Assembly (NCBI GenBank): GCA_024403855.1
Contig: JAKSRC010000003.1
Coordinates: 62,001 to 126,000 of the forward strand
Length of the DNA: 64,000 nucleotides
Direction of reading: 5' to 3'
From: Saccharofermentans sp.
GTDB taxonomy: Bacteria; Bacillota; Clostridia; Saccharofermentanales; Saccharofermentanaceae
Part shown: piece by piece, positions 1 to 64,000 of the stretch
Position numbering within the stretch: position 1 is the stretch's first letter
How the letters are laid out: every line of letters starts with the position of its first letter
Translations under genes and position numbers: made by a program
The notes under the pieces: model-generated
The model's input: only the letters and a program-made list of their open reading frames with translations
What the model was told of the DNA's origin: nothing
Databases searched by the model: none

Positions 1-1286
1 CAGAGGCCAAGAAGAAGTCTCAGCAGGAACACGACGAGATGATTCAGGCTGCGAAGGTTGAGCAGCAGAAGATTTTCGAAGAGACTCAGAAGCAGACAGA
101 ACAGCTCGCTGCACAGGTCGAGAAGGAATATTCGGCAGCACTTAACCAGAGAGATGAACTTATAGCTCAGGCTAAGGAAGTCCAGGCAATGATGGACAAT
201 GCCGATAAGATCAAGGCTGAGAAAGAGAAGGAAATCAAGGCAGCTGAAGAGAAGATCGTTAAGCTTGGCGAAGATTTCGAGCAGGAAAAGATCAGAATTG
301 CTGAAGAGAATAAGAAGATTGCCGAGCAGCAGGCTGCAGAAATCCTCAAGATGAAGCAGCAGGCTGAGCACGACAGAGATGTTGCTAATGCTGAGAAGGA
401 AAAGCTCATCGCTGAAGCTCAGGCTGAAAGAGATCAGATCATTGCACACCTCGAAGAGCGTAATAAGCTTGCTCAGGCTGAGTTGGATGACATGACTGAA
501 AAGGCAAAGCAGGTCATGGTTGAAGCTGAAGCTGCTATCACAAGACGTGATGAACTTTACCGTGAGATTGATAACTTCCAGAAGGAAGCAGATCAGCGCA
601 GAAAAGATTTGGATGATACTTTGAAGGCAGCAAGCAATGAACTTTCTGAGGCAGAGCAGAAGTTGAACGAAGCTGAGCAGAAGTATAACGACTATAATGC
701 ACAATCTGATAACCTCCAGGCACAGATTAAAGGTCTTCAGGCTGAACTTAAGGAAGCAAATCAGATAATCGCTGATTCTAAGAATGCTACAGTTCTTGCA
801 GAAGCAGCTGCTCAGGAGATTGTCCTCAATGCAGAGAAGCAGTCAGTATTCCTTAAGCAGGTAGCTTTGAGCGAGAGCGAGAAGGGCAAGATGCTCGATC
901 GTATCGAAGAATTAGAAAATCAGATCAAGGAGAAAGAGATGGAGAAGGCTGAGCTTGAGAAGAAGCTTGCATCACTCGACGCAGCTGTTGCAGATTTGGA
1001 GAAGAAGGTCAGAGCAGGCGGCGGAGCCGGAACTGCTATGGAATATTCTGTAGAGGTTGTTGAACACAACAAGGCATCCGAAGTTAACGTTGAAGCTCTT
1101 TCAAAGCTCCTTAAGAAGAAGTCTTCTGAAGGATGGACATTGATTTCTGTTGTCGATGACGATGGCGGAAAGCTTATTTCTTCAATGGGTGGCGGATCCG
1201 ACAGCGGATTGTCTTCACTTGCTGCTAGCCCGTTTTCACAGAAGGAAGACAGACTGGTACTTATTTTCGGTAAGCCGGCAGTATAA
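1..1286 (+). CDS. Coiled-coil protein with C-terminal DUF4177-like domain (5' end outside window)
   Basis: The reading frame is open from base 3, so the gene begins upstream of the window; the ATG at 39 is internal. About 325 visible residues are Glu/Lys/Gln/Ala-rich heptads that should form a long coiled coil with no membrane segment. A Gly-rich hinge (GGGAGT) leads to a compact domain of about 80 residues starting MEYSVEVVEHNKASEV, with SSEGWTLISVV and ending RLVLIFGKP; this resembles DUF4177, a small alpha/beta domain of unknown function. The protein is probably cytoplasmic and structural, but no partner is visible. It ends in its own terminator, so it is not co-transcribed with the next gene. 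The coiled coil is certain; the DUF4177 match is from memory of the family pattern. Confidence 0.75.
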   Translation, partial: EAKKKSQQEHDEMIQAAKVEQQKIFEETQKQTEQLAAQVEKEYSAALNQRDELIAQAKEVQAMMDNADKIKAEKEKEIKAAEEKIVKLGEDFEQEKIRIAEENKKIAEQQAAEILKMKQQAEHDRDVANAEKEKLIAEAQAERDQIIAHLEERNKLAQAELDDMTEKAKQVMVEAEAAITRRDELYREIDNFQKEADQRRKDLDDTLKAASNELSEAEQKLNEAEQKYNDYNAQSDNLQAQIKGLQAELKEANQIIADSKNATVLAEAAAQEIVLNAEKQSVFLKQVALSESEKGKMLDRIEELENQIKEKEMEKAELEKKLASLDAAVADLEKKVRAGGGAGTAMEYSVEVVEHNKASEVNVEALSKLLKKKSSEGWTLISVVDDDGGKLISSMGGGSDSGLSSLAASPFSQKEDRLVLIFGKPAV

Positions 1287-1310
1287 ATCCAAATTTTAGA
1301 ATTACTATCC

Positions 1311-1348
1311 AAGAGGTTGTCTCGAGCATGAGGCAACCTCTTTTTTTG
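1311..1348 (+). terminator. Rho-independent terminator
   Basis: A 12-bp stem (AGAGGTTGTCTC paired with GAGGCAACCTCT, one G-U pair) is followed by seven T. It ends the coiled-coil gene. The core GGTTGyCTC...GAGGCAACC recurs in the hydA terminator at 7890. Confidence 0.9.
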
Positions 1349-1411
1349 TTCTCGTGCGCTGTGAAACTATCTAAAGTATGCACAAAAAAACTTTTAGTCT
1401 TGCCTCAAATT

Positions 1412-1443
1412 TTGTGGAATTCGCATACCGAATCTTATATAAT
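1412..1443 (+). promoter_or_regulatory. Probable promoter of the EF-G-like gene
   Basis: TATAAT at 1438-1443 lies about 40 bases before the start codon. The best upstream hexamer, TTGTGG at 1412, is 20 bp away, which is long, so only the -10 element is convincing. Confidence 0.45.
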
Positions 1444-1485
1444 AGGAAAATGTTTAACATCTCACTTCGAAGGAGGAAATGACTG

Positions 1486-3561
1486 ATGGAAAAGTATTCC
1501 GCAGACAAGATTCGCAACATAGCGTTGTTCGGCCACGTAGGATCCGGCAAGACGACCTTAGCTGAGGCTATTCTCTTTTATACCAAAGCAATTAATCGTC
1601 AGGGCCGCATAAATGACGGTAATACTACACTCGACTACGATCCTGAAGAGATTAAGAGACAGATGTCAGTTGGTCTTTCAGTTGCTTGTTGTGAATATAA
1701 GGGAAGCAAGATTAATATTATCGACACTCCCGGCGACTTCGACTTCCTCGGTGAAGAGATGAGCGGTATCAGAATTGCTGATTCCGGCGTTATTATGATC
1801 TCGGCAAAGGGCGGTACATCCGTTGGTTCCGAGAAGGCAATCAGACTTTTGAATGGTAAGAAGGTGCCTTTCTTATTCTTTGTGAACAGAATGGACGAGC
1901 CTAATGCGGATTTCGAAGCTGTAGCAGCTCGAATGATGAATCGTTACGGACCTTCAGTTATCCCGCTTTCTTTCCCTATCATGGTAGATGGCAAGATGAC
2001 CGGTATCGTCGACGTTATGAACCGTAAAGCTTTTTCAATTGATAAGGCTACCGGTAAGTTTATTGAATATCCCCTTCCTGAAGAGTACAACGCCAGAGTT
2101 GATGAGCTTCAGGAGAAGGTTAATGAAGTCGTAGCTGAAGCTGACGACAAATTGATGGAGAAGTTCTTCGCAGGCGAGAAGTTCACAGAAGATGAATTCC
2201 GTCATGGCGTACATGCAGGTTTCCGTGAAGGTAAGCTCCACCCGATCTATTGTGGTTCGGCATTTATGAACTGGGGTGTCGACTTCCTCCTCAACTGCAT
2301 CTCCAAGGACACACCTCCGGCAGGCAAGAAGCCCGCTTTGGAAGCTACTCTTCCTGATGGCGGCACAATGGAGATCGCATGCTCTATCGATGATCCTCTT
2401 GCAGCATTCTGCTTCAAGACAATTTCCGACCCCTTCGTAGGTAAGATCAGTATTTTCAAGGTAAATGCCGGCACACTTCGTGCTAACTCTACTGTTTACA
2501 ACGCTACAAAGGGTAAAGATGAAAGAATCGGCGGTTTGTTCTTCCTCAAGGGCAAGGAGCAGATTTCCACAGATTGCATTACAGCAGGTGATATCGGTGC
2601 TGCTTCCAAGCTTGCCGGTACAGATACTAACGACACGATCTGCGATCGTTCACGCATCATCGAACTTCCTAAGATCAAGTTCCCTCAGCCTTGTCTTTCA
2701 AAGTCTATCGTTCCTTTGAAGAAGGGTGATGAAGATAAGATCATTAATGGTCTTACCAAGCTTTCAGACGAAGACCATTGTTTCACGGTTGAGACAAATC
2801 CTGAGACAAAGCAGATGGTTCTTTCCGGAATCGGCGACATGCAGCTCAAGGTTCTCGTAAGTCAGCTTAAGAATAAATATAACGTTGAGTGTGAATTGGG
2901 TGATCCTAAGGTTCCTTATCGTGAAGCTATCCGCAAGAAGGTTAAGGTTCAGGGTAAGCACAAGAAGCAGTCCGGCGGTCATGGTCAGTATGGTGATGTC
3001 TGGATTGAATTCGAACCTAATGCAGAGCAGGAAGCTCTCGTATTTGAAGAGAAGGTATTCGGTGGTGCAGTACCGAAGAATTTCTTCCCGGCAGTAGAGA
3101 AGGGATTACAGGAGTCCGTCAAGAAGGGCACTCTTGCTGGTTACCCTGTAGTTAACCTCAAAGCAACACTCGTTGATGGTTCTTACCACGACGTAGATTC
3201 TTCCGAAATGGCATTCAAGATTGCTGCCAACCTCGCATTCAAGGCAGGTATGGCCGCTGCCAATCCGGTACTTCTTGAACCCATCAGCTCGGTAGAAGTT
3301 CATATTCCTGAAGAGAAGCAGGGTGACATTATGGGCGACCTCAATAAGAGACGCGGTCGCATCATGGGTATCGATGCAGACGAGCTTGGCTCAGTAGTTA
3401 ATGCTGAGGTTCCTACAGCTGAAATGCTCGATTACGCAACAGATCTGAAGTCTATGACACAGGGCAGAGGATGGTTCGCTATGTCACATGCTCGCTATGA
3501 GGCAGCACCTCCGGAAGTAGCCGCTAAGGTAATCGCTGCAAGTAGCGTAGACGAGGAATAA
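1486..3561 (+). CDS. EF-G-like translation factor GTPase (FusA2 type)
   Basis: This 691-residue protein has the full five-domain layout of elongation factor G and is cytoplasmic. The G1 motif is GHVGSGKT (residues 16-23) where true EF-G has GHVDHGKT, G4 is NRMD, and the G3 motif is DTPGDFDF (D80 onward) where EF-G has DTPGHVDF: the histidine that activates water for GTP hydrolysis is Asp84 here. These changes mark the EF-G paralogue family found in many Clostridia and in mycobacteria (FusA2), whose role is not settled; EF-G function cannot be assumed. The start ATG follows GAAGGAGG with good spacing. The gene stands alone, without rpsL, rpsG or tuf nearby, which also argues that it is not the main EF-G. 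Confidence 0.9.
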   Translation: MEKYSADKIRNIALFGHVGSGKTTLAEAILFYTKAINRQGRINDGNTTLDYDPEEIKRQMSVGLSVACCEYKGSKINIIDTPGDFDFLGEEMSGIRIADSGVIMISAKGGTSVGSEKAIRLLNGKKVPFLFFVNRMDEPNADFEAVAARMMNRYGPSVIPLSFPIMVDGKMTGIVDVMNRKAFSIDKATGKFIEYPLPEEYNARVDELQEKVNEVVAEADDKLMEKFFAGEKFTEDEFRHGVHAGFREGKLHPIYCGSAFMNWGVDFLLNCISKDTPPAGKKPALEATLPDGGTMEIACSIDDPLAAFCFKTISDPFVGKISIFKVNAGTLRANSTVYNATKGKDERIGGLFFLKGKEQISTDCITAGDIGAASKLAGTDTNDTICDRSRIIELPKIKFPQPCLSKSIVPLKKGDEDKIINGLTKLSDEDHCFTVETNPETKQMVLSGIGDMQLKVLVSQLKNKYNVECELGDPKVPYREAIRKKVKVQGKHKKQSGGHGQYGDVWIEFEPNAEQEALVFEEKVFGGAVPKNFFPAVEKGLQESVKKGTLAGYPVVNLKATLVDGSYHDVDSSEMAFKIAANLAFKAGMAAANPVLLEPISSVEVHIPEEKQGDIMGDLNKRRGRIMGIDADELGSVVNAEVPTAEMLDYATDLKSMTQGRGWFAMSHARYEAAPPEVAAKVIAASSVDEE

Positions 3562-3617
3562 CAGTTATTCGAAAGCGTTAAGGAATTTACACTTTTGATA
3601 CATTAATAAGTATTTCG

Positions 3618-3649
3618 AGGTGGCAGTTAGTATAGACTAACTGCCACCT
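3618..3649 (+). terminator. Perfect 13-bp hairpin between the EF-G-like gene and hydC
   Basis: AGGTGGCAGTTAG pairs perfectly with CTAACTGCCACCT across a 6-nt loop. It probably ends the EF-G-like transcript, but it lacks a T-run (TTGCAAAG follows), so it could instead be a leader structure of the hydrogenase operon that starts 54 bp later. Confidence 0.6.
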
Positions 3650-3702
3650 TGCAAAGTAAAATCTGTACGTTGGAATATTCCCTAAAGAGGCAGGAGGTTT
3701 TT

Positions 3703-4191
3703 ATGGCAAAATTACAAGAAGCTGCTGTCGCTCAGATTACGGAAATCTGTGATCGTCACAAGGACGATAAGACTCCGTTAATGATGATTTTGAGTGACAT
3801 TCAGAATGAGTACGGATACATTCCGCTCGAAGTTCAGGAGTTGGTTTCCAAGAAGACAGGCATTTCAGTCGCAGAGATTTATGGAGTTGTTACGTTCTAC
3901 TCATTCTTTTCTCTTACACCTAAGGGAAAGTACGTTGTAGGCTGCTGCCTTGGTACAGCTTGCTACGTAAAGGGCGCTCAGAACGTTATCGACAAGTTCC
4001 AGGAGATCTTGGGCATTAAGCCTGGTGAGACATCTGAAGATGGTCTTTTCACATTGGACGCTCTCCGTTGCATCGGCGCATGCGGTATCGCACCCGCTGT
4101 AAGCATCAGTGGTAAGGTTTACCCTAAGGTATCTGTAGACCAGGTTCCTCAGATTATTAAAGAACTTAAAGAGGAGGCAGCATCTGCATGA
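3703..4191 (+). CDS. hydC: Electron-bifurcating hydrogenase subunit HydC (NuoE-like)
   Basis: This 162-residue protein is the small thioredoxin-fold [2Fe-2S] subunit of the trimeric [FeFe] hydrogenase, homologous to NuoE of complex I. The four cluster cysteines lie in CCLGTACYVKG and LRCIGACGIAP, and the EIYGVVTFYSFF signature precedes them. In HydABC enzymes this subunit passes electrons between the flavin subunit and the hydrogenase subunit. The start is ATG 3703, eight bases after GGAGG; an in-frame start at 3649 would lie inside the hairpin and lacks a ribosome site. Its stop overlaps the hydB start (ATGA), so the two are translationally coupled. Confidence 0.95.
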   Translation: MAKLQEAAVAQITEICDRHKDDKTPLMMILSDIQNEYGYIPLEVQELVSKKTGISVAEIYGVVTFYSFFSLTPKGKYVVGCCLGTACYVKGAQNVIDKFQEILGIKPGETSEDGLFTLDALRCIGACGIAPAVSISGKVYPKVSVDQVPQIIKELKEEAASA

Positions 4192-6071
4192 TTTGTTCTG
4201 TAACTGAACTTAATGAGAGATTTGAAGCTCTCTCAAAGAACCTTGATGGTAAGCTCACGGGTGCTGACGCTAAGCGTCACATCGTTCTCTGCGGTGGTAC
4301 AGGATGTCTTTCTGCACACTCAACAGAGATTATGGAAAAGTTTAACGAACTCATTAAGGCAAAGGGACTCGAAGATAAGGTCACTGTTAACCAGGTAGGC
4401 TGCTTCGGTTTCTGCTCACAGGGTCCTTTCGTTAAGATTTATCCTGAAAACACACTTTACAAGATGGTAAAGATTGAAGACGTCGAAGAGATCGTTGAGA
4501 AGGATCTTATCGGTAATGAGATCGTAGATCGTCTCCTTTATGTTGATCCTAAGACAGGCGAGAAGATCACAAAGCAGGAAGAGATTCTCTTCTACAAGAA
4601 GCAGAGACGTGTTGCTCTTCATGGCTGCGGCGTTATCAATCCTGAAGATATTAATGAAGCAATCGGCGCTGGTGCTTTCCAGGGCATCAAGCGTGCTCTT
4701 ACAATGACACAGCAGGAAGTTATCGATGAAGTTTTGGCTTCCGGACTTCGTGGCCGTGGCGGCGGCGGATTCCCTACAGGTAGAAAGTGGCAGTTCGCTT
4801 TGAATGTAGACGCTGATCAGAAGTACGTTGTATGTAACGGCGACGAAGGTGACCCGGGTGCATTCATGGATCGTTCCATCCTCGAAGGTAACCCTCTCGC
4901 AGTTATCGAAGGTATGATGATTGCTGGTTACGCTTTCGGTGCTTCAGAAGGTTACTTCTATGTACGTGCTGAGTACCCGATCGCTGTTAACAGACTTAAG
5001 ATCGCTATTGAGCAGGCTAGAGCAGAAGGTCTCCTCGGAAAGAATATCCTTGGTTCAGACTTCTCCTTCGATTGCCAGATTCGTCTTGGTGCAGGCGCAT
5101 TCGTTTGCGGTGAGGAGACAGCTCTCCTTAACTCCATCGAAGGTAAGCGTGGTATGCCTCGTCCGAGACCGCCGTTCCCGGCTGTTAAGGGTCTCTGGGG
5201 CAAGCCGACTTGCGTTAACAACGTAGAGACACTTGCTTGCGTTCCTTACATTTTGAGAGAAGGCGCTGAGAAGTTCGCTTCCGTTGGTACTGAAAAGTCC
5301 AAGGGTACAAAGGTTTTCGCTTTGGGCGGAAAGGTTAATAACGTTGGTCTCGTAGAAGTACCTATGGGTACAACACTCCGTGAGCTCATCTATGATATCG
5401 GTGGCGGTATCCCGGATGGTAAGGAGTTCAAGGCTATCCAGACAGGTGGTCCTTCCGGCGGATGCCTTACAAAGGAATACCTCGATGAGCCTATCGATTT
5501 CGATAACCTCGTTCAGAAGGGCTCCATGATGGGTTCCGGCGGTGCTATCGTAATGGACGAAGACAACTGCATGGTTGACGTTGCTAAGTTCTATCTCGAA
5601 TTCATCTGCGACGAGTCTTGCGGTAAGTGCACACCTTGCCGTATCGGTACAAAGAGAATGCTCGAAATCCTCACAAGAATTACTGAGGGTAAGGGCACAA
5701 TGAAGGATCTTGATGAGCTCCAGGAATTGAGCGCTACAATCAAGTCCAACTCACTCTGCGCTTTGGGTCAGACAGCTTCCAACCCTGTTGATTCTACACT
5801 CGCTCACTTCCGTGACGAGTATATCGCTCACATCGTTGACAAGAAGTGCCCTGCTCACGTATGCAAGAACTTGATGTCCTACAAGATTGACGCTGAGAAG
5901 TGTATCGGCTGCGGTATGTGCTCTAAGGGTTGCCCTGCAAACTGCATCGTACGCACAGACTATGTTGCTCCCGGACACAAGCTCGCATCCCTCGCTATTG
6001 ACGCTAATAAGTGCGTTAAGTGCGGTGCGTGCATCAGCACATGTAAGTTCAAGGCAATTTCGAAGGTTTAA
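4188..6071 (+). CDS. hydB: Electron-bifurcating hydrogenase subunit HydB (NuoF-like flavoprotein)
   Basis: This 627-residue subunit carries FMN and binds NAD(P)(H), and is where electron bifurcation or confurcation takes place in HydABC complexes. Domains in order: an N-terminal thioredoxin-like [2Fe-2S] domain (CGGTGC, then QVGCFGFC); the NuoF core with the glycine-rich NADH site GRGGGGFPTGRKW and the FMN site GDEGDPGAFMDRS; an SLBB-like segment; the [4Fe-4S] site CGKCTPCRIGT; and a C-terminal ferredoxin domain with CIGCGMCSKGCP and CVKCGACISTCK. All expected ligands are present. It overlaps hydC by 4 bp and is followed after 15 bp by hydA, the classic operon order. Whether the carrier is NADH or NADPH cannot be read from the sequence. 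Confidence 0.95.
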   Translation: MICSVTELNERFEALSKNLDGKLTGADAKRHIVLCGGTGCLSAHSTEIMEKFNELIKAKGLEDKVTVNQVGCFGFCSQGPFVKIYPENTLYKMVKIEDVEEIVEKDLIGNEIVDRLLYVDPKTGEKITKQEEILFYKKQRRVALHGCGVINPEDINEAIGAGAFQGIKRALTMTQQEVIDEVLASGLRGRGGGGFPTGRKWQFALNVDADQKYVVCNGDEGDPGAFMDRSILEGNPLAVIEGMMIAGYAFGASEGYFYVRAEYPIAVNRLKIAIEQARAEGLLGKNILGSDFSFDCQIRLGAGAFVCGEETALLNSIEGKRGMPRPRPPFPAVKGLWGKPTCVNNVETLACVPYILREGAEKFASVGTEKSKGTKVFALGGKVNNVGLVEVPMGTTLRELIYDIGGGIPDGKEFKAIQTGGPSGGCLTKEYLDEPIDFDNLVQKGSMMGSGGAIVMDEDNCMVDVAKFYLEFICDESCGKCTPCRIGTKRMLEILTRITEGKGTMKDLDELQELSATIKSNSLCALGQTASNPVDSTLAHFRDEYIAHIVDKKCPAHVCKNLMSYKIDAEKCIGCGMCSKGCPANCIVRTDYVAPGHKLASLAIDANKCVKCGACISTCKFKAISKV

Positions 6072-6086
6072 TCAGGAGGCAAAAGA

Positions 6087-7862
6087 ATGAGTTTAGTTAA
6101 TATTAAAATTGAAGGTCAGCCTTATCAGGTTGAAGCCGGCCTCACCATTCTTGAAGCAGCTAAGGCTTGTGGCTATGAGATTCCTTCACTTTGCGCTTTC
6201 AATCACGGTGAGTGCAACCAGGGTTCATGCCGTGTATGCTTAGTTGAAGCAACAGGCGCTAGAGGCCTTGTAGCAAGCTGCGTATATCCCGTTAACGAGG
6301 GTATGGAGATTAAGATCTCTTCACCTAAGGCAACAGAGGCACGTAGACGTTCAGTAGAGCTTATGCTCTCTAACCACAATAAGAACTGCCAGCAGTGCGA
6401 CAAGAACGGCCAGTGCGAGCTTCTCCACGTAGCTCAGGTTACAGGCGCAAGAGAAGGTGTATATGAGGGTGTTCACTCTGAAACACACATCGATACATTG
6501 GCTCCCGGACTTGTTCGTGACACATCAAAGTGCATCCTTTGCGGACGTTGTATCGCACGTTGCTCTAATGCTCACGGCATGGGAATCTTAGGATTCGAGA
6601 ACCGTGGTTTCGCAACATTCGTTTCACCTGCAGAGAACAGAAGCTTCGTTGATTCACCTTGTATCCAGTGCGGTCAGTGCGTCAATGTATGTCCTACAGG
6701 CGCTCTTATGGAGCAGAGCGAAATCGCTAAGGTTGATGCAGCTATCAAGTCTGGCAAGCACGTTATCGTTCAGGCAGCTCCTGCAGTTCGTGCAGCTATC
6801 GGCGAAGAATTCGACAATCCTGTTGGAACACCTTGCACAGGTAAGATGATCGCAGCTTTGAGAAGACTCGGCTTCGAGAAGGTTTATGACGTAAACTTCG
6901 GTGCTGACCTCACAATCATGGAAGAGGGTACAGAGCTCTTGAACCGTCTTACAAATGGCGGCGCTCTCCCTATGATCACATCCTGCTCACCTGGATGGGT
7001 TAACTACGCTGAGTACAACTACGGCGATCTCCTTCCTCACCTTTCTTCCTGCAAGTCTCCTCACGAGATGCAGGGCGCAGTAATCAAGTCTTACTGGGCA
7101 CAGGAGAAGGGCATCGATCCTAAGGATATCTTCGTTGTATCCGTTATGCCTTGTGTTGCTAAGAAGGCAGAGAAGGATAGAGAGCAGCTCGTTACAAACG
7201 GCAATAAGGATGTTGACGCTGTTATCACAACACGTGAGCTCGCTAAGATGATTCGCCGTGCTGGTATCATCTTCAATCGTCTTCCTGACGAAGATTGGGA
7301 TCAGGACATCATGGGCGACTACACAGGCGCAGGCGTAATCTTCGGTGTTACAGGCGGCGTTATGGAAGCAGCTCTCAGAACTGTTTACTTCAAGCTTACA
7401 GGCAAGGAATGCGAGCCTATCGAGATCAAGGCTGTTCGTGGCCACGATGCTGGTATCCGTGAGGCTTCTCTCGATATCAACGGCACAACAGTTAACGTTG
7501 CTATCGCTTCTGGTATGAAGAGTGCTAAGGTTCTCCTCGATGAGATCCGTGAAGGCAAGTCCAAGTATCAGTTCATCGAGATCATGGGTTGCCCCGGTGG
7601 TTGTATCAACGGTGGTGGTCAGCCTTATGTTCGTTCTTGCTTCATGCCTAACGAGGCAGACGATATCCTCGACACATACAAGGAAAAGAGAGCTCAGGCA
7701 CTCTATTCTGAGGATGAGCGTCAGGTTCTCCGTCAGTCTCACAAGAATCCCCAGGTTGCTGAACTCTATGAGAAGTACCTTGGCGAGCCTAACTCACACA
7801 AGGCTCACGAGCTCTTGCACACAACATATGCTGCAAGAGAAGGATTCAATGACGTTAAGTAA
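6087..7862 (+). CDS. hydA: [FeFe] hydrogenase catalytic subunit HydA
   Basis: This 591-residue subunit reduces protons or oxidises H2 at an H-cluster. An N-terminal [2Fe-2S] domain (CNQGSCRVC) is followed by the HC3-type site around NHNKNCQQCDKNGQC and two [4Fe-4S] motifs (CILCGRCIARC, CIQCGQCVNVCP). All three H-cluster motifs are intact: TSCSPGW (L1), MPCVAKK (L2) and EIMGCPGGC (L3). The C-terminal small-subunit-like helix region (HKAHELLHTTY) is fused on. With hydC and hydB it forms the bifurcating enzyme that makes H2 from NAD(P)H plus reduced ferredoxin during fermentation. The maturases HydE, HydF and HydG are not in the window. A strong terminator follows. Confidence 0.97.
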   Translation: MSLVNIKIEGQPYQVEAGLTILEAAKACGYEIPSLCAFNHGECNQGSCRVCLVEATGARGLVASCVYPVNEGMEIKISSPKATEARRRSVELMLSNHNKNCQQCDKNGQCELLHVAQVTGAREGVYEGVHSETHIDTLAPGLVRDTSKCILCGRCIARCSNAHGMGILGFENRGFATFVSPAENRSFVDSPCIQCGQCVNVCPTGALMEQSEIAKVDAAIKSGKHVIVQAAPAVRAAIGEEFDNPVGTPCTGKMIAALRRLGFEKVYDVNFGADLTIMEEGTELLNRLTNGGALPMITSCSPGWVNYAEYNYGDLLPHLSSCKSPHEMQGAVIKSYWAQEKGIDPKDIFVVSVMPCVAKKAEKDREQLVTNGNKDVDAVITTRELAKMIRRAGIIFNRLPDEDWDQDIMGDYTGAGVIFGVTGGVMEAALRTVYFKLTGKECEPIEIKAVRGHDAGIREASLDINGTTVNVAIASGMKSAKVLLDEIREGKSKYQFIEIMGCPGGCINGGGQPYVRSCFMPNEADDILDTYKEKRAQALYSEDERQVLRQSHKNPQVAELYEKYLGEPNSHKAHELLHTTYAAREGFNDVK

Positions 7863-7889
7863 TTAACGGATTAAAATCTAAAACTAACA

Positions 7890-7926
7890 GGGGTTGTCTC
7901 AGACTGAGGCAACCCCTTTATTTTGG
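7890..7926 (+). terminator. Terminator of the hydCBA operon
   Basis: GGGGTTGTCTC pairs with GAGGCAACCCC over a 5-nt loop and runs into TTTATTTT. It shares its core with the terminator at 1311. Confidence 0.92.
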
Positions 7927-8081
7927 GAATTTCCAATAATTGATGGCAGAAATAATAAAAATAAATTAAATTTCAATAATTATAAAAGAATTTACAATGT
8001 TTAATATTATTTTAGATATTTGTAATTATTTGCGTTTATAATAATTAATTATGCAGGCTGATCAGTTGAGGACACATAACC

Positions 8082-10004
8082 ATGAAGCACAGAATAGCAA
8101 TATTTTCGAACGGTTATAACGGCAGTATCACACTCAAGGCAATTGAGGGTATAAAGCGATATGCTGCAATAAAAGACTTTGATACACACTTCTATATCGG
8201 TTTTGCAGCAAGTAATGAGAAGCCGACATTCAACGTAGGTCAGTTTAATATCTATCAGCTTGCAAGACTTGAGGAATACGATGGCCTTATCGTGTTTTCC
8301 GGACTTTTAAATAATCCTGAACTTGCTGCCGAATCCTGCAAACTTGCTAAAGATAAGGGTGTTCCGGTTGTAAGCATTGGTATGCCGGTAGACGGTGTCC
8401 CCTATGTTGGAATTAACAACGAGCAGGGTATGAGAGATCTCGTTGAGCACCTGATTACCGAACATAATGTTAAGAGTATAGTTTACGTTGGTGGTACTGA
8501 AGATCACGTAGATACAATTGAAAGACGTAGAGTCGTAAGCGAAGTCATGGAAAAGCACGGCATGAAGCTTGACGACAATAACATATATTACGGTAACTGG
8601 GTAAATGAAGCTGCTATCGACATAGCAAATAAGTTGGCAGCTGATCCTAACGGCCTTCCTGATGCAATTGTATGTGCTAACGACATCATGGCTTTGGCCA
8701 TTTGTTGTGAGCTTAGAGATTTGGGCTATGATCTTCCAAACGACGTAATAGTAACCGGATTTGACCATATCGGTGAAGGTAGCGTATCTTATCCTGCACT
8801 TACTACTGTAGATCAGGATTATGAGACAATCGGCTACGATGCCTGCCAGAAGCTTTATAACATCATTGAAGGTAAAGAAGACGATGGGTTGGCTTCAATT
8901 TTCTCAAAGCTCGTTATCGGCGAAAGCTGCGGATGCAATTGCTTTTCCAATAGTCCATGCGATATCAGCAGAAGAAATTACTGCAGAAACATCCACTTAA
9001 AGAGCAAAAAGGCAGATTTCTTCAACAGATTCATGCGTACAGAACGCACCACGATTCTTGAATGCAAAGAGTATGAGGAGATGAAGAATGCCCTCAGAAA
9101 TTACTATACTTATAACCACGACTATATCGGTTCAGATTATTACATAATGCTCAACAAGGACTACTATGACGATGTAGCGTCCGAAGACAGCAAATTGCTT
9201 GCTAATTGTTACAACACAACTTTTGATCCGACAGTAGCTATGCTTGATGGCAGAATCACTGAAGATGGTATTGATAAGAGACTTGGTATCCCGGGTTTTA
9301 TCAAAAAGCCCGGCGAGCAGCACATCTATTTCTTCTATCCGCTTCATAACGAGCAGTATAACTACGGTTATGTCGTTTTTATCGATGGTACTTACATCAT
9401 AGACGAAGCATTCCGAATTTATGAATATCTCGAAAAATTGGAGAATTCATTTGTCGAACTTCGAATTAATATGAGACTCGAAGTCGTCAACAAGGAATTG
9501 CGTTTCCTGTATGACAAGGACCCTATGACAGGTCTATACAATCGTTTCTGCTTTGTAAGCCATGCATATCCATTAGTCGAGAACAGTAAAGCGAACGGTC
9601 AGAAGGCCATGATTATGTTCATCGACATCAACCACATGAAGCGCATCAATGACCGTTATGGTCACATTTGTGGCGACAAGGCTATCGGCATTGTCGCTGA
9701 TGCTATTAAGCAGTGCATTGGCAATGACGAAGTAATCGGCATACGTTACGGTGGCGACGAATTCCTTATCATCGCAGCTAACGCAACAGAAGACTTTGCC
9801 GAGAAGTTTAAACACGATATGGAGACTTATATCGATAACGAAAATAAGCTTGGATTAAATCCGTTCAAGTTCTCTATAAGCGTCGGATATGTCCTTACAG
9901 ATCCTGCATCAGAAAAGAAAGTCAGCGACTATGTAGAAGAGGCTGATGTCATGATGTATGAGATCAAGAATGAGCATCACAGGACTCATCCTGAGGAAGA
10001 TTAA
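8082..10004 (+). CDS. Soluble sugar-sensor/diguanylate cyclase (LacI-type binding domain + GGDEF)
   Basis: This 640-residue protein joins a periplasmic-binding-fold sensor of the LacI/GalR type (about residues 3-280, without the DNA-binding helix-turn-helix) to a middle region and a C-terminal GGDEF domain (about 480-635). The sensor shows LacI-family hallmarks such as DAIVCANDIMALA and VIVTGFDHI. The catalytic motif GGDEF at 557-561 is intact, so c-di-GMP synthesis is expected; the inhibitory RxxD site is absent (N548 and V551 occupy its ends). No signal peptide or membrane segment is present, so it should sense a cytoplasmic ligand, probably a sugar. TATAAT at 8037-8042 may be its -10 element. 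The stop codon overlaps that of the convergent gene by 3-4 bp. Confidence 0.88.
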   Translation: MKHRIAIFSNGYNGSITLKAIEGIKRYAAIKDFDTHFYIGFAASNEKPTFNVGQFNIYQLARLEEYDGLIVFSGLLNNPELAAESCKLAKDKGVPVVSIGMPVDGVPYVGINNEQGMRDLVEHLITEHNVKSIVYVGGTEDHVDTIERRRVVSEVMEKHGMKLDDNNIYYGNWVNEAAIDIANKLAADPNGLPDAIVCANDIMALAICCELRDLGYDLPNDVIVTGFDHIGEGSVSYPALTTVDQDYETIGYDACQKLYNIIEGKEDDGLASIFSKLVIGESCGCNCFSNSPCDISRRNYCRNIHLKSKKADFFNRFMRTERTTILECKEYEEMKNALRNYYTYNHDYIGSDYYIMLNKDYYDDVASEDSKLLANCYNTTFDPTVAMLDGRITEDGIDKRLGIPGFIKKPGEQHIYFFYPLHNEQYNYGYVVFIDGTYIIDEAFRIYEYLEKLENSFVELRINMRLEVVNKELRFLYDKDPMTGLYNRFCFVSHAYPLVENSKANGQKAMIMFIDINHMKRINDRYGHICGDKAIGIVADAIKQCIGNDEVIGIRYGGDEFLIIAANATEDFAEKFKHDMETYIDNENKLGLNPFKFSISVGYVLTDPASEKKVSDYVEEADVMMYEIKNEHHRTHPEED

Positions 10005-13000
10005 AAGATCTTATATACCTTTGCATCTTCCTCAGCGAAGTAAGCTACCTGCTTCAGATTCTTATCGATAAATTCCGTATTGAGTCTGACACCCTCATCA
10101 GTTTCCTGCTCTAAGAAATCACCATCTACGATGAGATACCTGATATTTCTCTCTTTGCAATATCTGGTGAACTCGTCGATGTTGTCATCACATCCGGAGA
10201 TAAGCCAGTTGTAGATTGTGTTTCTTGTATTGGTGTCATGACCTGCTGACCATGCGTAGTAAGGCCAGCCATAGTACATAGGACGTCCTGCCAAAATGAA
10301 GCGATCCATTGACCAGTAAGGTGTGAGGAATACATCTGTAGGCTCAGTATTCTCAACAACCCACTTTGTAAGCGGTGAATTTGTATTGATCGGGTAAGGA
10401 TTACTGTTCTTGTTAATATATGTTGCCCATTCGCTTACACCGGTTGCTGTGAGCGGGATCATGAGAGCAAGTGCAAGGATAACACCTGCGACCTCCAAAG
10501 CAATCCATGCAGGAAGTGAAAGACCGGAAGCCTTCTTGGATTCAACCGGTATATGCTTGATTGCTTCAGGCTTCAATTCTTCTTCATCTTCATCAGAATT
10601 ATCAGAAGAACCATCGATAACAGCGTCAGCTGAAGCGATAACGACGTTATCTTCGTCATCTTCCTCGTCGCCTTCACCGAACTTTACATCAGACATAACA
10701 ATTGAACCGGGACGCATAGCAACGTGTGCAGGTTCATTTGTTGATTCCTTAACAGGCTCATCAGAATCGCCTTCTTCAGTTGTATCTTCAGTAGATTCTT
10801 CAGATTCATCTTCCTTCTTTTCTTCGGAAGCATCAGCAGACTCGCTATTATCAGCGGGCTTAATCTCTTCGCCGAAGAGAGCTGCTATAGCTGCAACGCC
10901 AGCCTTAGCTTCGCTGTCGTCAGTCTTTTCTTCTTCAGATTTCTCATCCTCAGCAGTTGTCTCTTCAGTTTCTTCTGAAACCTCTTCAGAATCATCTTCA
11001 GAATCAGAAGGCTCTTCTTCGGAATCTTCCTCTTCGTCGTCTTCTTCACCCTTTTCATCACCGAAAAGGAGTTCTTTAGCGGGTTCTTCCTTATCTTCCT
11101 TCTTATCAGAACTGTCAGAAGAGCTACCACCATTAAGGCTTGAAACGTCTGCATCAATACCTGTATGAGAGTCTAAAGCTTTAATATCAAGAGCCTCTTC
11201 TTTCTCATCTTCTTCAGCTTCGCCGAATGCACTTGCAGAAGGAAGTACGGGTGTTCTGACGCCAGTATCAGATTCAGCTACTTCAGAGTAATCTCCATCG
11301 GCTGAGTTTGCGTCGATAATGCCGTCTGCTTCAACAGCAATTGTAGGTCTTTCTTTCTCAGGTTTTCTGAGCTTGAAGGGAATATAGAGAAGATTAGCAA
11401 CCAGGGCTGCTACAAAAGCATCAACAAGGATAAGTGTTATCTGGATGAACTTATGATTTGCGAGCATCTCCAAAGTTACCTGGAAAAGGAACGCGAAAAT
11501 CAAAGGATTAAGTGCGCAGATGAACAAGAGGAAGCGGTGAACCGGCTTCTTGTGAATGATATCCAGAATAAGTGTAATGAGTGCGAAAGCTGCTGCAAGA
11601 ATAAGAGTAAGGCCTGTTACGTTGAAAAGGTAAGAAGCCACATTTGTGAATGTGGGGTTATTAACGATGAAGCCAGGCTTGAATACGAAGGAAACAACGT
11701 TGTTATATCCGCCTGAGAAGACCAAAGTCTGAATGAAGGAAGAGACAACAGCACAAATTGCGACTGCAAGATATAAGAGTCTGCTCTCAGAAAAGATTGC
11801 CATACCGAAGAGCACAAGGAGAAGTGCAATGAGGCATGAGCCATGGAAATAAGGCATAACGATAACAAGTACGCATGCGAGGAAGGCAATTGATATCGGA
11901 TAGAGCGGATCCTCAGATCTTACGAGCCAAGCAGTCTTGGAGAATGCAAAAGCCTTTACAGCTTCGCCAAAGCTTTCGGCTCTTGAAACTGCTATTCCGA
12001 TTCTTCTGACAAAAGGCAGGAAGAGGATAACCATCAGAACGATTACGCCAACACCAAGCATGAGGTGGCGCTGATTAGGGTAGACATTGATAGCCCAGAG
12101 TCCCCAGTTATCGTAATCTGTAACCTGATACCACTGATCGAATGCAAGGATTTCCTTGATGGCACTAACGAGGGGAAGACCGGATGCCATGAGTTCCTTC
12201 AAGTGAACAAAAGCATTAATGGAACTTCTGAGGAATACAAGGATAGGAGCTACAGCGAAAGCTGCTCTTCTTGAACTGATAAGCATTGCAAGAAGTCCAA
12301 GGAGGACGAGAGTGCTTACCATAGTGATGATTGAAGGAAGATTAAGTGCATAATCGATAGGTAATCCCAGATGCTGAAGCATTCCGGCAAGGAAATAGAA
12401 GAAGAAGTGATACTTAATTCCGTCGCCGGAGAAGTGCATATACTGAGTCGGGAAGTTAAAGCCCTTACCGAATGAAGAGATCATTGCCGTATGAGGTGAC
12501 AAGTCAGAGAAGGTAGAAGAGCCGTTGTAAAGTCTGCCACCGTCGATTCTGTATGTGTAGAACATAAGGAAAGTAGCAGCGATAGTGATCAGAACAATGA
12601 CGGCACCATAGAAAACTGAGTCAAGGACATTGTGCTTGTAATCTTCAATAGTAGTAGAGCCGGAAGCCTTGAGTTCCTCGCGCTTGATCCTCTTGCGGTT
12701 GATGAGTACAAGGCATGTGAGGATCATCCAGATGAAGAAAGCGAATGTGATGAGAACTCCGAGCTTCATGCAAAGAGCACTGTTATCAAGGAAATAAGTC
12801 AGTCCAAGTGTTATGTAGTAGTTGAAGAAGGGAACACATAACAATCCTGTGATGATTCCGGCCGGAACAGTGAACAAAGTGTTCGGAATATGAGTTATCG
12901 CCTTTGCCTGAGAACTACTAGCAATATATAATCTACGGACATCCGGCACACAAAGGCCTACGAAGCAAATGCCGAATGCAGCACATAATACCAAATACAA

Positions 13001-13012
13001 AATAGCGAGCAT
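10001..13012 (-). CDS. Large polytopic membrane protein, GT-C-like, with long acidic insert
   Basis: This 1003-residue protein has many membrane helices over residues 1-550, a disordered insert at about 552-827 that is overwhelmingly Glu, Asp and Ser, one more helix (about 833-853) and a C-terminal soluble domain of about 145 residues. The loop FSDLSPHTAMISSFGKG and the segment GIKYHFFFYFLAGML suggest a lipid-linked sugar transferase of the GT-C kind; the C-terminal part (TDVFLTPYWSMDRFILAGR, RNIRYLIVDGDF) looks like the extracellular domain of such enzymes. No function can be assigned. The start is supported by AAGGGGA before the ATG. It is divergent from the Ddl-like gene and convergent with the GGDEF gene, so it is transcribed alone. 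Confidence 0.75.
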   Translation of the reverse strand: MLAILYLVLCAAFGICFVGLCVPDVRRLYIASSSQAKAITHIPNTLFTVPAGIITGLLCVPFFNYYITLGLTYFLDNSALCMKLGVLITFAFFIWMILTCLVLINRKRIKREELKASGSTTIEDYKHNVLDSVFYGAVIVLITIAATFLMFYTYRIDGGRLYNGSSTFSDLSPHTAMISSFGKGFNFPTQYMHFSGDGIKYHFFFYFLAGMLQHLGLPIDYALNLPSIITMVSTLVLLGLLAMLISSRRAAFAVAPILVFLRSSINAFVHLKELMASGLPLVSAIKEILAFDQWYQVTDYDNWGLWAINVYPNQRHLMLGVGVIVLMVILFLPFVRRIGIAVSRAESFGEAVKAFAFSKTAWLVRSEDPLYPISIAFLACVLVIVMPYFHGSCLIALLLVLFGMAIFSESRLLYLAVAICAVVSSFIQTLVFSGGYNNVVSFVFKPGFIVNNPTFTNVASYLFNVTGLTLILAAAFALITLILDIIHKKPVHRFLLFICALNPLIFAFLFQVTLEMLANHKFIQITLILVDAFVAALVANLLYIPFKLRKPEKERPTIAVEADGIIDANSADGDYSEVAESDTGVRTPVLPSASAFGEAEEDEKEEALDIKALDSHTGIDADVSSLNGGSSSDSSDKKEDKEEPAKELLFGDEKGEEDDEEEDSEEEPSDSEDDSEEVSEETEETTAEDEKSEEEKTDDSEAKAGVAAIAALFGEEIKPADNSESADASEEKKEDESEESTEDTTEEGDSDEPVKESTNEPAHVAMRPGSIVMSDVKFGEGDEEDDEDNVVIASADAVIDGSSDNSDEDEEELKPEAIKHIPVESKKASGLSLPAWIALEVAGVILALALMIPLTATGVSEWATYINKNSNPYPINTNSPLTKWVVENTEPTDVFLTPYWSMDRFILAGRPMYYGWPYYAWSAGHDTNTRNTIYNWLISGCDDNIDEFTRYCKERNIRYLIVDGDFLEQETDEGVRLNTEFIDKNLKQVAYFAEEDAKVYKIF

Positions 13013-13157
13013 AAAAATCCCCTTATTTTAAATAACTTTCTAAATATTAACACAACTTGGCTTTTTACAAACATGTGGCAATTTATAAGTATCTATGAAG
13101 ACACCATGCGAAAAAGAGTATAATCTGTCTATCTTTTGCAATAAAAGGGGAATTTGA
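13013..13157. promoter_or_regulatory. Divergent promoter region
   Basis: The rightward side has TATAAT at 13119-13124, placed well for the Ddl-like gene. The leftward side has TTGTAA (13068-13063, minus) with AT-rich candidates for a -10 about 15-17 bp on. Neither -35 element is close to consensus. Confidence 0.4.
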
Positions 13158-14207
13158 ATGAAAATTACTGTTCTTGGCGGCGGCCTGTCACCTGAAAGAG
13201 ATGTATCACTTAAATCAGCAAGCCTCGTCGCCAATGCTTTGCTCTCAAAAGGACACGAAGTAGCATTAGTCGACCTTTACGATGGAATTGAGACTAACTA
13301 TCCTTGCGAGACTTATTTCAGACGTGGCACTGTAAACCCGTTTACTTATACTATTCCCGAGACAGAACCCGATCTTGAAGAAATTATCAAGCAGCACGGT
13401 GGAAGAAGAAGCTGGGTTGGTCCAAGAGTAATCGAGATGTGCAAGTACGCTGACAAAGTCTTCCTCGGACTTCACGGCAGCCATGGCGAGAATGGCCAGG
13501 TTCAGGCTTTGCTTAACGCTTTCGATATTGAATACACAGGATGCGACTATATGGGCTGTGCCATCGCGATGGATAAGGACTTGTCCAAGTCTTTGGTAAA
13601 AGCTGCCGGATATCTTACAGCTGACTGGATTGTTGATGTTCCTGAGCAGCTTACTTTCGAGCGAGTAAACAATGAGATTGGCCTTCCTTGTGTTGTAAAG
13701 CCTATCGGCACCGGTTCTTCATGTGGTGTATCTATCGTAAAGTCACAGGGAGAATTCGAAGCAGCAATTAACTATGCCGCTTCATATCACCAGAAGATCC
13801 TTATAGAAAAGTTCATCAAGGCAAGAGAAATCACGATTTCCATTGTTAATGACAAGGCTCTTCCTATCACGGAAATTATCCCTCACGAGGGTTTCTACGA
13901 CTATAAGAATAAGTACCAGAATGGTCTTACAACACACGTTTGCCCTGCAAACATCGAAGAGGAAGACTATAAGAAAGGACAGAAGATTGCACTTAAGATC
14001 TTCCGCCTTTTGAGAATGACTCAGTACGGAAGAATCGACATGATGTACGACGATGTAAACCACGAATTCTGGTTTATCGAAGGTAACAATCTTCCCGGCA
14101 TGACAAACACTTCACTCCTTCCTGAGGCTGCAAAAGTCGATGGAACTTCATACGAAGATCTTTGCGAGAGCCTTGTTCTGAATTGCAAGAGAGCGCGCGA
14201 ACTCTGA
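13158..14207 (+). CDS. D-alanine-D-alanine ligase family ATP-grasp protein
   Basis: This 349-residue protein is an ATP-grasp ligase of the Ddl family. Visible signatures are SPERDVSLKSA near the N-terminus, GLHGSHGENGQVQ, YTGCDYMGCAIAMDKDLSK, the omega-loop segment FYDYKNKY, and EGNNLPGMTNTSLLP near the end. The YDYKNKY loop fits D-Ala-D-Ala ligases rather than the vancomycin-resistance D-Ala-D-Lac enzymes, so a role in peptidoglycan precursor synthesis is likely. It carries an extra stretch of about 30 residues (around 65-95) between the first strands compared with the common enzyme, and GENG replaces the more usual GEDG, so a paralogue with another substrate is possible. Start ATG 13158 follows AAAAGGGGAATTTGA. 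Confidence 0.85.
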   Translation: MKITVLGGGLSPERDVSLKSASLVANALLSKGHEVALVDLYDGIETNYPCETYFRRGTVNPFTYTIPETEPDLEEIIKQHGGRRSWVGPRVIEMCKYADKVFLGLHGSHGENGQVQALLNAFDIEYTGCDYMGCAIAMDKDLSKSLVKAAGYLTADWIVDVPEQLTFERVNNEIGLPCVVKPIGTGSSCGVSIVKSQGEFEAAINYAASYHQKILIEKFIKAREITISIVNDKALPITEIIPHEGFYDYKNKYQNGLTTHVCPANIEEEDYKKGQKIALKIFRLLRMTQYGRIDMMYDDVNHEFWFIEGNNLPGMTNTSLLPEAAKVDGTSYEDLCESLVLNCKRAREL

Positions 14208-14234
14208 TCTGCGTTTTAAAATTTGATTTGTTGC

Positions 14235-14278
14235 GAGCAACCCTTAGTTCATATAGAATTAAGGGTGCTTGATTTTTA
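14235..14278 (+). terminator. Hairpin terminator/attenuator before the deaminase gene
   Basis: AGCAACCCTTAGTTC pairs with GAATTAAGGGTGCTT (one bulge, one wobble), followed by GATTTTTATT. It ends only about 15 bases before the deaminase start codon, so either the deaminase is expressed by read-through or this is partial termination within the operon. Confidence 0.75.
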
Positions 14279-14293
14279 TTCGGGAGGCCTTTT

Positions 14294-14779
14294 ATGAGCG
14301 ACAAGAGATCTGACTATATTAGCTGGGACGAATACTTTATGGGTGTAGCAAAGCTTGCTTCATTAAGAAGTAAGGATCCGAGCACACAGGTAGGTGCCTG
14401 CATCGTTGATAAGGATAATTACATCTTGTCTGTTGGTTATAACGGATTCCCGATTGGTTGTAACGACGAGGAATTTCCTTGGGCAAGAGACGGTGGAGTA
14501 CTCGACACAAAGTATGCTTTCGTTGCTCACGCTGAACTTAATGCGATTCTTAATTCTAAGACAGGCAACCTCGCAGGTTCCACTGTTTATGTAACTCTTT
14601 TCCCCTGCAATGAATGCACCAAGGCATTGATCCAGAAGCGCGTTGGAAAGGTTGTTTATTTCGATGATAAGTATCACGATACTGATACCGCAAAGGCAGC
14701 TCGTAAAATGTTAGATGCTGCAGGCATTAAGTACGAGAAGTATCAGCCATCAGGCAGAAAGACTGAAATTAATCTCTAA
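14294..14779 (+). CDS. Deoxycytidylate (dCMP) deaminase family protein
   Basis: This 161-residue zinc deaminase has the His-Ala-Glu triad (HAELNA) and the two zinc cysteines (PCNEC) of the cytidine/dCMP deaminase fold. The N-terminal WDEYFMGVAKLASLRSKDPSTQVGA matches dCMP deaminases such as ComEB, which convert dCMP to dUMP for thymidylate synthesis. It is cytoplasmic. The start follows CGGGAGG. The next gene (GH5) begins 12 bp after its stop; the two probably share a transcript although their functions are unrelated. Confidence 0.9.
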   Translation: MSDKRSDYISWDEYFMGVAKLASLRSKDPSTQVGACIVDKDNYILSVGYNGFPIGCNDEEFPWARDGGVLDTKYAFVAHAELNAILNSKTGNLAGSTVYVTLFPCNECTKALIQKRVGKVVYFDDKYHDTDTAKAARKMLDAAGIKYEKYQPSGRKTEINL

Positions 14780-14791
14780 TGGAGGACTAAT

Positions 14792-16864
14792 ATGCGTTGC
14801 ACTAAAGGGCAGAAAATACTTCTGCTTCTCTTTTCGATTGTTTTTATTTTTACTGCATTCCCGATAACTTCTCTGGCAGCTCCGAAAGGCAGTGCCACTA
14901 CTAATTGCTGGGGTTCGGGTGGACAGATCGAGATATCACTTTCAGGATGCAGCGGATATAAGAAAATCACCGTAATAGCTGAGTTTTCAGGCAAAATTGA
15001 TTCTGCTACCGGCTGGGGATTTGATTCCTATGCGATAGACGGAAACAGAGTTACTGCGACATGCTCTTCAACCGGTCCTAACAGCTGGGGCTTCGACAGT
15101 AAAGTCGGAATTCAGGTAACCGGCAGCGATGTCAATTCGGCAAAGCTTATTTCTGTTTCAGGTGATGGCGAATCAGGTTCGGTAAGCGATAAGAAAGAGC
15201 CGGAATCAGCACCTTCTGACACGAAAAGTACACAGCCGGTAACTCCCGTAAAATCACCGGATCCTGCAAAGACCATCAAGGGCGAAAAGGGTGACGACTG
15301 GCTTACAACAGAGGGCTCTCATATAGTTGATAAAGATGGAAAAGAAGTCTGGCTTACAGGCTGTAACTGGTTTGGTTATAACACCGGAACCAATCTTTTC
15401 GACGGCGTATGGAACTGTAATCTCAAAGAGTCATTGAAGGCTATTGCAGACAGGGGCTTTAATGTTTTGAGAGTGCCCATGAGTGCTGAACTCCTGCTTC
15501 AGTGGAAGAAGGGTGAATATCCCAGAGCAAATTACAATAACGCCTATAATGAAGAACTGAATTCCATGAATTCTCTTGAGATCTTCGACTATGTTCTTTC
15601 GCTTTGTGAGCAGAACGGACTGAAGATAATCATCGACATTCATACTGTAAAAACGGATGCGTCAGGCCATAATTATCCGGTCTGGTATAGAGACGATATG
15701 AAAGAAGATGATTTTATTGAATCTCTTTCCTGGGTTTCTGAAAGATATAAGGATAATGACACCATAATCGGTTACGACCTGAAGAATGAGCCTCACGGAA
15801 AGGCTTCAGAATCACCACGTGCGATCTGGAACGATTCGAACGATAAGGATAACTGGAAGAGAGTAGCTGAAAAAGCCGGAAATGCCGTTTTGGATAAGAA
15901 TCCCAACGCATTGATAATTATCGAAGGCATTCAGATCTATCCCATTAATATCAAGGCGAACAATTTCGTCTCGAAAGACGATGACAACGACTATTACAAC
16001 ACCTGGTGGGGTGCAAACCTGATGGGTGTTAAGGACTATCCCATCGATTTCGGCTCACCGGAGCGCAACAAGCAGATTGTGTATTCACCTCACGATTACG
16101 GTCCGAGAGTTTACGAGCAGCCGTGGTTTAAGGGCGGTTTTACATATGAATCGCTCTATAAGGATGCATGGCACGACTACTGGCTCTACATTCAGGAAGA
16201 TGGAATTGCTCCCATTTTCGTGGGCGAGTGGGGCGGCTTTATGGAAGGCGACAATCTGAAGTGGATGGAAATGTTCAGACAGCTGATCGCCGAAAAGCAT
16301 CTCCACCATACTTTCTGGTGTTTTAATGCCAATTCCGGCGACACCGGAGGACTTGTTAAGGATGATTTCAAGACATGGGATGAGGAAAAATATGCTTTCG
16401 TAAAAGAGGTTTTGTGGCAGACCAAAGAAGGCAAGTTCATTGGACTTGACCATGTTGTGCCTTTGGGTGTAAACGGCATAGCCTTAAACGATTATCAGGG
16501 TGAGATAATTACACCTGCTCCGACAAAGCCGATTGCGAAGACTTCGGAGGAAACTGCTGAAGCGACAACTGTTGAAGGCACTTCCGTCGAAGAAACAATG
16601 GTTATTAACGAAGGTTCCGATGAAAATCTGCCTGATATTGTTATCAGAAAAGCAACATCTGTTCTTGTCGTAGTTGTTATAATAACAGTAGCTTTGTTGA
16701 TCATTGCCGCAGCTGTAATGATTGCCTCAAAGCAGAGAATCGCCAAGAGGAAAGCGTCGGAGGAGATATTGATCCCATCGTCTGAAGAACCTGAGGCGAA
16801 TATCGGTGAAGCATCAGATGCGGAAGATTTAGATTCGTCATCTGACAGCCTGAAGGAGAACTAA
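14792..16864 (+). CDS. Membrane-anchored GH5 endoglycanase (cellulase-like)
   Basis: This 690-residue protein begins with a signal peptide (cleavage near Ala29-Ala30). Residues about 33-125 form a beta-rich domain with repeated WGFDS, probably carbohydrate-binding. A linker leads to a GH5 catalytic domain (about 165-550) with the acid/base in DLKNEPHG (Glu333) and the nucleophile in FVGEWGG (Glu479), so it should be active on beta-1,4-glucan or a similar polymer. A Thr/Glu-rich linker is followed by a membrane helix (about 622-646), a basic stop (KQRIAKRK) and an acidic cytoplasmic tail, so the enzyme stays on the cell surface instead of joining a cellulosome; no dockerin is present. The GH5 subfamily and exact substrate cannot be fixed by eye. 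Confidence 0.92.
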   Translation: MRCTKGQKILLLLFSIVFIFTAFPITSLAAPKGSATTNCWGSGGQIEISLSGCSGYKKITVIAEFSGKIDSATGWGFDSYAIDGNRVTATCSSTGPNSWGFDSKVGIQVTGSDVNSAKLISVSGDGESGSVSDKKEPESAPSDTKSTQPVTPVKSPDPAKTIKGEKGDDWLTTEGSHIVDKDGKEVWLTGCNWFGYNTGTNLFDGVWNCNLKESLKAIADRGFNVLRVPMSAELLLQWKKGEYPRANYNNAYNEELNSMNSLEIFDYVLSLCEQNGLKIIIDIHTVKTDASGHNYPVWYRDDMKEDDFIESLSWVSERYKDNDTIIGYDLKNEPHGKASESPRAIWNDSNDKDNWKRVAEKAGNAVLDKNPNALIIIEGIQIYPINIKANNFVSKDDDNDYYNTWWGANLMGVKDYPIDFGSPERNKQIVYSPHDYGPRVYEQPWFKGGFTYESLYKDAWHDYWLYIQEDGIAPIFVGEWGGFMEGDNLKWMEMFRQLIAEKHLHHTFWCFNANSGDTGGLVKDDFKTWDEEKYAFVKEVLWQTKEGKFIGLDHVVPLGVNGIALNDYQGEIITPAPTKPIAKTSEETAEATTVEGTSVEETMVINEGSDENLPDIVIRKATSVLVVVVIITVALLIIAAAVMIASKQRIAKRKASEEILIPSSEEPEANIGEASDAEDLDSSSDSLKEN

Positions 16865-16865
16865 T

Positions 16866-17531
16866 ATGCTGTATATCTATTTGGCCAATATTTTCGAGAA
16901 TAACAGCCAGTTAGAACCGATCATCATCGGACTTGTTATTGCTGTTGTTGTAGCGCTTATCGTTGTGTTTATTGTTTTGAAGGCAAAGGACAAGCGCAAG
17001 GAAAAAATGGACGAACAGATAGATACTGCATGGAAAGCTGAACAGGTTGTAAACCGTGTAGGCAGTCGCTCTGCAAAAAGCGAAAAGAAGATCCATCAGA
17101 TTAAGCGTGAAACCAGAGATCCCAAGAAAAAAGAACAGGAAGAAGCTGATTCCAAAAACACACTTTTGGGCGGAAAGAGCGATGCCCAGAGAGAAGAATT
17201 GGGAGCCGGTCAGGTTTTCGGTTCTTTAGGAATTTCTTCAAAGAAAGCTGAATCCATAGACAAGGAAAAGGAGAGGATAATCATTAACGGTTATCTTCAG
17301 AAATCAAATACTGCACCGATCAGACCTGTTTATTCCAACACCCTTGAGGCGCGCCAGAAGCAGCGCGAGGAGCTTGATTCCGATAAGGTTGGCAAGGAAG
17401 CAGAGACACCTGCACTTGTAATGGATTCTGCAGCACCTTCGGTAGTCAGAATTACGGACGCCCCCGTTCAGAAGGTTAAGCCCACAGCTTTAAAGCGTCC
17501 TACTGCTTCAAGAGTCGAAAAAAGCGAATAA
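16866..17531 (+). CDS. Small membrane protein with charged cytoplasmic region, unknown function
   Basis: This 221-residue protein has one N-terminal membrane helix (about residues 16-38, PIIIGLVIAVVVALIVVFIV) followed by KAKDKRKEK and about 180 hydrophilic, Lys/Glu-rich residues, probably in the cytoplasm. Start ATG 16866 is one base after the GH5 stop and uses AAGGAGA inside the end of that gene, so it is translationally linked to the GH5 glycanase. The tail is low-complexity and no family was recognised. Proximity suggests a role at the cell surface or in handling the GH5 protein, which is inference only. Confidence 0.75.
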   Translation: MLYIYLANIFENNSQLEPIIIGLVIAVVVALIVVFIVLKAKDKRKEKMDEQIDTAWKAEQVVNRVGSRSAKSEKKIHQIKRETRDPKKKEQEEADSKNTLLGGKSDAQREELGAGQVFGSLGISSKKAESIDKEKERIIINGYLQKSNTAPIRPVYSNTLEARQKQREELDSDKVGKEAETPALVMDSAAPSVVRITDAPVQKVKPTALKRPTASRVEKSE

Positions 17532-17616
17532 ACTGCTATTACGAAATACACTCCTAAAACCATACAAACTGTCTCGAAAATGTAAAGCAAACTTGATATC
17601 GGAAGGCTCTAAACAC

Positions 17617-17646
17617 TTGATAATGCTTGTGTTTTGACTGTATAAT
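17617..17646 (+). promoter_or_regulatory. Strong sigma-A-type promoter of the 17.7-22.7 kb operon
   Basis: TTGATA (17617-17622), an 18-bp spacer and a perfect TATAAT (17641-17646). Transcription should begin near 17653, which rules out the upstream TTG at 17652 as the start of the following protein. Confidence 0.8.
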
Positions 17647-17711
17647 TTTCATTGTCTTTTAATATATTTATTAGGAGACTTGTGTGCTTTATTTTTTGGA
17701 GGTTAGGTAAA

Positions 17712-20700
17712 ATGACGGGTAGCTATTCGGGTCGCTTCTCGATTAAGTACGTATGCTTATTTTTATGCATACTTATCGGATTTTCTTTTGCTTTGCAATT
17801 CTTTGGAACTAATGATGTTTATGCCGCTGGTTATAACGCAGGTATAAATTCGACTGATGGAGACTCAGATCATGTCATAATTTATGTTCAAAGTTGGGAC
17901 TATGGCAAAGATGTTGAGTCACTTACTTTTACATTGTCCTTTAACCATTCTGTTGATGGTATTTACAAAGCTTGGGGACAAAGCAATCCTGATTTGCTCA
18001 GTGCTTCCAAAAAATCTGACACATCAATAACGGTAAAAATTAAGCCTAACGCGTGGGTTGCTGTTGGTATTTCAGGAACTAATATTGGTGATTTAAAAAT
18101 TACCAATAAGTCTGTTTCAGTAAATAAAAAGGCCGCTGCGACAAACACGCCTACACCTAAGCCTACAAACACAAATACTCCCACTCCGACTCCTACAAAG
18201 AAGCCTACACCCACGCCTACAAAGAAGCCTACACCTACACCGACAAAGGCTCCTGCTACACCCACGCCTACAAAGAAGCCTACAAATACACCTACACCCA
18301 AGCCGACTAACACTGCTACACCGAAGCCCACAGCAACAAAGGCTCCGACAGCAACACCCAAGCCGACTAACACTGCTACACCGAAGCCCACAGCTACGAA
18401 GGCTCCGACAGCAACACCCAAGCCGACTAATACTGCTACACCGAAGCCCACAGCAACAAAGGCTCCGACAGCAACACCTAAGCCGACTAATACAAATACA
18501 CCGGTACCTGCCAAGGCTACAGCTACACCTATTCCTGTAAATGTGGCAACATCTACCCCCACAAATACTCCGGCGCCTACAAACACAAGCACACCTGTAC
18601 CTACTAATACATCTACGCCCGTTCCTACTGAGGCAGAGATAACTCCTACAAACGCGCCTGATGCAACAACAGCAACTACAGATGAAACTACTGCAACAGA
18701 CGCACTTGTTGGCGGTGTTCTCGCATCTGAAGAAACGACTGAAGCTACAACAGCTGGTTCTGATAACGGTACAGGAGATGGCACACCTACTCCTACACCA
18801 ACACCTGTTACTGCCCAGCTTGCATCTACAGGCAAGAAGAAGGGACCTGCTAACCCCAAGTGGCTCTGGTGGATTCTTATTGTCATTGCCGCAGGTGCTG
18901 CAATTCTGAGATACAGATATCTCAAGAAGAATACAAAACTTGAAGGTATCGATCTCGCTATAGCTTTCATCCCGGGCGTTCCTTTTATTGCTGATAAGTT
19001 TGGTTATCTTGGACCGGTTTCATCAGTTCCGGTTGTAGAAGCGCCGAAGCCGGAAGAGAAAAAAGCATTTAATGCTGCTTCCGCTATGAAAGAACTCAAG
19101 GCTATGAAGGATGAAGACATCAATCCTTTCAAGCCTGCAGATGGCGTGACAAGACCTGTTCAGCAGAAAGGTCCTATGAAGCTTCCTTCAGATCGTTCCG
19201 TCAACTCACCCAAGGCAACTACAGATAGCAAGTTCCAGACTCCTTCCAGAACTGCTGCAAATACATCCGCTAATTCATCTTTGAAGACCAATGCTTTCAA
19301 TAGTGGAAAGACCGCTACTGATTCAAAGGCGGCTATGGGCGGAGTCGCTGCTACAACTGCAGCAACCAGATCATCCTCATATAAGGAATCACCTTTCAGA
19401 TCAACAAATGCTTCAGGTGTTCAGACTACAGTTAATTCTGTAGCTCAGAATAATGCCATGAGGGCTGCTATGAGATCCGAGAAGAGTGTTAGTGCTCACA
19501 ATGCTCCAAGCACGGTTGCAGCAAAGGCAGCTTCTCAGAATCACGCAACAAAGAATACTTTTGCGGCAAAAACACAGCAGACAGCTAATTCTGCATTCAG
19601 GCCGGTTAAGCCTACAACTGATGCAGCTGCAACTCCCGCAACAACAAGTGCTACATCAGCAAACAGACCTGTTGCAAGTGCACCCAAGGCAAGCCGTGGA
19701 GCTCAGAACTCAGCATTTAAGAGTGCTTTCGAGCATACAAAGGAACCTACAACACGTCCTGCTGCTGATACATCAAATGCTAATTTCCCTTTCAAGGCTG
19801 CTCCAACTCCCGATGCTAGCAAGGCAGCACCTGTGGCTGCAGTAGCCGGTTCAGTAGCAGTAGCTGCACGTAAGGATGAGAAGAATACTCAGCAGATTAA
19901 GCGTCCTAAGTCTTCACTTACTCCGGAGCAGATCGCTGAACGCGAAAAAGCCATGAAGGTTCTTGAAGAGAGAAGAGCAGCACAGGCTGCACGCGTAGAG
20001 GAAATCAGAAAGAACGCTGAACTTAAGAAGGCTCAGGAAGAAGCAAGAGCTAAAGAAGAGGCTATAAAGGCTGAAGAAGCTCGTAAAGCTGAAGCTGCAA
20101 GAAAAGCAGAAGAAGCTAAGAAGGCTGAAGAAGCAAGAAAGGCAAAGGCAGCTGCTGAAGCAGCAGAGCGCGCCAGAATTGAAGAGGCCAGAAAAGCTGA
20201 AGAAGCAGCAAAGGCAGCAGCTATAGCGACAGCTGAAGCTGAAGCCAAGGCTGAAGAAGCAAGAAGAATTCAGGAATCTATAAAGGCAGCCGAGATTGCA
20301 AAGGCAGAAGAGGCTAGAAAAGCCGCTGAAGCAAAGAAGGCAGAAGAGGCAGCAAAGGCTGCAGAAGAAGCTCTTGCTGCACAGAAAGCGAAGGCAGAAG
20401 CAGAGGAAGCTGCAAGACTTGCAGCTCAGGCTCAGGCTGAAGCCGAAGCAAAGATCAATGAAGCTCAGAAGGCCATCAGAGAAGCAGACGCAGCCAGAGA
20501 AATGAAGGCTGAAAGAGCTAAGGAACAGGCGAAGACATCTGCATTCTTCAAGAATACACTGGCTTCATCTGATAATGCTGTTGTTCCTGGTATTTCTGCT
20601 ATGGCATCTACTGAAGGATACGGTAAGATGCTCGATGACAAGAAAGAATCAGTTTCTGAGAGCAGACCTAGTCCGTTCGCATCATTTAAGAGCGGTTCTT

Positions 20701-21281
20701 CTTCCGGCGTCGGTGCTTCTGCATCTAAGACTGTCTCAGGTCCTTCTATCTCTAAGGAAGCTGCAAAGGCTTCATCTAACTCTTCACAGTTAGGAAACAT
20801 GCTTTCAGGCAAGACATATAACAATTCAGGAAGAGCTCCCGTTTGGGCTGCACCCGGAATGGCTAATGTATCCGCTTTCAAGGAAAGTGAAGAGGTCATG
20901 GAAGCAAGAAGACTTGAAGAACAGAAGCGTCTTGAGGAAGAAGAAGCTAAGAGACAGGCTGACGAAAAGGCAAAAGCTGCTTACACAAGCATCGCTGATA
21001 CTGCAATTACACGTAAGTCAGCATTCTTCAAGAGAGTTCAGACTGAAAGAACACCTTCTGCTGATCAGCAGGAACACACTTCTGCTTACGGCGGAATAGT
21101 AAGACCTGTTGCTTCAGGAAGCGAGAACGATTCAAATAAGTCACCTGCTATTGGTGCTGCACTTGAAGGACAGAGACCTGCTATAATGGATCCAAATACT
21201 AATGTTGCTCCTACAGCATCTAAGCCGATGGCAGGCTTCAAGGGCCTGGATAACAACGAAGGCGCTCAGGATAACAACTAA
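17712..21281 (+). CDS. Giant envelope-spanning protein: beta domain, Thr/Pro linker, TM helix, cytoplasmic coiled coil
   Basis: This protein has 1189 residues from ATG 17712, chosen because GGAGG lies just upstream and the promoter excludes the TTG at 17652. Order of parts: signal peptide cut after VYAA (residue 39); an extracellular beta-rich domain (about 41-140) whose spacing of Trp and Val residues recalls the N-terminal domain of the neighbouring GH5 protein; a Thr/Pro-rich linker (about 144-372) with exact DNA repeats; a membrane helix (about 381-403); a long low-complexity Ala/Ser/Thr region; an Ala/Glu/Lys coiled coil (about 735-943, KAEEARKAEAA-type repeats as in TolA); and a disordered tail. 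It links the cell surface to a large cytoplasmic scaffold. Function is unknown; it heads the operon that holds the VYGPP peptide and its radical SAM enzyme. Confidence 0.85.
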   Translation: MTGSYSGRFSIKYVCLFLCILIGFSFALQFFGTNDVYAAGYNAGINSTDGDSDHVIIYVQSWDYGKDVESLTFTLSFNHSVDGIYKAWGQSNPDLLSASKKSDTSITVKIKPNAWVAVGISGTNIGDLKITNKSVSVNKKAAATNTPTPKPTNTNTPTPTPTKKPTPTPTKKPTPTPTKAPATPTPTKKPTNTPTPKPTNTATPKPTATKAPTATPKPTNTATPKPTATKAPTATPKPTNTATPKPTATKAPTATPKPTNTNTPVPAKATATPIPVNVATSTPTNTPAPTNTSTPVPTNTSTPVPTEAEITPTNAPDATTATTDETTATDALVGGVLASEETTEATTAGSDNGTGDGTPTPTPTPVTAQLASTGKKKGPANPKWLWWILIVIAAGAAILRYRYLKKNTKLEGIDLAIAFIPGVPFIADKFGYLGPVSSVPVVEAPKPEEKKAFNAASAMKELKAMKDEDINPFKPADGVTRPVQQKGPMKLPSDRSVNSPKATTDSKFQTPSRTAANTSANSSLKTNAFNSGKTATDSKAAMGGVAATTAATRSSSYKESPFRSTNASGVQTTVNSVAQNNAMRAAMRSEKSVSAHNAPSTVAAKAASQNHATKNTFAAKTQQTANSAFRPVKPTTDAAATPATTSATSANRPVASAPKASRGAQNSAFKSAFEHTKEPTTRPAADTSNANFPFKAAPTPDASKAAPVAAVAGSVAVAARKDEKNTQQIKRPKSSLTPEQIAEREKAMKVLEERRAAQAARVEEIRKNAELKKAQEEARAKEEAIKAEEARKAEAARKAEEAKKAEEARKAKAAAEAAERARIEEARKAEEAAKAAAIATAEAEAKAEEARRIQESIKAAEIAKAEEARKAAEAKKAEEAAKAAEEALAAQKAKAEAEEAARLAAQAQAEAEAKINEAQKAIREADAAREMKAERAKEQAKTSAFFKNTLASSDNAVVPGISAMASTEGYGKMLDDKKESVSESRPSPFASFKSGSSSGVGASASKTVSGPSISKEAAKASSNSSQLGNMLSGKTYNNSGRAPVWAAPGMANVSAFKESEEVMEARRLEEQKRLEEEEAKRQADEKAKAAYTSIADTAITRKSAFFKRVQTERTPSADQQEHTSAYGGIVRPVASGSENDSNKSPAIGAALEGQRPAIMDPNTNVAPTASKPMAGFKGLDNNEGAQDNN
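18301..18480 (+). repeat. Three tandem 60-bp repeats encoding the Thr/Pro linker
   Basis: Three near-identical 60-bp units (starting AGCCGACTAAYACTGCTACA) lie head to tail and a partial fourth begins at 18481. Units differ by only a few silent changes, which suggests recent duplication. They encode TATPKPTATKAPTATPKPTN units. Shorter ACAAAGAAGCCTACACC repeats lie just upstream (about 18196-18240). Confidence 0.95.
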
Positions 21282-21302
21282 GGTTACCAAGGAGAGAAGA
21301 CT

Positions 21303-21596
21303 ATGAAGAAATCAAAAAAGCCACTCACATTTGCTGCAGTTGCCGCAAGTATTGGTGCTTTGAGCATGGCTGTTGAAGGCTGTGTCTATGGACCTCCGCC
21401 GGTTGCCGTTTACGGACCTCCGCCGGAACCTGAGACTACAGTCACAGAAGAGACAGAAGTAGATGTTACGGATCCGACTGATTCTTCAGCTCCTTCAGAT
21501 ACTGAAGAAGTGTGCGTTTATGGACCTCCGGCTGACAGTATTGATGTTGACGGTCCTGAAGTAGATGTTTACGGACCTCCTCCGGGAGATGAGTAA
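21303..21596 (+). CDS. Secreted VYGPP-repeat peptide, probable substrate of the adjacent radical SAM enzyme
   Basis: This 97-residue protein has a basic start (MKKSKK), a hydrophobic stretch (residues 8-26) and then VEGC: Cys27 could be lipidated, although Glu at -2 makes the lipobox poor. The mature part holds four VYGPP motifs at residues 28-32, 36-40, 72-76 and 89-93, in two pairs separated by an acidic Thr/Glu/Asp/Ser stretch; a VDGP at 82-85 looks like a decayed copy. Cys27 and Cys71 sit directly before the first and third motifs (CVYGPP). Start follows AAGGAGAGAAGACT, 21 bp after the giant gene, and the radical SAM gene starts 4 bp after its stop. Repeated short motifs in a small exported peptide next to a SPASM enzyme indicate a ribosomally made, modified peptide. 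The modification is unknown. Confidence 0.85.
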   Translation: MKKSKKPLTFAAVAASIGALSMAVEGCVYGPPPVAVYGPPPEPETTVTEETEVDVTDPTDSSAPSDTEEVCVYGPPADSIDVDGPEVDVYGPPPGDE

Positions 21597-21600
21597 CTCT

Positions 21601-22680
21601 ATGGCTGTCGACGTTACAGAAGCGAAAAAGTTTTTTCTCGATAAGAAGGCTGTTGAAAGAGCCAGACTTTTCGCCAAGCCGGAACTTATATACCTGTTTT
21701 TTGAATTAACAAGGAGCTGCAATTCGAAGTGTTTCCATTGCGGCAGCCGTTGTGAGCCCGGATTGGGTGACGGCCCTGATAAAGAGGAATTCAAAAAGGT
21801 ATTAAGAGATGTTAAGGAGAATTTCGACTTAAAGAAACTCCAGCTCTGTATTACCGGTGGCGAACCGCTTTTATACCGTGATTTTGAAGAACTTCTGACC
21901 TATGCGGTCAGCCTTGGTTTCCATTGGGGAATGACCACCAATGCTACCCTTATTACCAAAGACGTTGCTGATATGCTCGCAAGAGCAGGAATGGGAACTG
22001 TATCCGTAAGTATTGACGGACTTCGCGATTCCCATGACAGACAAAGAGGCATTGTCGGTGGCTACGACAGGGCGATGGAAGGCATAGAGAATCTTATCGA
22101 CCGTAAGGCCTTTAAGCATGTCCAGGTTACGACAGTTGTAAATCACAAGAATATCGGTGAATTAGATGAGCTGTACGATATTCTTGATAAGCTTGATCTT
22201 GATTCATGGCGTGTTATCGGAATTGAGCCTATGGGAAGAGCTTTGGACTATCCTGATATGCTCCTGACACCTGACGACCAGAGATACCTTTTTAACTATA
22301 TTCGCGAAAAGAGAGAAAAGGGCATTCCCGTAAATTACGGCTGCTCACATTTCCTTGGTCTGGATTACGAAAGAGATGTAAGAGACTGGTTCTTCTATTG
22401 TGGAGCCGGAACTCATACTGCTGCTATCAGGGTTAACGGTGACATTACTGCCTGCCTTGATATCGAAGAAAGACCGGAATTTGTTCAGGGCAATATCTAT
22501 AAAGATAAGTTCAGTGATGTATGGAATAACCGTTTTCAGGCATTCAGACAGCCGCTTTCCAATCTCTGCGGAGATTGTCAGAAGTGCGAATGGGAGAAGT
22601 GGTGTGCCGGTGGTTCAAGACACAGCTTCGATTACGATGAGAACAAGCAGAGAGTCTGCTTCAAGGACATTCTCTTTTAA
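21601..22680 (+). CDS. Radical SAM/SPASM peptide-modifying enzyme, rSAM/lipoprotein-system type
   Basis: This 359-residue enzyme has the radical SAM motif CNSKCFHC (Cys40, Cys44, Cys47) and the SAM-binding TGGEP. The C-terminal part carries SPASM-like cysteines: YCGAG, ITACLDIEE, then CGDCQKC, EKWC and a final VCF, enough for auxiliary Fe-S clusters. Segments such as GFHWGMTTNATLIT, VNYGCSHFLG and FVQGNIYKDKFSDVWNNRF resemble, from memory, the 'rSAM/lipoprotein system' enzymes best known from Bacteroidetes (TIGR04133), whose partner is a small lipoprotein with YG-P motifs. ATG 21601 was chosen; in-frame ATGs at 21565 and 21589 overlap the peptide gene and are badly spaced from GGGAGA. It should act in the cytoplasm on the VYGPP peptide before export. 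Confidence 0.9.
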   Translation: MAVDVTEAKKFFLDKKAVERARLFAKPELIYLFFELTRSCNSKCFHCGSRCEPGLGDGPDKEEFKKVLRDVKENFDLKKLQLCITGGEPLLYRDFEELLTYAVSLGFHWGMTTNATLITKDVADMLARAGMGTVSVSIDGLRDSHDRQRGIVGGYDRAMEGIENLIDRKAFKHVQVTTVVNHKNIGELDELYDILDKLDLDSWRVIGIEPMGRALDYPDMLLTPDDQRYLFNYIREKREKGIPVNYGCSHFLGLDYERDVRDWFFYCGAGTHTAAIRVNGDITACLDIEERPEFVQGNIYKDKFSDVWNNRFQAFRQPLSNLCGDCQKCEWEKWCAGGSRHSFDYDENKQRVCFKDILF

Positions 22681-22738
22681 TCTTTTTTAGTAGAGTGTAT
22701 TATTAAAAGTACAGAACTTCTTCCAAGGAGAAGCTTTT

Positions 22739-23548
22739 ATGTACCAACGAATCGCAATAATTACCGGAGCTTCATCGGGCATAGGAAAGGCTTTTATAGA
22801 GCTACTTGCACATGATGGCGGTGAATTCTATAAAAACCCGTTTGATGAGATTTGGGCAATAGCAAGACGTAAAGATGCTCTTGATGAGCTGGCTTTATCT
22901 TTGCCTGAATACAGGATTGTGCCGGTCGTTGCAGATCTTTCAGATACAACAGGAATAAAGACAGTTGAAGATAAACTCAAAGCAGAACAGCCGGATGTAG
23001 GACTTCTTATTAATTCTGCAGGAATGGGAATCAAGGGACACGTGATCGACAAGTCCACCCAGGCGCTGGCTGATACTATTGCCATTAACTGTTCAGCATT
23101 GAGTCAGATGATAAGAATTACCGCCCCTTTCATGAAGCAGAGCGAAAAAGGAAGGGCGAAGATTATCAATATCGGTTCTTCTGCAGGCTTTTTACCTCAG
23201 CCGGGATTCGCTTCTTATGCGGCGAGTAAATCGTATGTAATCTCATTTTCGAGAGCTATGAGCGTTGAATTAAAGCCTAAGGGAATAGACGTCATGGTCG
23301 TTTGCCCCGGTCCTGTCGCTACGGATTTCCAGAGAAGAGCGACTGAAGGAAAAGAGAAAGATTTTACAGGTTGGCGTAAGAATTTTGTCGCTGACCCTGT
23401 TAAGCTTTCAAGAGCGTCGCTTAAGGCGTCGGCAAAGGGAAGAAAGATACTCGTATATCCCTTCTCGCAAAAGTTATTGCACCTGGCTTCAAAGATAGTT
23501 CCCACTTCGTGGATACTGGCTTTTGTTGGCGGAGGCGTAAATAAATAA
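22739..23548 (+). CDS. Short-chain dehydrogenase/reductase
   Basis: This 269-residue classical SDR has the NAD(P) motif TGASSGIG at residues 9-16, NSAG (for NNAG), the catalytic Ser in GSSAG and YAASK with the catalytic Tyr and Lys. Lengths and motifs fit a soluble reductase acting on a carbonyl or hydroxyl group; the hydrophobic C-terminal segment (PTSWILAFVGGGVN) may touch the membrane. The substrate cannot be read. It starts 58 bp after the radical SAM gene with AAGGAGAA before the ATG; no clear terminator separates them, so it may belong to the same transcript. The SCP2-like gene follows after 20 bp. Confidence 0.88.
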   Translation: MYQRIAIITGASSGIGKAFIELLAHDGGEFYKNPFDEIWAIARRKDALDELALSLPEYRIVPVVADLSDTTGIKTVEDKLKAEQPDVGLLINSAGMGIKGHVIDKSTQALADTIAINCSALSQMIRITAPFMKQSEKGRAKIINIGSSAGFLPQPGFASYAASKSYVISFSRAMSVELKPKGIDVMVVCPGPVATDFQRRATEGKEKDFTGWRKNFVADPVKLSRASLKASAKGRKILVYPFSQKLLHLASKIVPTSWILAFVGGGVNK

Positions 23549-23568
23549 ACATAAAGGAGTGTTCTGAT

Positions 23569-23910
23569 ATGCAAAAGAAAAAGGTTGAACCCACATTTGG
23601 AAGCATTTTTAGGGCTGTTGAAGAAAAGGCAAAGAAGACTGCTTTCCTTCAGGATACGGCTACACAGATTACCCTTAACGGCAATCTCGATAATTTGCCG
23701 TTCTATGTAAAGGTTGAAGATAAAAAGGCAGAGATTGCTCCTTACGAATACATAAATGCACCTTTTTACATTGATGCTGACGCTGAGACATTCGCAGAAG
23801 TATTGAATGGCAAAAAGAACTTTGTCGAGGAAGTATCTAAGGGAAGCATTACGATGAATGGTGATGCCGCACAGGCACTCGTTTTCTGTACTACACTCTT
23901 CGGCAAGTGA
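23569..23910 (+). CDS. SCP2-like sterol/lipid-binding domain protein
   Basis: This 113-residue protein looks like a single SCP2 domain: a strand-rich first half (TQITLNGNLDNLPFYVKVED), then APFYIDADAETFAEVLNGKKN and a closing GSITMNGDAAQALVFCTTLF. SCP2 folds bind lipids or other hydrophobic molecules in a tunnel. It is cytoplasmic, with no signal peptide. Close coupling to the SDR (20 bp, AAGGAGTG ribosome site) suggests the pair handles one hydrophobic substrate, which is inference. Confidence 0.75.
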   Translation: MQKKKVEPTFGSIFRAVEEKAKKTAFLQDTATQITLNGNLDNLPFYVKVEDKKAEIAPYEYINAPFYIDADAETFAEVLNGKKNFVEEVSKGSITMNGDAAQALVFCTTLFGK

Positions 23911-23966
23911 TACGGGAATTATCTAAAATGAGAAAAATCTCGGATTATTTGATAGAATGAGAAATT

Positions 23967-25544
23967 ATGGCGATTATACTTAACGGCATTTTTAAAGATA
24001 AGATGATCTTCCAGTGGGGCGCAGAGCTTCGCATTTTCGGCAATTCTGATATGCCGGGTGTGATAAGTGCGGCTCTCGTTAAAGACAATGATGAGATATC
24101 CAGAGCATCCTGCCAGACTGAGCAGGACGGAAGTTTCCTTATCTGTCTTGAACCCGTCGATGAACCGGGTGGTCCTTATGAGATCAAGATTTATGAGAAT
24201 GATGTAGAAGTCAGAACTTTGTCTGATGTTTATGCAGGTGAGGTATGGCTTGCTGCAGGCGGTGGTAATATGGATTATCCGCTTGCAAGATCAGAGTTCG
24301 CAAAATTCCTCATTCCTAAAATCGGTGAGACTGAGATCAGATATTACAAGGTGCCTGCTTACGGACACATGAACGAAGCTCAGGCAAAAGCTGAAGCTGA
24401 ATCTCAATGGATTGATGTCAACAGCGATACATGCGCTGCTATGAGCGCGGTCGCTTTCTATTTCGCCAGAGAACTTGAATCAAGACTTGATGTAAAGATC
24501 GGCATTATCCAGTGCTGTGCTACAAGATCTACTATCGATAACTGGCAGAGCGTCGAATCACTTCTTACCACAGAAGAAGGCAGACAGTATATCAGAGATT
24601 TCGATGATGCTGCATCTGAGCTTACGCCTGAAGAATATGATCAGGCAGAGGCTGCTTATTTAGAGAAATATCAGAAATATAATGAAGTATTGGAAGAGAT
24701 TCTCAGAGAGAATCCATACCTGACCTATCCTGAAGCAGATAAGAAGCTTGGTCCTGCACCGTGGCCTGCACCTATTGGCCACAGGTCTGCAAGGCACCCG
24801 GGTGCAGCTTTTGAGTGCATGATCTTGAGAATTGCTCCTTTCACACTGCGCGGTGTAGTTTTCTATCAGGGTGAGGCTGATACTGATGGTCACCAGTCTG
24901 AATATGGTCAGGTTTTCAAGACCATGATCCAGGAATGGCGTGAAGTTTTCTTTGACGACCAGCTTCCGTTCGTATTCTGCCAGCTTCCGATGTATATTTC
25001 CAAAGATCGTAAGTACATGGGCTACGACGATATGTCCTGGCCGCTTCTTCGTGAACAGCAGCAGATAGTTGCAATCGATATGCCGAATGTTTATATGGCG
25101 GTAATTGTCGACTGCGGTGAGTTTAATAACCTTTTCCCGTCTGACAAGAAGACTCCTGGTGACAGACTCGCACTTCTCGCTGAGAAATTTGTTTATGGCT
25201 TCGAGAAGGTCGAGGCGGTATCTCCTTTCATCATCGACGCCAGAAGAGGCGAAGGCGTTGAGATCACTTTCGGCGGAGATTATCTTCTTTTGAATCTCAC
25301 AACAGGATTCGGTCCTGACGATTCAGGATTTGAGATTGCAGGTGACGATGGCGATTTCTATCCGGCTGAAGCAAATGTCGACTTTGACGGTAAGACGATT
25401 CTCTTATCGTGCCCTATGGTTGAGTTCCCTTCAAAGGTAAGATATGCCTTCTTCTCATATGGCCCGACGCCGCTTCATGCGCAAAACGGACTTACAGCCA
25501 CACCGTTCCAGGTAAGAATTGATAAGGATCTTGGAGGTGCGTAA
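23967..25544 (+). CDS. Sialate O-acetylesterase-like protein lacking the catalytic residues
   Basis: This 525-residue protein follows the SASA/DUF303 esterase pattern along its length (GEVWLAAGGGNMDYPL near residue 95, RGVVFYQGEADTDG in the middle, GDRLALLAEKFVYG near 395) but has no signal peptide. Active members have GQSNM, where Ser is the nucleophile; here the block is GGGNM and Gly100 takes that place. They also have DxxHP with the catalytic Asp and His; here it is NNLFP (Asn387, Phe390). The protein is therefore expected to be inactive as an esterase and may bind acetylated sugar or peptide. TAATG overlap links it to the CBS-domain gene, whose product could regulate it. Confidence 0.85.
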   Translation: MAIILNGIFKDKMIFQWGAELRIFGNSDMPGVISAALVKDNDEISRASCQTEQDGSFLICLEPVDEPGGPYEIKIYENDVEVRTLSDVYAGEVWLAAGGGNMDYPLARSEFAKFLIPKIGETEIRYYKVPAYGHMNEAQAKAEAESQWIDVNSDTCAAMSAVAFYFARELESRLDVKIGIIQCCATRSTIDNWQSVESLLTTEEGRQYIRDFDDAASELTPEEYDQAEAAYLEKYQKYNEVLEEILRENPYLTYPEADKKLGPAPWPAPIGHRSARHPGAAFECMILRIAPFTLRGVVFYQGEADTDGHQSEYGQVFKTMIQEWREVFFDDQLPFVFCQLPMYISKDRKYMGYDDMSWPLLREQQQIVAIDMPNVYMAVIVDCGEFNNLFPSDKKTPGDRLALLAEKFVYGFEKVEAVSPFIIDARRGEGVEITFGGDYLLLNLTTGFGPDDSGFEIAGDDGDFYPAEANVDFDGKTILLSCPMVEFPSKVRYAFFSYGPTPLHAQNGLTATPFQVRIDKDLGGA

Positions 25545-25975
25545 TGAATATAGCTTTCTTTACCAGACCTAAGCAGGAGATTTCATATCTCTACATCGAT
25601 TGCACTGTTCGCCAGGCTCTCGAAAAGATGCACAACAGCAGATATACAGCCGTACCGGTTCTTGACCGCGACGGTCACTATGTTGGAACAGTCAGTGAAG
25701 GCGATCTTCTCTGGTTTATCGTAAAAGGCGAGGGCGGTGAGCCTCACACAATGGCTATCGAAAGCCTTGAAGATTTCAAGCTTGCCGATGTCGATATGGA
25801 TAAGTTCAAGAACCAGCCGGTATCGATCAATTCATCCATAGAAGATCTCATTATCAGATCGATGGAGACCAACTTCGTGCCGATTACTGATGACCGTGGA
25901 ATATTCATAGGAATCGTTACCCGAAGGTCGATAATCAAACATTATTACGAGAAAAATATACTGCCGCCTACATGA
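25544..25975 (+). CDS. CBS-domain pair protein
   Basis: This 143-residue protein consists of two CBS motifs (about residues 12-70 and 85-140; TAVPVLDRDGHYVGTVSEGDLL and FVPITDDRGIFIGIVTRRSII carry the typical strand-helix pattern). CBS pairs bind adenine nucleotides such as AMP, ATP or SAM and act as energy sensors. No other domain is attached, so it must act in trans. Its ATG overlaps the stop of the esterase-like gene (TAATG). A terminator hairpin begins inside its last codons. Confidence 0.9.
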   Translation: MNIAFFTRPKQEISYLYIDCTVRQALEKMHNSRYTAVPVLDRDGHYVGTVSEGDLLWFIVKGEGGEPHTMAIESLEDFKLADVDMDKFKNQPVSINSSIEDLIIRSMETNFVPITDDRGIFIGIVTRRSIIKHYYEKNILPPT

Positions 25976-25997
25976 AGCGGCAGTTTTCATTTTTAGA
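25961..25997. terminator. Bidirectional terminator between convergent genes
   Basis: CTGCCGC (25961-25967) pairs with GCGGCAG (25977-25983), followed by TTTTCATTTTTA on the plus strand. The stem covers the CBS gene stop codon and lies at the end of the leftward membrane-protein gene. Confidence 0.75.
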
Positions 25998-27336
25998 TTG
26001 CTGAATCAGCTGTCTTTTTGCGGCGCCACTTGCGCTTGAGTTTTTTTGTCTCTTTGATCTCCTGCTTTACCGGTTCGTAATCCTTAAGGCCAAGGAGTTC
26101 AGAAAGCATCTCACTCTCAGCTTTGTATTTTGAAGACATTACGAGTTCGATCTTTCTGTCTTCAGTTCTTATCTTCATGAATCTCAGGCAGTTTTCAAGG
26201 TAAACCTGCTTATCGTTGTGCTGGGTCTTAAGGTCAGCCCATGAGATTACGTAAGGCTTCTTGAAAAGGCGATTGTAAACGATGTCGACATTGTCACCTT
26301 CCTTGATAAGCCATACTCTCGAACGCTTGGCAAGTCTTGCAACGCCATGGAAAGTATAGACGGACATTGCAATCTCCATAGAAGGGTAGAGCTTCCTGAG
26401 TTTTCTGGGGACATGCTTTTCGATTCTTGGGATCTCACTGTTGCGCTTAAAGATCTTTCTCAAGAACGTGAAAATATATACGTCCTTGTAGTACTGAGCG
26501 TTCCTCTTAAGGATCCTGAATAAGAATACACCGGCTACGGCCAGGTGGATACTTACGATGAAGCTGATGACCGGTGCGAAAATCTGGAGAAGGAGCAATA
26601 CCAGGTGAAGGATAGCCTTTACGATCTGCCAGATAAGGCTTGTGCCCTTAACAGGAATGGCAGCGATAATGACTTCAAGATTGTCGATACATGTATAGAT
26701 GCAGAAGTATATGACCGTTATCACAACAATCGAAATGGCAGCAAGTATATAAGTTCCAACGCCGGGAACGACGCCTACGATTGCTGCGCCCTTTACGATA
26801 TCACCATCTTCTTCGAGTGTACTGGTAGTGACAAAAGGAAGAAGTGTTATCGATACGGTGCAGATATAACCAACGTATTTATCGAGCTTATCGATCGTCT
26901 CTTCAGATACGAACTTGGACTCTGCAAAAGAATGAATGACGATAAGTGCTGCTGCGATAATAGAGAGGAAAACAGCCGCATAAGGATTTGCGATAGGAAG
27001 TTTACCTACTTCTTTGATGATCGGAACACCGTTGAGAAAGTCTGCGATGTTGCAGAGTACAACGGAATCCGGTGAATAAAGAGCAGCATTCTCGAACGCT
27101 CCCAAAATAGCCAGTGCTGCCATGGTAGCAGTCGGGTTGACTGAAGCAGTTACTGCAGTAGAGAATGCTCCCGCATAGAAAGCGAGATCCGTTGCAAAGG
27201 ACATGGTATTAACTTCACCGGCAATTCCATAACCTGAAGCAAGGCTGATCATGGGGATGAACAAGAGACAGAGTAGCGCAATAAGTGCGCCGGAGCCTCT
27301 CTTTAAATAGCTTTTATTTAATCCATTCAGGTGCAT
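25993..27336 (-). CDS. Polytopic membrane protein of unknown function
   Basis: This protein has 447 residues from ATG 27336, chosen because AAGGAGGTGACTGAT precedes it; a GTG nine bases upstream overlaps that ribosome site. About seven or eight hydrophobic segments lie within residues 15-290, including conspicuous repeated alanine- and isoleucine-rich helices. The C-terminal 150 residues are basic and cytoplasmic, with VWLIKEGDNVDIVYNRLFKKP suggesting a small beta domain, and the end is RKWRRKK. No transporter signature was recognised. The gene is alone on this strand. Confidence 0.7.
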   Translation of the reverse strand: MHLNGLNKSYLKRGSGALIALLCLLFIPMISLASGYGIAGEVNTMSFATDLAFYAGAFSTAVTASVNPTATMAALAILGAFENAALYSPDSVVLCNIADFLNGVPIIKEVGKLPIANPYAAVFLSIIAAALIVIHSFAESKFVSEETIDKLDKYVGYICTVSITLLPFVTTSTLEEDGDIVKGAAIVGVVPGVGTYILAAISIVVITVIYFCIYTCIDNLEVIIAAIPVKGTSLIWQIVKAILHLVLLLLQIFAPVISFIVSIHLAVAGVFLFRILKRNAQYYKDVYIFTFLRKIFKRNSEIPRIEKHVPRKLRKLYPSMEIAMSVYTFHGVARLAKRSRVWLIKEGDNVDIVYNRLFKKPYVISWADLKTQHNDKQVYLENCLRFMKIRTEDRKIELVMSSKYKAESEMLSELLGLKDYEPVKQEIKETKKLKRKWRRKKTADSAI

Positions 27337-27433
27337 ATCAGTCACCTCCTTATTCCAAGTTAATTATATTGTATTTTCAGCATATATAAAGTAGTATTGA
27401 AAATCGCAAGTAACGCATTAGGGGGTAAATAGT

Positions 27434-27826
27434 ATGCGTAAAACAGTAACCGGCGCATTGGTTATTTTCATGTGCCTTTTCATGTTTGTCGGATGTTACA
27501 GAGGCAATACGCTTGAAGAAAGAATTTCCGATGCTGACAGACAGAGATTGATTACACTGGTAAAAACAAACGAAGAATTTAAAGATTTTTCTGACTTTAC
27601 GATGGAAGTCGAAGAGAACCATATCACTTTCAAAGCTTATTTAGGAGTTCCTCTTGATCAGCTTGAGGTTACAGCGTTAAAGTCACAGATACAGCAGGTA
27701 AACATGGATGGCCAAATAGTTAAGCTCAAAGATGCTATCGAAAAGGGCTACAAAATCCGTCCCAGCATTATCACGCTTGAGTACTATGGCGCGGATTCAA
27801 GGCTGATAGGCAAGATTGAAGGCTGA
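27434..27826 (+). CDS. Small lipoprotein, DUF4854-like
   Basis: This 130-residue protein has a signal peptide ending in the lipobox FVGC (Cys21), so it is anchored to the outer face of the membrane. The rest (TLEERISDADRQRLITLVKT onward) has a helix followed by alternating strands, like DUF4854 lipoproteins common in Clostridia; function unknown. Start follows TTAGGGGGTAAATAGT. The arabinofuranosidase gene begins 17 bp after its stop. Confidence 0.75.
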   Translation: MRKTVTGALVIFMCLFMFVGCYRGNTLEERISDADRQRLITLVKTNEEFKDFSDFTMEVEENHITFKAYLGVPLDQLEVTALKSQIQQVNMDGQIVKLKDAIEKGYKIRPSIITLEYYGADSRLIGKIEG

Positions 27827-27843
27827 CGTCTAAAAGTTATCTT

Positions 27844-29706
27844 ATGAAGAACTTTCTGGCTCTCGACAAAGTAATAGTAACTGACAGTAAATGGAAAGAG
27901 TGCGCTGATAAAAACGCACTCTTCCTTTCATATATGGAGCCTGAAAGAGTCCTTTCCGGCTTCTACCGCACCTGTAAGATCCCAACTGATTCCATGCCCT
28001 ACGGTGGCTGGGAAGACAGTCTTATTGCAGGACACGGTGTTGGACATTATTTTTCTGCTCTTGGAATGCGAATCAGAAGTCTCCGCGGCGACAGTTCTTA
28101 TGAAGCTGAATTATCTGCCAGTCTCGAAAAGGCGAACGCAATCGTTTCCGGTCTTAAGATGTGCCAGGAAAGAATCGGCAATGGTTTCTTAAGCGCGGCT
28201 ACAGTTCAGGATGAAGATAATCCTTACATTCAATTCGATATCCTTGAAGGAAAAGCTGAAGGGCAGCAGTGGGTTCCCTGGTATGCTCTGCATAAGGTTT
28301 TGCAGGGCGTTCTAGATCTCTGGTTCTATGGAGAAATTGAAGGTGCAAAAGAAGTAACATGCAACCTGGCAGACTGGGTATCTGACCGTGTCCTCTCCTG
28401 GGACGAAGCTACAAGGCAAAAGGTACTCTCAGTTGAATACGGTGGCATGAATGAGACATTGTATCTTATCTATAGTCTCACCCAAAATAGAAAGTATCTT
28501 GAGGCGGCAAAGGTTTTCGACGAGCCTGAGCTTTATTCTGAATTGCTGGGATTTAAGAATCGTATGAAAGGCGTTCATGCCAATGCGACTATACCTAAGT
28601 TTGCAGGCTTCCTGACAGGTGCTTTTGTTATTGACGATGCTGATGAAGTATCGAAAAGAATCGCTACTTCAGAAAAATTCTGGGACACCGTTTTAAAGAA
28701 CCAGACATATGCCACGGGCGGTCTTGGTGACATGGAGCATTTTTTCGAAGATGGACTTCTTGATGGCTCACGCACGCAATGCAATGCTGAAAGCTGCTGT
28801 TGCTACAACATGATCAAGCTGTCCCAGCTTCTCTTTATGCTTACCGGCAAAGCAAAGTATCTGGACTATGTAGAAAGAACCCTTTGGAATGCTAAGCTTG
28901 GCTCAATAGGACCTGACGGCGGATATACATACTTCAATCCGATGGCGACAGGTTATTACAGGCTTTATTCTTCTGCCAGACCTTCAACAAATCCCTTCTG
29001 GTGCTGTGTCGGAACCGGCCTTGAGGATTTTGCAAAGTTTGCAGATAAGATCTACTTTGCCGATGACGGGGAACTTTATATTGCACAGTGGATTTCTTCA
29101 GAATGCATTTTCGAAGGCGATTCTTACAGACTGCGTGTCGATTTTGAAAGTGGAAAACTATCAGTCGAAGGCCCTTCAGATTCTGTCGTCAACCTTCGCA
29201 TTCCCAGATGGATTCAGAGAAGGGAAGAGATACTTTCCGAAAACGAAGATTTCCTGTGCATAACGCTTTCTTCAGAAGGCACGTTTGAACTTGATTTCTC
29301 CATGAAGATGGAACTTCTTGGATTGCCTGATAACGCTTCCGTCAAAGGCTTCCGGTATGGACCTTTTGTGCTTTGCGTGCCGCTTGGCGAAGAGAAATGG
29401 GGCATTACCGAAAATGCCGGCATCGAAGTCGTCGCGCCTGCCTGGAAAATCGTTTTCGGCGACACATATAAGGGACCGATTACCTATGGTAAAACTACCA
29501 GAAGAGTTCTGGAGTCAGAAACTTTGATTCTTCCTCAAGGCGAGACTGTCGAGAGTTTTACTAAAGAGTTTGATAAGCATATCAGATGTGAGAATGGCAA
29601 ATTCTTCCTCACCGGTTTTGCTAATCGAGAGGATTTGCCACTTATTCCTTACTGCCAGACGGGAAATCAGCGGTATGGAATTTACTGGTATATAGAGCGT
29701 GGATGA
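27844..29706 (+). CDS. GH127/GH146-type beta-L-arabinofuranosidase (DUF1680)
   Basis: This 620-residue protein has no signal peptide and is a cytoplasmic glycosidase that probably removes beta-linked L-arabinofuranose from plant oligosaccharides. The family uses a zinc-bound cysteine nucleophile held by a Glu and three cysteines; the matching blocks are visible as NAESCCCYNMIKLSQ and FWCCVGTGLEDFAK. N-terminal PYGGWEDSLIAGHGVGHYFSA and WVPWYALHKVLQGVLDL are also typical. The catalytic (alpha/alpha)6 barrel is followed by a beta-rich C-terminal half. No good ribosome site precedes the ATG, which suggests coupling to the lipoprotein gene. It fits the fibre-degrading theme of the window. Confidence 0.88.
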   Translation: MKNFLALDKVIVTDSKWKECADKNALFLSYMEPERVLSGFYRTCKIPTDSMPYGGWEDSLIAGHGVGHYFSALGMRIRSLRGDSSYEAELSASLEKANAIVSGLKMCQERIGNGFLSAATVQDEDNPYIQFDILEGKAEGQQWVPWYALHKVLQGVLDLWFYGEIEGAKEVTCNLADWVSDRVLSWDEATRQKVLSVEYGGMNETLYLIYSLTQNRKYLEAAKVFDEPELYSELLGFKNRMKGVHANATIPKFAGFLTGAFVIDDADEVSKRIATSEKFWDTVLKNQTYATGGLGDMEHFFEDGLLDGSRTQCNAESCCCYNMIKLSQLLFMLTGKAKYLDYVERTLWNAKLGSIGPDGGYTYFNPMATGYYRLYSSARPSTNPFWCCVGTGLEDFAKFADKIYFADDGELYIAQWISSECIFEGDSYRLRVDFESGKLSVEGPSDSVVNLRIPRWIQRREEILSENEDFLCITLSSEGTFELDFSMKMELLGLPDNASVKGFRYGPFVLCVPLGEEKWGITENAGIEVVAPAWKIVFGDTYKGPITYGKTTRRVLESETLILPQGETVESFTKEFDKHIRCENGKFFLTGFANREDLPLIPYCQTGNQRYGIYWYIERG

Positions 29707-29839
29707 TTCCCAAAAACTTTCTGTAAAGCATTCTGTGTAAAAATTAATACGATAACTATTAACAATCTTGTGAAGAAGTTTATCTCCACAAATGTTAAAA
29801 TCTTGCCAAATTCATTAAAAATCGTGGAGATGCTGTCTT

Positions 29840-31255
29840 ATGCGTAAAACCAAGATTATCTGTACTATCGGACCGGCTTCGGATAACGAAGAGACTCTTA
29901 CAAAGATGTGTGAAGCAGGAATGAATGTCGCAAGACTTAACTTTTCGCATGGTACACACGAACAGCACCAGGAAAAAATCGATCTTGTTAAAAGAGTAAG
30001 AGAGAAGCTTAATCTCCCTATTGCGATAATGCTTGATACAAAGGGTCCCGAGTACAGAATCAAGACTTTCAAGGACCATAAGGTTGAGCTTAGTGACGGT
30101 GCGGAATTCATCCTGACAACTGATGAGGTAGTAGGTGATGAGACAAAGGTATCCGTTACTTACAAGATGCTTCCCGAACAGCTCAGTAAGGGCGACAGAG
30201 TCCTTATCAACAACGGCCTTGTTATTCTTGAAGTAAAAGAAATCAAGGGTGCTGATGTAATCTGCGATGTAGTTGTCGGAGGAACATTGTCCGACCAGAA
30301 GTCCATGAATTTCCCTAACAAGGTAATGCAGGGAGATTTCTTAAGTGAGCAGGATAAGAAGGACCTCATTTTTGGTATTCAGAATGAGATCGATTTCGTC
30401 GCAGCTTCTTTCGTTTCATCCAAGGAAGACATGATCGAGATGCGTAAGTTCCTCGATGCTAACGGCGGTGAGAATATTGAAGTTATTGCCAAGATTGAAA
30501 ACCGTGCAGGCGTTGATAACATTGACGAGATCTGTAAGTACTGCGAAGGTATCATGATCGCAAGAGGCGACCTTGGCGTTGAGATTCCTTTCGTTGAGGT
30601 TCCGAGTGTTCAGAAGCAGCTCATCAAGCGTTGCAGACTTTTGGGCAGACGAGTTATCACTGCTACAGAAATGCTCGAGTCCATGATCAACAATCCCAGA
30701 CCGACAAGAGCTGAGATTTCCGACGTTGCAAATGCAGTTTACGATGGTTCTTCCGCGATCATGCTCTCAGGCGAATCCGCTGCAGGTAAGCATCCTGTAG
30801 AAGCAGTTAAGACAATGTCCGAAGTTGCTGAATTTACTGAAGAGCGCATCAACTATGAGGAGCGTTTCCATAAGCAGGAATTCAAGATCCTTAATAACCT
30901 TGACGCTATCTCACACGCTACATGCCAGATGGCAATCGATCTTGGTGCGAAAGCAATCGTTGTTCATTCCAAGAGCGGTGTTACAGCACGAATGGTATCA
31001 AGATTCAGATGCCCTATTGATATCGTCGGCATGACTACATCCGAGAGAATCTGGCGAAGACTTAATCTGAGCTGGGGCGTTATCCCGATTCTCAATAAGG
31101 AATTCAATTCTACAGATGTTATGTTCTACCACGGCCTTAATGTCGCTCAGAGTGTTCTCTCTCTCGAAAAGGGTGACAACGTCGTAATGACAGGCGGACT
31201 TATTGCCGGCAAGACAGGCAACACCAATACAATTAAAGTAGAGACAGTAGATTAA
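29840..31255 (+). CDS. pyk: Pyruvate kinase
   Basis: This 471-residue glycolytic enzyme transfers phosphate from phosphoenolpyruvate to ADP. Signatures: KIICTIGPAS at the start, MNVARLNFSHG, the catalytic lysine in VIAKIENRAG, IMIARGDLGVE and RVITATEMLESMINNPRPTRAE. Several usually invariant positions differ: TKGPEYRIKTF for TKGPEIRTG, and DGSSAIMLSGESAAGKHP where most have DGTDAVMLSGETAAGKYP. The C-terminal PEP-utiliser extension of many Gram-positive enzymes is absent. The stop codon touches that of the convergent membrane gene (31255/31256). Confidence 0.95.
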   Translation: MRKTKIICTIGPASDNEETLTKMCEAGMNVARLNFSHGTHEQHQEKIDLVKRVREKLNLPIAIMLDTKGPEYRIKTFKDHKVELSDGAEFILTTDEVVGDETKVSVTYKMLPEQLSKGDRVLINNGLVILEVKEIKGADVICDVVVGGTLSDQKSMNFPNKVMQGDFLSEQDKKDLIFGIQNEIDFVAASFVSSKEDMIEMRKFLDANGGENIEVIAKIENRAGVDNIDEICKYCEGIMIARGDLGVEIPFVEVPSVQKQLIKRCRLLGRRVITATEMLESMINNPRPTRAEISDVANAVYDGSSAIMLSGESAAGKHPVEAVKTMSEVAEFTEERINYEERFHKQEFKILNNLDAISHATCQMAIDLGAKAIVVHSKSGVTARMVSRFRCPIDIVGMTTSERIWRRLNLSWGVIPILNKEFNSTDVMFYHGLNVAQSVLSLEKGDNVVMTGGLIAGKTGNTNTIKVETVD

Positions 31256-32803
31256 TTATCTGACGCGCTCAACGACAACCCATCTGAGTCTTACATCAGG
31301 CTTGTAAGTAGATGTTACTGTGTTGTCGTAAACGATTTTGTAGCGGTCGGTTGCTTCGTAGATATCATCAACAAACCAGTCGTCAGTTGTGCCAGGATAG
31401 AGGTCCAGCACAGCTGCGTCTGCTTCGTCATATTTAGCGAAAAACTTATCCAGTGAATCAATGTCTTCGATCATCATCTGTCCGGTGAGATAGTCTGTTC
31501 CGGAGTATTCAGCCATATACGGATCGCAACGGTTATCGATGTGGACAGGGATATCGTAGAAGGCAAGCCATGTTCCGGAGTTGAATGAATTATAGATTTT
31601 CTTATAGCCATTCTGCTTCACACAGGTAATGACGTTTTCATCGTAAGCGGCGATAGCGCTTGCAGTCTGCATGGTGTTCGAAGGAACGAATTTTACAATT
31701 GAAAATACTGTAATGAATACGAAGAACAAAGCACAGAAAGCGCTAAGTATATAATAAGATGCATTGCTCAGCTTTATCTTTTCCTTGTTGATTTTTAAGA
31801 CATTATCGTTGATCCAGGAAATGAGGCTCTGGATTTCTTCAGGGCACAAAGCGAGGATGAAAAGTGCCGTATAGTTCATAAAACGGCAGTATTTGCATGA
31901 AGCGATAAGGAACATGCAGAGAATGCAAAGTCTTATGATCGCGTTCTTTTCGAACTTTTTTACACGACCATCAACGACGAATCCTACGAAAACAAGAAGG
32001 ATCAGCGTGATTTCCCAAATCTCAAAATTCTTGGGTGCCCATTCGAGATTTATATGCCAGAAATCTGTATTTGCAGACTGAAGAATGCCATAAGTCCAGA
32101 TCTTGATTCCAAGCGGATTAAGAAGTGATACCAGGAAAGCGGCAACAGCTGCAGCGAGATAAATGAGAGTTGATTTGAACTGTCTGAATACTAATTCGAT
32201 TACAACGAAGACTAAGTATACGGCAAATAAAATCGGAACCATTCCACCGTGGATCCATGCCATCAGGAACGAGATAACGCAGAAGATGATGGATTTGAAT
32301 AAGATCTTCTTTTCGCTCAGCATTACATAAACAAGTGTAAGAATTGCGAGCTCGGAAAAGAGGTGCGGTCTTGCGATGTAGTTAGGGAATGTGAGGAGCC
32401 TTGCAACTGCAGCGACGCCAACGATTATTACGGGATGGACGGTGTCCTTATACTTTCTGAAGATCATTCCTGCCATACCATAGTTGAATGCTGCGGCAAC
32501 AAGGATTACGCCTGACAGGCCAAGAAGTTTATAGGCGATGCCTAAAATGTAATACCAGCCAATCTCGTGAGGGAGCCAGTTGAGTCCTTCGTGCCAGCTG
32601 TAGATCTCTGTCGGAATGAAACTGCCGCCGGAAAGACCGTCAAGTCCGATCTTAATCTGGATAGCGGTATCGCCAACGTAGTTACCGATCATCTCGGTGT
32701 AGAAGAAGGGGCAGTAAATGAGTACGAGTGCGCAAATCAAAAAGAATGACTTGGCGTCAATTGATCTGCTCTTCTTATAATCTATGGATTTCTCGTGTCT
32801 CAT
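31256..32803 (-). CDS. GT-C-like polytopic membrane protein
   Basis: This 515-residue protein has about ten membrane helices (residues 20-375) and an extracellular C-terminal domain of about 130 residues. Segments such as FPNYIARPHLFSELAILTL, MAWIHGGMVPILF and the C-terminal YNSFNSGTWLAFYDIP and IDNRCDPY recall a family of unassigned membrane proteins seen near glycosyltransferases in Clostridia; a lipid-linked sugar transfer role is possible but unproven. The ATG at 32803 follows a weak AGGGAG. It shares a divergent upstream region with the ABC permease operon. Confidence 0.7.
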   Translation of the reverse strand: MRHEKSIDYKKSRSIDAKSFFLICALVLIYCPFFYTEMIGNYVGDTAIQIKIGLDGLSGGSFIPTEIYSWHEGLNWLPHEIGWYYILGIAYKLLGLSGVILVAAAFNYGMAGMIFRKYKDTVHPVIIVGVAAVARLLTFPNYIARPHLFSELAILTLVYVMLSEKKILFKSIIFCVISFLMAWIHGGMVPILFAVYLVFVVIELVFRQFKSTLIYLAAAVAAFLVSLLNPLGIKIWTYGILQSANTDFWHINLEWAPKNFEIWEITLILLVFVGFVVDGRVKKFEKNAIIRLCILCMFLIASCKYCRFMNYTALFILALCPEEIQSLISWINDNVLKINKEKIKLSNASYYILSAFCALFFVFITVFSIVKFVPSNTMQTASAIAAYDENVITCVKQNGYKKIYNSFNSGTWLAFYDIPVHIDNRCDPYMAEYSGTDYLTGQMMIEDIDSLDKFFAKYDEADAAVLDLYPGTTDDWFVDDIYEATDRYKIVYDNTVTSTYKPDVRLRWVVVERVR

Positions 32804-32934
32804 GAATGCTCCCTGATGTCAAATCTTAACCAAAATTATACTATTTTGATGCTTTAAATAGTTATACTTTAAAACTGTAAACCAAATATCGAAAAAATGT
32901 AGTCGCTTTGCCACACTTTGCCCGTAAAACGACA

Positions 32935-32963
32935 TTAAACTATTAGAGATAATAATTTATAAT
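32935..32963 (+). promoter_or_regulatory. Probable promoter of the permease/adaptor operon
   Basis: TATAAT at 32958-32963 with TTAAAC at 32935-32940 and a 17-bp spacer. Transcription would begin near 32970. Confidence 0.55.
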
Positions 32964-33047
32964 TCGGCGCGGTGTGGATAATTAATTTGTATGGATAATA
33001 GGATGAAAGAAGACAACTTAATAAGTGACAGAGGGGAAGTCACCGGT

Positions 33048-34154
33048 ATGAGGCCGGGTTCTGAAGTTGTTATTGCTGAACAACAGAAGACTGAATCTGC
33101 CAAGGCCGAGAATCACAACACTACTGATACCGAAGAGCAGCTTGAAGCTAAGCTCATGGACAGACCAAAGCCGAAGAACGTAACACCTTTGGCTAATCTT
33201 AAGCTGACTCCGAAAGATATACCGGTTTTCGAAGAGACCCCCGAACGCAAGGCGAAGCTTGAGATGCGTAAGAAGATGCATTTCAAGAGAAAGCTCCGCG
33301 ACTGGGGAGTTTTTACCGGCTATCTGACACCGAGTTTTGTCGGCGTATTTGTATTTTTCTTCTTACCTTTGATCTTGCTTCTTAAGACTTCATTCCAGAA
33401 GTCGCCTACGAATTCTGATTTTGTAGGTTTTAGGAACTACGAGAGAGTAATTACCAACGATGCTTTTATCGCTGCGTCTAAGAATACACTTACATTTGCT
33501 TTGATTTCAGTCCCTTTGGCTGTTATCCTCGCGTTGCTTGTTGCATTGCTTCTTAATTCCGGTCTTCCCGGAAAGAGCTTGTTCAGGAGTTTCCTTCTTA
33601 ATCCGATGATGGTTCCTGTCGCATCAGTCGTACTTATCTGGCAGGTATTCTTCAGTTATAACGGCGTAATTAACGGTATCACAGCCCAGCTTTTCGAGGG
33701 TGCGGAGAAGATAGACTGGCTTAAATCGTCCTATTCACAGATAGTAATCATGTTGTTGTTCCTATGGAAAAATCTGGGTTACAACATGGTATTGTTCCTC
33801 GCGGCACTGAACAGTATTCCGCACGAGATTTTGGAATCTGCGCAGATAGACGGAGCAGGTCCTGTGAAGCGATTCTTCAAGATCAAGCTTCACTATCTTT
33901 CACCTACGATTTTCTTCGTAGGCATCATGTCGCTCATTAACTCTTTCAAGATATTCAGAGAGGTCTATCTCTTAACGGGTGATTATCCGTACGATAACCT
34001 CTATATGCTTCAGCACTTCATGAACAACGCATTTACGCATCTGGACTACAGTAAGCTTTCTGCCGGTGCGATTGTAATGTGTGTTGTCATGATCATTATC
34101 GTCGGCGGTCTGTTCTTCGCAGAATCCAAGTTCGACTCGGACGTGGAGGAATAA
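33048..34154 (+). CDS. Sugar-type ABC transporter permease (MalF/UgpA-like) with long N-terminal extension
   Basis: This protein has 368 residues from ATG 33048, preferred because AGAGGGGAAG lies 8 bases upstream; an in-frame ATG at 32991 lacks a ribosome site. About 85 hydrophilic residues precede the first membrane helix, much longer than usual for this family. Six helices follow, with the EAA loop ESAQIDGAGPVKRFFKIKLH that contacts an ATPase. Family members import sugars or glycerol phosphate with a MalG-type partner, an MsmX/UgpC-type ATPase and a binding protein; neither of the last two is encoded here. The partner permease begins one base after the stop. Confidence 0.88.
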   Translation: MRPGSEVVIAEQQKTESAKAENHNTTDTEEQLEAKLMDRPKPKNVTPLANLKLTPKDIPVFEETPERKAKLEMRKKMHFKRKLRDWGVFTGYLTPSFVGVFVFFFLPLILLLKTSFQKSPTNSDFVGFRNYERVITNDAFIAASKNTLTFALISVPLAVILALLVALLLNSGLPGKSLFRSFLLNPMMVPVASVVLIWQVFFSYNGVINGITAQLFEGAEKIDWLKSSYSQIVIMLLFLWKNLGYNMVLFLAALNSIPHEILESAQIDGAGPVKRFFKIKLHYLSPTIFFVGIMSLINSFKIFREVYLLTGDYPYDNLYMLQHFMNNAFTHLDYSKLSAGAIVMCVVMIIIVGGLFFAESKFDSDVEE

Positions 34155-34155
34155 G

Positions 34156-35211
34156 ATGGACGATATTAAGCGTATGGAAAGAAGAAAGCAGGCAACTCTT
34201 GCACGCCGTCATATCTACACACAGACAAGTGCACCGGAGACGTTTATTACTTCGTTATCCGAAGAGGCAAGAGAGAATTTTTTCGCGAGCGAGCGAAAAA
34301 GAATTGCACTCAGTTTAAGAAGACGCAAGATAAAGGGCGGAGTATTAACCGGATTAGGATTGTTCGTAGCCATATTTATTTCGGCTCTGGCACTTATACC
34401 TATTTTCTTCACATTCCTTAATTCATTTATGTCTTCTGAAGAAATAGTTGCGAACTACCAGGTAGTTTTCCAGAGCATGTCAGGTCACGCTTCACAGGGT
34501 GCGACTTATATGTCCAGAACACCTGTATTAAAGCTCATTCCTGAAGAGGTTACGATACAGCAGTATTCGACACTCCTTTTCATGAATCCGGAGTATCTTT
34601 TCAAGTACTGGAATTCCATTCTTTTAACGCTGCCTATTGTAGCCGGACAGATGGTTGTTTCATGTCTTGCTTCTTACTCATTTGCAAGATACAGAAGGAA
34701 GAGAAGGGAAGTTTTATTCTTCTCTTACATTATCCTGATGCTTATGCCTTTCCAGGTAACGCTCGTTCCGAACTACATGATCGCTGATTCACTGAATATT
34801 CTTGATACGATCTGGGCGATCATCCTGCCGGGCGTTTTCTCGACATTTGCGATTTTCCTTCTGACAAAATACATGCGTCAGATTCCTTCGGGTTATATCG
34901 AAGCTGCAACGCTTGACGGTGCATCCGAATGGCAGATCTTTACCAATGTCGCATTACCACTCTGTAAGAATGCGATATTTGCTCTGACGATATTGCTCTT
35001 TATCGATTACTGGAACATGGTTGAACAGCCGTTGGTACTTCTGACTGACATTAACAAACAGCCGCTTTCAGTATTCCTTTCACAGATAAATGAACCGGAA
35101 TTGGGAATCGCTTTCGCGGCCTCGTCAGTCTACATGATACCGCCGCTGCTGATTTTCTTCTGGGGTGAAGATTATCTTGTCGAAGGTATTTCGAGATCGG
35201 GAATTAAGTAA
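34156..35211 (+). CDS. Sugar-type ABC transporter permease (MalG/UgpE-like)
   Basis: This 351-residue inner-membrane protein is the second permease of the pair, with the EAA loop EAATLDGASEWQIFTNVALP in the fourth cytoplasmic segment and the helix pattern of the MalG family. Like its partner it has a long basic N-terminal extension of about 65 residues before the first helix, and a large loop of about 75 residues between helices 1 and 2 (residues 95-155), probably outside the cell. It starts one base after the first permease, with GACGTGGAGGAATAAG supplying the ribosome site, so the two are made together. The substrate is unknown. Confidence 0.88.
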   Translation: MDDIKRMERRKQATLARRHIYTQTSAPETFITSLSEEARENFFASERKRIALSLRRRKIKGGVLTGLGLFVAIFISALALIPIFFTFLNSFMSSEEIVANYQVVFQSMSGHASQGATYMSRTPVLKLIPEEVTIQQYSTLLFMNPEYLFKYWNSILLTLPIVAGQMVVSCLASYSFARYRRKRREVLFFSYIILMLMPFQVTLVPNYMIADSLNILDTIWAIILPGVFSTFAIFLLTKYMRQIPSGYIEAATLDGASEWQIFTNVALPLCKNAIFALTILLFIDYWNMVEQPLVLLTDINKQPLSVFLSQINEPELGIAFAASSVYMIPPLLIFFWGEDYLVEGISRSGIK

Positions 35212-35258
35212 ATTAATGATGCGAAAAGCACATGCGTAAAATATGGAGGAACTAGAAG

Positions 35259-36959
35259 ATGGCTAAGGGAAACACCAGGAGAGCAAAGGTTGTAAAAGCG
35301 ATGATCGCTTTTGTAGCCGTACTTGCATTACTGACATTCTTTTCGAATACGATAATGAACCTGACCATCCCTAAGGTAATGGGAACTTATGCTTCAAGAG
35401 GCAATCTCTCGTATTCCAACAGTGCGAGAGGCACGGTTACGGTTGATAATCAGGCCGAGATCAAAGGCATCGACGGAAGAGTTGTCGATGAAGTTTTGGT
35501 AACAGGCTACGATGTAGTCAAGAAGGGCGATGTAATCCTTACTCTTAAGACTGAAGAGGAGTCCGAAGAACTTAAGAATAAGAAGGATACTCTCAAGCAG
35601 CTTGAACGTGAGAGGGCTTATGAGGCAAGACAGCCTAAGCCTTATACCGATTTTGGTATGTATCAGGATACGATCAACCAGGCTAAGACAACACTTTCTG
35701 AAGCAAAGACAACTTTGAACAAAGTTAAGAACAAGTCAGCTGAGCAGAAAAAATATCAGAATACTATCGATGAAGAATCCGTTAAGGTAGTTTCTCTCGA
35801 AGCTTCCGTAAATGCGGCAGCTGAAACAATTGAGAATATTAAGAGCCAGATTGATGAGATCGATGCAAAGATTGCGCCTCTCCAGTCACAGATCGATGTA
35901 TATGTTGCTTTGGGAACACCCACTCCTACACCTACACCGATTCCGGGTACGGAAGATCCTGATGATGCAGGAACACCCGGTCCTACACCCGGTCCTGAAA
36001 TGATTACACTTATCAATAAGATCAATCAGTTGAAGGCAGAAAAGAAGCAGCTTCAGGCACAGTTATCTTCTGCACAGGATCGTCTTGATGAGGCAGCAGG
36101 AAAGCTTGCTGAATGTCAGGGTAAGATCGATAAGGCTCAACAGGGCATCTCTGATCTGGCTATGCTTCCTTCTGAACAGAACGCTAAGAATGCTGTATCT
36201 GCAGCACAGAATGCACTTAATTCTGCAAACAAGTCCTATTCAGATGCCAAGACAGAGGCAGGTATCAGCGCTGATAAGGCCAAGGACCAGATCAACGATC
36301 GTAACGAGCAGATCGCAAATCTCAAGAAGGAGATTGCCGAGCTTGAAGAAAAGGCAAAGATCAAGGACATTAAGGCTCCTGCTGACGGCTTCATTTATAA
36401 CCTTGCTGTAAGCTCAGGTGATACTTTGACAAGCAAGGACGTTATCGGAAGCGTTCTTCCTGAAAATGACAGAACATGCGTAGTTACATTCAGTTTTTCA
36501 TCTTCAACAGCACAGGAAATCTGGGTTGGTCAGCAGCTTGAAGTAACAAGTGGTTTTGCAAGAAGCTGCACTGTAGTATCCAAGAAGCCTGATCCGGAGA
36601 ATCCGAGAGGAAACACACTTGTTAAGTGCGTAATCGACTCTGACGATTCATGGCCGGGTGAAGAGATTACCGTAAATGCCGGCAGAGGCAACAGCAACTA
36701 CAATTGTGTTGTTCCAAGCAGTGCGGTAAATGAAGATGCAAGTGGTAGTTTCGTATACGTAATCGTCGGTTCCTCAACTCCTTTGGGCGATAAGTATGTC
36801 GTAAAGAGAGTAGATGTATCTGTCGAAGCTACAGATGGTTCTGCTTCTGCAATCAAGGGTGAAGGACTTGATAAGTATGACATCATGATCGTCATCAGAT
36901 CCGAAAAGCCCTTGGAAGACGGACAGCGTGTAAGACTTGAAGATTACGCTGCCAAGTAA
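35259..36959 (+). CDS. HlyD/MacA-like membrane fusion (adaptor) protein
   Basis: This 566-residue protein has one N-terminal membrane helix (about 12-35), a split biotinyl-lipoyl-like domain (GTVTVDNQAEIKGIDGRVVDEVLV, rejoined later at IKAPADGFIYNLAVSSGD), long coiled-coil arms (about residues 105-215 and 250-370) and beta-barrel domains at the end. This is the layout of adaptor proteins of ABC efflux systems. The two arms are separated by a Thr/Pro-rich hinge (TPTPTPTPIPGTEDP) at the hairpin tip, which is unusual. GGAGGAACTAGAAG precedes the ATG. It follows the two importer-like permeases after 47 bp and precedes a MacB-core-like protein. Confidence 0.88.
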   Translation: MAKGNTRRAKVVKAMIAFVAVLALLTFFSNTIMNLTIPKVMGTYASRGNLSYSNSARGTVTVDNQAEIKGIDGRVVDEVLVTGYDVVKKGDVILTLKTEEESEELKNKKDTLKQLERERAYEARQPKPYTDFGMYQDTINQAKTTLSEAKTTLNKVKNKSAEQKKYQNTIDEESVKVVSLEASVNAAAETIENIKSQIDEIDAKIAPLQSQIDVYVALGTPTPTPTPIPGTEDPDDAGTPGPTPGPEMITLINKINQLKAEKKQLQAQLSSAQDRLDEAAGKLAECQGKIDKAQQGISDLAMLPSEQNAKNAVSAAQNALNSANKSYSDAKTEAGISADKAKDQINDRNEQIANLKKEIAELEEKAKIKDIKAPADGFIYNLAVSSGDTLTSKDVIGSVLPENDRTCVVTFSFSSSTAQEIWVGQQLEVTSGFARSCTVVSKKPDPENPRGNTLVKCVIDSDDSWPGEEITVNAGRGNSNYNCVVPSSAVNEDASGSFVYVIVGSSTPLGDKYVVKRVDVSVEATDGSASAIKGEGLDKYDIMIVIRSEKPLEDGQRVRLEDYAAK

Positions 36960-36977
36960 TCCTGAAGGAATATTGCA

Positions 36978-38312
36978 ATGCGAGTAATTGAAAAGACAAA
37001 ACAATTTTTAAATATCGAGAAGGGAAAGATTAAGATTAATTTCCTTAAGCTCATCCTTGCAGTACCTTTCTGGATTGTAGTAATTGCATTGATCTTCATA
37101 GGTTTTGGCGTCGGAAGAGCGATATACCTTGTCGATACAAGACCGGACAGTAAGGTTGCCGAGATGTGGCAGAGTAAATCTGAAACATCTTTCAGACATA
37201 TGGTTGTATATGCAGGTGGCAACAGAGCTAACGGAAACACCTCTCCTCTTACATATGTGTCAGGAGGCAAGTCCATTCATTTGGGAGATTTACCCCTGAT
37301 AAGGCAGTCTCTTCAGGCTTCTGCCAATACAGGCACAGGTGCTTCCGGAATGAATATGCCTTCCGGCAACAAACTCAGAGGATGGGAAGACTGCTATTCT
37401 TCAACAGTTAATACATCGGTTTCTGCCATGCAGGTTCAGAATAACAAGCTTACTGAAGCAGGCAAGGCAAATGTTCAGCTCGTTGCTGTAGGTGGCAATT
37501 ACAAAGCGTTCCACCCATACAGATATCTTTCAGGCGGATTCCTTCCTGAGACACCTGTTGATACTTATCAGATCGTCATAAACGATGTTTTGGCATGGAA
37601 GTTCTATCGTTCATATAACGTAGTAGGCAACCAGATCGATATCAACGGCAAGCTGTTTACCATTATCGGTGTTGTCGAAGAGAAGAGTACAAAAGTATCT
37701 GAACTTGCAGGAGAACAGAATCCCAGAGCATTCATATATTTTTCAGCTTTAGGTTCTGTTTTTGGAGGCAACTCAGAGAATATCCCTGACAACTCAGACA
37801 GCGATTTTGGTGGTGGTTTTGACGGCTATGGCAATTACTACGGAAGCAGTCAGCAACCGTCAAACCCGGGAGAAATCGACTATGCCATCCAGTGTTACGA
37901 GGCGCTCTTACCTGAAATGGTCAGAGGCGTAGCGGTTTCAGATTTTAAGAATGCCATTCCGTCATATTCTTTGACGAATCCTCAGGTTTATGTTGTAAAC
38001 GATACCGGCAGACTTACTTTGCCACGTGTAATCGATACGATTTTCCCTTTGGGTGAGACTGAAAAAGAACGTATGGGTTATGATTTCCCTTATTGGGAAG
38101 TGGCAACTCAGATGACTGAGACAAGACTTTTCTACGATTATGTGATTACAGCATTCGGCGTGCTCTTGCTCCTTATCGGAATCGTTGCACTGGCTCTCCA
38201 ATTCCGCGTCAGAAAGACCGTGTCGCCTGAAGAATTAGGGCTCTCAGATTCTGATGAAGAAGAAGGAACAACTGTAAAGGCGTTGGCAGTAGTAAATTCG
38301 CCGAAAGAATAA
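36978..38312 (+). CDS. MacB periplasmic-core-like protein with two membrane helices
   Basis: This 444-residue protein has a membrane helix at about 25-48, a large external region, a second helix at about 383-405 and an acidic tail (SDSDEEEGTT). Within the external part, SGGFLPETPVDTYQIVINDVLA and VGNQIDINGKLFTIIGVVEE follow the pattern of the MacB periplasmic core domain that sits between helices 1 and 2 in MacB/FtsX-type ABC permeases. The remaining FtsX helices and any ATPase are missing, so it is not a complete MacB. Gly/Ser/Asn-rich insertions (around 255-290) interrupt the fold. It starts 18 bp after the adaptor gene and is probably its partner. Confidence 0.75.
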   Translation: MRVIEKTKQFLNIEKGKIKINFLKLILAVPFWIVVIALIFIGFGVGRAIYLVDTRPDSKVAEMWQSKSETSFRHMVVYAGGNRANGNTSPLTYVSGGKSIHLGDLPLIRQSLQASANTGTGASGMNMPSGNKLRGWEDCYSSTVNTSVSAMQVQNNKLTEAGKANVQLVAVGGNYKAFHPYRYLSGGFLPETPVDTYQIVINDVLAWKFYRSYNVVGNQIDINGKLFTIIGVVEEKSTKVSELAGEQNPRAFIYFSALGSVFGGNSENIPDNSDSDFGGGFDGYGNYYGSSQQPSNPGEIDYAIQCYEALLPEMVRGVAVSDFKNAIPSYSLTNPQVYVVNDTGRLTLPRVIDTIFPLGETEKERMGYDFPYWEVATQMTETRLFYDYVITAFGVLLLLIGIVALALQFRVRKTVSPEELGLSDSDEEEGTTVKALAVVNSPKE

Positions 38313-38341
38313 AGATAGAATAATCGATGGTTTTTACTTAT

Positions 38342-38376
38342 AATTCCCTTTAGGAGATATCCTGAAGGGAATTTTT
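38342..38376 (+). promoter_or_regulatory. Hairpin that buries the ribosome site of the next gene
   Basis: AATTCCCTTTAGGA (38342-38355) pairs with TCCTGAAGGGAATT (38360-38373) over a 4-nt loop, followed by TTTTT and the ATG at 38377. The 3' arm contains AAGGGA, the Shine-Dalgarno sequence of the transglutaminase gene. It can act as terminator and as translational block. Confidence 0.75.
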
Positions 38377-39360
38377 ATGAAGAAAGTATCGGTCAGGTTA
38401 CTGGTTTTCGCGCTTTTGATTTCACTTGCTGTCAGCCTGACGGCATGCTTTGATATGGATGATTTTTCGCTCGAGACGACAACTATTTCGACCACAACCC
38501 CTTATAAGCGTAAATCTTTTGATGCTTCAATGTATCCTTATTTCGGAACCCTTAGCGAAAAGGGAAAGGACATATATTCCCAGCTTTACGAGGAAATCTA
38601 TAGCGGTAATAAGTCCTTCGAATGCAAGGTTTCCTGTACTGCGGAAGATCTTACCAAAGCTATCGATGCTGTAATGAACGACCACCCGGAGTTTTTCTGG
38701 CTGGATAACAAATATGCTTATACTTACGATCCTGTCGACGGAAGCATAAAAGAGGTTACTCTCGAATTCTATGATTTTGCGGAAACGCCCGAAAAGCTTC
38801 ACTCCGCAAAAGTGAAATTTGAACAGGCCAGCGATGCCGTCATTAATCAGGCAAGATTGAAACCTACGGTAGTTGAGCGAGAACTTTATATTCACAACTA
38901 CATCTGCCAGTACACCTCCTACGATGAGGCGGCACCCTATAATCAGAGTGCTTATTCTGTCCTGGTTGAGCACAAGTCTGTGTGTGCCGGATACTCGCGT
39001 GCTTTTCAGTATCTGATGAATAAACTGAGTATTACTTGTTACTATGTCACCGGCAGAACGGATGGCCTTGAAGGCGGTGTTGCGAATGTTACAGGTGAGG
39101 GCGGAAGTCACTCCTGGAATATCGTGTTGATCGAAGGACAGTATTACAATGTTGACTGCCTTTGGAATGATACTGCCAGTGATACATACGGAAGTCCTAT
39201 CTACCCGTTTTTCAATCTTACGGATGGAGAGTTTGTTTACCATGCCAGAGTTGATATGGCTGTAAAACTACCAAGATGCAATGGCACAAAATTTAAATAC
39301 TCTAATGTCTTCGGTCAAACTGTCGAAGCGGAAAGTATTGTTTTCGAGAATGCCGCTTAA
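38377..39360 (+). CDS. Transglutaminase-like lipoprotein
   Basis: This 327-residue protein has a signal peptide with lipobox LTAC (Cys24), a Thr-rich spacer and a transglutaminase-like domain in the C-terminal half. The Cys-His-Asp triad is visible: SVCAGYSRAFQ, SHSWNIV and NVDCLWND. Such surface proteins are cysteine proteases or peptide cross-linkers; the exact reaction is not readable. The N-terminal part (residues 50-150) includes FDASMYPYFGTLSEKGKDIY and NDHPEFFWLDNKYAYTY, typical of Clostridial members. It lies downstream of the adaptor operon but is separated by the hairpin at 38342. Confidence 0.85.
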   Translation: MKKVSVRLLVFALLISLAVSLTACFDMDDFSLETTTISTTTPYKRKSFDASMYPYFGTLSEKGKDIYSQLYEEIYSGNKSFECKVSCTAEDLTKAIDAVMNDHPEFFWLDNKYAYTYDPVDGSIKEVTLEFYDFAETPEKLHSAKVKFEQASDAVINQARLKPTVVERELYIHNYICQYTSYDEAAPYNQSAYSVLVEHKSVCAGYSRAFQYLMNKLSITCYYVTGRTDGLEGGVANVTGEGGSHSWNIVLIEGQYYNVDCLWNDTASDTYGSPIYPFFNLTDGEFVYHARVDMAVKLPRCNGTKFKYSNVFGQTVEAESIVFENAA

Positions 39361-39429
39361 AGCAAAGCGTCTATATATTTATTATTTATTTTGTCTAAAT
39401 AATTATTTATTTAATGGGGTGTTTTATCG

Positions 39430-39435
39430 TATAAT
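39430..39435 (+). promoter_or_regulatory. Probable -10 element of the ior operon
   Basis: TATAAT lies about 43 bases before iorA. The upstream sequence is very AT-rich and no good -35 hexamer stands out. Confidence 0.4.
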
Positions 39436-39477
39436 AGCCAAAGTGATTTATTAAAATCAGCTTTAGGAGAATTTAAG

Positions 39478-41232
39478 ATGAAAGAACTAATGCTTGGAAA
39501 CAAGGCTGTCGCTAGAGGTCTTTATGAGGCCGGCGTAGCAGTTGCAAGTTCGTACCCCGGTACTCCCAGTACTGAGACAACTGAAGAAGCAGCAAAGTAT
39601 GATGAGATTTACTGCGAATGGGCACCTAATGAGAAGGTCGCAATGGAGACCGCTTTCGGTGCATCAAGAGCAGGCAAGAGATCTTATTGCGCAATGAAGC
39701 ACGTTGGTCTCAACGTTGCTGCAGACCCTCTCTTTACTATGAGCTATACAGGCGTAAATGCCGGTATGGTAATTCTCGTTGCAGACGATCCCGGAATGCA
39801 CTCTTCACAGAATGAGCAGGATTCCAGACACTATGCTATCGCAGCAAAGATGCCTATGCTTGATCCTTCCGATTCTCAGGAAGCAAAGGACTTCATCGTT
39901 GAGGCTTACGATATTTCAGAGCAGTTTGATACACCTGTACTCGTTAAGATCTGCACAAGAGTTGCACACTCACAGTCCTTGGTTGAAGTGGGCGAGAGAA
40001 TTGAAGTACCTGTAAAGCCTTATGTTAAGGATGCTTCAAAGTATGTAATGGTTCCTGCAAATGCCAAGAGACGTCATCCCTTCGTTGAGGAGAGAACAGC
40101 AAAGCTCGTAGAATTCGCTGAAGAATCCAAGCTTAACCGTGTTGAAGAAGGCGAGGATACATCAATCGGTATCATCACATCTTCCACTTCATATCAGTAT
40201 GTTAAGGAAACATTCGGTGATAAGTATCCCGTACTGAAGATCGGTCTTATCAATCCTCTTCCTGTTAAGAAGATTAAGGATTTTGCAGCTAAGGTTGATA
40301 AGCTCGTTGTAGTAGAAGAACTTGACCCCATTATCGAGACACACTGCAGAACATTGGGTCTTGAAGTGTCAGGTAAGGATATTTTCCCTATTATCGATGA
40401 GTTCTCACAGGGCCTCATCGCTTCCAAGCTTGGCCTTCCCGAAAAGCCTTCCTGCAAGCCCATCGAAGGACTTCCCGGAAGACCGCCGGCAATGTGCGCA
40501 GGCTGCCCTCACAGAGGTATGTTCTATGTTCTTTCCAAGAATAAGATTACAGTTCTTGGCGACATCGGATGCTACACACTCGGCGCTACTCCGCCGCTTT
40601 CATCAATCGATACAACAGAGTGCATGGGTGCTTCAATCAGCTCACTCCATGGCTTCAACAAGGCTTTGGGCGCTGACGCTGAGAAGAATACAGTAGCAGT
40701 TATCGGCGATTCCACTTTCATGCATTCCGGTATGACTGGTCTTGCAAATATCGCATACAACCAGACAAATTCAACTGTCATCATCCTTGATAACTCCATC
40801 ACAGGTATGACAGGCCACCAGCAGAATCCTACAACAGGATTCAATCTCCGTGGCGATCCGGCAGGTAAGATCGATCTCGAAGCTCTTGTTCGTGCAATGG
40901 GCATTAACAGAGTAAGAGTAGTAGATCCTTATAACCTCGCTGAAGCTGAACAGGCTGTTAAGGAAGAGCTTGCTGCTGAAGAGCCTTCCGTAATCATCTC
41001 AAGAAGACCCTGCGCACTCCTTAAGCAGGTTAAGAGAGGCGAGCCTATCCAGGTTAACCCTGACAAGTGCAAGTCCTGCAAGGCGTGCATGAAGCTCGGT
41101 TGCCCTGCTATCTCATTCAAGGGTGGCAAGGCTCATGTCGACGTTACACAGTGCTTCGGCTGCAAGGTATGCAGCGAGCTTTGTAAGTTCGGCGCTTTCG
41201 AGACATTGAACGGGGAGGCAATCACATGGTAA
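39478..41232 (+). CDS. iorA: Indolepyruvate:ferredoxin oxidoreductase, alpha subunit
   Basis: This 584-residue subunit binds thiamine diphosphate and converts aryl pyruvates (indolepyruvate, phenylpyruvate) with CoA and ferredoxin to aryl acetyl-CoA and CO2, or runs in reverse. The N-terminal domain (SSYPGTPSTETTE), the TPP-binding domain (GDIGCYTLG, AVIGDSTFMHSG) and two C-terminal [4Fe-4S] motifs (CKSCKACMKLGCP, CFGCKVCSELCK) are all intact. It overlaps iorB by 7 bp. With paaK downstream, the operon could allow growth on aryl acetates as sources of aromatic amino acids, or aromatic amino acid fermentation. Confidence 0.97.
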   Translation: MKELMLGNKAVARGLYEAGVAVASSYPGTPSTETTEEAAKYDEIYCEWAPNEKVAMETAFGASRAGKRSYCAMKHVGLNVAADPLFTMSYTGVNAGMVILVADDPGMHSSQNEQDSRHYAIAAKMPMLDPSDSQEAKDFIVEAYDISEQFDTPVLVKICTRVAHSQSLVEVGERIEVPVKPYVKDASKYVMVPANAKRRHPFVEERTAKLVEFAEESKLNRVEEGEDTSIGIITSSTSYQYVKETFGDKYPVLKIGLINPLPVKKIKDFAAKVDKLVVVEELDPIIETHCRTLGLEVSGKDIFPIIDEFSQGLIASKLGLPEKPSCKPIEGLPGRPPAMCAGCPHRGMFYVLSKNKITVLGDIGCYTLGATPPLSSIDTTECMGASISSLHGFNKALGADAEKNTVAVIGDSTFMHSGMTGLANIAYNQTNSTVIILDNSITGMTGHQQNPTTGFNLRGDPAGKIDLEALVRAMGINRVRVVDPYNLAEAEQAVKEELAAEEPSVIISRRPCALLKQVKRGEPIQVNPDKCKSCKACMKLGCPAISFKGGKAHVDVTQCFGCKVCSELCKFGAFETLNGEAITW

Positions 41233-41801
41233 CAAGCATAATGATCGTAGGCGTAGGTGGACAGGGTTCACTTCTCGCAAGTAAGTTATTAGGCAGAGCT
41301 GCAATGGACAAAGGCTACGATGTAAAGGTCTCAGAGGTTCACGGTATGAGCCAGAGAGGCGGAAGCGTTGTAACTTATGTAAAGTTCGGTGATAAAGTTC
41401 ATTCACCAATTATCGACAAGGGTGAAGCGGACTACATCATCTCTTTCGAGCTTTTGGAAGCTGCAAGATATGTACAGTTCCTTAAACCCGGCGGAAAGAT
41501 CGTCACAAATACACAGCAGATCGACCCTATGCCGGTAATCGCAGGCACAGCCGAATATCCTGCAAACCTTATCGAAAAGATGGAAGCTAACGGCGCAACA
41601 GTCGATGCAATCGATGCTTTGACTCTCGCTGAGCAGGCAGGTTCTTCCAAGGCAACGAACATCGTTCTTATGGGCGTTTTCTCAAAGTACATTTCAGAGA
41701 TTTCCAAGGACGAATGGATTAAGGCTATTGAAGCCTGCGTTCCTTCCAAGTTCCTTGAACTTAATATGAAGGCCTTCGAGATGGGTCTTAACGCTCAGTA
41801 A
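41226..41801 (+). CDS. iorB: Indolepyruvate:ferredoxin oxidoreductase, beta subunit
   Basis: This 191-residue partner of IorA has the gamma-type domain of 2-oxoacid:ferredoxin oxidoreductases: GVGGQGSLLASKLLGRAA at the start and SEVHGMSQRGGSV next, then the QIDPMPVIAG region. It contributes to CoA binding and dimer formation. The ATG lies within the last codons of iorA, with GGGGAGG upstream, so the two subunits are translated together. Confidence 0.96.
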   Translation: MVTSIMIVGVGGQGSLLASKLLGRAAMDKGYDVKVSEVHGMSQRGGSVVTYVKFGDKVHSPIIDKGEADYIISFELLEAARYVQFLKPGGKIVTNTQQIDPMPVIAGTAEYPANLIEKMEANGATVDAIDALTLAEQAGSSKATNIVLMGVFSKYISEISKDEWIKAIEACVPSKFLELNMKAFEMGLNAQ

Positions 41802-41818
41802 TTTCCGGAGGTAACAAA

Positions 41819-42229
41819 ATGGCAAGTCTTGAAGAGATAAAGAAGTTTTTCGATGGTGATAAGTATGCCACCGAGGCTTCCGGAATTGTCATTGAGAAAG
41901 CCGAGAAGGGTCATAGTGTAGTTACACTTGAACCTGATGGCAGACATCTTAATGCAGTTGGAGCTCTCATGGGCGCAGTTTATTACACCATGGCAGATTT
42001 CGCATTTGCCGTAGCAGAGAATTGCGTGCTTGATTCCGACACAGTAACAGTTACACAGTCAGCACAGATGAACTTCTTAAGAGCATGGCGCGGCGGTAAG
42101 ATTACATGCACAGCCGACATCGTCAAGGATGGAAGATTTGTCTGTCTTTACGAGATCAAAGCTTTCGATCAGGAAGGCAAAGAACTCGCTCTCATTATCG
42201 TTAATGGATTCAAAACCCAACGTAAATAA
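41819..42229 (+). CDS. PaaI-family hotdog thioesterase-like protein
   Basis: This 136-residue single hotdog domain resembles PaaI, which hydrolyses aryl-CoA thioesters that would otherwise trap CoA. The core block reads HLNAVGALMGAVYYTMADFAF; in most members it is NxxGxxHGGxxxxLAD, so the His-Gly-Gly is Met-Gly-Ala here while the Asp in MAD, the usual catalytic acid, is kept. Activity is therefore plausible but not certain. It lies between iorB (17 bp) and paaK (24 bp), which supports an aryl-CoA substrate. Confidence 0.82.
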   Translation: MASLEEIKKFFDGDKYATEASGIVIEKAEKGHSVVTLEPDGRHLNAVGALMGAVYYTMADFAFAVAENCVLDSDTVTVTQSAQMNFLRAWRGGKITCTADIVKDGRFVCLYEIKAFDQEGKELALIIVNGFKTQRK

Positions 42230-42253
42230 ACCCCGAAAAGGAGAACAAGGAAC

Positions 42254-43552
42254 ATGATTTGGAACGAAAACAAGGAATGCATGTCAAGAGATCAGATTGA
42301 GGCTCTTCAGAGTGCAAGACTCGTCAAAGTAGTAAACCACGTTTATCACAACGTTGAGTACTATCGCAAGAAGATGCAGGATTTAGGTCTTGAACCCGGC
42401 GACATCAAGGGTATCGAAGACCTCGATAAACTGCCTTACACAACTTACGCTGATTTGAGAGATACATATCCTTTTGGTCTTGCAGCTATGCCCAGATCCG
42501 AGTTGGTTCGTGTTCACGCTTCTTCCGGTACAACTGGTAAGCCAAAGGTTGCTGTATATACAAGACGTGATATTGATATCTGGTCAGAGTGCGTAGCAAG
42601 ATGTCTTGCGATGGCTGGCCTTACAAAGGACGATATCATTCAGGTTGGTTACGGCTACGGACTTTTCACAGGTGGTCTCGGTGCTCACTACGGTGCAGAA
42701 GAGCTCGGCGCAATGGTTCTCCCTATGTCTGCCGGTAACACACAGAAGCTCATCGACATGATGATCGACTGCGATGTAACAGCAATTGCTTGCACACCTT
42801 CTTACCTCCTTCACGTTGCAGAAGACCTTGAGAAGATGGGACTTGTTGATAAGATTAAGCTCAAGGCTGCTATCTGCGGCGCTGAGCCTTGGACAGATGA
42901 GATGCGTGATCAGATGGAGTCAAGACTCCACATCAAGGCTTTCGATATCTACGGCCTTACAGAAATGATGGGTCCTGGTGTTGCTTGCGACTGCGAACAC
43001 CACGCTGGTCTCCACATCTGGGAAGATCACTTCCTTCCTGAAATCATTGATCCTAACACACTCAAGCAGCTTCCTAAGGGTTCTGATGGTGAGCTCGTTC
43101 TCACAAGCCTTACTAAGGAAGGTATGCCTCTTATCCGTTACAGAACTAAGGACCTCACATCCATCAAGTACGATAAGTGCGAGTGCGGACGTACAATGGC
43201 AAGAATTCAGCGCTTCAAAGGAAGATCTGATGACATGCTTATCATCAAGGGCGTAAACGTATTCCCTTCACAGGTAGAGGCAGCTCTCCTTACAATCGAA
43301 GGAACAACACCTCACTACATGCTCGTTGTTGACCGTGTTGATAACAGCGATACTCTCGAAGTTCAGGTTGAGATGACAGACGCTGCAAATGCCGGTGATG
43401 CTGCATCCAAGGAGAAGCTCGCAAAGACAATCCACGATAAGCTCAGACAGGCAATCGGCCTCAACGCTAAGATCTCCCTTATGGAACCTAACGGTCTTGA
43501 GCACTTCGATGGTAAGAGCAAGCACACAACAGATAAGCGTAAGCTTTATTAA
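42254..43552 (+). CDS. paaK: Phenylacetate-CoA ligase
   Basis: This 432-residue adenylating enzyme joins phenylacetate, indoleacetate or similar acids to CoA using ATP. It has the P-loop-like SSGTTGKPKVAVYT, YGLTEMMGPG, and the C-terminal hinge DDMLIIKGVNVFPSQVE; length and motifs are typical for PaaK. Together with IorAB it can make aryl pyruvates from aryl acetates by reductive carboxylation, a route known in rumen anaerobes, or recover ATP-linked CoA ester in the other direction. AAGGAGAACAAGGAAC precedes the ATG. Confidence 0.95.
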   Translation: MIWNENKECMSRDQIEALQSARLVKVVNHVYHNVEYYRKKMQDLGLEPGDIKGIEDLDKLPYTTYADLRDTYPFGLAAMPRSELVRVHASSGTTGKPKVAVYTRRDIDIWSECVARCLAMAGLTKDDIIQVGYGYGLFTGGLGAHYGAEELGAMVLPMSAGNTQKLIDMMIDCDVTAIACTPSYLLHVAEDLEKMGLVDKIKLKAAICGAEPWTDEMRDQMESRLHIKAFDIYGLTEMMGPGVACDCEHHAGLHIWEDHFLPEIIDPNTLKQLPKGSDGELVLTSLTKEGMPLIRYRTKDLTSIKYDKCECGRTMARIQRFKGRSDDMLIIKGVNVFPSQVEAALLTIEGTTPHYMLVVDRVDNSDTLEVQVEMTDAANAGDAASKEKLAKTIHDKLRQAIGLNAKISLMEPNGLEHFDGKSKHTTDKRKLY

Positions 43553-43595
43553 TAGTGATTCGGGCCAATCCCGGTTTTCGATTAATTAAATGAAT

Positions 43596-43628
43596 AAAGT
43601 CCGCAGGAGAAATCTTGCGGACTTTTTG
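43596..43628 (+). terminator. Terminator of the ior-paaK operon
   Basis: AAAGTCCGCA pairs perfectly with TGCGGACTTT, and the T-run continues as TTTTTG. Confidence 0.92.
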
Positions 43629-43738
43629 TTTGAGCGTTTTCGAATCGTTTTCCTAAGGTGGAGTGATCATTGTAAAAAAGAGGGTGTAAAAAATAAAATA
43701 CAGGTTTCACAGTTCCTTTTTCATGTGCCGGTTGCCAG

Positions 43739-43831
43739 TTGTGCAATTTTTCGCTCGAAAATGGTCAAAAATTGCACAAAATCGCGTTTTTATGCAATTG
43801 TTGGGGGTGTTTTTGCACAAAAATTGCACAA
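43739..43831. repeat. Inverted and direct repeats of TTGTGCAATTTTT
   Basis: TTGTGCAATTTTT (43739-43751) and its exact reverse complement (43767-43779) form a perfect 13-bp inverted repeat with a 15-nt loop. A third full copy of the reverse complement lies at 43819-43831, next to a partial one (TTTTTGCACAA, 43810-43820), and a TGCAATTG fragment near 43793. The stretch from 43629 to 44046 has no credible gene. Confidence 0.9.
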
Positions 43832-43835
43832 GCCG

Positions 43836-43872
43836 TAATCGTCGCTACTACGAGTCGTTTCGTCGACGATTA
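43836..43872. repeat. 9-bp inverted repeat TAATCGTCG
   Basis: TAATCGTCG (43836-43844) is repeated in inverted form as CGACGATTA (43864-43872), immediately after the TTGTGCAA repeats. Confidence 0.8.
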
Positions 43873-43922
43873 TGGGGAATTGTTCTTTTCGAGCTGGAAG
43901 GAGATCAAGTTAACTATGACAG

Positions 43923-44016
43923 ACTCATCCAAATCGGAAGATTTCTTTAATTTTGGATGAGTGTTTTCAAAAACTCTCATCCAAACTGCTCGAAAAAGTC
44001 GATTCTGGATGAGTGC
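43923..44016. repeat. Four GGATGAG copies able to form alternative hairpins
   Basis: TTTGGATGAGTGTTTT (43952-43967) pairs with AAAACTCTCATCCAAA (43970-43985) with one mismatch, a 16-bp stem. Further copies lie at about 43924 (CTCATCCAAA) and 44006 (TGGATGAGTG), so the inner arms could pair with outer ones instead. No T-run follows the stem. Confidence 0.85.
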
Positions 44017-44046
44017 TTCTAGTTAGAATTACCCGAAAGCCGCGCA

Positions 44047-44085
44047 TAAAAAAGAGGCTGCGAAAAGTATTTCACAGCCCCTTTA
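44047..44085 (-). terminator. Terminator of the symporter gene
   Basis: On the minus strand GGGGCTGTGAAA pairs with TTTTCGCAGCCTC (one wobble) and runs into TTTTTT. Confidence 0.88.
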
Positions 44086-44103
44086 AGATCAATTATGAAA
44101 CTA

Positions 44104-45663
44104 TCAAGCTTCTTCAGGAAGAGAATGCTTCTTCTCTACTGTGACCTTCTCGTCATAGCAAGCGAAGATTCCTTCAACCTTATCCTTAGCAAGCTTAGGT
44201 GTGATAAGGCTTACCAAAGGTATGATTACGAGGCCTGCAAGCATTGTGACAGCACCGGCATTGATAGGGGAAGCGATGAACTTAAAGAACATGTTAGCAA
44301 CTGTGAAGCCAACACCGAAGATGAAGCAAACCCAAACGGATGCCTTTGTTGTCTTCTTCCAGTAAAGACCCCAGAGGAAAGGTGCGAGGAATGCACCAGC
44401 AAGAGCGCCCCATGAATAGCCCATGAGCTGAGCGATAAACGTAGGCGGGTTGAGGGAGATGATAACTGAAAGAACGATGAAGAATACGAGGAGGATACGC
44501 ATTGTGATGAGCTGTGTCTTCTCTGTCTTCTTCTTGTCTGCATTCTTTGACTGAGGCTTAATCTGCTCGATGAGGTCCAAAGTAACTGTTGAGCTCGATG
44601 TAAGAACGAGGGAAGACAGTGTGGACATTGAAGCAGAAAGCACGAGAACGATAACTACACCAACAAGGATTGTCGGGAGGTTATCAAGCATTGTAGGGAT
44701 GATTGAGTCATACATGACAGAACCGTCAGCCTTGTAGATAGCCGGGTTATCCTTGTAGAGTCTTGCGAAACCACCGAGGAAGTAGCAACCACCAGCTACG
44801 ATGAATGCGAAAATAGTGGAGATGATTGTTCCTGCCTTAACGGACTTCTCGTCCTTGATAGCGTAGAACTTACCAACCATCTGAGGGAGACCCCATGTAC
44901 CAAGGGAAGTAAGGATGATTACGCCAAGGAGGTTGAGAGGGTCAGGTCCGAAGAAGGATGTGAATGCACCCTGCATGCCTGCTGAGACAGGAAGATCTGA
45001 TTCAGACTGTGAAAGTGTTGTGAGAGCTCCGATGAAGCCACCGTTGTTGTTAAGAACTGTAAAGATAACTGCTGTGATACCGAAGAGCATGATGATGCCC
45101 TGAACGAGGTCGTTTACAACAGTAGCCATATAGCCGCCGAGGATAACATAGATGCATGTAAGAGCTGCCATTACGATGATGCAGATCTTATAGTCGATGT
45201 TGAAGGCCATATTGAAAAGTCTTGAAAGGCCGTTGTAAACGGAAGATGTGTAGGGGATAAGGAAGATGAAGGAGATGAGAGCAGCTGCGATACGGAGAGC
45301 CTTGCTTTCAAATCTCTTTCCGAAGAAGTCAGGCATGGTCTTGGAATTCAAGTGCTTTGTCATGACTCTTGTTCTTCTTCCTAAAACGATCCAGGCAAGA
45401 AGTGAACCGAGAACCGCGTTACCGATACCGATCCAGGTTGAAGCTACGCCGTATTTCCAGCCGAACTGTCCTGCGTAACCGATGAAAACTACAGCGGAGA
45501 AATAGGAAGTTCCGTAGCCGAATGCTGTGAGCCAGGGGCCTGCATTTCTGCCACCCAAAACGAAACCTTCTACGCTGTTCGCCTTTTTACGTGTGACAAG
45601 ACCGATTGCGATCATGACAGCGAAAAAGACGACTAGGAAGATGATCTTGATTGCCAAATCCAT
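44104..45663 (-). CDS. Sodium:solute symporter (SSS family)
   Basis: This 519-residue membrane protein has the 13-helix pattern of the SSS family (PutP, PanF and relatives). Typical pieces are VLGGRNAGPWLTAFGYGTSYFS near residue 36, a cytoplasmic loop with RTRVMTKHLNSKTMPDFFGKRF, and the helices after VVLVLSASMSTLSSLVLTSSS, which holds the Na+-site serines. It imports an organic solute with sodium. The neighbouring acyl-CoA ligase on the same strand and the paaK operon nearby make a carboxylate or aryl acid substrate plausible, but this is inference. ATG 45663 follows AGAGGACAATTAC. Confidence 0.92.
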   Translation of the reverse strand: MDLAIKIIFLVVFFAVMIAIGLVTRKKANSVEGFVLGGRNAGPWLTAFGYGTSYFSAVVFIGYAGQFGWKYGVASTWIGIGNAVLGSLLAWIVLGRRTRVMTKHLNSKTMPDFFGKRFESKALRIAAALISFIFLIPYTSSVYNGLSRLFNMAFNIDYKICIIVMAALTCIYVILGGYMATVVNDLVQGIIMLFGITAVIFTVLNNNGGFIGALTTLSQSESDLPVSAGMQGAFTSFFGPDPLNLLGVIILTSLGTWGLPQMVGKFYAIKDEKSVKAGTIISTIFAFIVAGGCYFLGGFARLYKDNPAIYKADGSVMYDSIIPTMLDNLPTILVGVVIVLVLSASMSTLSSLVLTSSSTVTLDLIEQIKPQSKNADKKKTEKTQLITMRILLVFFIVLSVIISLNPPTFIAQLMGYSWGALAGAFLAPFLWGLYWKKTTKASVWVCFIFGVGFTVANMFFKFIASPINAGAVTMLAGLVIIPLVSLITPKLAKDKVEGIFACYDEKVTVEKKHSLPEEA

Positions 45664-45725
45664 GTAATTGTCCTCTTTCCTGCTAAAAGTTCCCCTCTGA
45701 GGCTCTTAGCATCATGTTTTAATAT

Positions 45726-45775
45726 TTAAAAAATAACCCTGCATACAAATCTGAATTCATATGCAAGGTTATTCT
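45726..45775 (-). terminator. Terminator between the acyl-CoA ligase and symporter genes
   Basis: On the minus strand AATAACCTTGCAT pairs with ATGCAGGGTTATT (one wobble) across a 16-18 nt loop and is followed by TTTTTTAAA. It begins at the ligase stop codon, so the symporter needs read-through or its own promoter. Confidence 0.85.
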
Positions 45776-47413
45776 TTAAGACTGGTTTTCCTGTTCTACA
45801 AGTCTCTCAGCGCCATATCTCTTACGGAGTGCTGGCTTCTCGATCTTACCTGTAGCATTTCTGGGTACCTCAGCGAGAATAATCTGCTTCGGTCTCTTGT
45901 AACGGGGAAGCTGGTTGCAGAATTTTTCCAATTCTTCAACTGTGCAATCGCTGCCGGGAATAATCTCGACGATAGCACCTGTAATCTCACCCAATCTCTT
46001 GTCGGGAAGACCGATTACTGCAACGTCCTTAACCTTAGGATATTCCTGAAGGAAGTTCTCGATCTCTACAGGATAGATGTTCTCACCACCTGATACGATC
46101 AAGTCCTTCTTACGGTCAACGAGGAAATAGAAGCCATCTTCATCCTGACGAGCCATATCGCCTGTTAAGAGCCAGCCATCCTTCAGTGAATCTCTTGTAG
46201 CTTCAGGATTTCTGTAGTATTCAAGCATGACACCGGGGCCCTTTACACAGAGCTCGCCGACTTCACCCTGAGGAACGATATTGCCCTTGTCGTCGATGAT
46301 CTTGCACTCCCAACGATAGCCGGGAACACCAATAGCGCCAACTTTGTGGACATTCTCAATGCCTAAATGAACGCAGCCTGGACCGGTTGATTCAGAAAGG
46401 CCATAGTTTGTATCGTACTGATGATTAGGGAAGTAATCCTTCCAGTGACGGATAAGTGAAGGCGGTACAGGCTGAGCACCGATGTGCATGATACGCCACT
46501 GAGCAAGATTGTAATCAGAAAGCTTCAATTCGCCACTGTCCAAAGCTTCGAGGATATCCTGTGCCCACGGTACCAAAAGCCATACGTTTGTGCATCCTTC
46601 TTCAGAAACAGCCTTGAGGATTACATCAGGCTTTGTACCCTTCAGGAGAATAGCCTTGCTGCATGTCCACAAAGAACCCATCCAGTGGAACTTCGCACCT
46701 GTGTGATAGAGAGGAGGAATGCATAAGAAGCAGTCATCCTTACATGTCTGATGGTGGATAGCTTCCATTTCAGCCGCCTGTGTAAGGCTTCTGTGAGGAT
46801 GGAGGATTGCTTTGGGGAATCCTGTCGTACCGGATGAGAAGTAGATAGCTGCGTGATCTTCTTCAGTAAGAGCGATGTCAGGATCCTTGCTGGAGTAGTC
46901 AGCAACCTGCTGCCAGTAGTTCTCAGCATAATCAGGAGCCAGGCCTTCGCCAACATAGAGAAGAAGTCTTCCGTTTGAAATATCTTCAGAATTGATTGCG
47001 ATTCGGTCTACGAATTCAGGACCGAAAAACATAACTGATACTTCAGCCAGATCAGCGCAATATGAGATCTCATTTGCTGTATATCTGAAATTGAAAGGAA
47101 CAGCGATAGCACCTGTCTTAAGAATGCCGAAATAAATAGGGAGCCACTCGAGGCAGTTGAACATAAGGATAGCGACCTTATCACCTTTCTTGATGCCTCT
47201 TCCCAAGAGCATATTTGCTACTCTGTTAGACTTCTCATCGAAAATCTGCCATGTAATCTCGTGGCGGTAAGGATGTGATGTAGTCTGCTGAACAAGATCG
47301 AATTCCTTAAAAGAAATCTTTCTAGTGTCTTCCATTGTGGGGTTAAGTTCTACGAGAGCAACTTCATCACCGTGTTCGCGAGCGTTACGTCTCAATAAGT
47401 CAATTACTGGCAT
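45776..47413 (-). CDS. Acyl-/aryl-CoA synthetase (AMP-forming)
   Basis: This protein has 545 residues from ATG 47413, which follows CGGAGGAATATCT; an upstream in-frame ATG lacks a ribosome site. It is a member of the ANL superfamily with the phosphate-binding YFSSGTTGFPKAILHPH, the LSESTGPG block, LLTGDMARQDEDGFY and the hinge/catalytic segment DRKKDLIVSGGENIYPVE. The C-terminal NATGKIEKPALRKRYG holds the catalytic lysine. It activates a carboxylic acid as CoA thioester; the acid cannot be read. It is unlike the PaaK at 42254 in size and sequence. It stands upstream of the SSS symporter, which may bring in its substrate. Confidence 0.92.
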   Translation of the reverse strand: MPVIDLLRRNAREHGDEVALVELNPTMEDTRKISFKEFDLVQQTTSHPYRHEITWQIFDEKSNRVANMLLGRGIKKGDKVAILMFNCLEWLPIYFGILKTGAIAVPFNFRYTANEISYCADLAEVSVMFFGPEFVDRIAINSEDISNGRLLLYVGEGLAPDYAENYWQQVADYSSKDPDIALTEEDHAAIYFSSGTTGFPKAILHPHRSLTQAAEMEAIHHQTCKDDCFLCIPPLYHTGAKFHWMGSLWTCSKAILLKGTKPDVILKAVSEEGCTNVWLLVPWAQDILEALDSGELKLSDYNLAQWRIMHIGAQPVPPSLIRHWKDYFPNHQYDTNYGLSESTGPGCVHLGIENVHKVGAIGVPGYRWECKIIDDKGNIVPQGEVGELCVKGPGVMLEYYRNPEATRDSLKDGWLLTGDMARQDEDGFYFLVDRKKDLIVSGGENIYPVEIENFLQEYPKVKDVAVIGLPDKRLGEITGAIVEIIPGSDCTVEELEKFCNQLPRYKRPKQIILAEVPRNATGKIEKPALRKRYGAERLVEQENQS

Positions 47414-47574
47414 AGATATTCCTCCGATAACTTTATTAAAATAAAGCCGAAACCATATTAACATCACTATAAGTGTTCGTCAAAATCATTTTTGTTTTAT
47501 TTATTCGCGCGCGAGGTTTATAATATATTGTCTCGAAAATATGGACACTATAAAGGACTTGGGGAGGTTGGATC

Positions 47575-49317
47575 TTGATTCGTAAAATTTTGAATTCATT
47601 GCGTCAGTATAAGAAAGAAACAATACTGGCACTCATTTTTATTATCGGAGAAGTTATTCTCGAAGTAATCATTCCATTCATTACCGCCGATATGGTTAAC
47701 AATATCAGCGCAGGCGCTGAGATGAGCTCTATCGTAAAGACGGGATGTCTGATGGCGGGCGCGGCTTTGTTGTCTTTGGCTTGCGGTGTTTTGGCAGGAA
47801 AGTTCTCTGCAACTGCCTCTGCCGGTTTTGCAGGTAACCTAAGATCTGAAATGTTTTCGAAAGTTCAGAAATTCTCTTTCGGTAATATCGACAAATTCTC
47901 TACATCATCTCTTGTAACTCGAATGACAACGGATATTACTACCGTTCAGAACGCTTTCATGATGACCATTAGAACAGCCGTCAGATCGCCTCTTATGTTT
48001 ATCTTCGCAGTCGTAATGGCTTATGTTTTAGGTGGTCCTCTTGCGACATCATTTGTAATCGTAATTCCTGTCATGGGTGTTGGACTTTTGCTCATAGGTA
48101 AATTTGCGATGCCTGCTTTTCGCGCTGTATTCAAGAAGTACGACAAACTCAATGAATCCGTTGAAGAGAATGTCCGTGGCATGAGAGTAGTTAAGGGTTT
48201 CGCAAGAGAAGAATATGAGAAAGGCAAGTTCGACAAGGCCTCTGCTGAGATCAAGTTCGACTTTACAAAAGCTGAGAAAATCGTTGGCCTCAATGGTCCT
48301 TTGATGGAATTCTGCCTCTTCTTTAATACTGCATTCCTTCTGTATGTCGGCTCCAAGCTTGCAATCACCAGTAAGGGTGTAATTATCAATGTCGGACAGA
48401 TTTCGGCTTTGATGACATACGGCTTCCAGATCCTTATGTCTTTGATGATGCTCTCCATGATCTACGTTATGCTTACGATGTCTTTTGAGGCTGTAAGACG
48501 TATCGTTGAAGTTCTTGATGAGAATCCTTCAATTACAAATCCTGAGAATCCTGTAATGGAAGTAAAGGATGGTTCAATCGATTTCCAGGATGTTGCTTTC
48601 AGATATTCTGAAAAGGCTAACCGTGATGCACTCTTTGATATTGACCTCCACATCGATAGCGGAATGTCTGTCGGTATCTTGGGTGGTACAGGTTCTTCCA
48701 AGACTACTTTGATTCAGCTTATCCCCAGACTCTATGACGTCACGAGTGGTGAAGTCAGAGTTGGCGGCGTTCCGGTAAAGGATTACGACATTAAGACTTT
48801 GCGTGATGCTGTATCAGTTGTTCTTCAGAAGAACGAACTGTTCTCAGGTACCATTTCTGAGAACTTAAGATGGGGTAACGAGAATGCTACAGATGAAGAA
48901 CTGGTAGCTGCATGTAAGATCGCCCAGGCTGACGAATTCGTCTCCCAGTTCCCTGACGGTTATGACACTTATATCGAGCAGGGTGGTACCAATGTTTCGG
49001 GCGGTCAGAAGCAGAGACTCTGTATTGCAAGAGCTCTCATCAAGAAGCCGAAGATATTGATTCTCGATGACTCAACATCTGCAGTAGATACAAGGACAGA
49101 TGCCCTTATCCGAAAAGGTTTCCTTGAATATATCCCTGAGACTACAAAGATCATCATCGCTCAGAGAGTAGCTTCCGTTAAGGAGTGCGACATGATCATC
49201 ATCATGGACGGTGGCAAGATAATGGGCAGCGGTACGCATGCTGAACTTCTTGCAAATAATGAGATTTATCGCGAGATATATGAAGAACAGACGAAGGGAG
49301 GAAATAGCCATGAGTGA
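47575..49317 (+). CDS. Heterodimeric ABC exporter, subunit with degenerate ATPase site
   Basis: This 580-residue half-transporter has six membrane helices (about 15-310) and an ATPase domain. The start is TTG 47575, set by GGGGAGG eight bases upstream; no ATG is near. Walker A is GGTGSSKTT and the signature is NVSGGQKQR, but Walker B reads ILILDDSTSAVD: the catalytic Glu is Asp. In heterodimeric exporters such as BmrCD or TM287/288 one subunit has such a non-hydrolysing site. The partner begins inside its last codons. Substrate may be a drug, lipid or peptide; none is indicated. Confidence 0.93.
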   Translation: MIRKILNSLRQYKKETILALIFIIGEVILEVIIPFITADMVNNISAGAEMSSIVKTGCLMAGAALLSLACGVLAGKFSATASAGFAGNLRSEMFSKVQKFSFGNIDKFSTSSLVTRMTTDITTVQNAFMMTIRTAVRSPLMFIFAVVMAYVLGGPLATSFVIVIPVMGVGLLLIGKFAMPAFRAVFKKYDKLNESVEENVRGMRVVKGFAREEYEKGKFDKASAEIKFDFTKAEKIVGLNGPLMEFCLFFNTAFLLYVGSKLAITSKGVIINVGQISALMTYGFQILMSLMMLSMIYVMLTMSFEAVRRIVEVLDENPSITNPENPVMEVKDGSIDFQDVAFRYSEKANRDALFDIDLHIDSGMSVGILGGTGSSKTTLIQLIPRLYDVTSGEVRVGGVPVKDYDIKTLRDAVSVVLQKNELFSGTISENLRWGNENATDEELVAACKIAQADEFVSQFPDGYDTYIEQGGTNVSGGQKQRLCIARALIKKPKILILDDSTSAVDTRTDALIRKGFLEYIPETTKIIIAQRVASVKECDMIIIMDGGKIMGSGTHAELLANNEIYREIYEEQTKGGNSHE

Positions 49318-51286
49318 GAACAAGAAAGCTCCCAAGAAGCCTGAGGCTGCAGCACCTGCACCGGGTGGCAGAAGAAGAGGCGGTGCCTCAATGGCACAGG
49401 TTGCAGGCGCTATGGGCGATCTGAAGCGCCTTATGAAGTACTACATCAAGTGTTCACCGGTACTTTTCTGCGTCATTGTTTTCTGTGCTATTTTCGGTGC
49501 GTTGTCGGCAGCGGCACCTGGAATTTTCCTCCAGAAAATCGTTGCAGTTATAACAGAGACCGTTGAGTCAGGCGACTGGGAAGCAGCAAGGCCTCAGATC
49601 CTGTCGCTCGTCATTCCTCTCGTATGCATCTATGTTGTCGCAATCATATTGAGCGTTCTGCAGTCACAGCTTCAGGCACACCTGACACAGAATTTCATGC
49701 ATCGTATAAGAACAGATCTTTTCAACAAGATGCAGTCGCTTCCTTTGCGCTACTTCGACACGCATAAGCACGGCGATATCATGAGCCACTATACAAATGA
49801 TATCGATACTACAAGACAGATGGTTTCCCAGGCTTTCCCGACGATCATCAGAGCAGGTATCGTAGTCGTTGCAGTATTTGCAATTATGATTTACTACAGC
49901 CTCTGGATGACATTGATCGTCATTGCCGGTATCTTCATAATGGTTCTTGTTACAGGCAAGGTCGGAGCAGGTTCTGCCAAGTACTTTATCAGACAGCAGA
50001 AAGCTGTAGCTTCAACTGAAGGCTTTGTTCAGGAAATTATGAATGGTCAGAAGGTCGTTAAGGTCTTTAACCATGAGGAAAAGGTCACAGAAGAATTCGA
50101 GAAGCTTAACGATACTCTCGTAAGTGACAGTAGCAAGGCTAACGCTTATGCAAATATCCTTGCACCGATCATCAACAACATCGGTAATATCGTTTATGTT
50201 CTTCTTGCAATTGCAGGCGGTATCATGATCGCTGTAGGAACAAAGAATGTATCACTTTCAGGTATGGCATTCGACATTACACTTCTCGTTCCTTTCCTTA
50301 ACATGAGCAAGCAGTTCATGGGCAATATCAACCAGCTCACAATGCAGATGAATGCGATTGTTATGGCAGGCGCAGGCGCTAACAGAATCTTTGCTCTTCT
50401 CGATTCAGAGCCGGAGACAGATGATGGCTATGTAACTCTTGTAAATGCCAATATCGCTGAAGACGGCACTATTACTGAAGCAGATCACGCTACAGGTCAC
50501 TGGGCATGGAAGCATCCTCACAAGGCTGACGGAACGATCACATACACTGAACTCAAAGGCGATGTTACGCTTAATGAAGTTGACTTCGCTTATGTACCCG
50601 AAAAGCAGGTCCTTTTCGATGTTTCAGTCTATGCAAAGCCGGGTAATAAGGTTGCTTTCGTAGGCGCGACAGGTGCAGGTAAGACAACGATTACCAACCT
50701 CATCAACCGCTTCTACGACATTGCTGACGGTAAGATCCGTTACGATGGAATCAACGTAAACAAGATCAGCAAGAAGGACCTCAGAAGATCGTTAGGACTC
50801 GTTCTTCAGGAGACGAACCTCTTTACCGGTACTGTAATGGATAACATCCGTTACGGAAGACTCCAGGCAAGTGACGATGAATGTAAAGAAGCTGCAAAGC
50901 TTGCCGGCGCAGCTGACTTTATCGAGCGTTTGCCGGAAGGTTACAACACAATGCTTACCAACAACGGTTCCAACCTTTCACAGGGTCAGAGACAGCTTAT
51001 CGCTATCGCCAGAGCCGCAGTTGCTAACCCGCCTGTAATGATTCTCGATGAGGCTACATCTTCAATCGATACACGTACCGAAGCTATCGTACAGCGCGGA
51101 ATGGATATGCTTATGGAAGGCAGAACGGTATTTGTTATCGCTCACCGTTTGTCTACCGTTATGAATTCCGATGTAATCATGGTTCTCGATCATGGCAGAA
51201 TCATCGAGCGCGGTTCTCACGATCAGCTCATCGCACAGAAGGGCACATACTATCAGCTCTATACAGGTGCTTTCGAGCTCGAGTAA
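49310..51286 (+). CDS. Heterodimeric ABC exporter, catalytic subunit
   Basis: This protein has 658 residues from ATG 49310 (after AGGGAGGAAATAGCC; an upstream in-frame ATG lies deep inside the previous gene). A 55-residue Ala/Pro/Arg-rich cytoplasmic start is followed by six membrane helices and an ATPase domain with canonical Walker A GATGAGKTT, signature NLSQGQRQL and Walker B VMILDEATSSID, so the catalytic Glu is present. A segment of about 65 residues between membrane and ATPase domains (GHWAWKHPHKADGTITYTEL) is an insertion typical for this subgroup. The 8-bp overlap ensures equal synthesis of both halves. Confidence 0.94.
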   Translation: MSENKKAPKKPEAAAPAPGGRRRGGASMAQVAGAMGDLKRLMKYYIKCSPVLFCVIVFCAIFGALSAAAPGIFLQKIVAVITETVESGDWEAARPQILSLVIPLVCIYVVAIILSVLQSQLQAHLTQNFMHRIRTDLFNKMQSLPLRYFDTHKHGDIMSHYTNDIDTTRQMVSQAFPTIIRAGIVVVAVFAIMIYYSLWMTLIVIAGIFIMVLVTGKVGAGSAKYFIRQQKAVASTEGFVQEIMNGQKVVKVFNHEEKVTEEFEKLNDTLVSDSSKANAYANILAPIINNIGNIVYVLLAIAGGIMIAVGTKNVSLSGMAFDITLLVPFLNMSKQFMGNINQLTMQMNAIVMAGAGANRIFALLDSEPETDDGYVTLVNANIAEDGTITEADHATGHWAWKHPHKADGTITYTELKGDVTLNEVDFAYVPEKQVLFDVSVYAKPGNKVAFVGATGAGKTTITNLINRFYDIADGKIRYDGINVNKISKKDLRRSLGLVLQETNLFTGTVMDNIRYGRLQASDDECKEAAKLAGAADFIERLPEGYNTMLTNNGSNLSQGQRQLIAIARAAVANPPVMILDEATSSIDTRTEAIVQRGMDMLMEGRTVFVIAHRLSTVMNSDVIMVLDHGRIIERGSHDQLIAQKGTYYQLYTGAFELE

Positions 51287-51308
51287 AGACAATTACAAAG
51301 TTGAATTC

Positions 51309-51345
51309 GGAGGTTGCTGCATATTTGTGGCAACCTCTTTTGTTT
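51309..51345 (+). terminator. Terminator of the ABC exporter operon
   Basis: GGAGGTTGC pairs with GCAACCTC around a GCATATTTGTG loop region, followed by TTTTGTTTG. Its core again resembles the GGTTGyC terminators at 1311 and 7890. Confidence 0.85.
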
Positions 51346-51368
51346 GCTCGCAGCATATGCCTTAGTGA

Positions 51369-51377
51369 TGTTATAAT
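51369..51377 (+). promoter_or_regulatory. Extended -10 promoter of the lipoprotein gene
   Basis: TGTTATAAT gives a TGn extension plus a perfect TATAAT, about 44 bases before the start codon. No -35 element is clear, as is allowed for extended -10 promoters. Confidence 0.6.
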
Positions 51378-51420
51378 TCGGTTAAGGAAAGCAGGAGATT
51401 TGATTCAAAAGGGTTAGATA

Positions 51421-52332
51421 ATGAAGAGAAAAATTGCAACATTACTCGTTACTTCTTTGCTGGCAATGTCACTTGCCTCCTGCGCAGGTTTTGGTACCGG
51501 TGAGACTACGAAGTTCGGCAATGATAACGGCGTTATAGGCGGTCCTACTGACGATGATACTGATGAGACTACTAAAGGCACGGTCCATCCCGGCAAACCT
51601 TCTCATGATCTCACACGTGTAGATGCGACTCAGACATTTGACGATCTTTATATCGACGAGTTTGACACAGCGTGGGGCGAGAATAACAAGCTTCGCGTAG
51701 TTAGCGGTGACGTAGATAATTATTTCGTTTATGTTGCTCTGGATTCCAATAATAACCTTATATGTGAGAACCTCAATTATATGGCTACTGTGTCTAAGCC
51801 GTCCGTTGTCGTATATGGCGCAGACGAGCCCGGTTACGTTATCTATGAGGTCAAATATACGCAGACATTCCCAATTTATGCCAAGCAGCCGGCACATGTA
51901 AGCACATCGTTCTATTCTTATCACAATGTAACTTTTGTTGACTACTATACAGGCTATCAGTTTCCTGCGATAAATCTTTCGACGCAGATCGACAGCTTTA
52001 GCGTAACCGGAAATGTCATTTATAAAGGCAACAAATATCACATCGGTTATTACGAATACCGTGAGCAGGAGATCCTCGAGAATACTTCAGAGCCTGCAGG
52101 CGATGGAGATGTATTCCTTAAGCAGAAGTTCCTGCTCAGGACTACTTCATATTTTATCGTTCCTGACTTTTACGATGGAATTCTCATGGGCGTATTCATA
52201 GCTAATGATACCGGCACTCCGGTTAAAGAATTATTGGAAGATGACAGCCCTTATTTCATGCCACCGGCGCTGTTCTGGAAAAGTGAGAACGTCAACGATT
52301 ACGTATTCTTTGGAGTAAACACGCCTAATTAA
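51421..52332 (+). CDS. Lipoprotein of unknown function
   Basis: This 303-residue protein has a signal peptide with lipobox LASC (Cys21), then a Gly/Asp/Thr-rich spacer (residues 25-65) and a soluble domain rich in Tyr, Asn and Val with alternating strands. No catalytic motif was recognised. It is probably displayed on the outer face of the membrane. The gene has its own promoter and lies 36 bp from the convergent SCIFF maturase end, so it is a single-gene unit. Confidence 0.75.
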   Translation: MKRKIATLLVTSLLAMSLASCAGFGTGETTKFGNDNGVIGGPTDDDTDETTKGTVHPGKPSHDLTRVDATQTFDDLYIDEFDTAWGENNKLRVVSGDVDNYFVYVALDSNNNLICENLNYMATVSKPSVVVYGADEPGYVIYEVKYTQTFPIYAKQPAHVSTSFYSYHNVTFVDYYTGYQFPAINLSTQIDSFSVTGNVIYKGNKYHIGYYEYREQEILENTSEPAGDGDVFLKQKFLLRTTSYFIVPDFYDGILMGVFIANDTGTPVKELLEDDSPYFMPPALFWKSENVNDYVFFGVNTPN

Positions 52333-52368
52333 TCGGGCTTTACACTTCGAAAAGTCAGACAGGATATA

Positions 52369-53748
52369 TTATTCCTGTCCCGGCTGTTCCAAACCTGAAG
52401 TGAGAAGCTTAACTGCTATAGCGCACTCGATTCTCTTGCGGAAAATGTCGCAACCCATCTCATAGATGCCATTAATATCGCCTGAAGCGTGATATGCATT
52501 TGCAGCACATCCGCCGGAGCAGTAAAGCTTAGCCCAGCAGTTTTCGCATTCGGGACGGCTATAGGCATTGCAACGGCTGAACTTATCCTGAAGGTCGAGG
52601 TTTGTTACTCCGTCGTAAATCGATCCCATCTTGTATGCGTCATCACCAACGAACTGGTGGCAAGGGTAGAGGTCACCCCATGGAGTTACAGCAAGATACT
52701 CTGTACCTGATCCACAACCTGCAATTCTCTTATAGATGCAGGGGCCGCATGTAAGGTCGAGCATATAGTGGTAGAAAGTAAAAGGTCTGCCTTCGTTATA
52801 ACGTGCGACCATAAGTCTCGCGAGTTCCTCGTACTGCTCGAAAATAACAGGGAGGTCCTCATTTGTAATAGCAGAAGGGCTTGAAGGGTCGGTTACTACC
52901 GGCTCCATTGAAAGCTCGGAAAAACCAAGATCCAACATCTGCTTAATATCATTTACAAAATCTGTATTAAAGTGCGTAAAAGTGCCGCGCATATAGTAGC
53001 TGCGGTCGCCACGCTTTTCGACGAATTTCTGGAAATTGGGAACGATTCTGTCGTAAGAACCATTACCTGCATAATCGACTCTGAAACGGTCATTGACTTC
53101 TTTACGGCCGTCTAAAGAAAGAACGACGTTGTGTATTTCACGGTTGCAGAATTCAGTAACCTCGTCATCCAAAAGAACACCGTTGGTTGTAAGTGTAAAA
53201 CGGATATTCTTGTTGTGGAGCTTCTCCTGTTCGCGTCCGTATGCAACGAGCTGCTTTACAACATCCCAGTTCATAAGGGGCTCACCGCCGAAGAAGTCGA
53301 TATCAAGATTCTTGTGGAATCCGGAATTCTCGATAAGGAAATCGATTGCACGCTTACCTACTTCATAGCTCATTATCGCGCGCTCACCGTGGTATTTACC
53401 CTGGCTTGCAAAACAATAGGAACAATTGAGATTGCAGGTGTGTGCTACGTGAAGGCACAAAGCCTTGATCTTGATGTTCTTCTTACGAAAATCCTTTGCC
53501 AGACTGGCATATTTATCAGGAGCGTAGAGTTTTCCGGCTGTTTTCAAATCGTCGATATCGGCAATGCATTCTTCGGCGTCTTCTCGTGAGATGCCGTGCT
53601 TTTCGATAGCTTTGGAAATAACATCCTCGGCAGATTCTGTCTCATACCATTGAATCATGTCATAAGCGACAGGATCAACCATATGAATAGAACCCGAATA
53701 GCAGTCGAGTACGATGTTAAGACCTTCAAATTGATAGCAGTGGATCAT
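52369..53748 (-). CDS. scfB: SCIFF thioether maturase (radical SAM/SPASM)
   Basis: This 459-residue enzyme forms Cys-to-Thr (or similar) thioether cross-links in the SCIFF peptide encoded just upstream. The N-terminal 90 residues look like the peptide-recognition (RRE) domain; the radical SAM motif is CNLNCSYC (near residue 104), with FFGGEPLMNW for SAM binding; and the SPASM region has CGPCIYKRIAGCGSGTEYLAV, LYPCHQFVG, CENCWAKLYCSGGC and a late GCDIF cysteine. All are expected for the six-cysteine-in-forty-five maturases universal in Clostridia. Start ATG 53748 follows CAGGAGTTT. It is transcribed after the peptide gene through an intergenic terminator, so less enzyme than peptide is made. 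Confidence 0.96.
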   Translation of the reverse strand: MIHCYQFEGLNIVLDCYSGSIHMVDPVAYDMIQWYETESAEDVISKAIEKHGISREDAEECIADIDDLKTAGKLYAPDKYASLAKDFRKKNIKIKALCLHVAHTCNLNCSYCFASQGKYHGERAIMSYEVGKRAIDFLIENSGFHKNLDIDFFGGEPLMNWDVVKQLVAYGREQEKLHNKNIRFTLTTNGVLLDDEVTEFCNREIHNVVLSLDGRKEVNDRFRVDYAGNGSYDRIVPNFQKFVEKRGDRSYYMRGTFTHFNTDFVNDIKQMLDLGFSELSMEPVVTDPSSPSAITNEDLPVIFEQYEELARLMVARYNEGRPFTFYHYMLDLTCGPCIYKRIAGCGSGTEYLAVTPWGDLYPCHQFVGDDAYKMGSIYDGVTNLDLQDKFSRCNAYSRPECENCWAKLYCSGGCAANAYHASGDINGIYEMGCDIFRKRIECAIAVKLLTSGLEQPGQE

Positions 53749-53766
53749 AGAAACTCCTGATTACAT

Positions 53767-53797
53767 AAAAAAAGGTCCCACGTAAAATGAGACCTTT
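53767..53797 (-). terminator. Attenuator between SCIFF peptide and maturase genes
   Basis: On the minus strand AAAGGTCTCA pairs with TGGGACCTTT (one wobble) around TTTTACG, followed by four further T for a run of seven. It lies 21 bases after the peptide stop and about 19 before the maturase start, so it should let through only part of the transcripts. Confidence 0.88.
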
Positions 53798-53818
53798 GAC
53801 GTTAAAGATAAATCTTGC

Positions 53819-53965
53819 TTATTTAGAAAGCTTCTCGCAAGGCTGGTTTGCAACACCGCAAGATGTCTTGCAAGCAGACTGGCAAGATGTCTGGCACTCG
53901 CCGCATCCGCCTTCCTTAGCTGACTTCTCGAGATCTCTTGTCTCAACAGTAACGATTCTTGTCAT
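53819..53965 (-). CDS. scfA: SCIFF precursor peptide
   Basis: This 48-residue peptide, too short for routine gene calls, is the six-cysteines-in-forty-five precursor. It starts MTRIVTVETRDLEKSAKEGG, and the core has cysteines at 21, 24, 28, 32, 36 and 43 in the pattern CGECQTSCQSACKTSC then VANQPCEKLSK. The thioether acceptors are expected among the Thr/Ser residues between cysteines. The N-terminal VETRDLEKSA segment is the conserved leader bound by the maturase. AGGGAGACTAATAAC before the ATG is a good ribosome site, and a near-consensus promoter lies directly upstream. The biological role of SCIFF in Clostridia is still unknown. Confidence 0.96.
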   Translation of the reverse strand: MTRIVTVETRDLEKSAKEGGCGECQTSCQSACKTSCGVANQPCEKLSK

Positions 53966-53997
53966 GTTATTAGTCTCCCTAGAAATTTGATATGAGA

Positions 53998-54026
53998 ATT
54001 ATACTTTGATGGACCTTTACAGTCAA
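53998..54026 (-). promoter_or_regulatory. Near-consensus promoter of the SCIFF operon
   Basis: On the minus strand TTGACT (54026-54021), a 17-bp spacer and TATAAT (54003-53998). The -35 hexamer overlaps the stop codon of the upstream decarboxylase gene. Confidence 0.88.
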
Positions 54027-55408
54027 GGCAAAACGGGTATCAGGCCCTTATAAGAACGTCCACCACCCATATGAAGGTTAATATCGCTTCTGGATAACAG
54101 TTTTACTGTATCTTCCGTGATAACTTCACCGGGCATAAGAAGTGGAATTCCGGGCGGATAACCATAGATAAATTCGCCTGCCACACGTCCTACGCAATAC
54201 TCTGCTTCAAGTTCTACAGCGCGAAGTCTGGAAATAGAAGCTTCCCTCAAAGTCATAGCGAATTTCGGGTATGGCCTTGATACGAAAGTCATGCCTGAAT
54301 CTTCGCTTTCGACAGCGTTATCAATCGTAATTACCGCATCGCAGAAACGCTTTACTGAATCTAATGTGTCGCCGATGCCTGTCATGGCAATCAGATGCGA
54401 AGGAAAGCTTGCTTCGCATTCGATATTGAAAGTTCCTCTTAACTGGTCGAAAAGGAAATCTCCATAGCCCATCAGTACAAACTTCGATCTCTCACGTACA
54501 GGAGCTTCCCAGAACTTAAAATTGCGGAGTCCTCTTAAATTTTCTTCTGCATAAGTGATGGCATCTTCCCACGGTTTTAAAAGTGTTGCGCCTTTTGAAT
54601 TAAGGCTTGAAAGGCATTTGGAAACACCACCCAAAAGAATGTAAGAAGGACTGGAAGTCTCAAAAATATCGATGCCTCTCCTTATAAGGGATTCTTCAAT
54701 TGGACAGCCATCATTAAGAAGCATAACTGCAGTCTGCGTTGGCGAAGAAAGAGTCTTGTGAAGGCTCTTTATCACGATGTCTCCCCGTGAATCAGCACCG
54801 AAAAATTCGTCGTCCAAACCTAAATGCGCACCGTGGGCACTGTCGGTGATGAGAAGTGCATCGTATTTTCTGGTAATACGGAAAATCTCTTCAGTATCGG
54901 ACTGGACACCCTCATAAGTGGGTGAAGTGATTACTACTATCTTTATCGAAGGGTCTCTTGCGAGAACCTTTTCGATATCGGAAGGTGCAACGGGCCCTGC
55001 GAAAGGAAGTGCTGTATCAAATGCAGGCATTAACGGAACTATACGGTTACCGGTAAGTTCGATTGCATTCCATACTGACAGATGACAATTCATGGCAGTA
55101 AGGATTTTCGCGCCGGGATAAAGAATCGACGCGCTCCATATAGCAGCGAGAATAAGGCCGGAAGATCCATTTACTGAAATGAATGCATTGCGGGCTTTCC
55201 ATATCTGTGCCGCACAGTCTTCCATATCCTTAAGTATGCCTGCGGGAGAATGAAGGTTGTCGAATCCACCTATCTCAGTGATGTCTTTTGTGAAGGCCTG
55301 AGATACGAAGTCAGGATTGCGCTTTCCGCCGGGCATATGCATCGGCAGAGGTTCGGTTCCGAGATAGAGTTTTAGAGCTGCTCCGAGCCTGTCGTTGTCA
55401 TATTTCAT
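54023..55408 (-). CDS. Orn/Lys/Arg decarboxylase-family PLP enzyme
   Basis: This 461-residue fold-type I PLP enzyme resembles the short Orn/Lys/Arg decarboxylases of Firmicutes (SpeA/YaaO type). The start PMHMPGGKRN, the helix after NGSSGLILAAIWS that holds the PLP phosphate, ITDSAHGAHLG with the ring-contacting Asp, and SLHKTLSSPTQTAVM with the Schiff-base lysine are all visible, as is the C-terminal GEFIYGYPPGIPLLMPGE. It would make a polyamine precursor (agmatine, cadaverine or putrescine); which one cannot be read. The ATG at 55408 follows AAAGGAAGGTATTCTTT. It lies just upstream of the SCIFF operon. Confidence 0.9.
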   Translation of the reverse strand: MKYDNDRLGAALKLYLGTEPLPMHMPGGKRNPDFVSQAFTKDITEIGGFDNLHSPAGILKDMEDCAAQIWKARNAFISVNGSSGLILAAIWSASILYPGAKILTAMNCHLSVWNAIELTGNRIVPLMPAFDTALPFAGPVAPSDIEKVLARDPSIKIVVITSPTYEGVQSDTEEIFRITRKYDALLITDSAHGAHLGLDDEFFGADSRGDIVIKSLHKTLSSPTQTAVMLLNDGCPIEESLIRRGIDIFETSSPSYILLGGVSKCLSSLNSKGATLLKPWEDAITYAEENLRGLRNFKFWEAPVRERSKFVLMGYGDFLFDQLRGTFNIECEASFPSHLIAMTGIGDTLDSVKRFCDAVITIDNAVESEDSGMTFVSRPYPKFAMTLREASISRLRAVELEAEYCVGRVAGEFIYGYPPGIPLLMPGEVITEDTVKLLSRSDINLHMGGGRSYKGLIPVLP

Positions 55409-55480
55409 AAAGAATACCTTCCTTTAATGTAAGTTATCACAAAAAGCAGGCTTAAAGAAGTTTACTTCGAATAATTCAAT

Positions 55481-55509
55481 AAAAAAGGCTGACCCTTATC
55501 GAGTCAGCC
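55481..55509 (-). terminator. Terminator of the zinc-ribbon gene
   Basis: On the minus strand AGGCTGACTC pairs with GGGTCAGCCT around GATAA (one wobble), followed by TTTTTT. Confidence 0.9.
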
Positions 55510-55534
55510 TGTGAAATCAGATTATGTCAATCGA

Positions 55535-56374
55535 TTAAGGATTGATGATTGTGAAGCTGTAACCTGATACAACATCAGCATCCTCATAGATTGTCTTCTG
55601 CATCTGGAGAGCAGTAGAGAGGAGGAGTGTATAAGGTGAGAGCTTGCCGCCCAAGAGGTCAACATCTGAAGCGTAGCTGATTGCCTGAGCTTCATCGTCT
55701 GAGAGCAACATGTACTGTGAAACGAGGAAGAGGGATCTTACGCCAACGTTCATGTGAACGAGCTTGCTGTTAACTGAGTAAGAAGGTGTGGAGCTTGATG
55801 AAGTTCCGGAAAGTCTGCTGCTGAATGAGAGACCCAATGTGGAAGTTGAACCAAGAGCGCTTGTCTCTTCCTGAATGAAGAGAGGCTTACCTTCGATACC
55901 TACCTTACCTACTTCGTGGAAGAGAGCGATGATGATTGCTGACTCTTCGTCGAGCTGAGGCATAATTGTATCCTTAATTCTCAAGAGCTGCTTAGCTACT
56001 GCAACGCTTCTAATAAGGAGGCCCTTCTCGCAAGCGAGGTTGCCCTTAACTTCAGCAGGAGCTGTGAGCCAAGATGTTCTGTTCTCGAGGAATTCGATGA
56101 AGTGGTCGAACTCTGTCTTTCTCTTAACGATAGCTGCCTTGAGCTGAGCGTAGAGGGTATCAACGTTATCCTTATTTACTTCGATCATAGGCATAATGCC
56201 TGCAACCTTATCGGACTTACCTGTAGCTGCTGCAGAAACTGCTGCTGCCTGAGGAGTAACTACCGCATCACTAGCGCCTGCCGTCTCCTCTTCGGATGTA
56301 AATGTAAACTTACACTTAGGGCATCTAATAGCCTGATTAGCAATGACCATGCCGCAATCGGGACATTTCTTCAT
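55535..56374 (-). CDS. Zinc-ribbon protein with degenerate HD-like domain
   Basis: This 279-residue cytoplasmic protein starts with a zinc ribbon (CPDCGMVI and CPKCKFTF), a disordered Ala/Thr linker (residues 28-65) and a helical domain. The domain looks like the small HD-hydrolase family of Firmicutes and their phages, which have LLEHS and LLHDLCK; here the blocks are GLLIRSVAVAK and ALFHEVGKVG, so the first metal His is Arg and the HD pair is HE. The later GH and H positions are also lost (LVHMNVGVRSLFLVSQYMLLSDDEA). It is probably a non-catalytic binding protein. ATG 56374 follows AGGAGGTCTTAATAT. Confidence 0.75.
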   Translation of the reverse strand: MKKCPDCGMVIANQAIRCPKCKFTFTSEEETAGASDAVVTPQAAAVSAAATGKSDKVAGIMPMIEVNKDNVDTLYAQLKAAIVKRKTEFDHFIEFLENRTSWLTAPAEVKGNLACEKGLLIRSVAVAKQLLRIKDTIMPQLDEESAIIIALFHEVGKVGIEGKPLFIQEETSALGSTSTLGLSFSSRLSGTSSSSTPSYSVNSKLVHMNVGVRSLFLVSQYMLLSDDEAQAISYASDVDLLGGKLSPYTLLLSTALQMQKTIYEDADVVSGYSFTIINP

Positions 56375-56526
56375 ATATTAAGACCTCCTGTATCGCGGAT
56401 AGAGAAAAACCCGCAAATGTAATGGTAGAAGTATTTTACAACGAGATTTATACATTATCAATAAGAAATCATTTAACTTTAGTAGGTTTTATAGCCATTT
56501 TTACCATCAATTAATATTTATTTATC
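56375..56526. other. Non-coding upstream region of the zinc-ribbon gene
   Basis: With the stretch to 56689 this gap is about 315 bases. This part is AT-rich and must hold the leftward promoter of the zinc-ribbon gene; no clear -35/-10 pair was picked out. Confidence 0.4.
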
Positions 56527-56561
56527 AAAAAAAAGACACTGACGAGGGGTGTCAGTGTCTT
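56527..56561 (-). terminator. Orphan terminator-like hairpin facing left
   Basis: AAGACACTGAC (56533-56543) pairs perfectly with GTCAGTGTCTT (56551-56561). The eight-base T-run is on the minus strand, yet no leftward gene lies upstream on that strand within the window near it. On the plus strand the stem is followed at once by AAGGAGGGTG and an ATG-AAG-TAA mini-ORF (56574-56582). Confidence 0.8.
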
Positions 56562-56689
56562 AAGGAGGGTGTTATGAAGTAAGGAACAATTACTTTGAAC
56601 AATCATATCTTACCATCCGGATTATTTACTTTAAGATTCAAAAAAGGCAAAATAGTGGCAGAAATCACACATTTTGGAGGAAAACTGAT

Positions 56690-56953
56690 TTGACGCTCGA
56701 AGGCAGGCTCTTTGTTGCCAACAGAATGACAGAAATAAGAGAAGTCACTACTGAGAATACAGACACTTCTTATTCCAGATGCCTCGAGAAGGCTTTGGTT
56801 GAGCTTTGCAAGCAGTTAGATATTCCTGTTCCTATGTGGATGAAGAAAAATACCAAAGAAATAGCTGCTTTCGGCCAGACGATCTTTTTTCGTGAACAGT
56901 ATACGGAGATTGTCAGGTTCGACAGATTCCAGATAAGGATTATCGAATCCTGA
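56690..56953 (+). CDS. Small conserved-looking protein of unknown function
   Basis: This 87-residue protein starts at TTG 56690, nine bases after TTGGAGG. The first half is helical (EKALVELCKQLDIPVPMWM) and the second reads KNTKEIAAFGQTIFFREQYTEIVRFDRFQIRI, probably two strands and a helix. No signal peptide or metal motif is present. Its stop overlaps the start of the flavoprotein gene by one base (TGATG), so the two are translated together and may work together. Confidence 0.7.
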   Translation: MTLEGRLFVANRMTEIREVTTENTDTSYSRCLEKALVELCKQLDIPVPMWMKKNTKEIAAFGQTIFFREQYTEIVRFDRFQIRIIES

Positions 56954-58191
56954 TGAGAAAGAGAGTAGGAATCATCGGTGGCGGAGCAGCGGGTTTATTT
57001 GCAGCCTGCCAGTTTAAACGACTTTCCTGTGACCTCGACGTTACTCTCATCGACAAAAATCCCATTCCAGGCAAAAAGTTGATTCTTACAGGCCATGGCC
57101 GCTGTAATATTACCAATCGCAAAACTCCTGAGAAACTTAAGAACTGCTATCACGAGGCAGGCAACTTTATTTACCCTGCACTGAAGGAGTTTTCTCCTGA
57201 AGATACGATATATTTTTTCGAAAACGAGCTGAATCTCAAGACAAAAGAAAAAGACAATAACAGAATTTTTCCTGTCTGCGACAGTGCAGTGGCAGTAAGG
57301 GACAGGCTGGTATCTTATATTTCTTCAGATGTTGCTGTGATTGGCGAAGCAAATGTTCAAAGCATTGAGAAAACGACAGATTTTGAAGTCGTTACTTCGA
57401 AAGGAACCTACAAATTCGATTATCTGATTCTGTCCTGTGGCGGAAGATCCTTCCCGAAAACAGGTTCTACCGGAGATTCCTATAGATTTGCCGAAAAACT
57501 CGGACACACTATTGTTCCAACAAGGGGTGCTCTTGCGCCTGTTAAAGCTGACGATGCTTCAGTCGGATTTTGCAGGAACTTAAGTGGTGTATCTGTAAAA
57601 GCTGGAGTATCTCTTTTCGAGAATGAAAAGAAAACTGCTTCTGCTGAAGGCGACATTCTATTTGCCGAATTTGGTCTTTCCGGTCCGGCGATAATGGAAA
57701 TATCAAGAGAAGTATCCGCGAGATTAGAAGGGAAGAACGCCTTTCTTGAAATTGACCTGATACCTTCAATGAGCGATGAAGATTTTTCAAAAGAACTTCA
57801 GAATCTGATCAATTCGCATCCCGACATGAAAATCGCGACGATTCTTTCGAAATTTGTTCCGGCTTCTGTCGCCGGTGAGATTACTCAAAGTGCCGGATGC
57901 GACGGTTTATATGCCCAGGGATTTACCAAAGAGAACAGGAAGAATCTCTGCCGTGAAACAAAGCATCTTAAGATAGGGTTATCTGAAGTTCCAGACATCA
58001 GGATTGCTTATGTCACAAGAGGCGGAGTTTCACTTAAAGAAGTCGACAGAAAGACTATGGGATCCAAAATCGTTCCTAATCTATACGTATTAGGTGAAGC
58101 ACTGGATATCGATGGTATCAGCGGCGGATTCAATCTCCAGGCGTGTATGAGCGAAGCCTATCTGGCAGCTAAAGATATCGCAAACAAATAA
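56953..58191 (+). CDS. BaiN/HI0933-family FAD-dependent oxidoreductase
   Basis: This 412-residue flavoprotein has the Rossmann start GIIGGGAAGLFAACQFK, the GHGRCNITN block near residue 50, LILSCGGRSFPKTGSTGD in the middle and GEALDIDGISGGFNLQ near the end, all typical of the HI0933/YhiN family. One member, BaiN, reduces bile-acid intermediates, but most have no known substrate. It is cytoplasmic. It is coupled to the 87-residue protein upstream and followed by a terminator. Confidence 0.92.
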   Translation: MRKRVGIIGGGAAGLFAACQFKRLSCDLDVTLIDKNPIPGKKLILTGHGRCNITNRKTPEKLKNCYHEAGNFIYPALKEFSPEDTIYFFENELNLKTKEKDNNRIFPVCDSAVAVRDRLVSYISSDVAVIGEANVQSIEKTTDFEVVTSKGTYKFDYLILSCGGRSFPKTGSTGDSYRFAEKLGHTIVPTRGALAPVKADDASVGFCRNLSGVSVKAGVSLFENEKKTASAEGDILFAEFGLSGPAIMEISREVSARLEGKNAFLEIDLIPSMSDEDFSKELQNLINSHPDMKIATILSKFVPASVAGEITQSAGCDGLYAQGFTKENRKNLCRETKHLKIGLSEVPDIRIAYVTRGGVSLKEVDRKTMGSKIVPNLYVLGEALDIDGISGGFNLQACMSEAYLAAKDIANK

Positions 58192-58193
58192 AA

Positions 58194-58228
58194 AGGTTTT
58201 GGAATTTGCTCCAAAACCCTTATATTGC
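58194..58228 (+). terminator. Terminator of the flavoprotein gene
   Basis: GGTTTTGGA pairs with TCCAAAACC across ATTTGC; a weak T-rich tail (CTTATATTGCTTTT) follows. It lies at the end of the convergent divIC gene too. Confidence 0.7.
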
Positions 58229-58249
58229 TTTTATCCTCAATCCGGGAGA

Positions 58250-58561
58250 TTAATTGTACTTGTCTGCTGTGACTCTGAAGATTACTTCGCCGGGATAAAC
58301 CATGTCGAGCTGGGTTCTGGCGACGCTTTCAACATATGCATCATCTTTTCCGAATTCTTCCTGTGCTCTTAACTGCTTGAGTTTGTCAGATAAAGCTTCT
58401 GACTGAGCAATGAGGGAAGAGTTCTCTGCCATAAGGCGCTCTTTCTGTCTGTTGATATTGGCATACTTGGTAATGCAAAGAATGGCAACAACAACACAGA
58501 CGATGCAGATCATTGCCGTCAAAAAGGATATTCCACCTGATTTGCGTCTGACTTTGCGCAA
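58250..58561 (-). CDS. divIC: DivIC/FtsB-type septum formation initiator
   Basis: This protein has 103 residues from TTG 58561, chosen because AGGAGGCATACC lies just before it; an in-frame ATG at 58618 falls inside a stable hairpin. A basic start (RKVRRKSGG), one membrane helix (about 11-32) and a coiled coil (RQKERLMAENSSLIAQ) are followed by DDAYVESVARTQLDMVYPGE, the conserved end of the family. It acts with FtsL and DivIB to recruit the septal cell wall machinery. The rqcP-divIC order is the usual one in Firmicutes. Confidence 0.9.
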   Translation of the reverse strand: MRKVRRKSGGISFLTAMICIVCVVVAILCITKYANINRQKERLMAENSSLIAQSEALSDKLKQLRAQEEFGKDDAYVESVARTQLDMVYPGEVIFRVTADKYN

Positions 58562-58602
58562 GGTATGCCTCCTGAAAGAATAATTTATATGGTTATTATT
58601 GC

Positions 58603-58637
58603 TTAACCCCGGGTGCAAAACAACAGCCCGGGGTTAA
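58603..58637 (-). promoter_or_regulatory. GC-rich hairpin between rqcP and divIC
   Basis: TTAACCCCGGG and CCCGGGGTTAA form a perfect 11-bp stem over a 13-nt loop. No T-run follows in the minus direction, so it may be a pause, processing or partial termination site ahead of divIC. Confidence 0.7.
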
Positions 58638-58681
58638 ACTTAAAGTACTTGTAATATAAGTGTCAAAAGTGTCAAATAACG

Positions 58682-58924
58682 TCATTCAAGAAGTTCATAC
58701 ATTGATGTCGCTTCTTCTTTCCTGACAGTCTCAGGCAGTGCCAGGACTCTGAAGGTAACTTCGCCACTTCCGAAAAGAATTGAGACAACATCGCCTACTT
58801 TGAGCTTTACCGAAGGTTTTGCCGGTTTACCGTTAACGGTTACACGTCCTGCCTGGCAAACATCATTGGCGACGGTTCTGCGCTTTATTACTCTGGATAA
58901 TTTAAGAAATTTATCAAGCCTCAT
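58682..58924 (-). CDS. rqcP: S4-domain RNA-binding protein RqcP (YabO)
   Basis: This 80-residue S4-domain protein begins MRLDKFLKLSRVIKRRTVAN and continues with AGRVTVNGKPAKPSVKLKVGD, matching RqcP, which binds stalled 50S subunits with RqcH during Ala-tail synthesis. Its position between recR and divIC agrees with the common Firmicutes arrangement near divIC. It overlaps the end of recR by 11 bp. Confidence 0.9.
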   Translation of the reverse strand: MRLDKFLKLSRVIKRRTVANDVCQAGRVTVNGKPAKPSVKLKVGDVVSILFGSGEVTFRVLALPETVRKEEATSMYELLE

Positions 58925-59537
58925 TATTATCTCCTGAAAGCATGACTCTGCCTTTCAATGCTGAAAGGAGTGTAAGGTCATCTGCATATTCGATATCAGA
59001 ACCCATAGGAAGACCTGAAGCAAGACGTGACACTTTGATTCCTGAAGGACCTACCATTCTGGAAAGATAGAGAGCTGTCGCATTGCCTTCAGCAGTCTGA
59101 TTCGTAGCAATGATGATCTCTGTGATTTCCGGGTGGTCAGAAAGACGCTTAATCAGATCCGGAATAGTCGTATCAGAAATGCTCATTGACTTCATAGGAT
59201 TGAAAACGCCATGAAGCACATGATAAAGGCCCTTGTACTCGTGCGCACGCTCGAAAGTAGATACATCTCTTGGAGATTCGACAACTAAAACAGTCGACTT
59301 ATCTCGCAGAGGATCTGAGCAGATAGGGCAGGGGTCTGAATCGGTAAAATTCTGACAACATGTGCATCTCTTTGTGGACTGTCTCGCAGCGCTTATTGAA
59401 GAAGTAAGCGCATCTGCATCCTTCTGGTCCATTGCCAAAATATGAAATGCCAAACGCTGAGCTGACTTTCCGCCAATACCGGGAAGACTGCTCAGCTGTG
59501 CTATAAGATTCTGAATTGAAGGTGAATATCTTGCCAT
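58914..59537 (-). CDS. recR: Recombination protein RecR
   Basis: This 207-residue protein has the helix-hairpin-helix LSSLPGIGGKSAQRLAFHIL, a four-cysteine zinc site (CTCCQNFTDSDPCPIC) and a Toprim domain with VVESPRDVSTFE and the C-terminal ASGLPMGSDIEYADDLTL. It clamps onto DNA with RecO/RecF during recombinational repair of gaps. The dnaX-ebfC-recR order is the conserved bacterial cluster; it starts 3 bp after the ebfC stop. Confidence 0.97.
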   Translation of the reverse strand: MARYSPSIQNLIAQLSSLPGIGGKSAQRLAFHILAMDQKDADALTSSISAARQSTKRCTCCQNFTDSDPCPICSDPLRDKSTVLVVESPRDVSTFERAHEYKGLYHVLHGVFNPMKSMSISDTTIPDLIKRLSDHPEITEIIIATNQTAEGNATALYLSRMVGPSGIKVSRLASGLPMGSDIEYADDLTLLSALKGRVMLSGDNNEA

Positions 59538-59539
59538 TA

Positions 59540-59884
59540 TCAGAAGGGCATCTTCATGCCGCCTGTGATAGCGCCGATACGCTCCTGGTTGGTCTTATCG
59601 ATCTGCTCCAAAGCCTGGTTGGTTGCAGCGATAATGAGGTCCTGGAGGCCTTCGATATCTTCAGGATCAACAACATCCTTTGAAATCTCGATGCTCTCAA
59701 CCTGGTGCTTACCTGTTACAACAACCTTAACGAGTTCGCCGCCGGCTGTGCCAGTAAAACGCATCTCCTGGATCTCAGCCTGAGCCATCTCGATCTGTCT
59801 CTGCATTCTCTGAGCCTGAGCTACTACCTGGCTCATGTTGCCGCCCATTCCCATTCCCATTCCGCCACGGAATCCTTTTGCCAT
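59540..59884 (-). CDS. ebfC: YbaB/EbfC nucleoid-associated protein
   Basis: This 114-residue DNA-binding protein has a Gly/Met-rich start (MAKGFRGGMGMGMGGN), a helix of Gln/Ala/Met residues and the conserved core FTGTAGGELVKVVVTGKHQVESIEI, then DPEDIEGLQDLIIAATNQAL. It forms dimers that bind DNA. The ATG follows TCGGAGGTAATTAAA, and it lies between dnaX and recR as usual. Confidence 0.95.
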   Translation of the reverse strand: MAKGFRGGMGMGMGGNMSQVVAQAQRMQRQIEMAQAEIQEMRFTGTAGGELVKVVVTGKHQVESIEISKDVVDPEDIEGLQDLIIAATNQALEQIDKTNQERIGAITGGMKMPF

Positions 59885-59923
59885 TTTAATTACCTCCGAA
59901 AAATATTCTAATCAATTATATAT

Positions 59924-62299
59924 TTAGTCACCGAAATGGAAGTCTGTAGGAACGCCCATATTTCTGGAACGCTCGTTTAAGTCATCCAGTTTCTTATCGA
60001 GCTCAGATGCACGGTTCTTTTTCTCTACATTCGCATACTGGGTAGTAGTGCAAAGGTAAAGGTGATCTGCTCCGAACTCTTCTTTTATACCTGTTGAAAT
60101 CTGTCTGAAAGCCTGTGACTTCTTAAGATTTGCTAACAGTCTCATATCATTATCTTCGAAAACAATATAGGCGGAATCGCCATCTTTACGAAGTCTTGTA
60201 TGCTCGAGAATAATTGCGATGTTGTCATTGCTGTCCTTGAGGCTGTTCGTAACATTTGACCATCTGGAATCGATGTCATTCTCGTCACTGCCAAAGACGG
60301 GCACTCTGACGCCACCCTTTGGTCTTCCGTCAACGATAAGACCACTCTTATCTGCCTGAACTGCGAGCTGAGAACGTGCTACGACAGGTTCCTCTGTCTG
60401 AACCTTAGGTTCTGTAACCGTAGGCTCCTCTTCCTTGGAATTGTCAGAAGTATCGATATCCGAAGCCAGATCCTTCAGGAAAGAAGATGACAGGCCTGAG
60501 AATATTCCGGCAGAAGGAGCGGTAGGAGCAACAGGTGCAGCAGGCTCTTCAGACGTGAATGCATAAGTATTCTCAGAAGGAACTTCCGGCTCAGCGGGTT
60601 CGTCAGGTTCTTCAGGCTCTTCCGGTTCATCAATGCCGAAGCTAAATGAAGGTCTTGCTTCCTTAGGCATGAACGAGAAAATAGAAGGTTCAGCAGGTTC
60701 CTCCGGTTCAGCGGGTTCGCTATATGAATCTTCCGCAGGAATATAATCGTCTGATGCGGCAGGCTCCTCTGCCTTGACAGGTTCTTCCTGAGTTGCCGGT
60801 TCAGCGGGTTCATCCTTCTTGGTCGAGAAGATCGCATCAAAAGGAGAAACGGAAGGTTCCTGCTTTGGTGATTCTACAGAGGATGAACCAAAAGAGAAGA
60901 GTCCTGTAGGTGTTGACGAAGGCTTAGGTCTGTATGGTGCAGGAGCGGGAGCAGGTGTAGGCGCAACAAAGGTTGGCTCGATTTCCTGTTCAGGTGTATC
61001 TTCTGCGACAGGGAGGCTTTCTTCAACAGGTTCTTCTGTTTTTGCAGTGCCCTCCGGCTTGGAAGGTTCTTCTGCTTTGACAGGAATCTCTTCTTTTGCA
61101 GGTACAACAATTGGCTTGCTGTCACTTAATGTAAGAGTTGCAGCAGCTTCAGCCTGCTTCTTTTCAAAGTCAGGAATGACAATAGGCGTCGGCGGCAATG
61201 CGGATTTTCTTCCGCAAAGGCGCATAAGCATAAGCTCGAAGCTTGTAGGAATATCCGGAGACTTCCTGAGTTCGGCATATTCTTTTGAAAGATAGCTGAT
61301 ATAACCGGTTAATGTATCGGCGCTTACCTTTGAAGCAGTCTGATACATATCTTTAATCGTTTCCTTAGGATAGGGCAGATAGATAATAGGGTCTGCCTTG
61401 ACTCTGATGATCAGCAAATCTCTGAAGTAAGCAGCCAGGTCAAGAGTGAAACGAGCCTGGTTCTTTCCTGATGCATTAAGGATCTCACAGAGGTCGATAA
61501 GTTCATCGAATCTCGCATCGATCAGGCAGTTAGCCATCTTGAAAAGGAAGGAACTGTCGACTGTTCCAGTGATTCTTTCAACATCCTGAGAATTAATCTC
61601 TTTATCGCCACCGGAAATGGCGGAAATCTGATCCAGAAGTGACAGCGCATCACGAAGAGCGCCATCAGATCTTGATGCGATCAAACGGAGTGCATCGTCA
61701 GATGCGTTGATATTGGACTTGCCGCAGACTTCTCTTAATCTTCCGGCAATGAGTTCAATAGGGATTCTTTTGAAATCGTATCGCTGGCAACGTGAAATAA
61801 TCGTTGCAGGAATCTTGTCGGATTCCGTAGTCGCGAAAAGGAACATAACATGCTTCGGAGGCTCTTCGATTGTCTTGAGAAGTGCATTAAATGCACCCTT
61901 GGAGAGCATATGAACCTCGTCGATTATATAAACCTTATACCTGGTTCTGGTAGGAGCAAAATTCACTTCCTGAAGAATAGGTCTGATGTCATCGACACCG
62001 TTATTGGAAGCGGCGTCCATCTCAGTAACATCAAGGATAGAGCCATCAAGGATTCCCTTGCATGTAGGGCACTCATTACATGGATTACCATTGACGGGGT
62101 GCTCACAGTTAACTGCTCTTGCGAAGATCTTGGCGATAGTAGTCTTACCTGTACCGTGCTGGCCACAGAAAAGATAAGCATGTGCAAGCTTACTTGTGAC
62201 CACGGATTGCCTCAGGGCAGTCTTGGCGGCTTCCTGGCCGACTACATCGTCGAAAGTGATAGGCCTGTATTGTCTGTAGAGAACGACATGATCTTCCAT
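59924..62299 (-). CDS. dnaX: DNA polymerase III subunit gamma/tau
   Basis: This 791-residue clamp-loader subunit has an AAA+ domain with Walker A GQHGTGKTT, four zinc cysteines (CEHPVNGNPCNECPTC), Walker B IIDEVHML and sensor region ATTESDKIPATIISRCQRYDF, then domain III to about residue 365. Residues about 375-690 form a long disordered region of Pro, Glu, Ala and Ser, far longer than the linker of most Firmicutes DnaX proteins. A final domain of about 100 residues (WSNVTNSLKDSNDN onward) matches the tau C-terminal part. No slippery A-run able to make a gamma form was found. The SRP RNA gene lies just upstream. Confidence 0.96.
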   Translation of the reverse strand: MEDHVVLYRQYRPITFDDVVGQEAAKTALRQSVVTSKLAHAYLFCGQHGTGKTTIAKIFARAVNCEHPVNGNPCNECPTCKGILDGSILDVTEMDAASNNGVDDIRPILQEVNFAPTRTRYKVYIIDEVHMLSKGAFNALLKTIEEPPKHVMFLFATTESDKIPATIISRCQRYDFKRIPIELIAGRLREVCGKSNINASDDALRLIASRSDGALRDALSLLDQISAISGGDKEINSQDVERITGTVDSSFLFKMANCLIDARFDELIDLCEILNASGKNQARFTLDLAAYFRDLLIIRVKADPIIYLPYPKETIKDMYQTASKVSADTLTGYISYLSKEYAELRKSPDIPTSFELMLMRLCGRKSALPPTPIVIPDFEKKQAEAAATLTLSDSKPIVVPAKEEIPVKAEEPSKPEGTAKTEEPVEESLPVAEDTPEQEIEPTFVAPTPAPAPAPYRPKPSSTPTGLFSFGSSSVESPKQEPSVSPFDAIFSTKKDEPAEPATQEEPVKAEEPAASDDYIPAEDSYSEPAEPEEPAEPSIFSFMPKEARPSFSFGIDEPEEPEEPDEPAEPEVPSENTYAFTSEEPAAPVAPTAPSAGIFSGLSSSFLKDLASDIDTSDNSKEEEPTVTEPKVQTEEPVVARSQLAVQADKSGLIVDGRPKGGVRVPVFGSDENDIDSRWSNVTNSLKDSNDNIAIILEHTRLRKDGDSAYIVFEDNDMRLLANLKKSQAFRQISTGIKEEFGADHLYLCTTTQYANVEKKNRASELDKKLDDLNERSRNMGVPTDFHFGD

Positions 62300-62340
62300 A
62301 GTTAGTTCCTTAAAGCCGAATCCAAAAAACTAAATAAAAA

Positions 62341-62485
62341 GTCGTCCCGCCCGAACTGCCGTCGGTAAGGCTTGACCCGCGGCGCACTCCGTAAACCGCT
62401 TACTGCTGCTTCCTTCCGGACCTGACAGGGTTCACAGCCCGAAATCGCACGGGACCTTGGCCGGCGGCAGACCGCGCGGGACGAA
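62341..62485 (-). ncRNA. ffs: Signal recognition particle RNA (4.5S-type)
   Basis: Read on the minus strand, the segment holds the diagnostic SRP helix 8 sequence GTCAGGTCCGGAAGGAAGCAGC preceded by GTGAACCCT, and the flanks pair (GTCCCGC with GCGGGAC) into one long hairpin of about 145 nt. Position next to dnaX is common in Firmicutes. Ends are estimates from the pairing. Confidence 0.95.
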
Positions 62486-62505
62486 CTCGTATTTCAAACA
62501 TATGG

Positions 62506-62511
62506 ATTATA
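62506..62511 (-). promoter_or_regulatory. -10 element of the SRP RNA gene
   Basis: TATAAT on the minus strand, placing the transcript start near 62499. No good -35 hexamer was found. Confidence 0.55.
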
Positions 62512-62565
62512 TCATAAAAGTTCCATTTATCACTTCTGACTTAAGGACAATATGAAATCCTGAGG

Positions 62566-63807
62566 TTAATTATAGCAGGAATCGATGAACTGTTGAGTAT
62601 AGCCACCGAGTGTCGCAATTGCGGTTCCTGCATCGCTTGAACTTGCTGCCTCGACATAGATTACCAGAGCAAAAGGTTCCTTGTAATCTACTATTGCACA
62701 TTCCATATAAGCTCTTCGGTCAGTATTGCGGCCAAGCACGTGAAGGATTCTTGTATCCTGAGGGAAGGCTGCAGCCAGCGGTGACTCTATTTCATTTGAA
62801 GCCATATCATTAAACAGACGCTGGTTTACTGAAGGGTTGATCGTGAATGTACGGTACATATAAGACAGGTAGTTACCCATGTCATAGCAGGAGATCGTAC
62901 CGGATGTACGGAATTCCTTGCCACTATAATCCTTATAAATTACTTTATCGTCGTAAGATACGTAACTGCTGATCTTCTTGATCTCGGCAATTGTAGTGTC
63001 GATACCTCCGAGCTGTGCAATAACGTAATTGAGAGCAATGCTGTCATTCTTGGATACTGCATAGTTAAGGATGGTTCGCATGTAGAACTGCTTGCCGTAA
63101 GAATAGTTTTTCGCGATATAGGAAGAATAACGGGAGCCCTTGTAACTGTTGTCGTATGTTACGACTTCAGATAACGGACCTGTTACTCCGGCAATCTTGT
63201 CGTAGTAAACAATAGATACCGGGATTGCCATTGCACCTGAAGGCACAACAGGATCCAATTCATCTACGCCCATACGGTCGCCATAGGACAGTGAGATGAA
63301 TTCATAGCAGATTCTGACACCCGGATGGGTCTTCTGATAGTTGGCAACCTGTTCTTTGAGGCCGTCAAGATAAACGGCACGCTGCTGGTAGGATGCAGTG
63401 CGAATTCCGATAGGCTTGAAGCTGAAGTTAGGATCTTCGGTATAAAGATCCGGTGAATTATTCTGAAATACGCCGGCCTGTTCCGGAGAAACAGTAGGTG
63501 TAGGCGTAGCTGCAAGTACCGCATGTGGAAGAGTGGTAGTTGCAGTCGTCGTTACCTGTGTAGTTGTTTCTGTAGTGGTATGTACAGGTCGCTGGTAAGC
63601 AGAATAACCGGTTGTTGTGCTTGTTGCCGCTCCGACAAGTCCGGGATACATCAGGCGATACGTATCCTGTGCAGACGCAATGGAGCTGACGAATACTACT
63701 CCGAGTGTAATCGCCAGCAATACCAAAACGATTATCAGGGTGCGCTTTTTACGGGATGTTTTGATCCCTTCGGCCTTTTTCAGAAATGTCGGATTGGGAC
63801 GTACCAT
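62566..63807 (-). CDS. Surface beta-lactamase-fold protein lacking the catalytic residues
   Basis: This 413-residue protein has one N-terminal membrane helix (about 22-45), a Thr-rich extracellular stalk (residues 62-108, TTTETTTQVTTTATTT) and a domain that follows the class A beta-lactamase/DD-peptidase pattern. The SxxK motif is replaced: VPSGAMAIPVSIVYYD has Ser190 but Met193 where Lys is required. SDN is SKN (near residue 250) and the KTG block is HVLGRN (near 353). It should not hydrolyse beta-lactams or peptides and may bind cell wall or a partner. The ATG lies 6 bases after the fhs stop, so it is made with Fhs. Confidence 0.8.
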   Translation of the reverse strand: MVRPNPTFLKKAEGIKTSRKKRTLIIVLVLLAITLGVVFVSSIASAQDTYRLMYPGLVGAATSTTTGYSAYQRPVHTTTETTTQVTTTATTTLPHAVLAATPTPTVSPEQAGVFQNNSPDLYTEDPNFSFKPIGIRTASYQQRAVYLDGLKEQVANYQKTHPGVRICYEFISLSYGDRMGVDELDPVVPSGAMAIPVSIVYYDKIAGVTGPLSEVVTYDNSYKGSRYSSYIAKNYSYGKQFYMRTILNYAVSKNDSIALNYVIAQLGGIDTTIAEIKKISSYVSYDDKVIYKDYSGKEFRTSGTISCYDMGNYLSYMYRTFTINPSVNQRLFNDMASNEIESPLAAAFPQDTRILHVLGRNTDRRAYMECAIVDYKEPFALVIYVEAASSSDAGTAIATLGGYTQQFIDSCYN

Positions 63808-63813
63808 CTAATA

Positions 63814-64000
63814 TCAGAAAAGACCGGTAATTACACCGTTATTGTCAATATTGATATCCATAGCTGCAGGGTGCGGAGGAAGTCCGGGCATGGTTACGAT
63901 CGTACCTGTAAGGATAACAAGGTAGCCTGCACCTGCAGAGATATAGCAGTCTCTGACGGTCAAAGTAAAGCCTTCGGGATTACCAAGCTTCTTGGGATCG
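63814..64000 (-). CDS. fhs: Formate-tetrahydrofolate ligase, C-terminal fragment (gene continues outside window)
   Basis: The last 61 residues are visible on the minus strand: [20 protein letters not shown], then [20 protein letters not shown] and the end GVITGLF. This matches the conserved C-terminus of the enzyme that makes 10-formyl-THF from formate and ATP, used for one-carbon supply and in acetogens for the Wood-Ljungdahl methyl branch. The gene starts beyond the right edge. Confidence 0.93.

What the first reader, a model, noticed from the sequence alone, without database searches (positions are those of the whole stretch)
21303..22680. VYGPP-repeat secreted peptide paired with a radical SAM/SPASM enzyme: candidate undescribed modified-peptide system
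Seen: a 97-residue exported peptide with four VYGPP motifs (residues 28-32, 36-40, 72-76, 89-93), two of them preceded by Cys, sits 4 bp before a SPASM enzyme with CNSKCFHC and several auxiliary-cluster cysteines. Known: SPASM enzymes next to small repeat-bearing peptides usually modify those repeats; the enzyme resembles from memory the rSAM/lipoprotein-system family (TIGR04133), whose product is not characterised. Inference: each Tyr-Gly-Pro unit is a modification site, perhaps a cross-link at Tyr or a Cys-to-Tyr/Gly linkage in CVYGPP, made in the cytoplasm before export of the peptide to the cell surface.
Basis: partly seen in the sequence, partly recalled or inferred. Interest (0 to 1): 0.92.

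Follow-up and report, generated by a model that had tools for sequence, protein, structure and literature searches.

The report
Lipoprotein with repeated enzyme-modified VYGPP sites
A small exported bacterial protein carries several copies of the five-residue motif VYGPP and is nearly always encoded with a radical enzyme that very probably rewrites the backbone at each copy (most likely by cutting out part of the tyrosine), a two-gene system found here across gut and rumen Firmicutes and Coriobacteria that had no family name in the libraries searched.

Summary
In detail: a 97-aa signal-bearing peptide (21303-21596) with four VYGPP motifs lies 4 bp before a 359-aa radical SAM/SPASM gene (21601-22680). 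The pairing is real. Of 137 enzyme loci, 134 encode a YGPP peptide upstream. In 148 related genomes, 55 of 55 with the enzyme have the peptide and 0 of 93 without it do. An enzyme-blind DNA search in 697 Lachnospiraceae and Coriobacteriia-type genomes found 13 with YGPP peptides: all 13 have the enzyme, 12 adjacent. Tyr and Gly never vary in VxGPP/VYxPP (363/363). Cys precedes only 18% of motifs, so the Cys-linkage idea fails. The enzyme is sister to TIGR04133 (268 bits, cut-off 425; not a member), whose lipoprotein partners carry one YGxP. The next clade holds the nif11 class of the PlpX splicease; a Nostoc precursor there ends ALYGLPPELF, close to VYGPPEDF. Best reading: a splicease-like system that excises tyramine at each X-Tyr-Gly, leaving several alpha-keto-beta-amino residues (-135 Da each) on a cell-envelope protein, perhaps an anchored protease inhibitor. 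The chemistry is inferred, not shown. New variant of a known kind; the main genome-mining paper on spliceases could not be read here.

The parts
21290..21296 (+). Shine-Dalgarno AGGAGAG of the peptide gene
   Evidence: sequence
21303..21596 (+). YGPP-repeat precursor lipoprotein-like peptide, 97 aa (stop included in coordinates)
   Evidence: homologues in 134 of 137 enzyme loci; no NCBIfam or Pfam family
21303..21380 (+). N-terminal export signal (residues 1-26, basic then hydrophobic)
   Evidence: sequence; Cys at residues 15-42 in 104 of 107 homologues
21381..21383 (+). Cys27, lipobox position; the box (V-E-G-C) is non-canonical here but canonical in many homologues
21384..21398 (+). VYGPP motif 1 (residues 28-32)
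21408..21422 (+). VYGPP motif 2 (residues 36-40)
21516..21530 (+). VYGPP motif 3 (residues 72-76)
21567..21581 (+). VYGPP motif 4 (residues 89-93)
21584..21589 (+). Probable Shine-Dalgarno GGGAGA of the enzyme gene, inside the end of the peptide gene (translational coupling, inferred)
   Evidence: sequence
21601..22680 (+). Radical SAM/SPASM peptide-modifying enzyme, 359 aa
   Evidence: Pfam; NCBIfam nearest TIGR04133 below cut-off; AlphaFold2 mean pLDDT 93.5, nearest PDB folds SkfB, anSME, SuiB
21718..21741 (+). CX3CX2C radical SAM [4Fe-4S] motif CNSKCFHC (C40, C44, C47)
   Evidence: invariant
21751..21753 (+). C51, extra Cys (HCGSxC), near-invariant; shared with TIGR04133 enzymes and the Agathobacter homologue
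22342..22344 (+). C248 (YGCSH), invariant extra Cys, possible auxiliary-cluster ligand; shared with TIGR04133 enzymes and the Agathobacter homologue
22399..22659 (+). SPASM domain, Cys 267, 285, 326, 329, 335, 353; the usual CX3C cysteine after C335 is absent

Best explanation
A two-gene radical SAM modification system. The SPASM enzyme acts in the cytoplasm on each Val-Tyr-Gly-Pro-Pro motif of the peptide before export. [quoted passage not shown] The modified protein is then exported and, in most members, probably lipid-anchored through the N-terminal Cys, displaying 1-7 ketoamide groups on a disordered acidic stalk. Since spliceotide ketoamides inhibit proteases, the likely role is an anchored protease inhibitor or another electrophilic surface decoy. 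Shown: pairing, motif invariance, phylogeny, distribution. Inferred: order of events, chemistry, lipidation, role.
For: Pairing: 134 of 137 enzyme loci have a YGPP peptide upstream, usually within about 30 bp; 55/55 against 0/93 genomes; enzyme-blind search 13/13, with the one chance motif (G305) lacking the enzyme. Site: VYxPP 363/363 Gly, VxGPP 363/363 Tyr. Outside the window's close relatives only the two genes are conserved. Chemistry: TIGR04134 partners of TIGR04133 carry CEYGSP, CYGMP, CEYGTP at or just after the lipobox. PlpXY acts on MYG/LYG, with tag RPLYGLPI tested, and removes tyramine (PMC10533398; PMC11002830). A TIGR04103 locus (Nif11 precursor, enzyme, small gene in the PlpY position) has core ALYGLPPELF. 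The TIGR04103-containing clade is sister to TIGR04133+YGPP, 97/96. Ketoamide spliceotides inhibit proteases. Trans copies and unrelated scaffolds (DUF805 membrane protein, zinc ribbon) carry the motif.
Against: No mass-spectrometric data exist for this pair, nor did I find any for TIGR04133. The TIGR04103-containing clade also holds GDL-motif enzymes whose sampled candidate substrates lack a clear XYG(x)P motif, so clade position does not prove the chemistry. PlpX needs PlpY; no conserved partner gene exists here. The enzyme is only 27% identical to the Nostoc TIGR04103 protein and has a different auxiliary Cys set. Known spliceotides have Nif11/NHLP leaders, not export signals.
Confidence: 0.66

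Rival explanations
1. The enzyme forms a cross-link at Tyr (three-residue cyclophane, C-O-C or C-C bond to Gly or Pro), a loss of 2 Da per motif.
For: SPASM enzymes often cross-link aromatic residues (established knowledge); Tyr is invariant.
Against: The two residues after Tyr are always Gly and nearly always Pro, poor partners for a side-chain cross-link; cyclophane maturase families (XyeB, YhhB) are not among the best 25 NCBIfam matches, while TIGR04133, AhbD, MftC, NirJ and TIGR04103 are.
Confidence: 0.15
2. Another Tyr-centred reaction: epimerisation at or next to Tyr, oxidation, or backbone cleavage at Tyr without rejoining.
For: The mycofactocin enzyme MftC acts on a Val-Tyr dipeptide by oxidative decarboxylation (PMC7491314) and is a distant relative.
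Against: Internal Tyr has no free carboxylate to lose; the XYG(x)P motif matches splicease sites specifically.
Confidence: 0.13
3. Cys-based cross-link in CVYGPP.
For: Two of the four motifs in the window follow Cys.
Against: Cys precedes 67 of 379 motif contexts; most motifs in 107 peptides have Asp, Thr, Asn, Gly or Ala there. 45 of 76 Cys-preceded motifs are first motifs, at the lipobox position.
Confidence: 0.02
4. The peptide is not a substrate: an ordinary repeat lipoprotein co-transcribed with an unrelated enzyme.
For: No biochemistry exists; the gene pair lies in a syntenic block in close relatives.
Against: Perfect co-occurrence across two phyla (Bacillota and Actinomycetota), stand-alone motif copies found in enzyme-positive genomes, and no other gene conserved beside the pair.
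Confidence: 0.04

Closest known systems
rSAM/lipoprotein system, TIGR04133 enzyme + TIGR04134 lipoprotein (Bacteroidota, Treponema)
   Same: Sister enzyme clade (95/97), 37-39% identity, same extra Cys (C51, C248) and same missing SPASM Cys; exported substrate with YGxP; adjacent genes.
   Different: Enzyme below the TIGR04133 cut-off (268 against 425 bits) in the window; substrate does not match TIGR04134. There one YGxP followed by a CarboxypepD_reg-like domain; here 1-7 VYGPP copies on a disordered acidic stalk.
Spliceotide system PlpA/PlpX/PlpY (Nif11/NHLP precursors; TIGR04103-type enzymes)
   Same: X-Tyr-Gly target, often YGxP(P); SPASM radical SAM enzyme in the neighbouring clade; several sites per precursor possible.
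   Different: Export signal instead of Nif11/NHLP leader; no PlpY-like partner; different auxiliary Cys; near-fixed Val before Tyr and Pro-Pro after Gly.
Mycofactocin MftA/MftC
   Same: SPASM enzyme acting on a Val-Tyr pair.
   Different: C-terminal Val-Tyr, decarboxylation, cofactor product, MftB chaperone; enzyme only about 30% identical and in a separate branch.

Membership tests
TIGR04133 (rSAM_w_lipo) | Score above the curated cut-off of 425 bits | tested here: not met
   268.2 bits, though best of all NCBIfam models; best E-value among 32 homologues 6.6e-86
TIGR04133 (rSAM_w_lipo) | Adjacent TIGR04134 lipoprotein | tested here: not met
   No TIGR04134 match in the genome or in 24 YGPP peptides; the partner is a YGPP peptide
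TIGR04133 (rSAM_w_lipo) | Common ancestry and Cys pattern | tested here: met
   Sister clade; C51 and C248 present, CX3C Cys absent in both
Spliceotide (PlpX-type) | X-Tyr-Gly site in the precursor | tested here: met
   VYG in every repeat of the window peptide; Tyr and Gly 363/363 across homologues
Spliceotide (PlpX-type) | TIGR04103-class enzyme | tested here: not met
   108 bits against cut-off 725; neighbouring but separate clade
Spliceotide (PlpX-type) | Nif11/NHLP leader and PlpY partner | tested here: not met
   Export signal; no Nif11 match; no conserved third gene
Spliceotide (PlpX-type) | Tyramine excision, about -135.07 Da | not testable with these tools
   Needs co-expression and mass spectrometry
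Sactipeptide/ranthipeptide | Conserved Cys donors in the core | tested here: not met
   Cys before 67 of 379 motif contexts
Lipoprotein | Canonical lipobox [LVI][ASTVI][GAS]C | tested here: inconclusive
   V-E-G-C in the window peptide; a relaxed lipobox in 63 of 107 homologues; Cys at residues 15-42 in 104 of 107
Radical SAM/SPASM | CX3CX2C and SPASM domain | tested here: met
   Pfam Radical_SAM and SPASM above cut-offs; fold matches SkfB, anSME, SuiB

The most novel reading that the evidence does not exclude
A leaderless, partner-free branch of spliceases that treats VYGPP as a portable motif, installing up to seven backbone ketoamides on exported and membrane proteins of gut anaerobes, so that the cell surface carries anchored multi-warhead protease inhibitors; the same chemistry would then explain the uncharacterised TIGR04133/TIGR04134 systems of Bacteroidota.
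Probability: 0.4. Interest if true: 0.85.

Novelty: new variant of a known kind. Interest (0 to 1): 0.72.

Why it matters
If true, backbone-altering tyramine splicing would be a common surface-protein modification in rumen and gut bacteria rather than a rarity of secreted natural products, TIGR04133 would gain a testable function, and a short enzyme-only tag (VYGPP, no leader, no partner protein) would be a useful tool for placing reactive ketones in proteins.

Tried and rejected
Cys cross-link: rejected on motif statistics. Filing under TIGR04133/TIGR04134: cut-offs not met. A third conserved gene (transporter, protease, RRE-like partner): none outside the close relatives' synteny. Literature: no paper held mentions TIGR04133, YGPP together with radical SAM, or VYGPP; Scott et al. 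2022 and two other papers that I looked up by DOI are not held. G013 looked like a peptide without enzyme but is an unrelated lipoprotein with no YGPP. G305 matched the DNA pattern but not in a YGPP-family protein. Enzyme loci without YGPP upstream: L101 and L130 remain unexplained; L141 has a YGSP zinc-ribbon protein instead. PlpX itself was not retrieved; a Nostoc TIGR04103 homologue stood in for it. Promoter/terminator scan gave nothing above shuffles.

Full report
Observation. The window encodes, on the + strand, a 97-aa peptide (21303-21596) with four VYGPP motifs and, 4 bp further, a 359-aa radical SAM/SPASM protein (21601-22680). The motif count is far beyond chance and the copies use different codons.

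Pairing. Orthologues of the enzyme (420 bits or more) occur in 55 of 148 related genomes. A profile of the peptide, searched independently, rings in the same 55 and in one more, G013, which is an unrelated lipoprotein without YGPP. A scan of one genome per species for relatives of the enzyme gave 550, of which the best 80 come from Saccharofermentans-type bacteria, Lachnospiraceae, Erysipelotrichaceae and Coriobacteriia. In all, 134 of 137 loci encode a YGPP protein just upstream; some genomes are counted twice because two searches fetched them, and 107 distinct peptides remain. To avoid starting from the enzyme I searched 697 genomes (397 from the family of a Lachnospiraceae genome, 300 from the class of a Coriobacteriaceae genome) for a DNA pattern encoding VYGPP, an acidic residue, any residue and Phe/Leu: 14 genomes matched, one of them by chance (G305, no orthologue). 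All 13 others hold the enzyme, 11 visibly adjacent, one (G777) adjacent across a contig break, one (G271) elsewhere in the genome. Relatedness among genomes means that the raw odds (10^-41 for 55/55 against 0/93) overstate the case, but patchy spread over two phyla makes inheritance alone an unlikely cause.

The motif. Over 379 unique contexts the residue before Tyr is Val in 354; Cys two before Tyr occurs in 67. Leaving one position free at a time, VYxPP is Gly in 363 of 363 and VxGPP is Tyr in 363 of 363. Repeat spacing clusters at 15-19 residues, and the mature parts are rich in Pro, Glu, Asp and Thr. Peptides carry 1-7 copies. Most have a basic-hydrophobic signal with a Cys at residues 15-42; nine have an RRxF start typical of Tat signals, seen in Coriobacteriia loci. 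The lipobox of the window peptide (VEGC) is not canonical, so lipidation is likely but unproven.

Motif portability. Stand-alone YG[PA]P lipoproteins lie away from the enzyme in enzyme-positive genomes (L164-L167, L169, L170). Other scaffolds carry the motif too: a DUF805 membrane protein with a YGPP tail, beside the enzyme in L218 and apart from it in L217, a zinc-ribbon-like protein with two YGSP sites beside a 52% identical enzyme in L141, and a 47-residue peptide without signal in L201. This points to recognition of the short motif rather than of a leader (inference). Beyond close relatives, no third gene is conserved.

The enzyme. AlphaFold2 gives a confident model (mean pLDDT 93.5) whose nearest solved folds are SkfB, anSME, SuiB and, further down, PqqE. 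Conserved Cys are 40, 44, 47 (radical SAM), 51 (near-invariant), 248, 267, 285, 326, 329, 335 and 353. C51, C248 and the loss of the CX3C Cys of SPASM are shared with TIGR04133 enzymes, a set that may alter auxiliary-cluster ligation (inference). Trees place YGPP enzymes as sister to TIGR04133. Genus members fall in several places among Lachnospiraceae, Erysipelotrichaceae and Coriobacteriia enzymes, which suggests horizontal transfer.

Chemistry. TIGR04134 partners carry a single YGxP at or just after the lipobox Cys (CEYGSP, CYGMP, CEYGTP). PlpXY excises tyramine from X-Tyr-Gly, naturally MYG and LYG, and tags tested with it include GPIRPLYGLPI (PMC10533398; PMC11002830). I found a Nostoc locus with Nif11 precursor, TIGR04103 enzyme (853 bits, cut-off 725) and a 71-aa gene in the PlpY position, whose core ends ALYGLPPELF, close to the VYGPPE[DM]F of this system. 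The clade with that enzyme is sister to TIGR04133+YGPP with 97/96 support. That PlpX belongs to TIGR04103 rests on its InterPro class IPR026482, which I equate with TIGR04103 from memory. Shared motif, neighbouring clade and invariant Tyr-Gly make tyramine excision the best guess; GDL-type enzymes in the same neighbouring clade warn against certainty.

Role. Spliceotide ketoamides are reported protease inhibitors (PMC11117315 and PMC10373908). An anchored stalk with up to seven Val-derived ketoamides would suit inhibition of proteases that prefer small aliphatic residues at P1; this is inference from chemistry, at most one chance in three.

Novelty. No NCBIfam (June 2026) or Pfam family names the peptide, and the window's enzyme falls below the curated cut-off of every NCBIfam model listed for it. 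No held paper mentions the motif. Scott et al. 2022, which surveyed spliceases broadly, could not be read, so prior listing of this branch is possible. I rate it a new variant of a known kind.

Noticed in passing
window 52369-53748 (-) and 53819-53965 (-): A standard SCIFF system: six-cysteine peptide TIGR03973 (82 bits, cut-off 50) and its maturase TIGR03974 (733 bits, cut-off 425).
   Followed up: yes
L217:4717-5475 (-) and L218:3271-3993 (-): DUF805 membrane proteins with a C-terminal tail of 3-4 YGPP motifs, in L218 next to the enzyme gene.
   Followed up: partly
L141:2985-3983 (+): Zinc-ribbon-like protein with two YGSP sites, one in an EN-x4-IYGSP context like that of the VYGPP repeats, upstream of a 52% identical enzyme; no signal peptide apparent.
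   Followed up: partly
L164, L165, L166, L167, L169, L170: Stand-alone YG[PA]P lipoprotein genes away from the enzyme in enzyme-positive genomes: probable substrates in trans.
   Followed up: partly
L201:1408-1548 (+): 47-aa peptide MKNLIYKSPEMDIMVFEAED...EVYGPPEWF without export signal, about 5 kb from the YGPP system of the same genome.
   Followed up: no
L221:6639-8460 (+): Nostoc sp. C057 plasmid: Nif11 precursor with core ALYGLPPELF, TIGR04103 enzyme and 71-aa partner, a probable spliceotide locus.
   Followed up: yes
window 17652-21281 (+): 1209-aa protein with a signal, long Thr-Pro repeats, a membrane helix and an Ala/Glu/Lys-rich region, ending 21 bp before the peptide gene; no Pfam match; related upstream genes in 23 close loci.
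   Followed up: no
L101 and L130: Enzyme orthologues with no YGPP protein in the DNA held; the substrate may lie elsewhere.
   Followed up: partly
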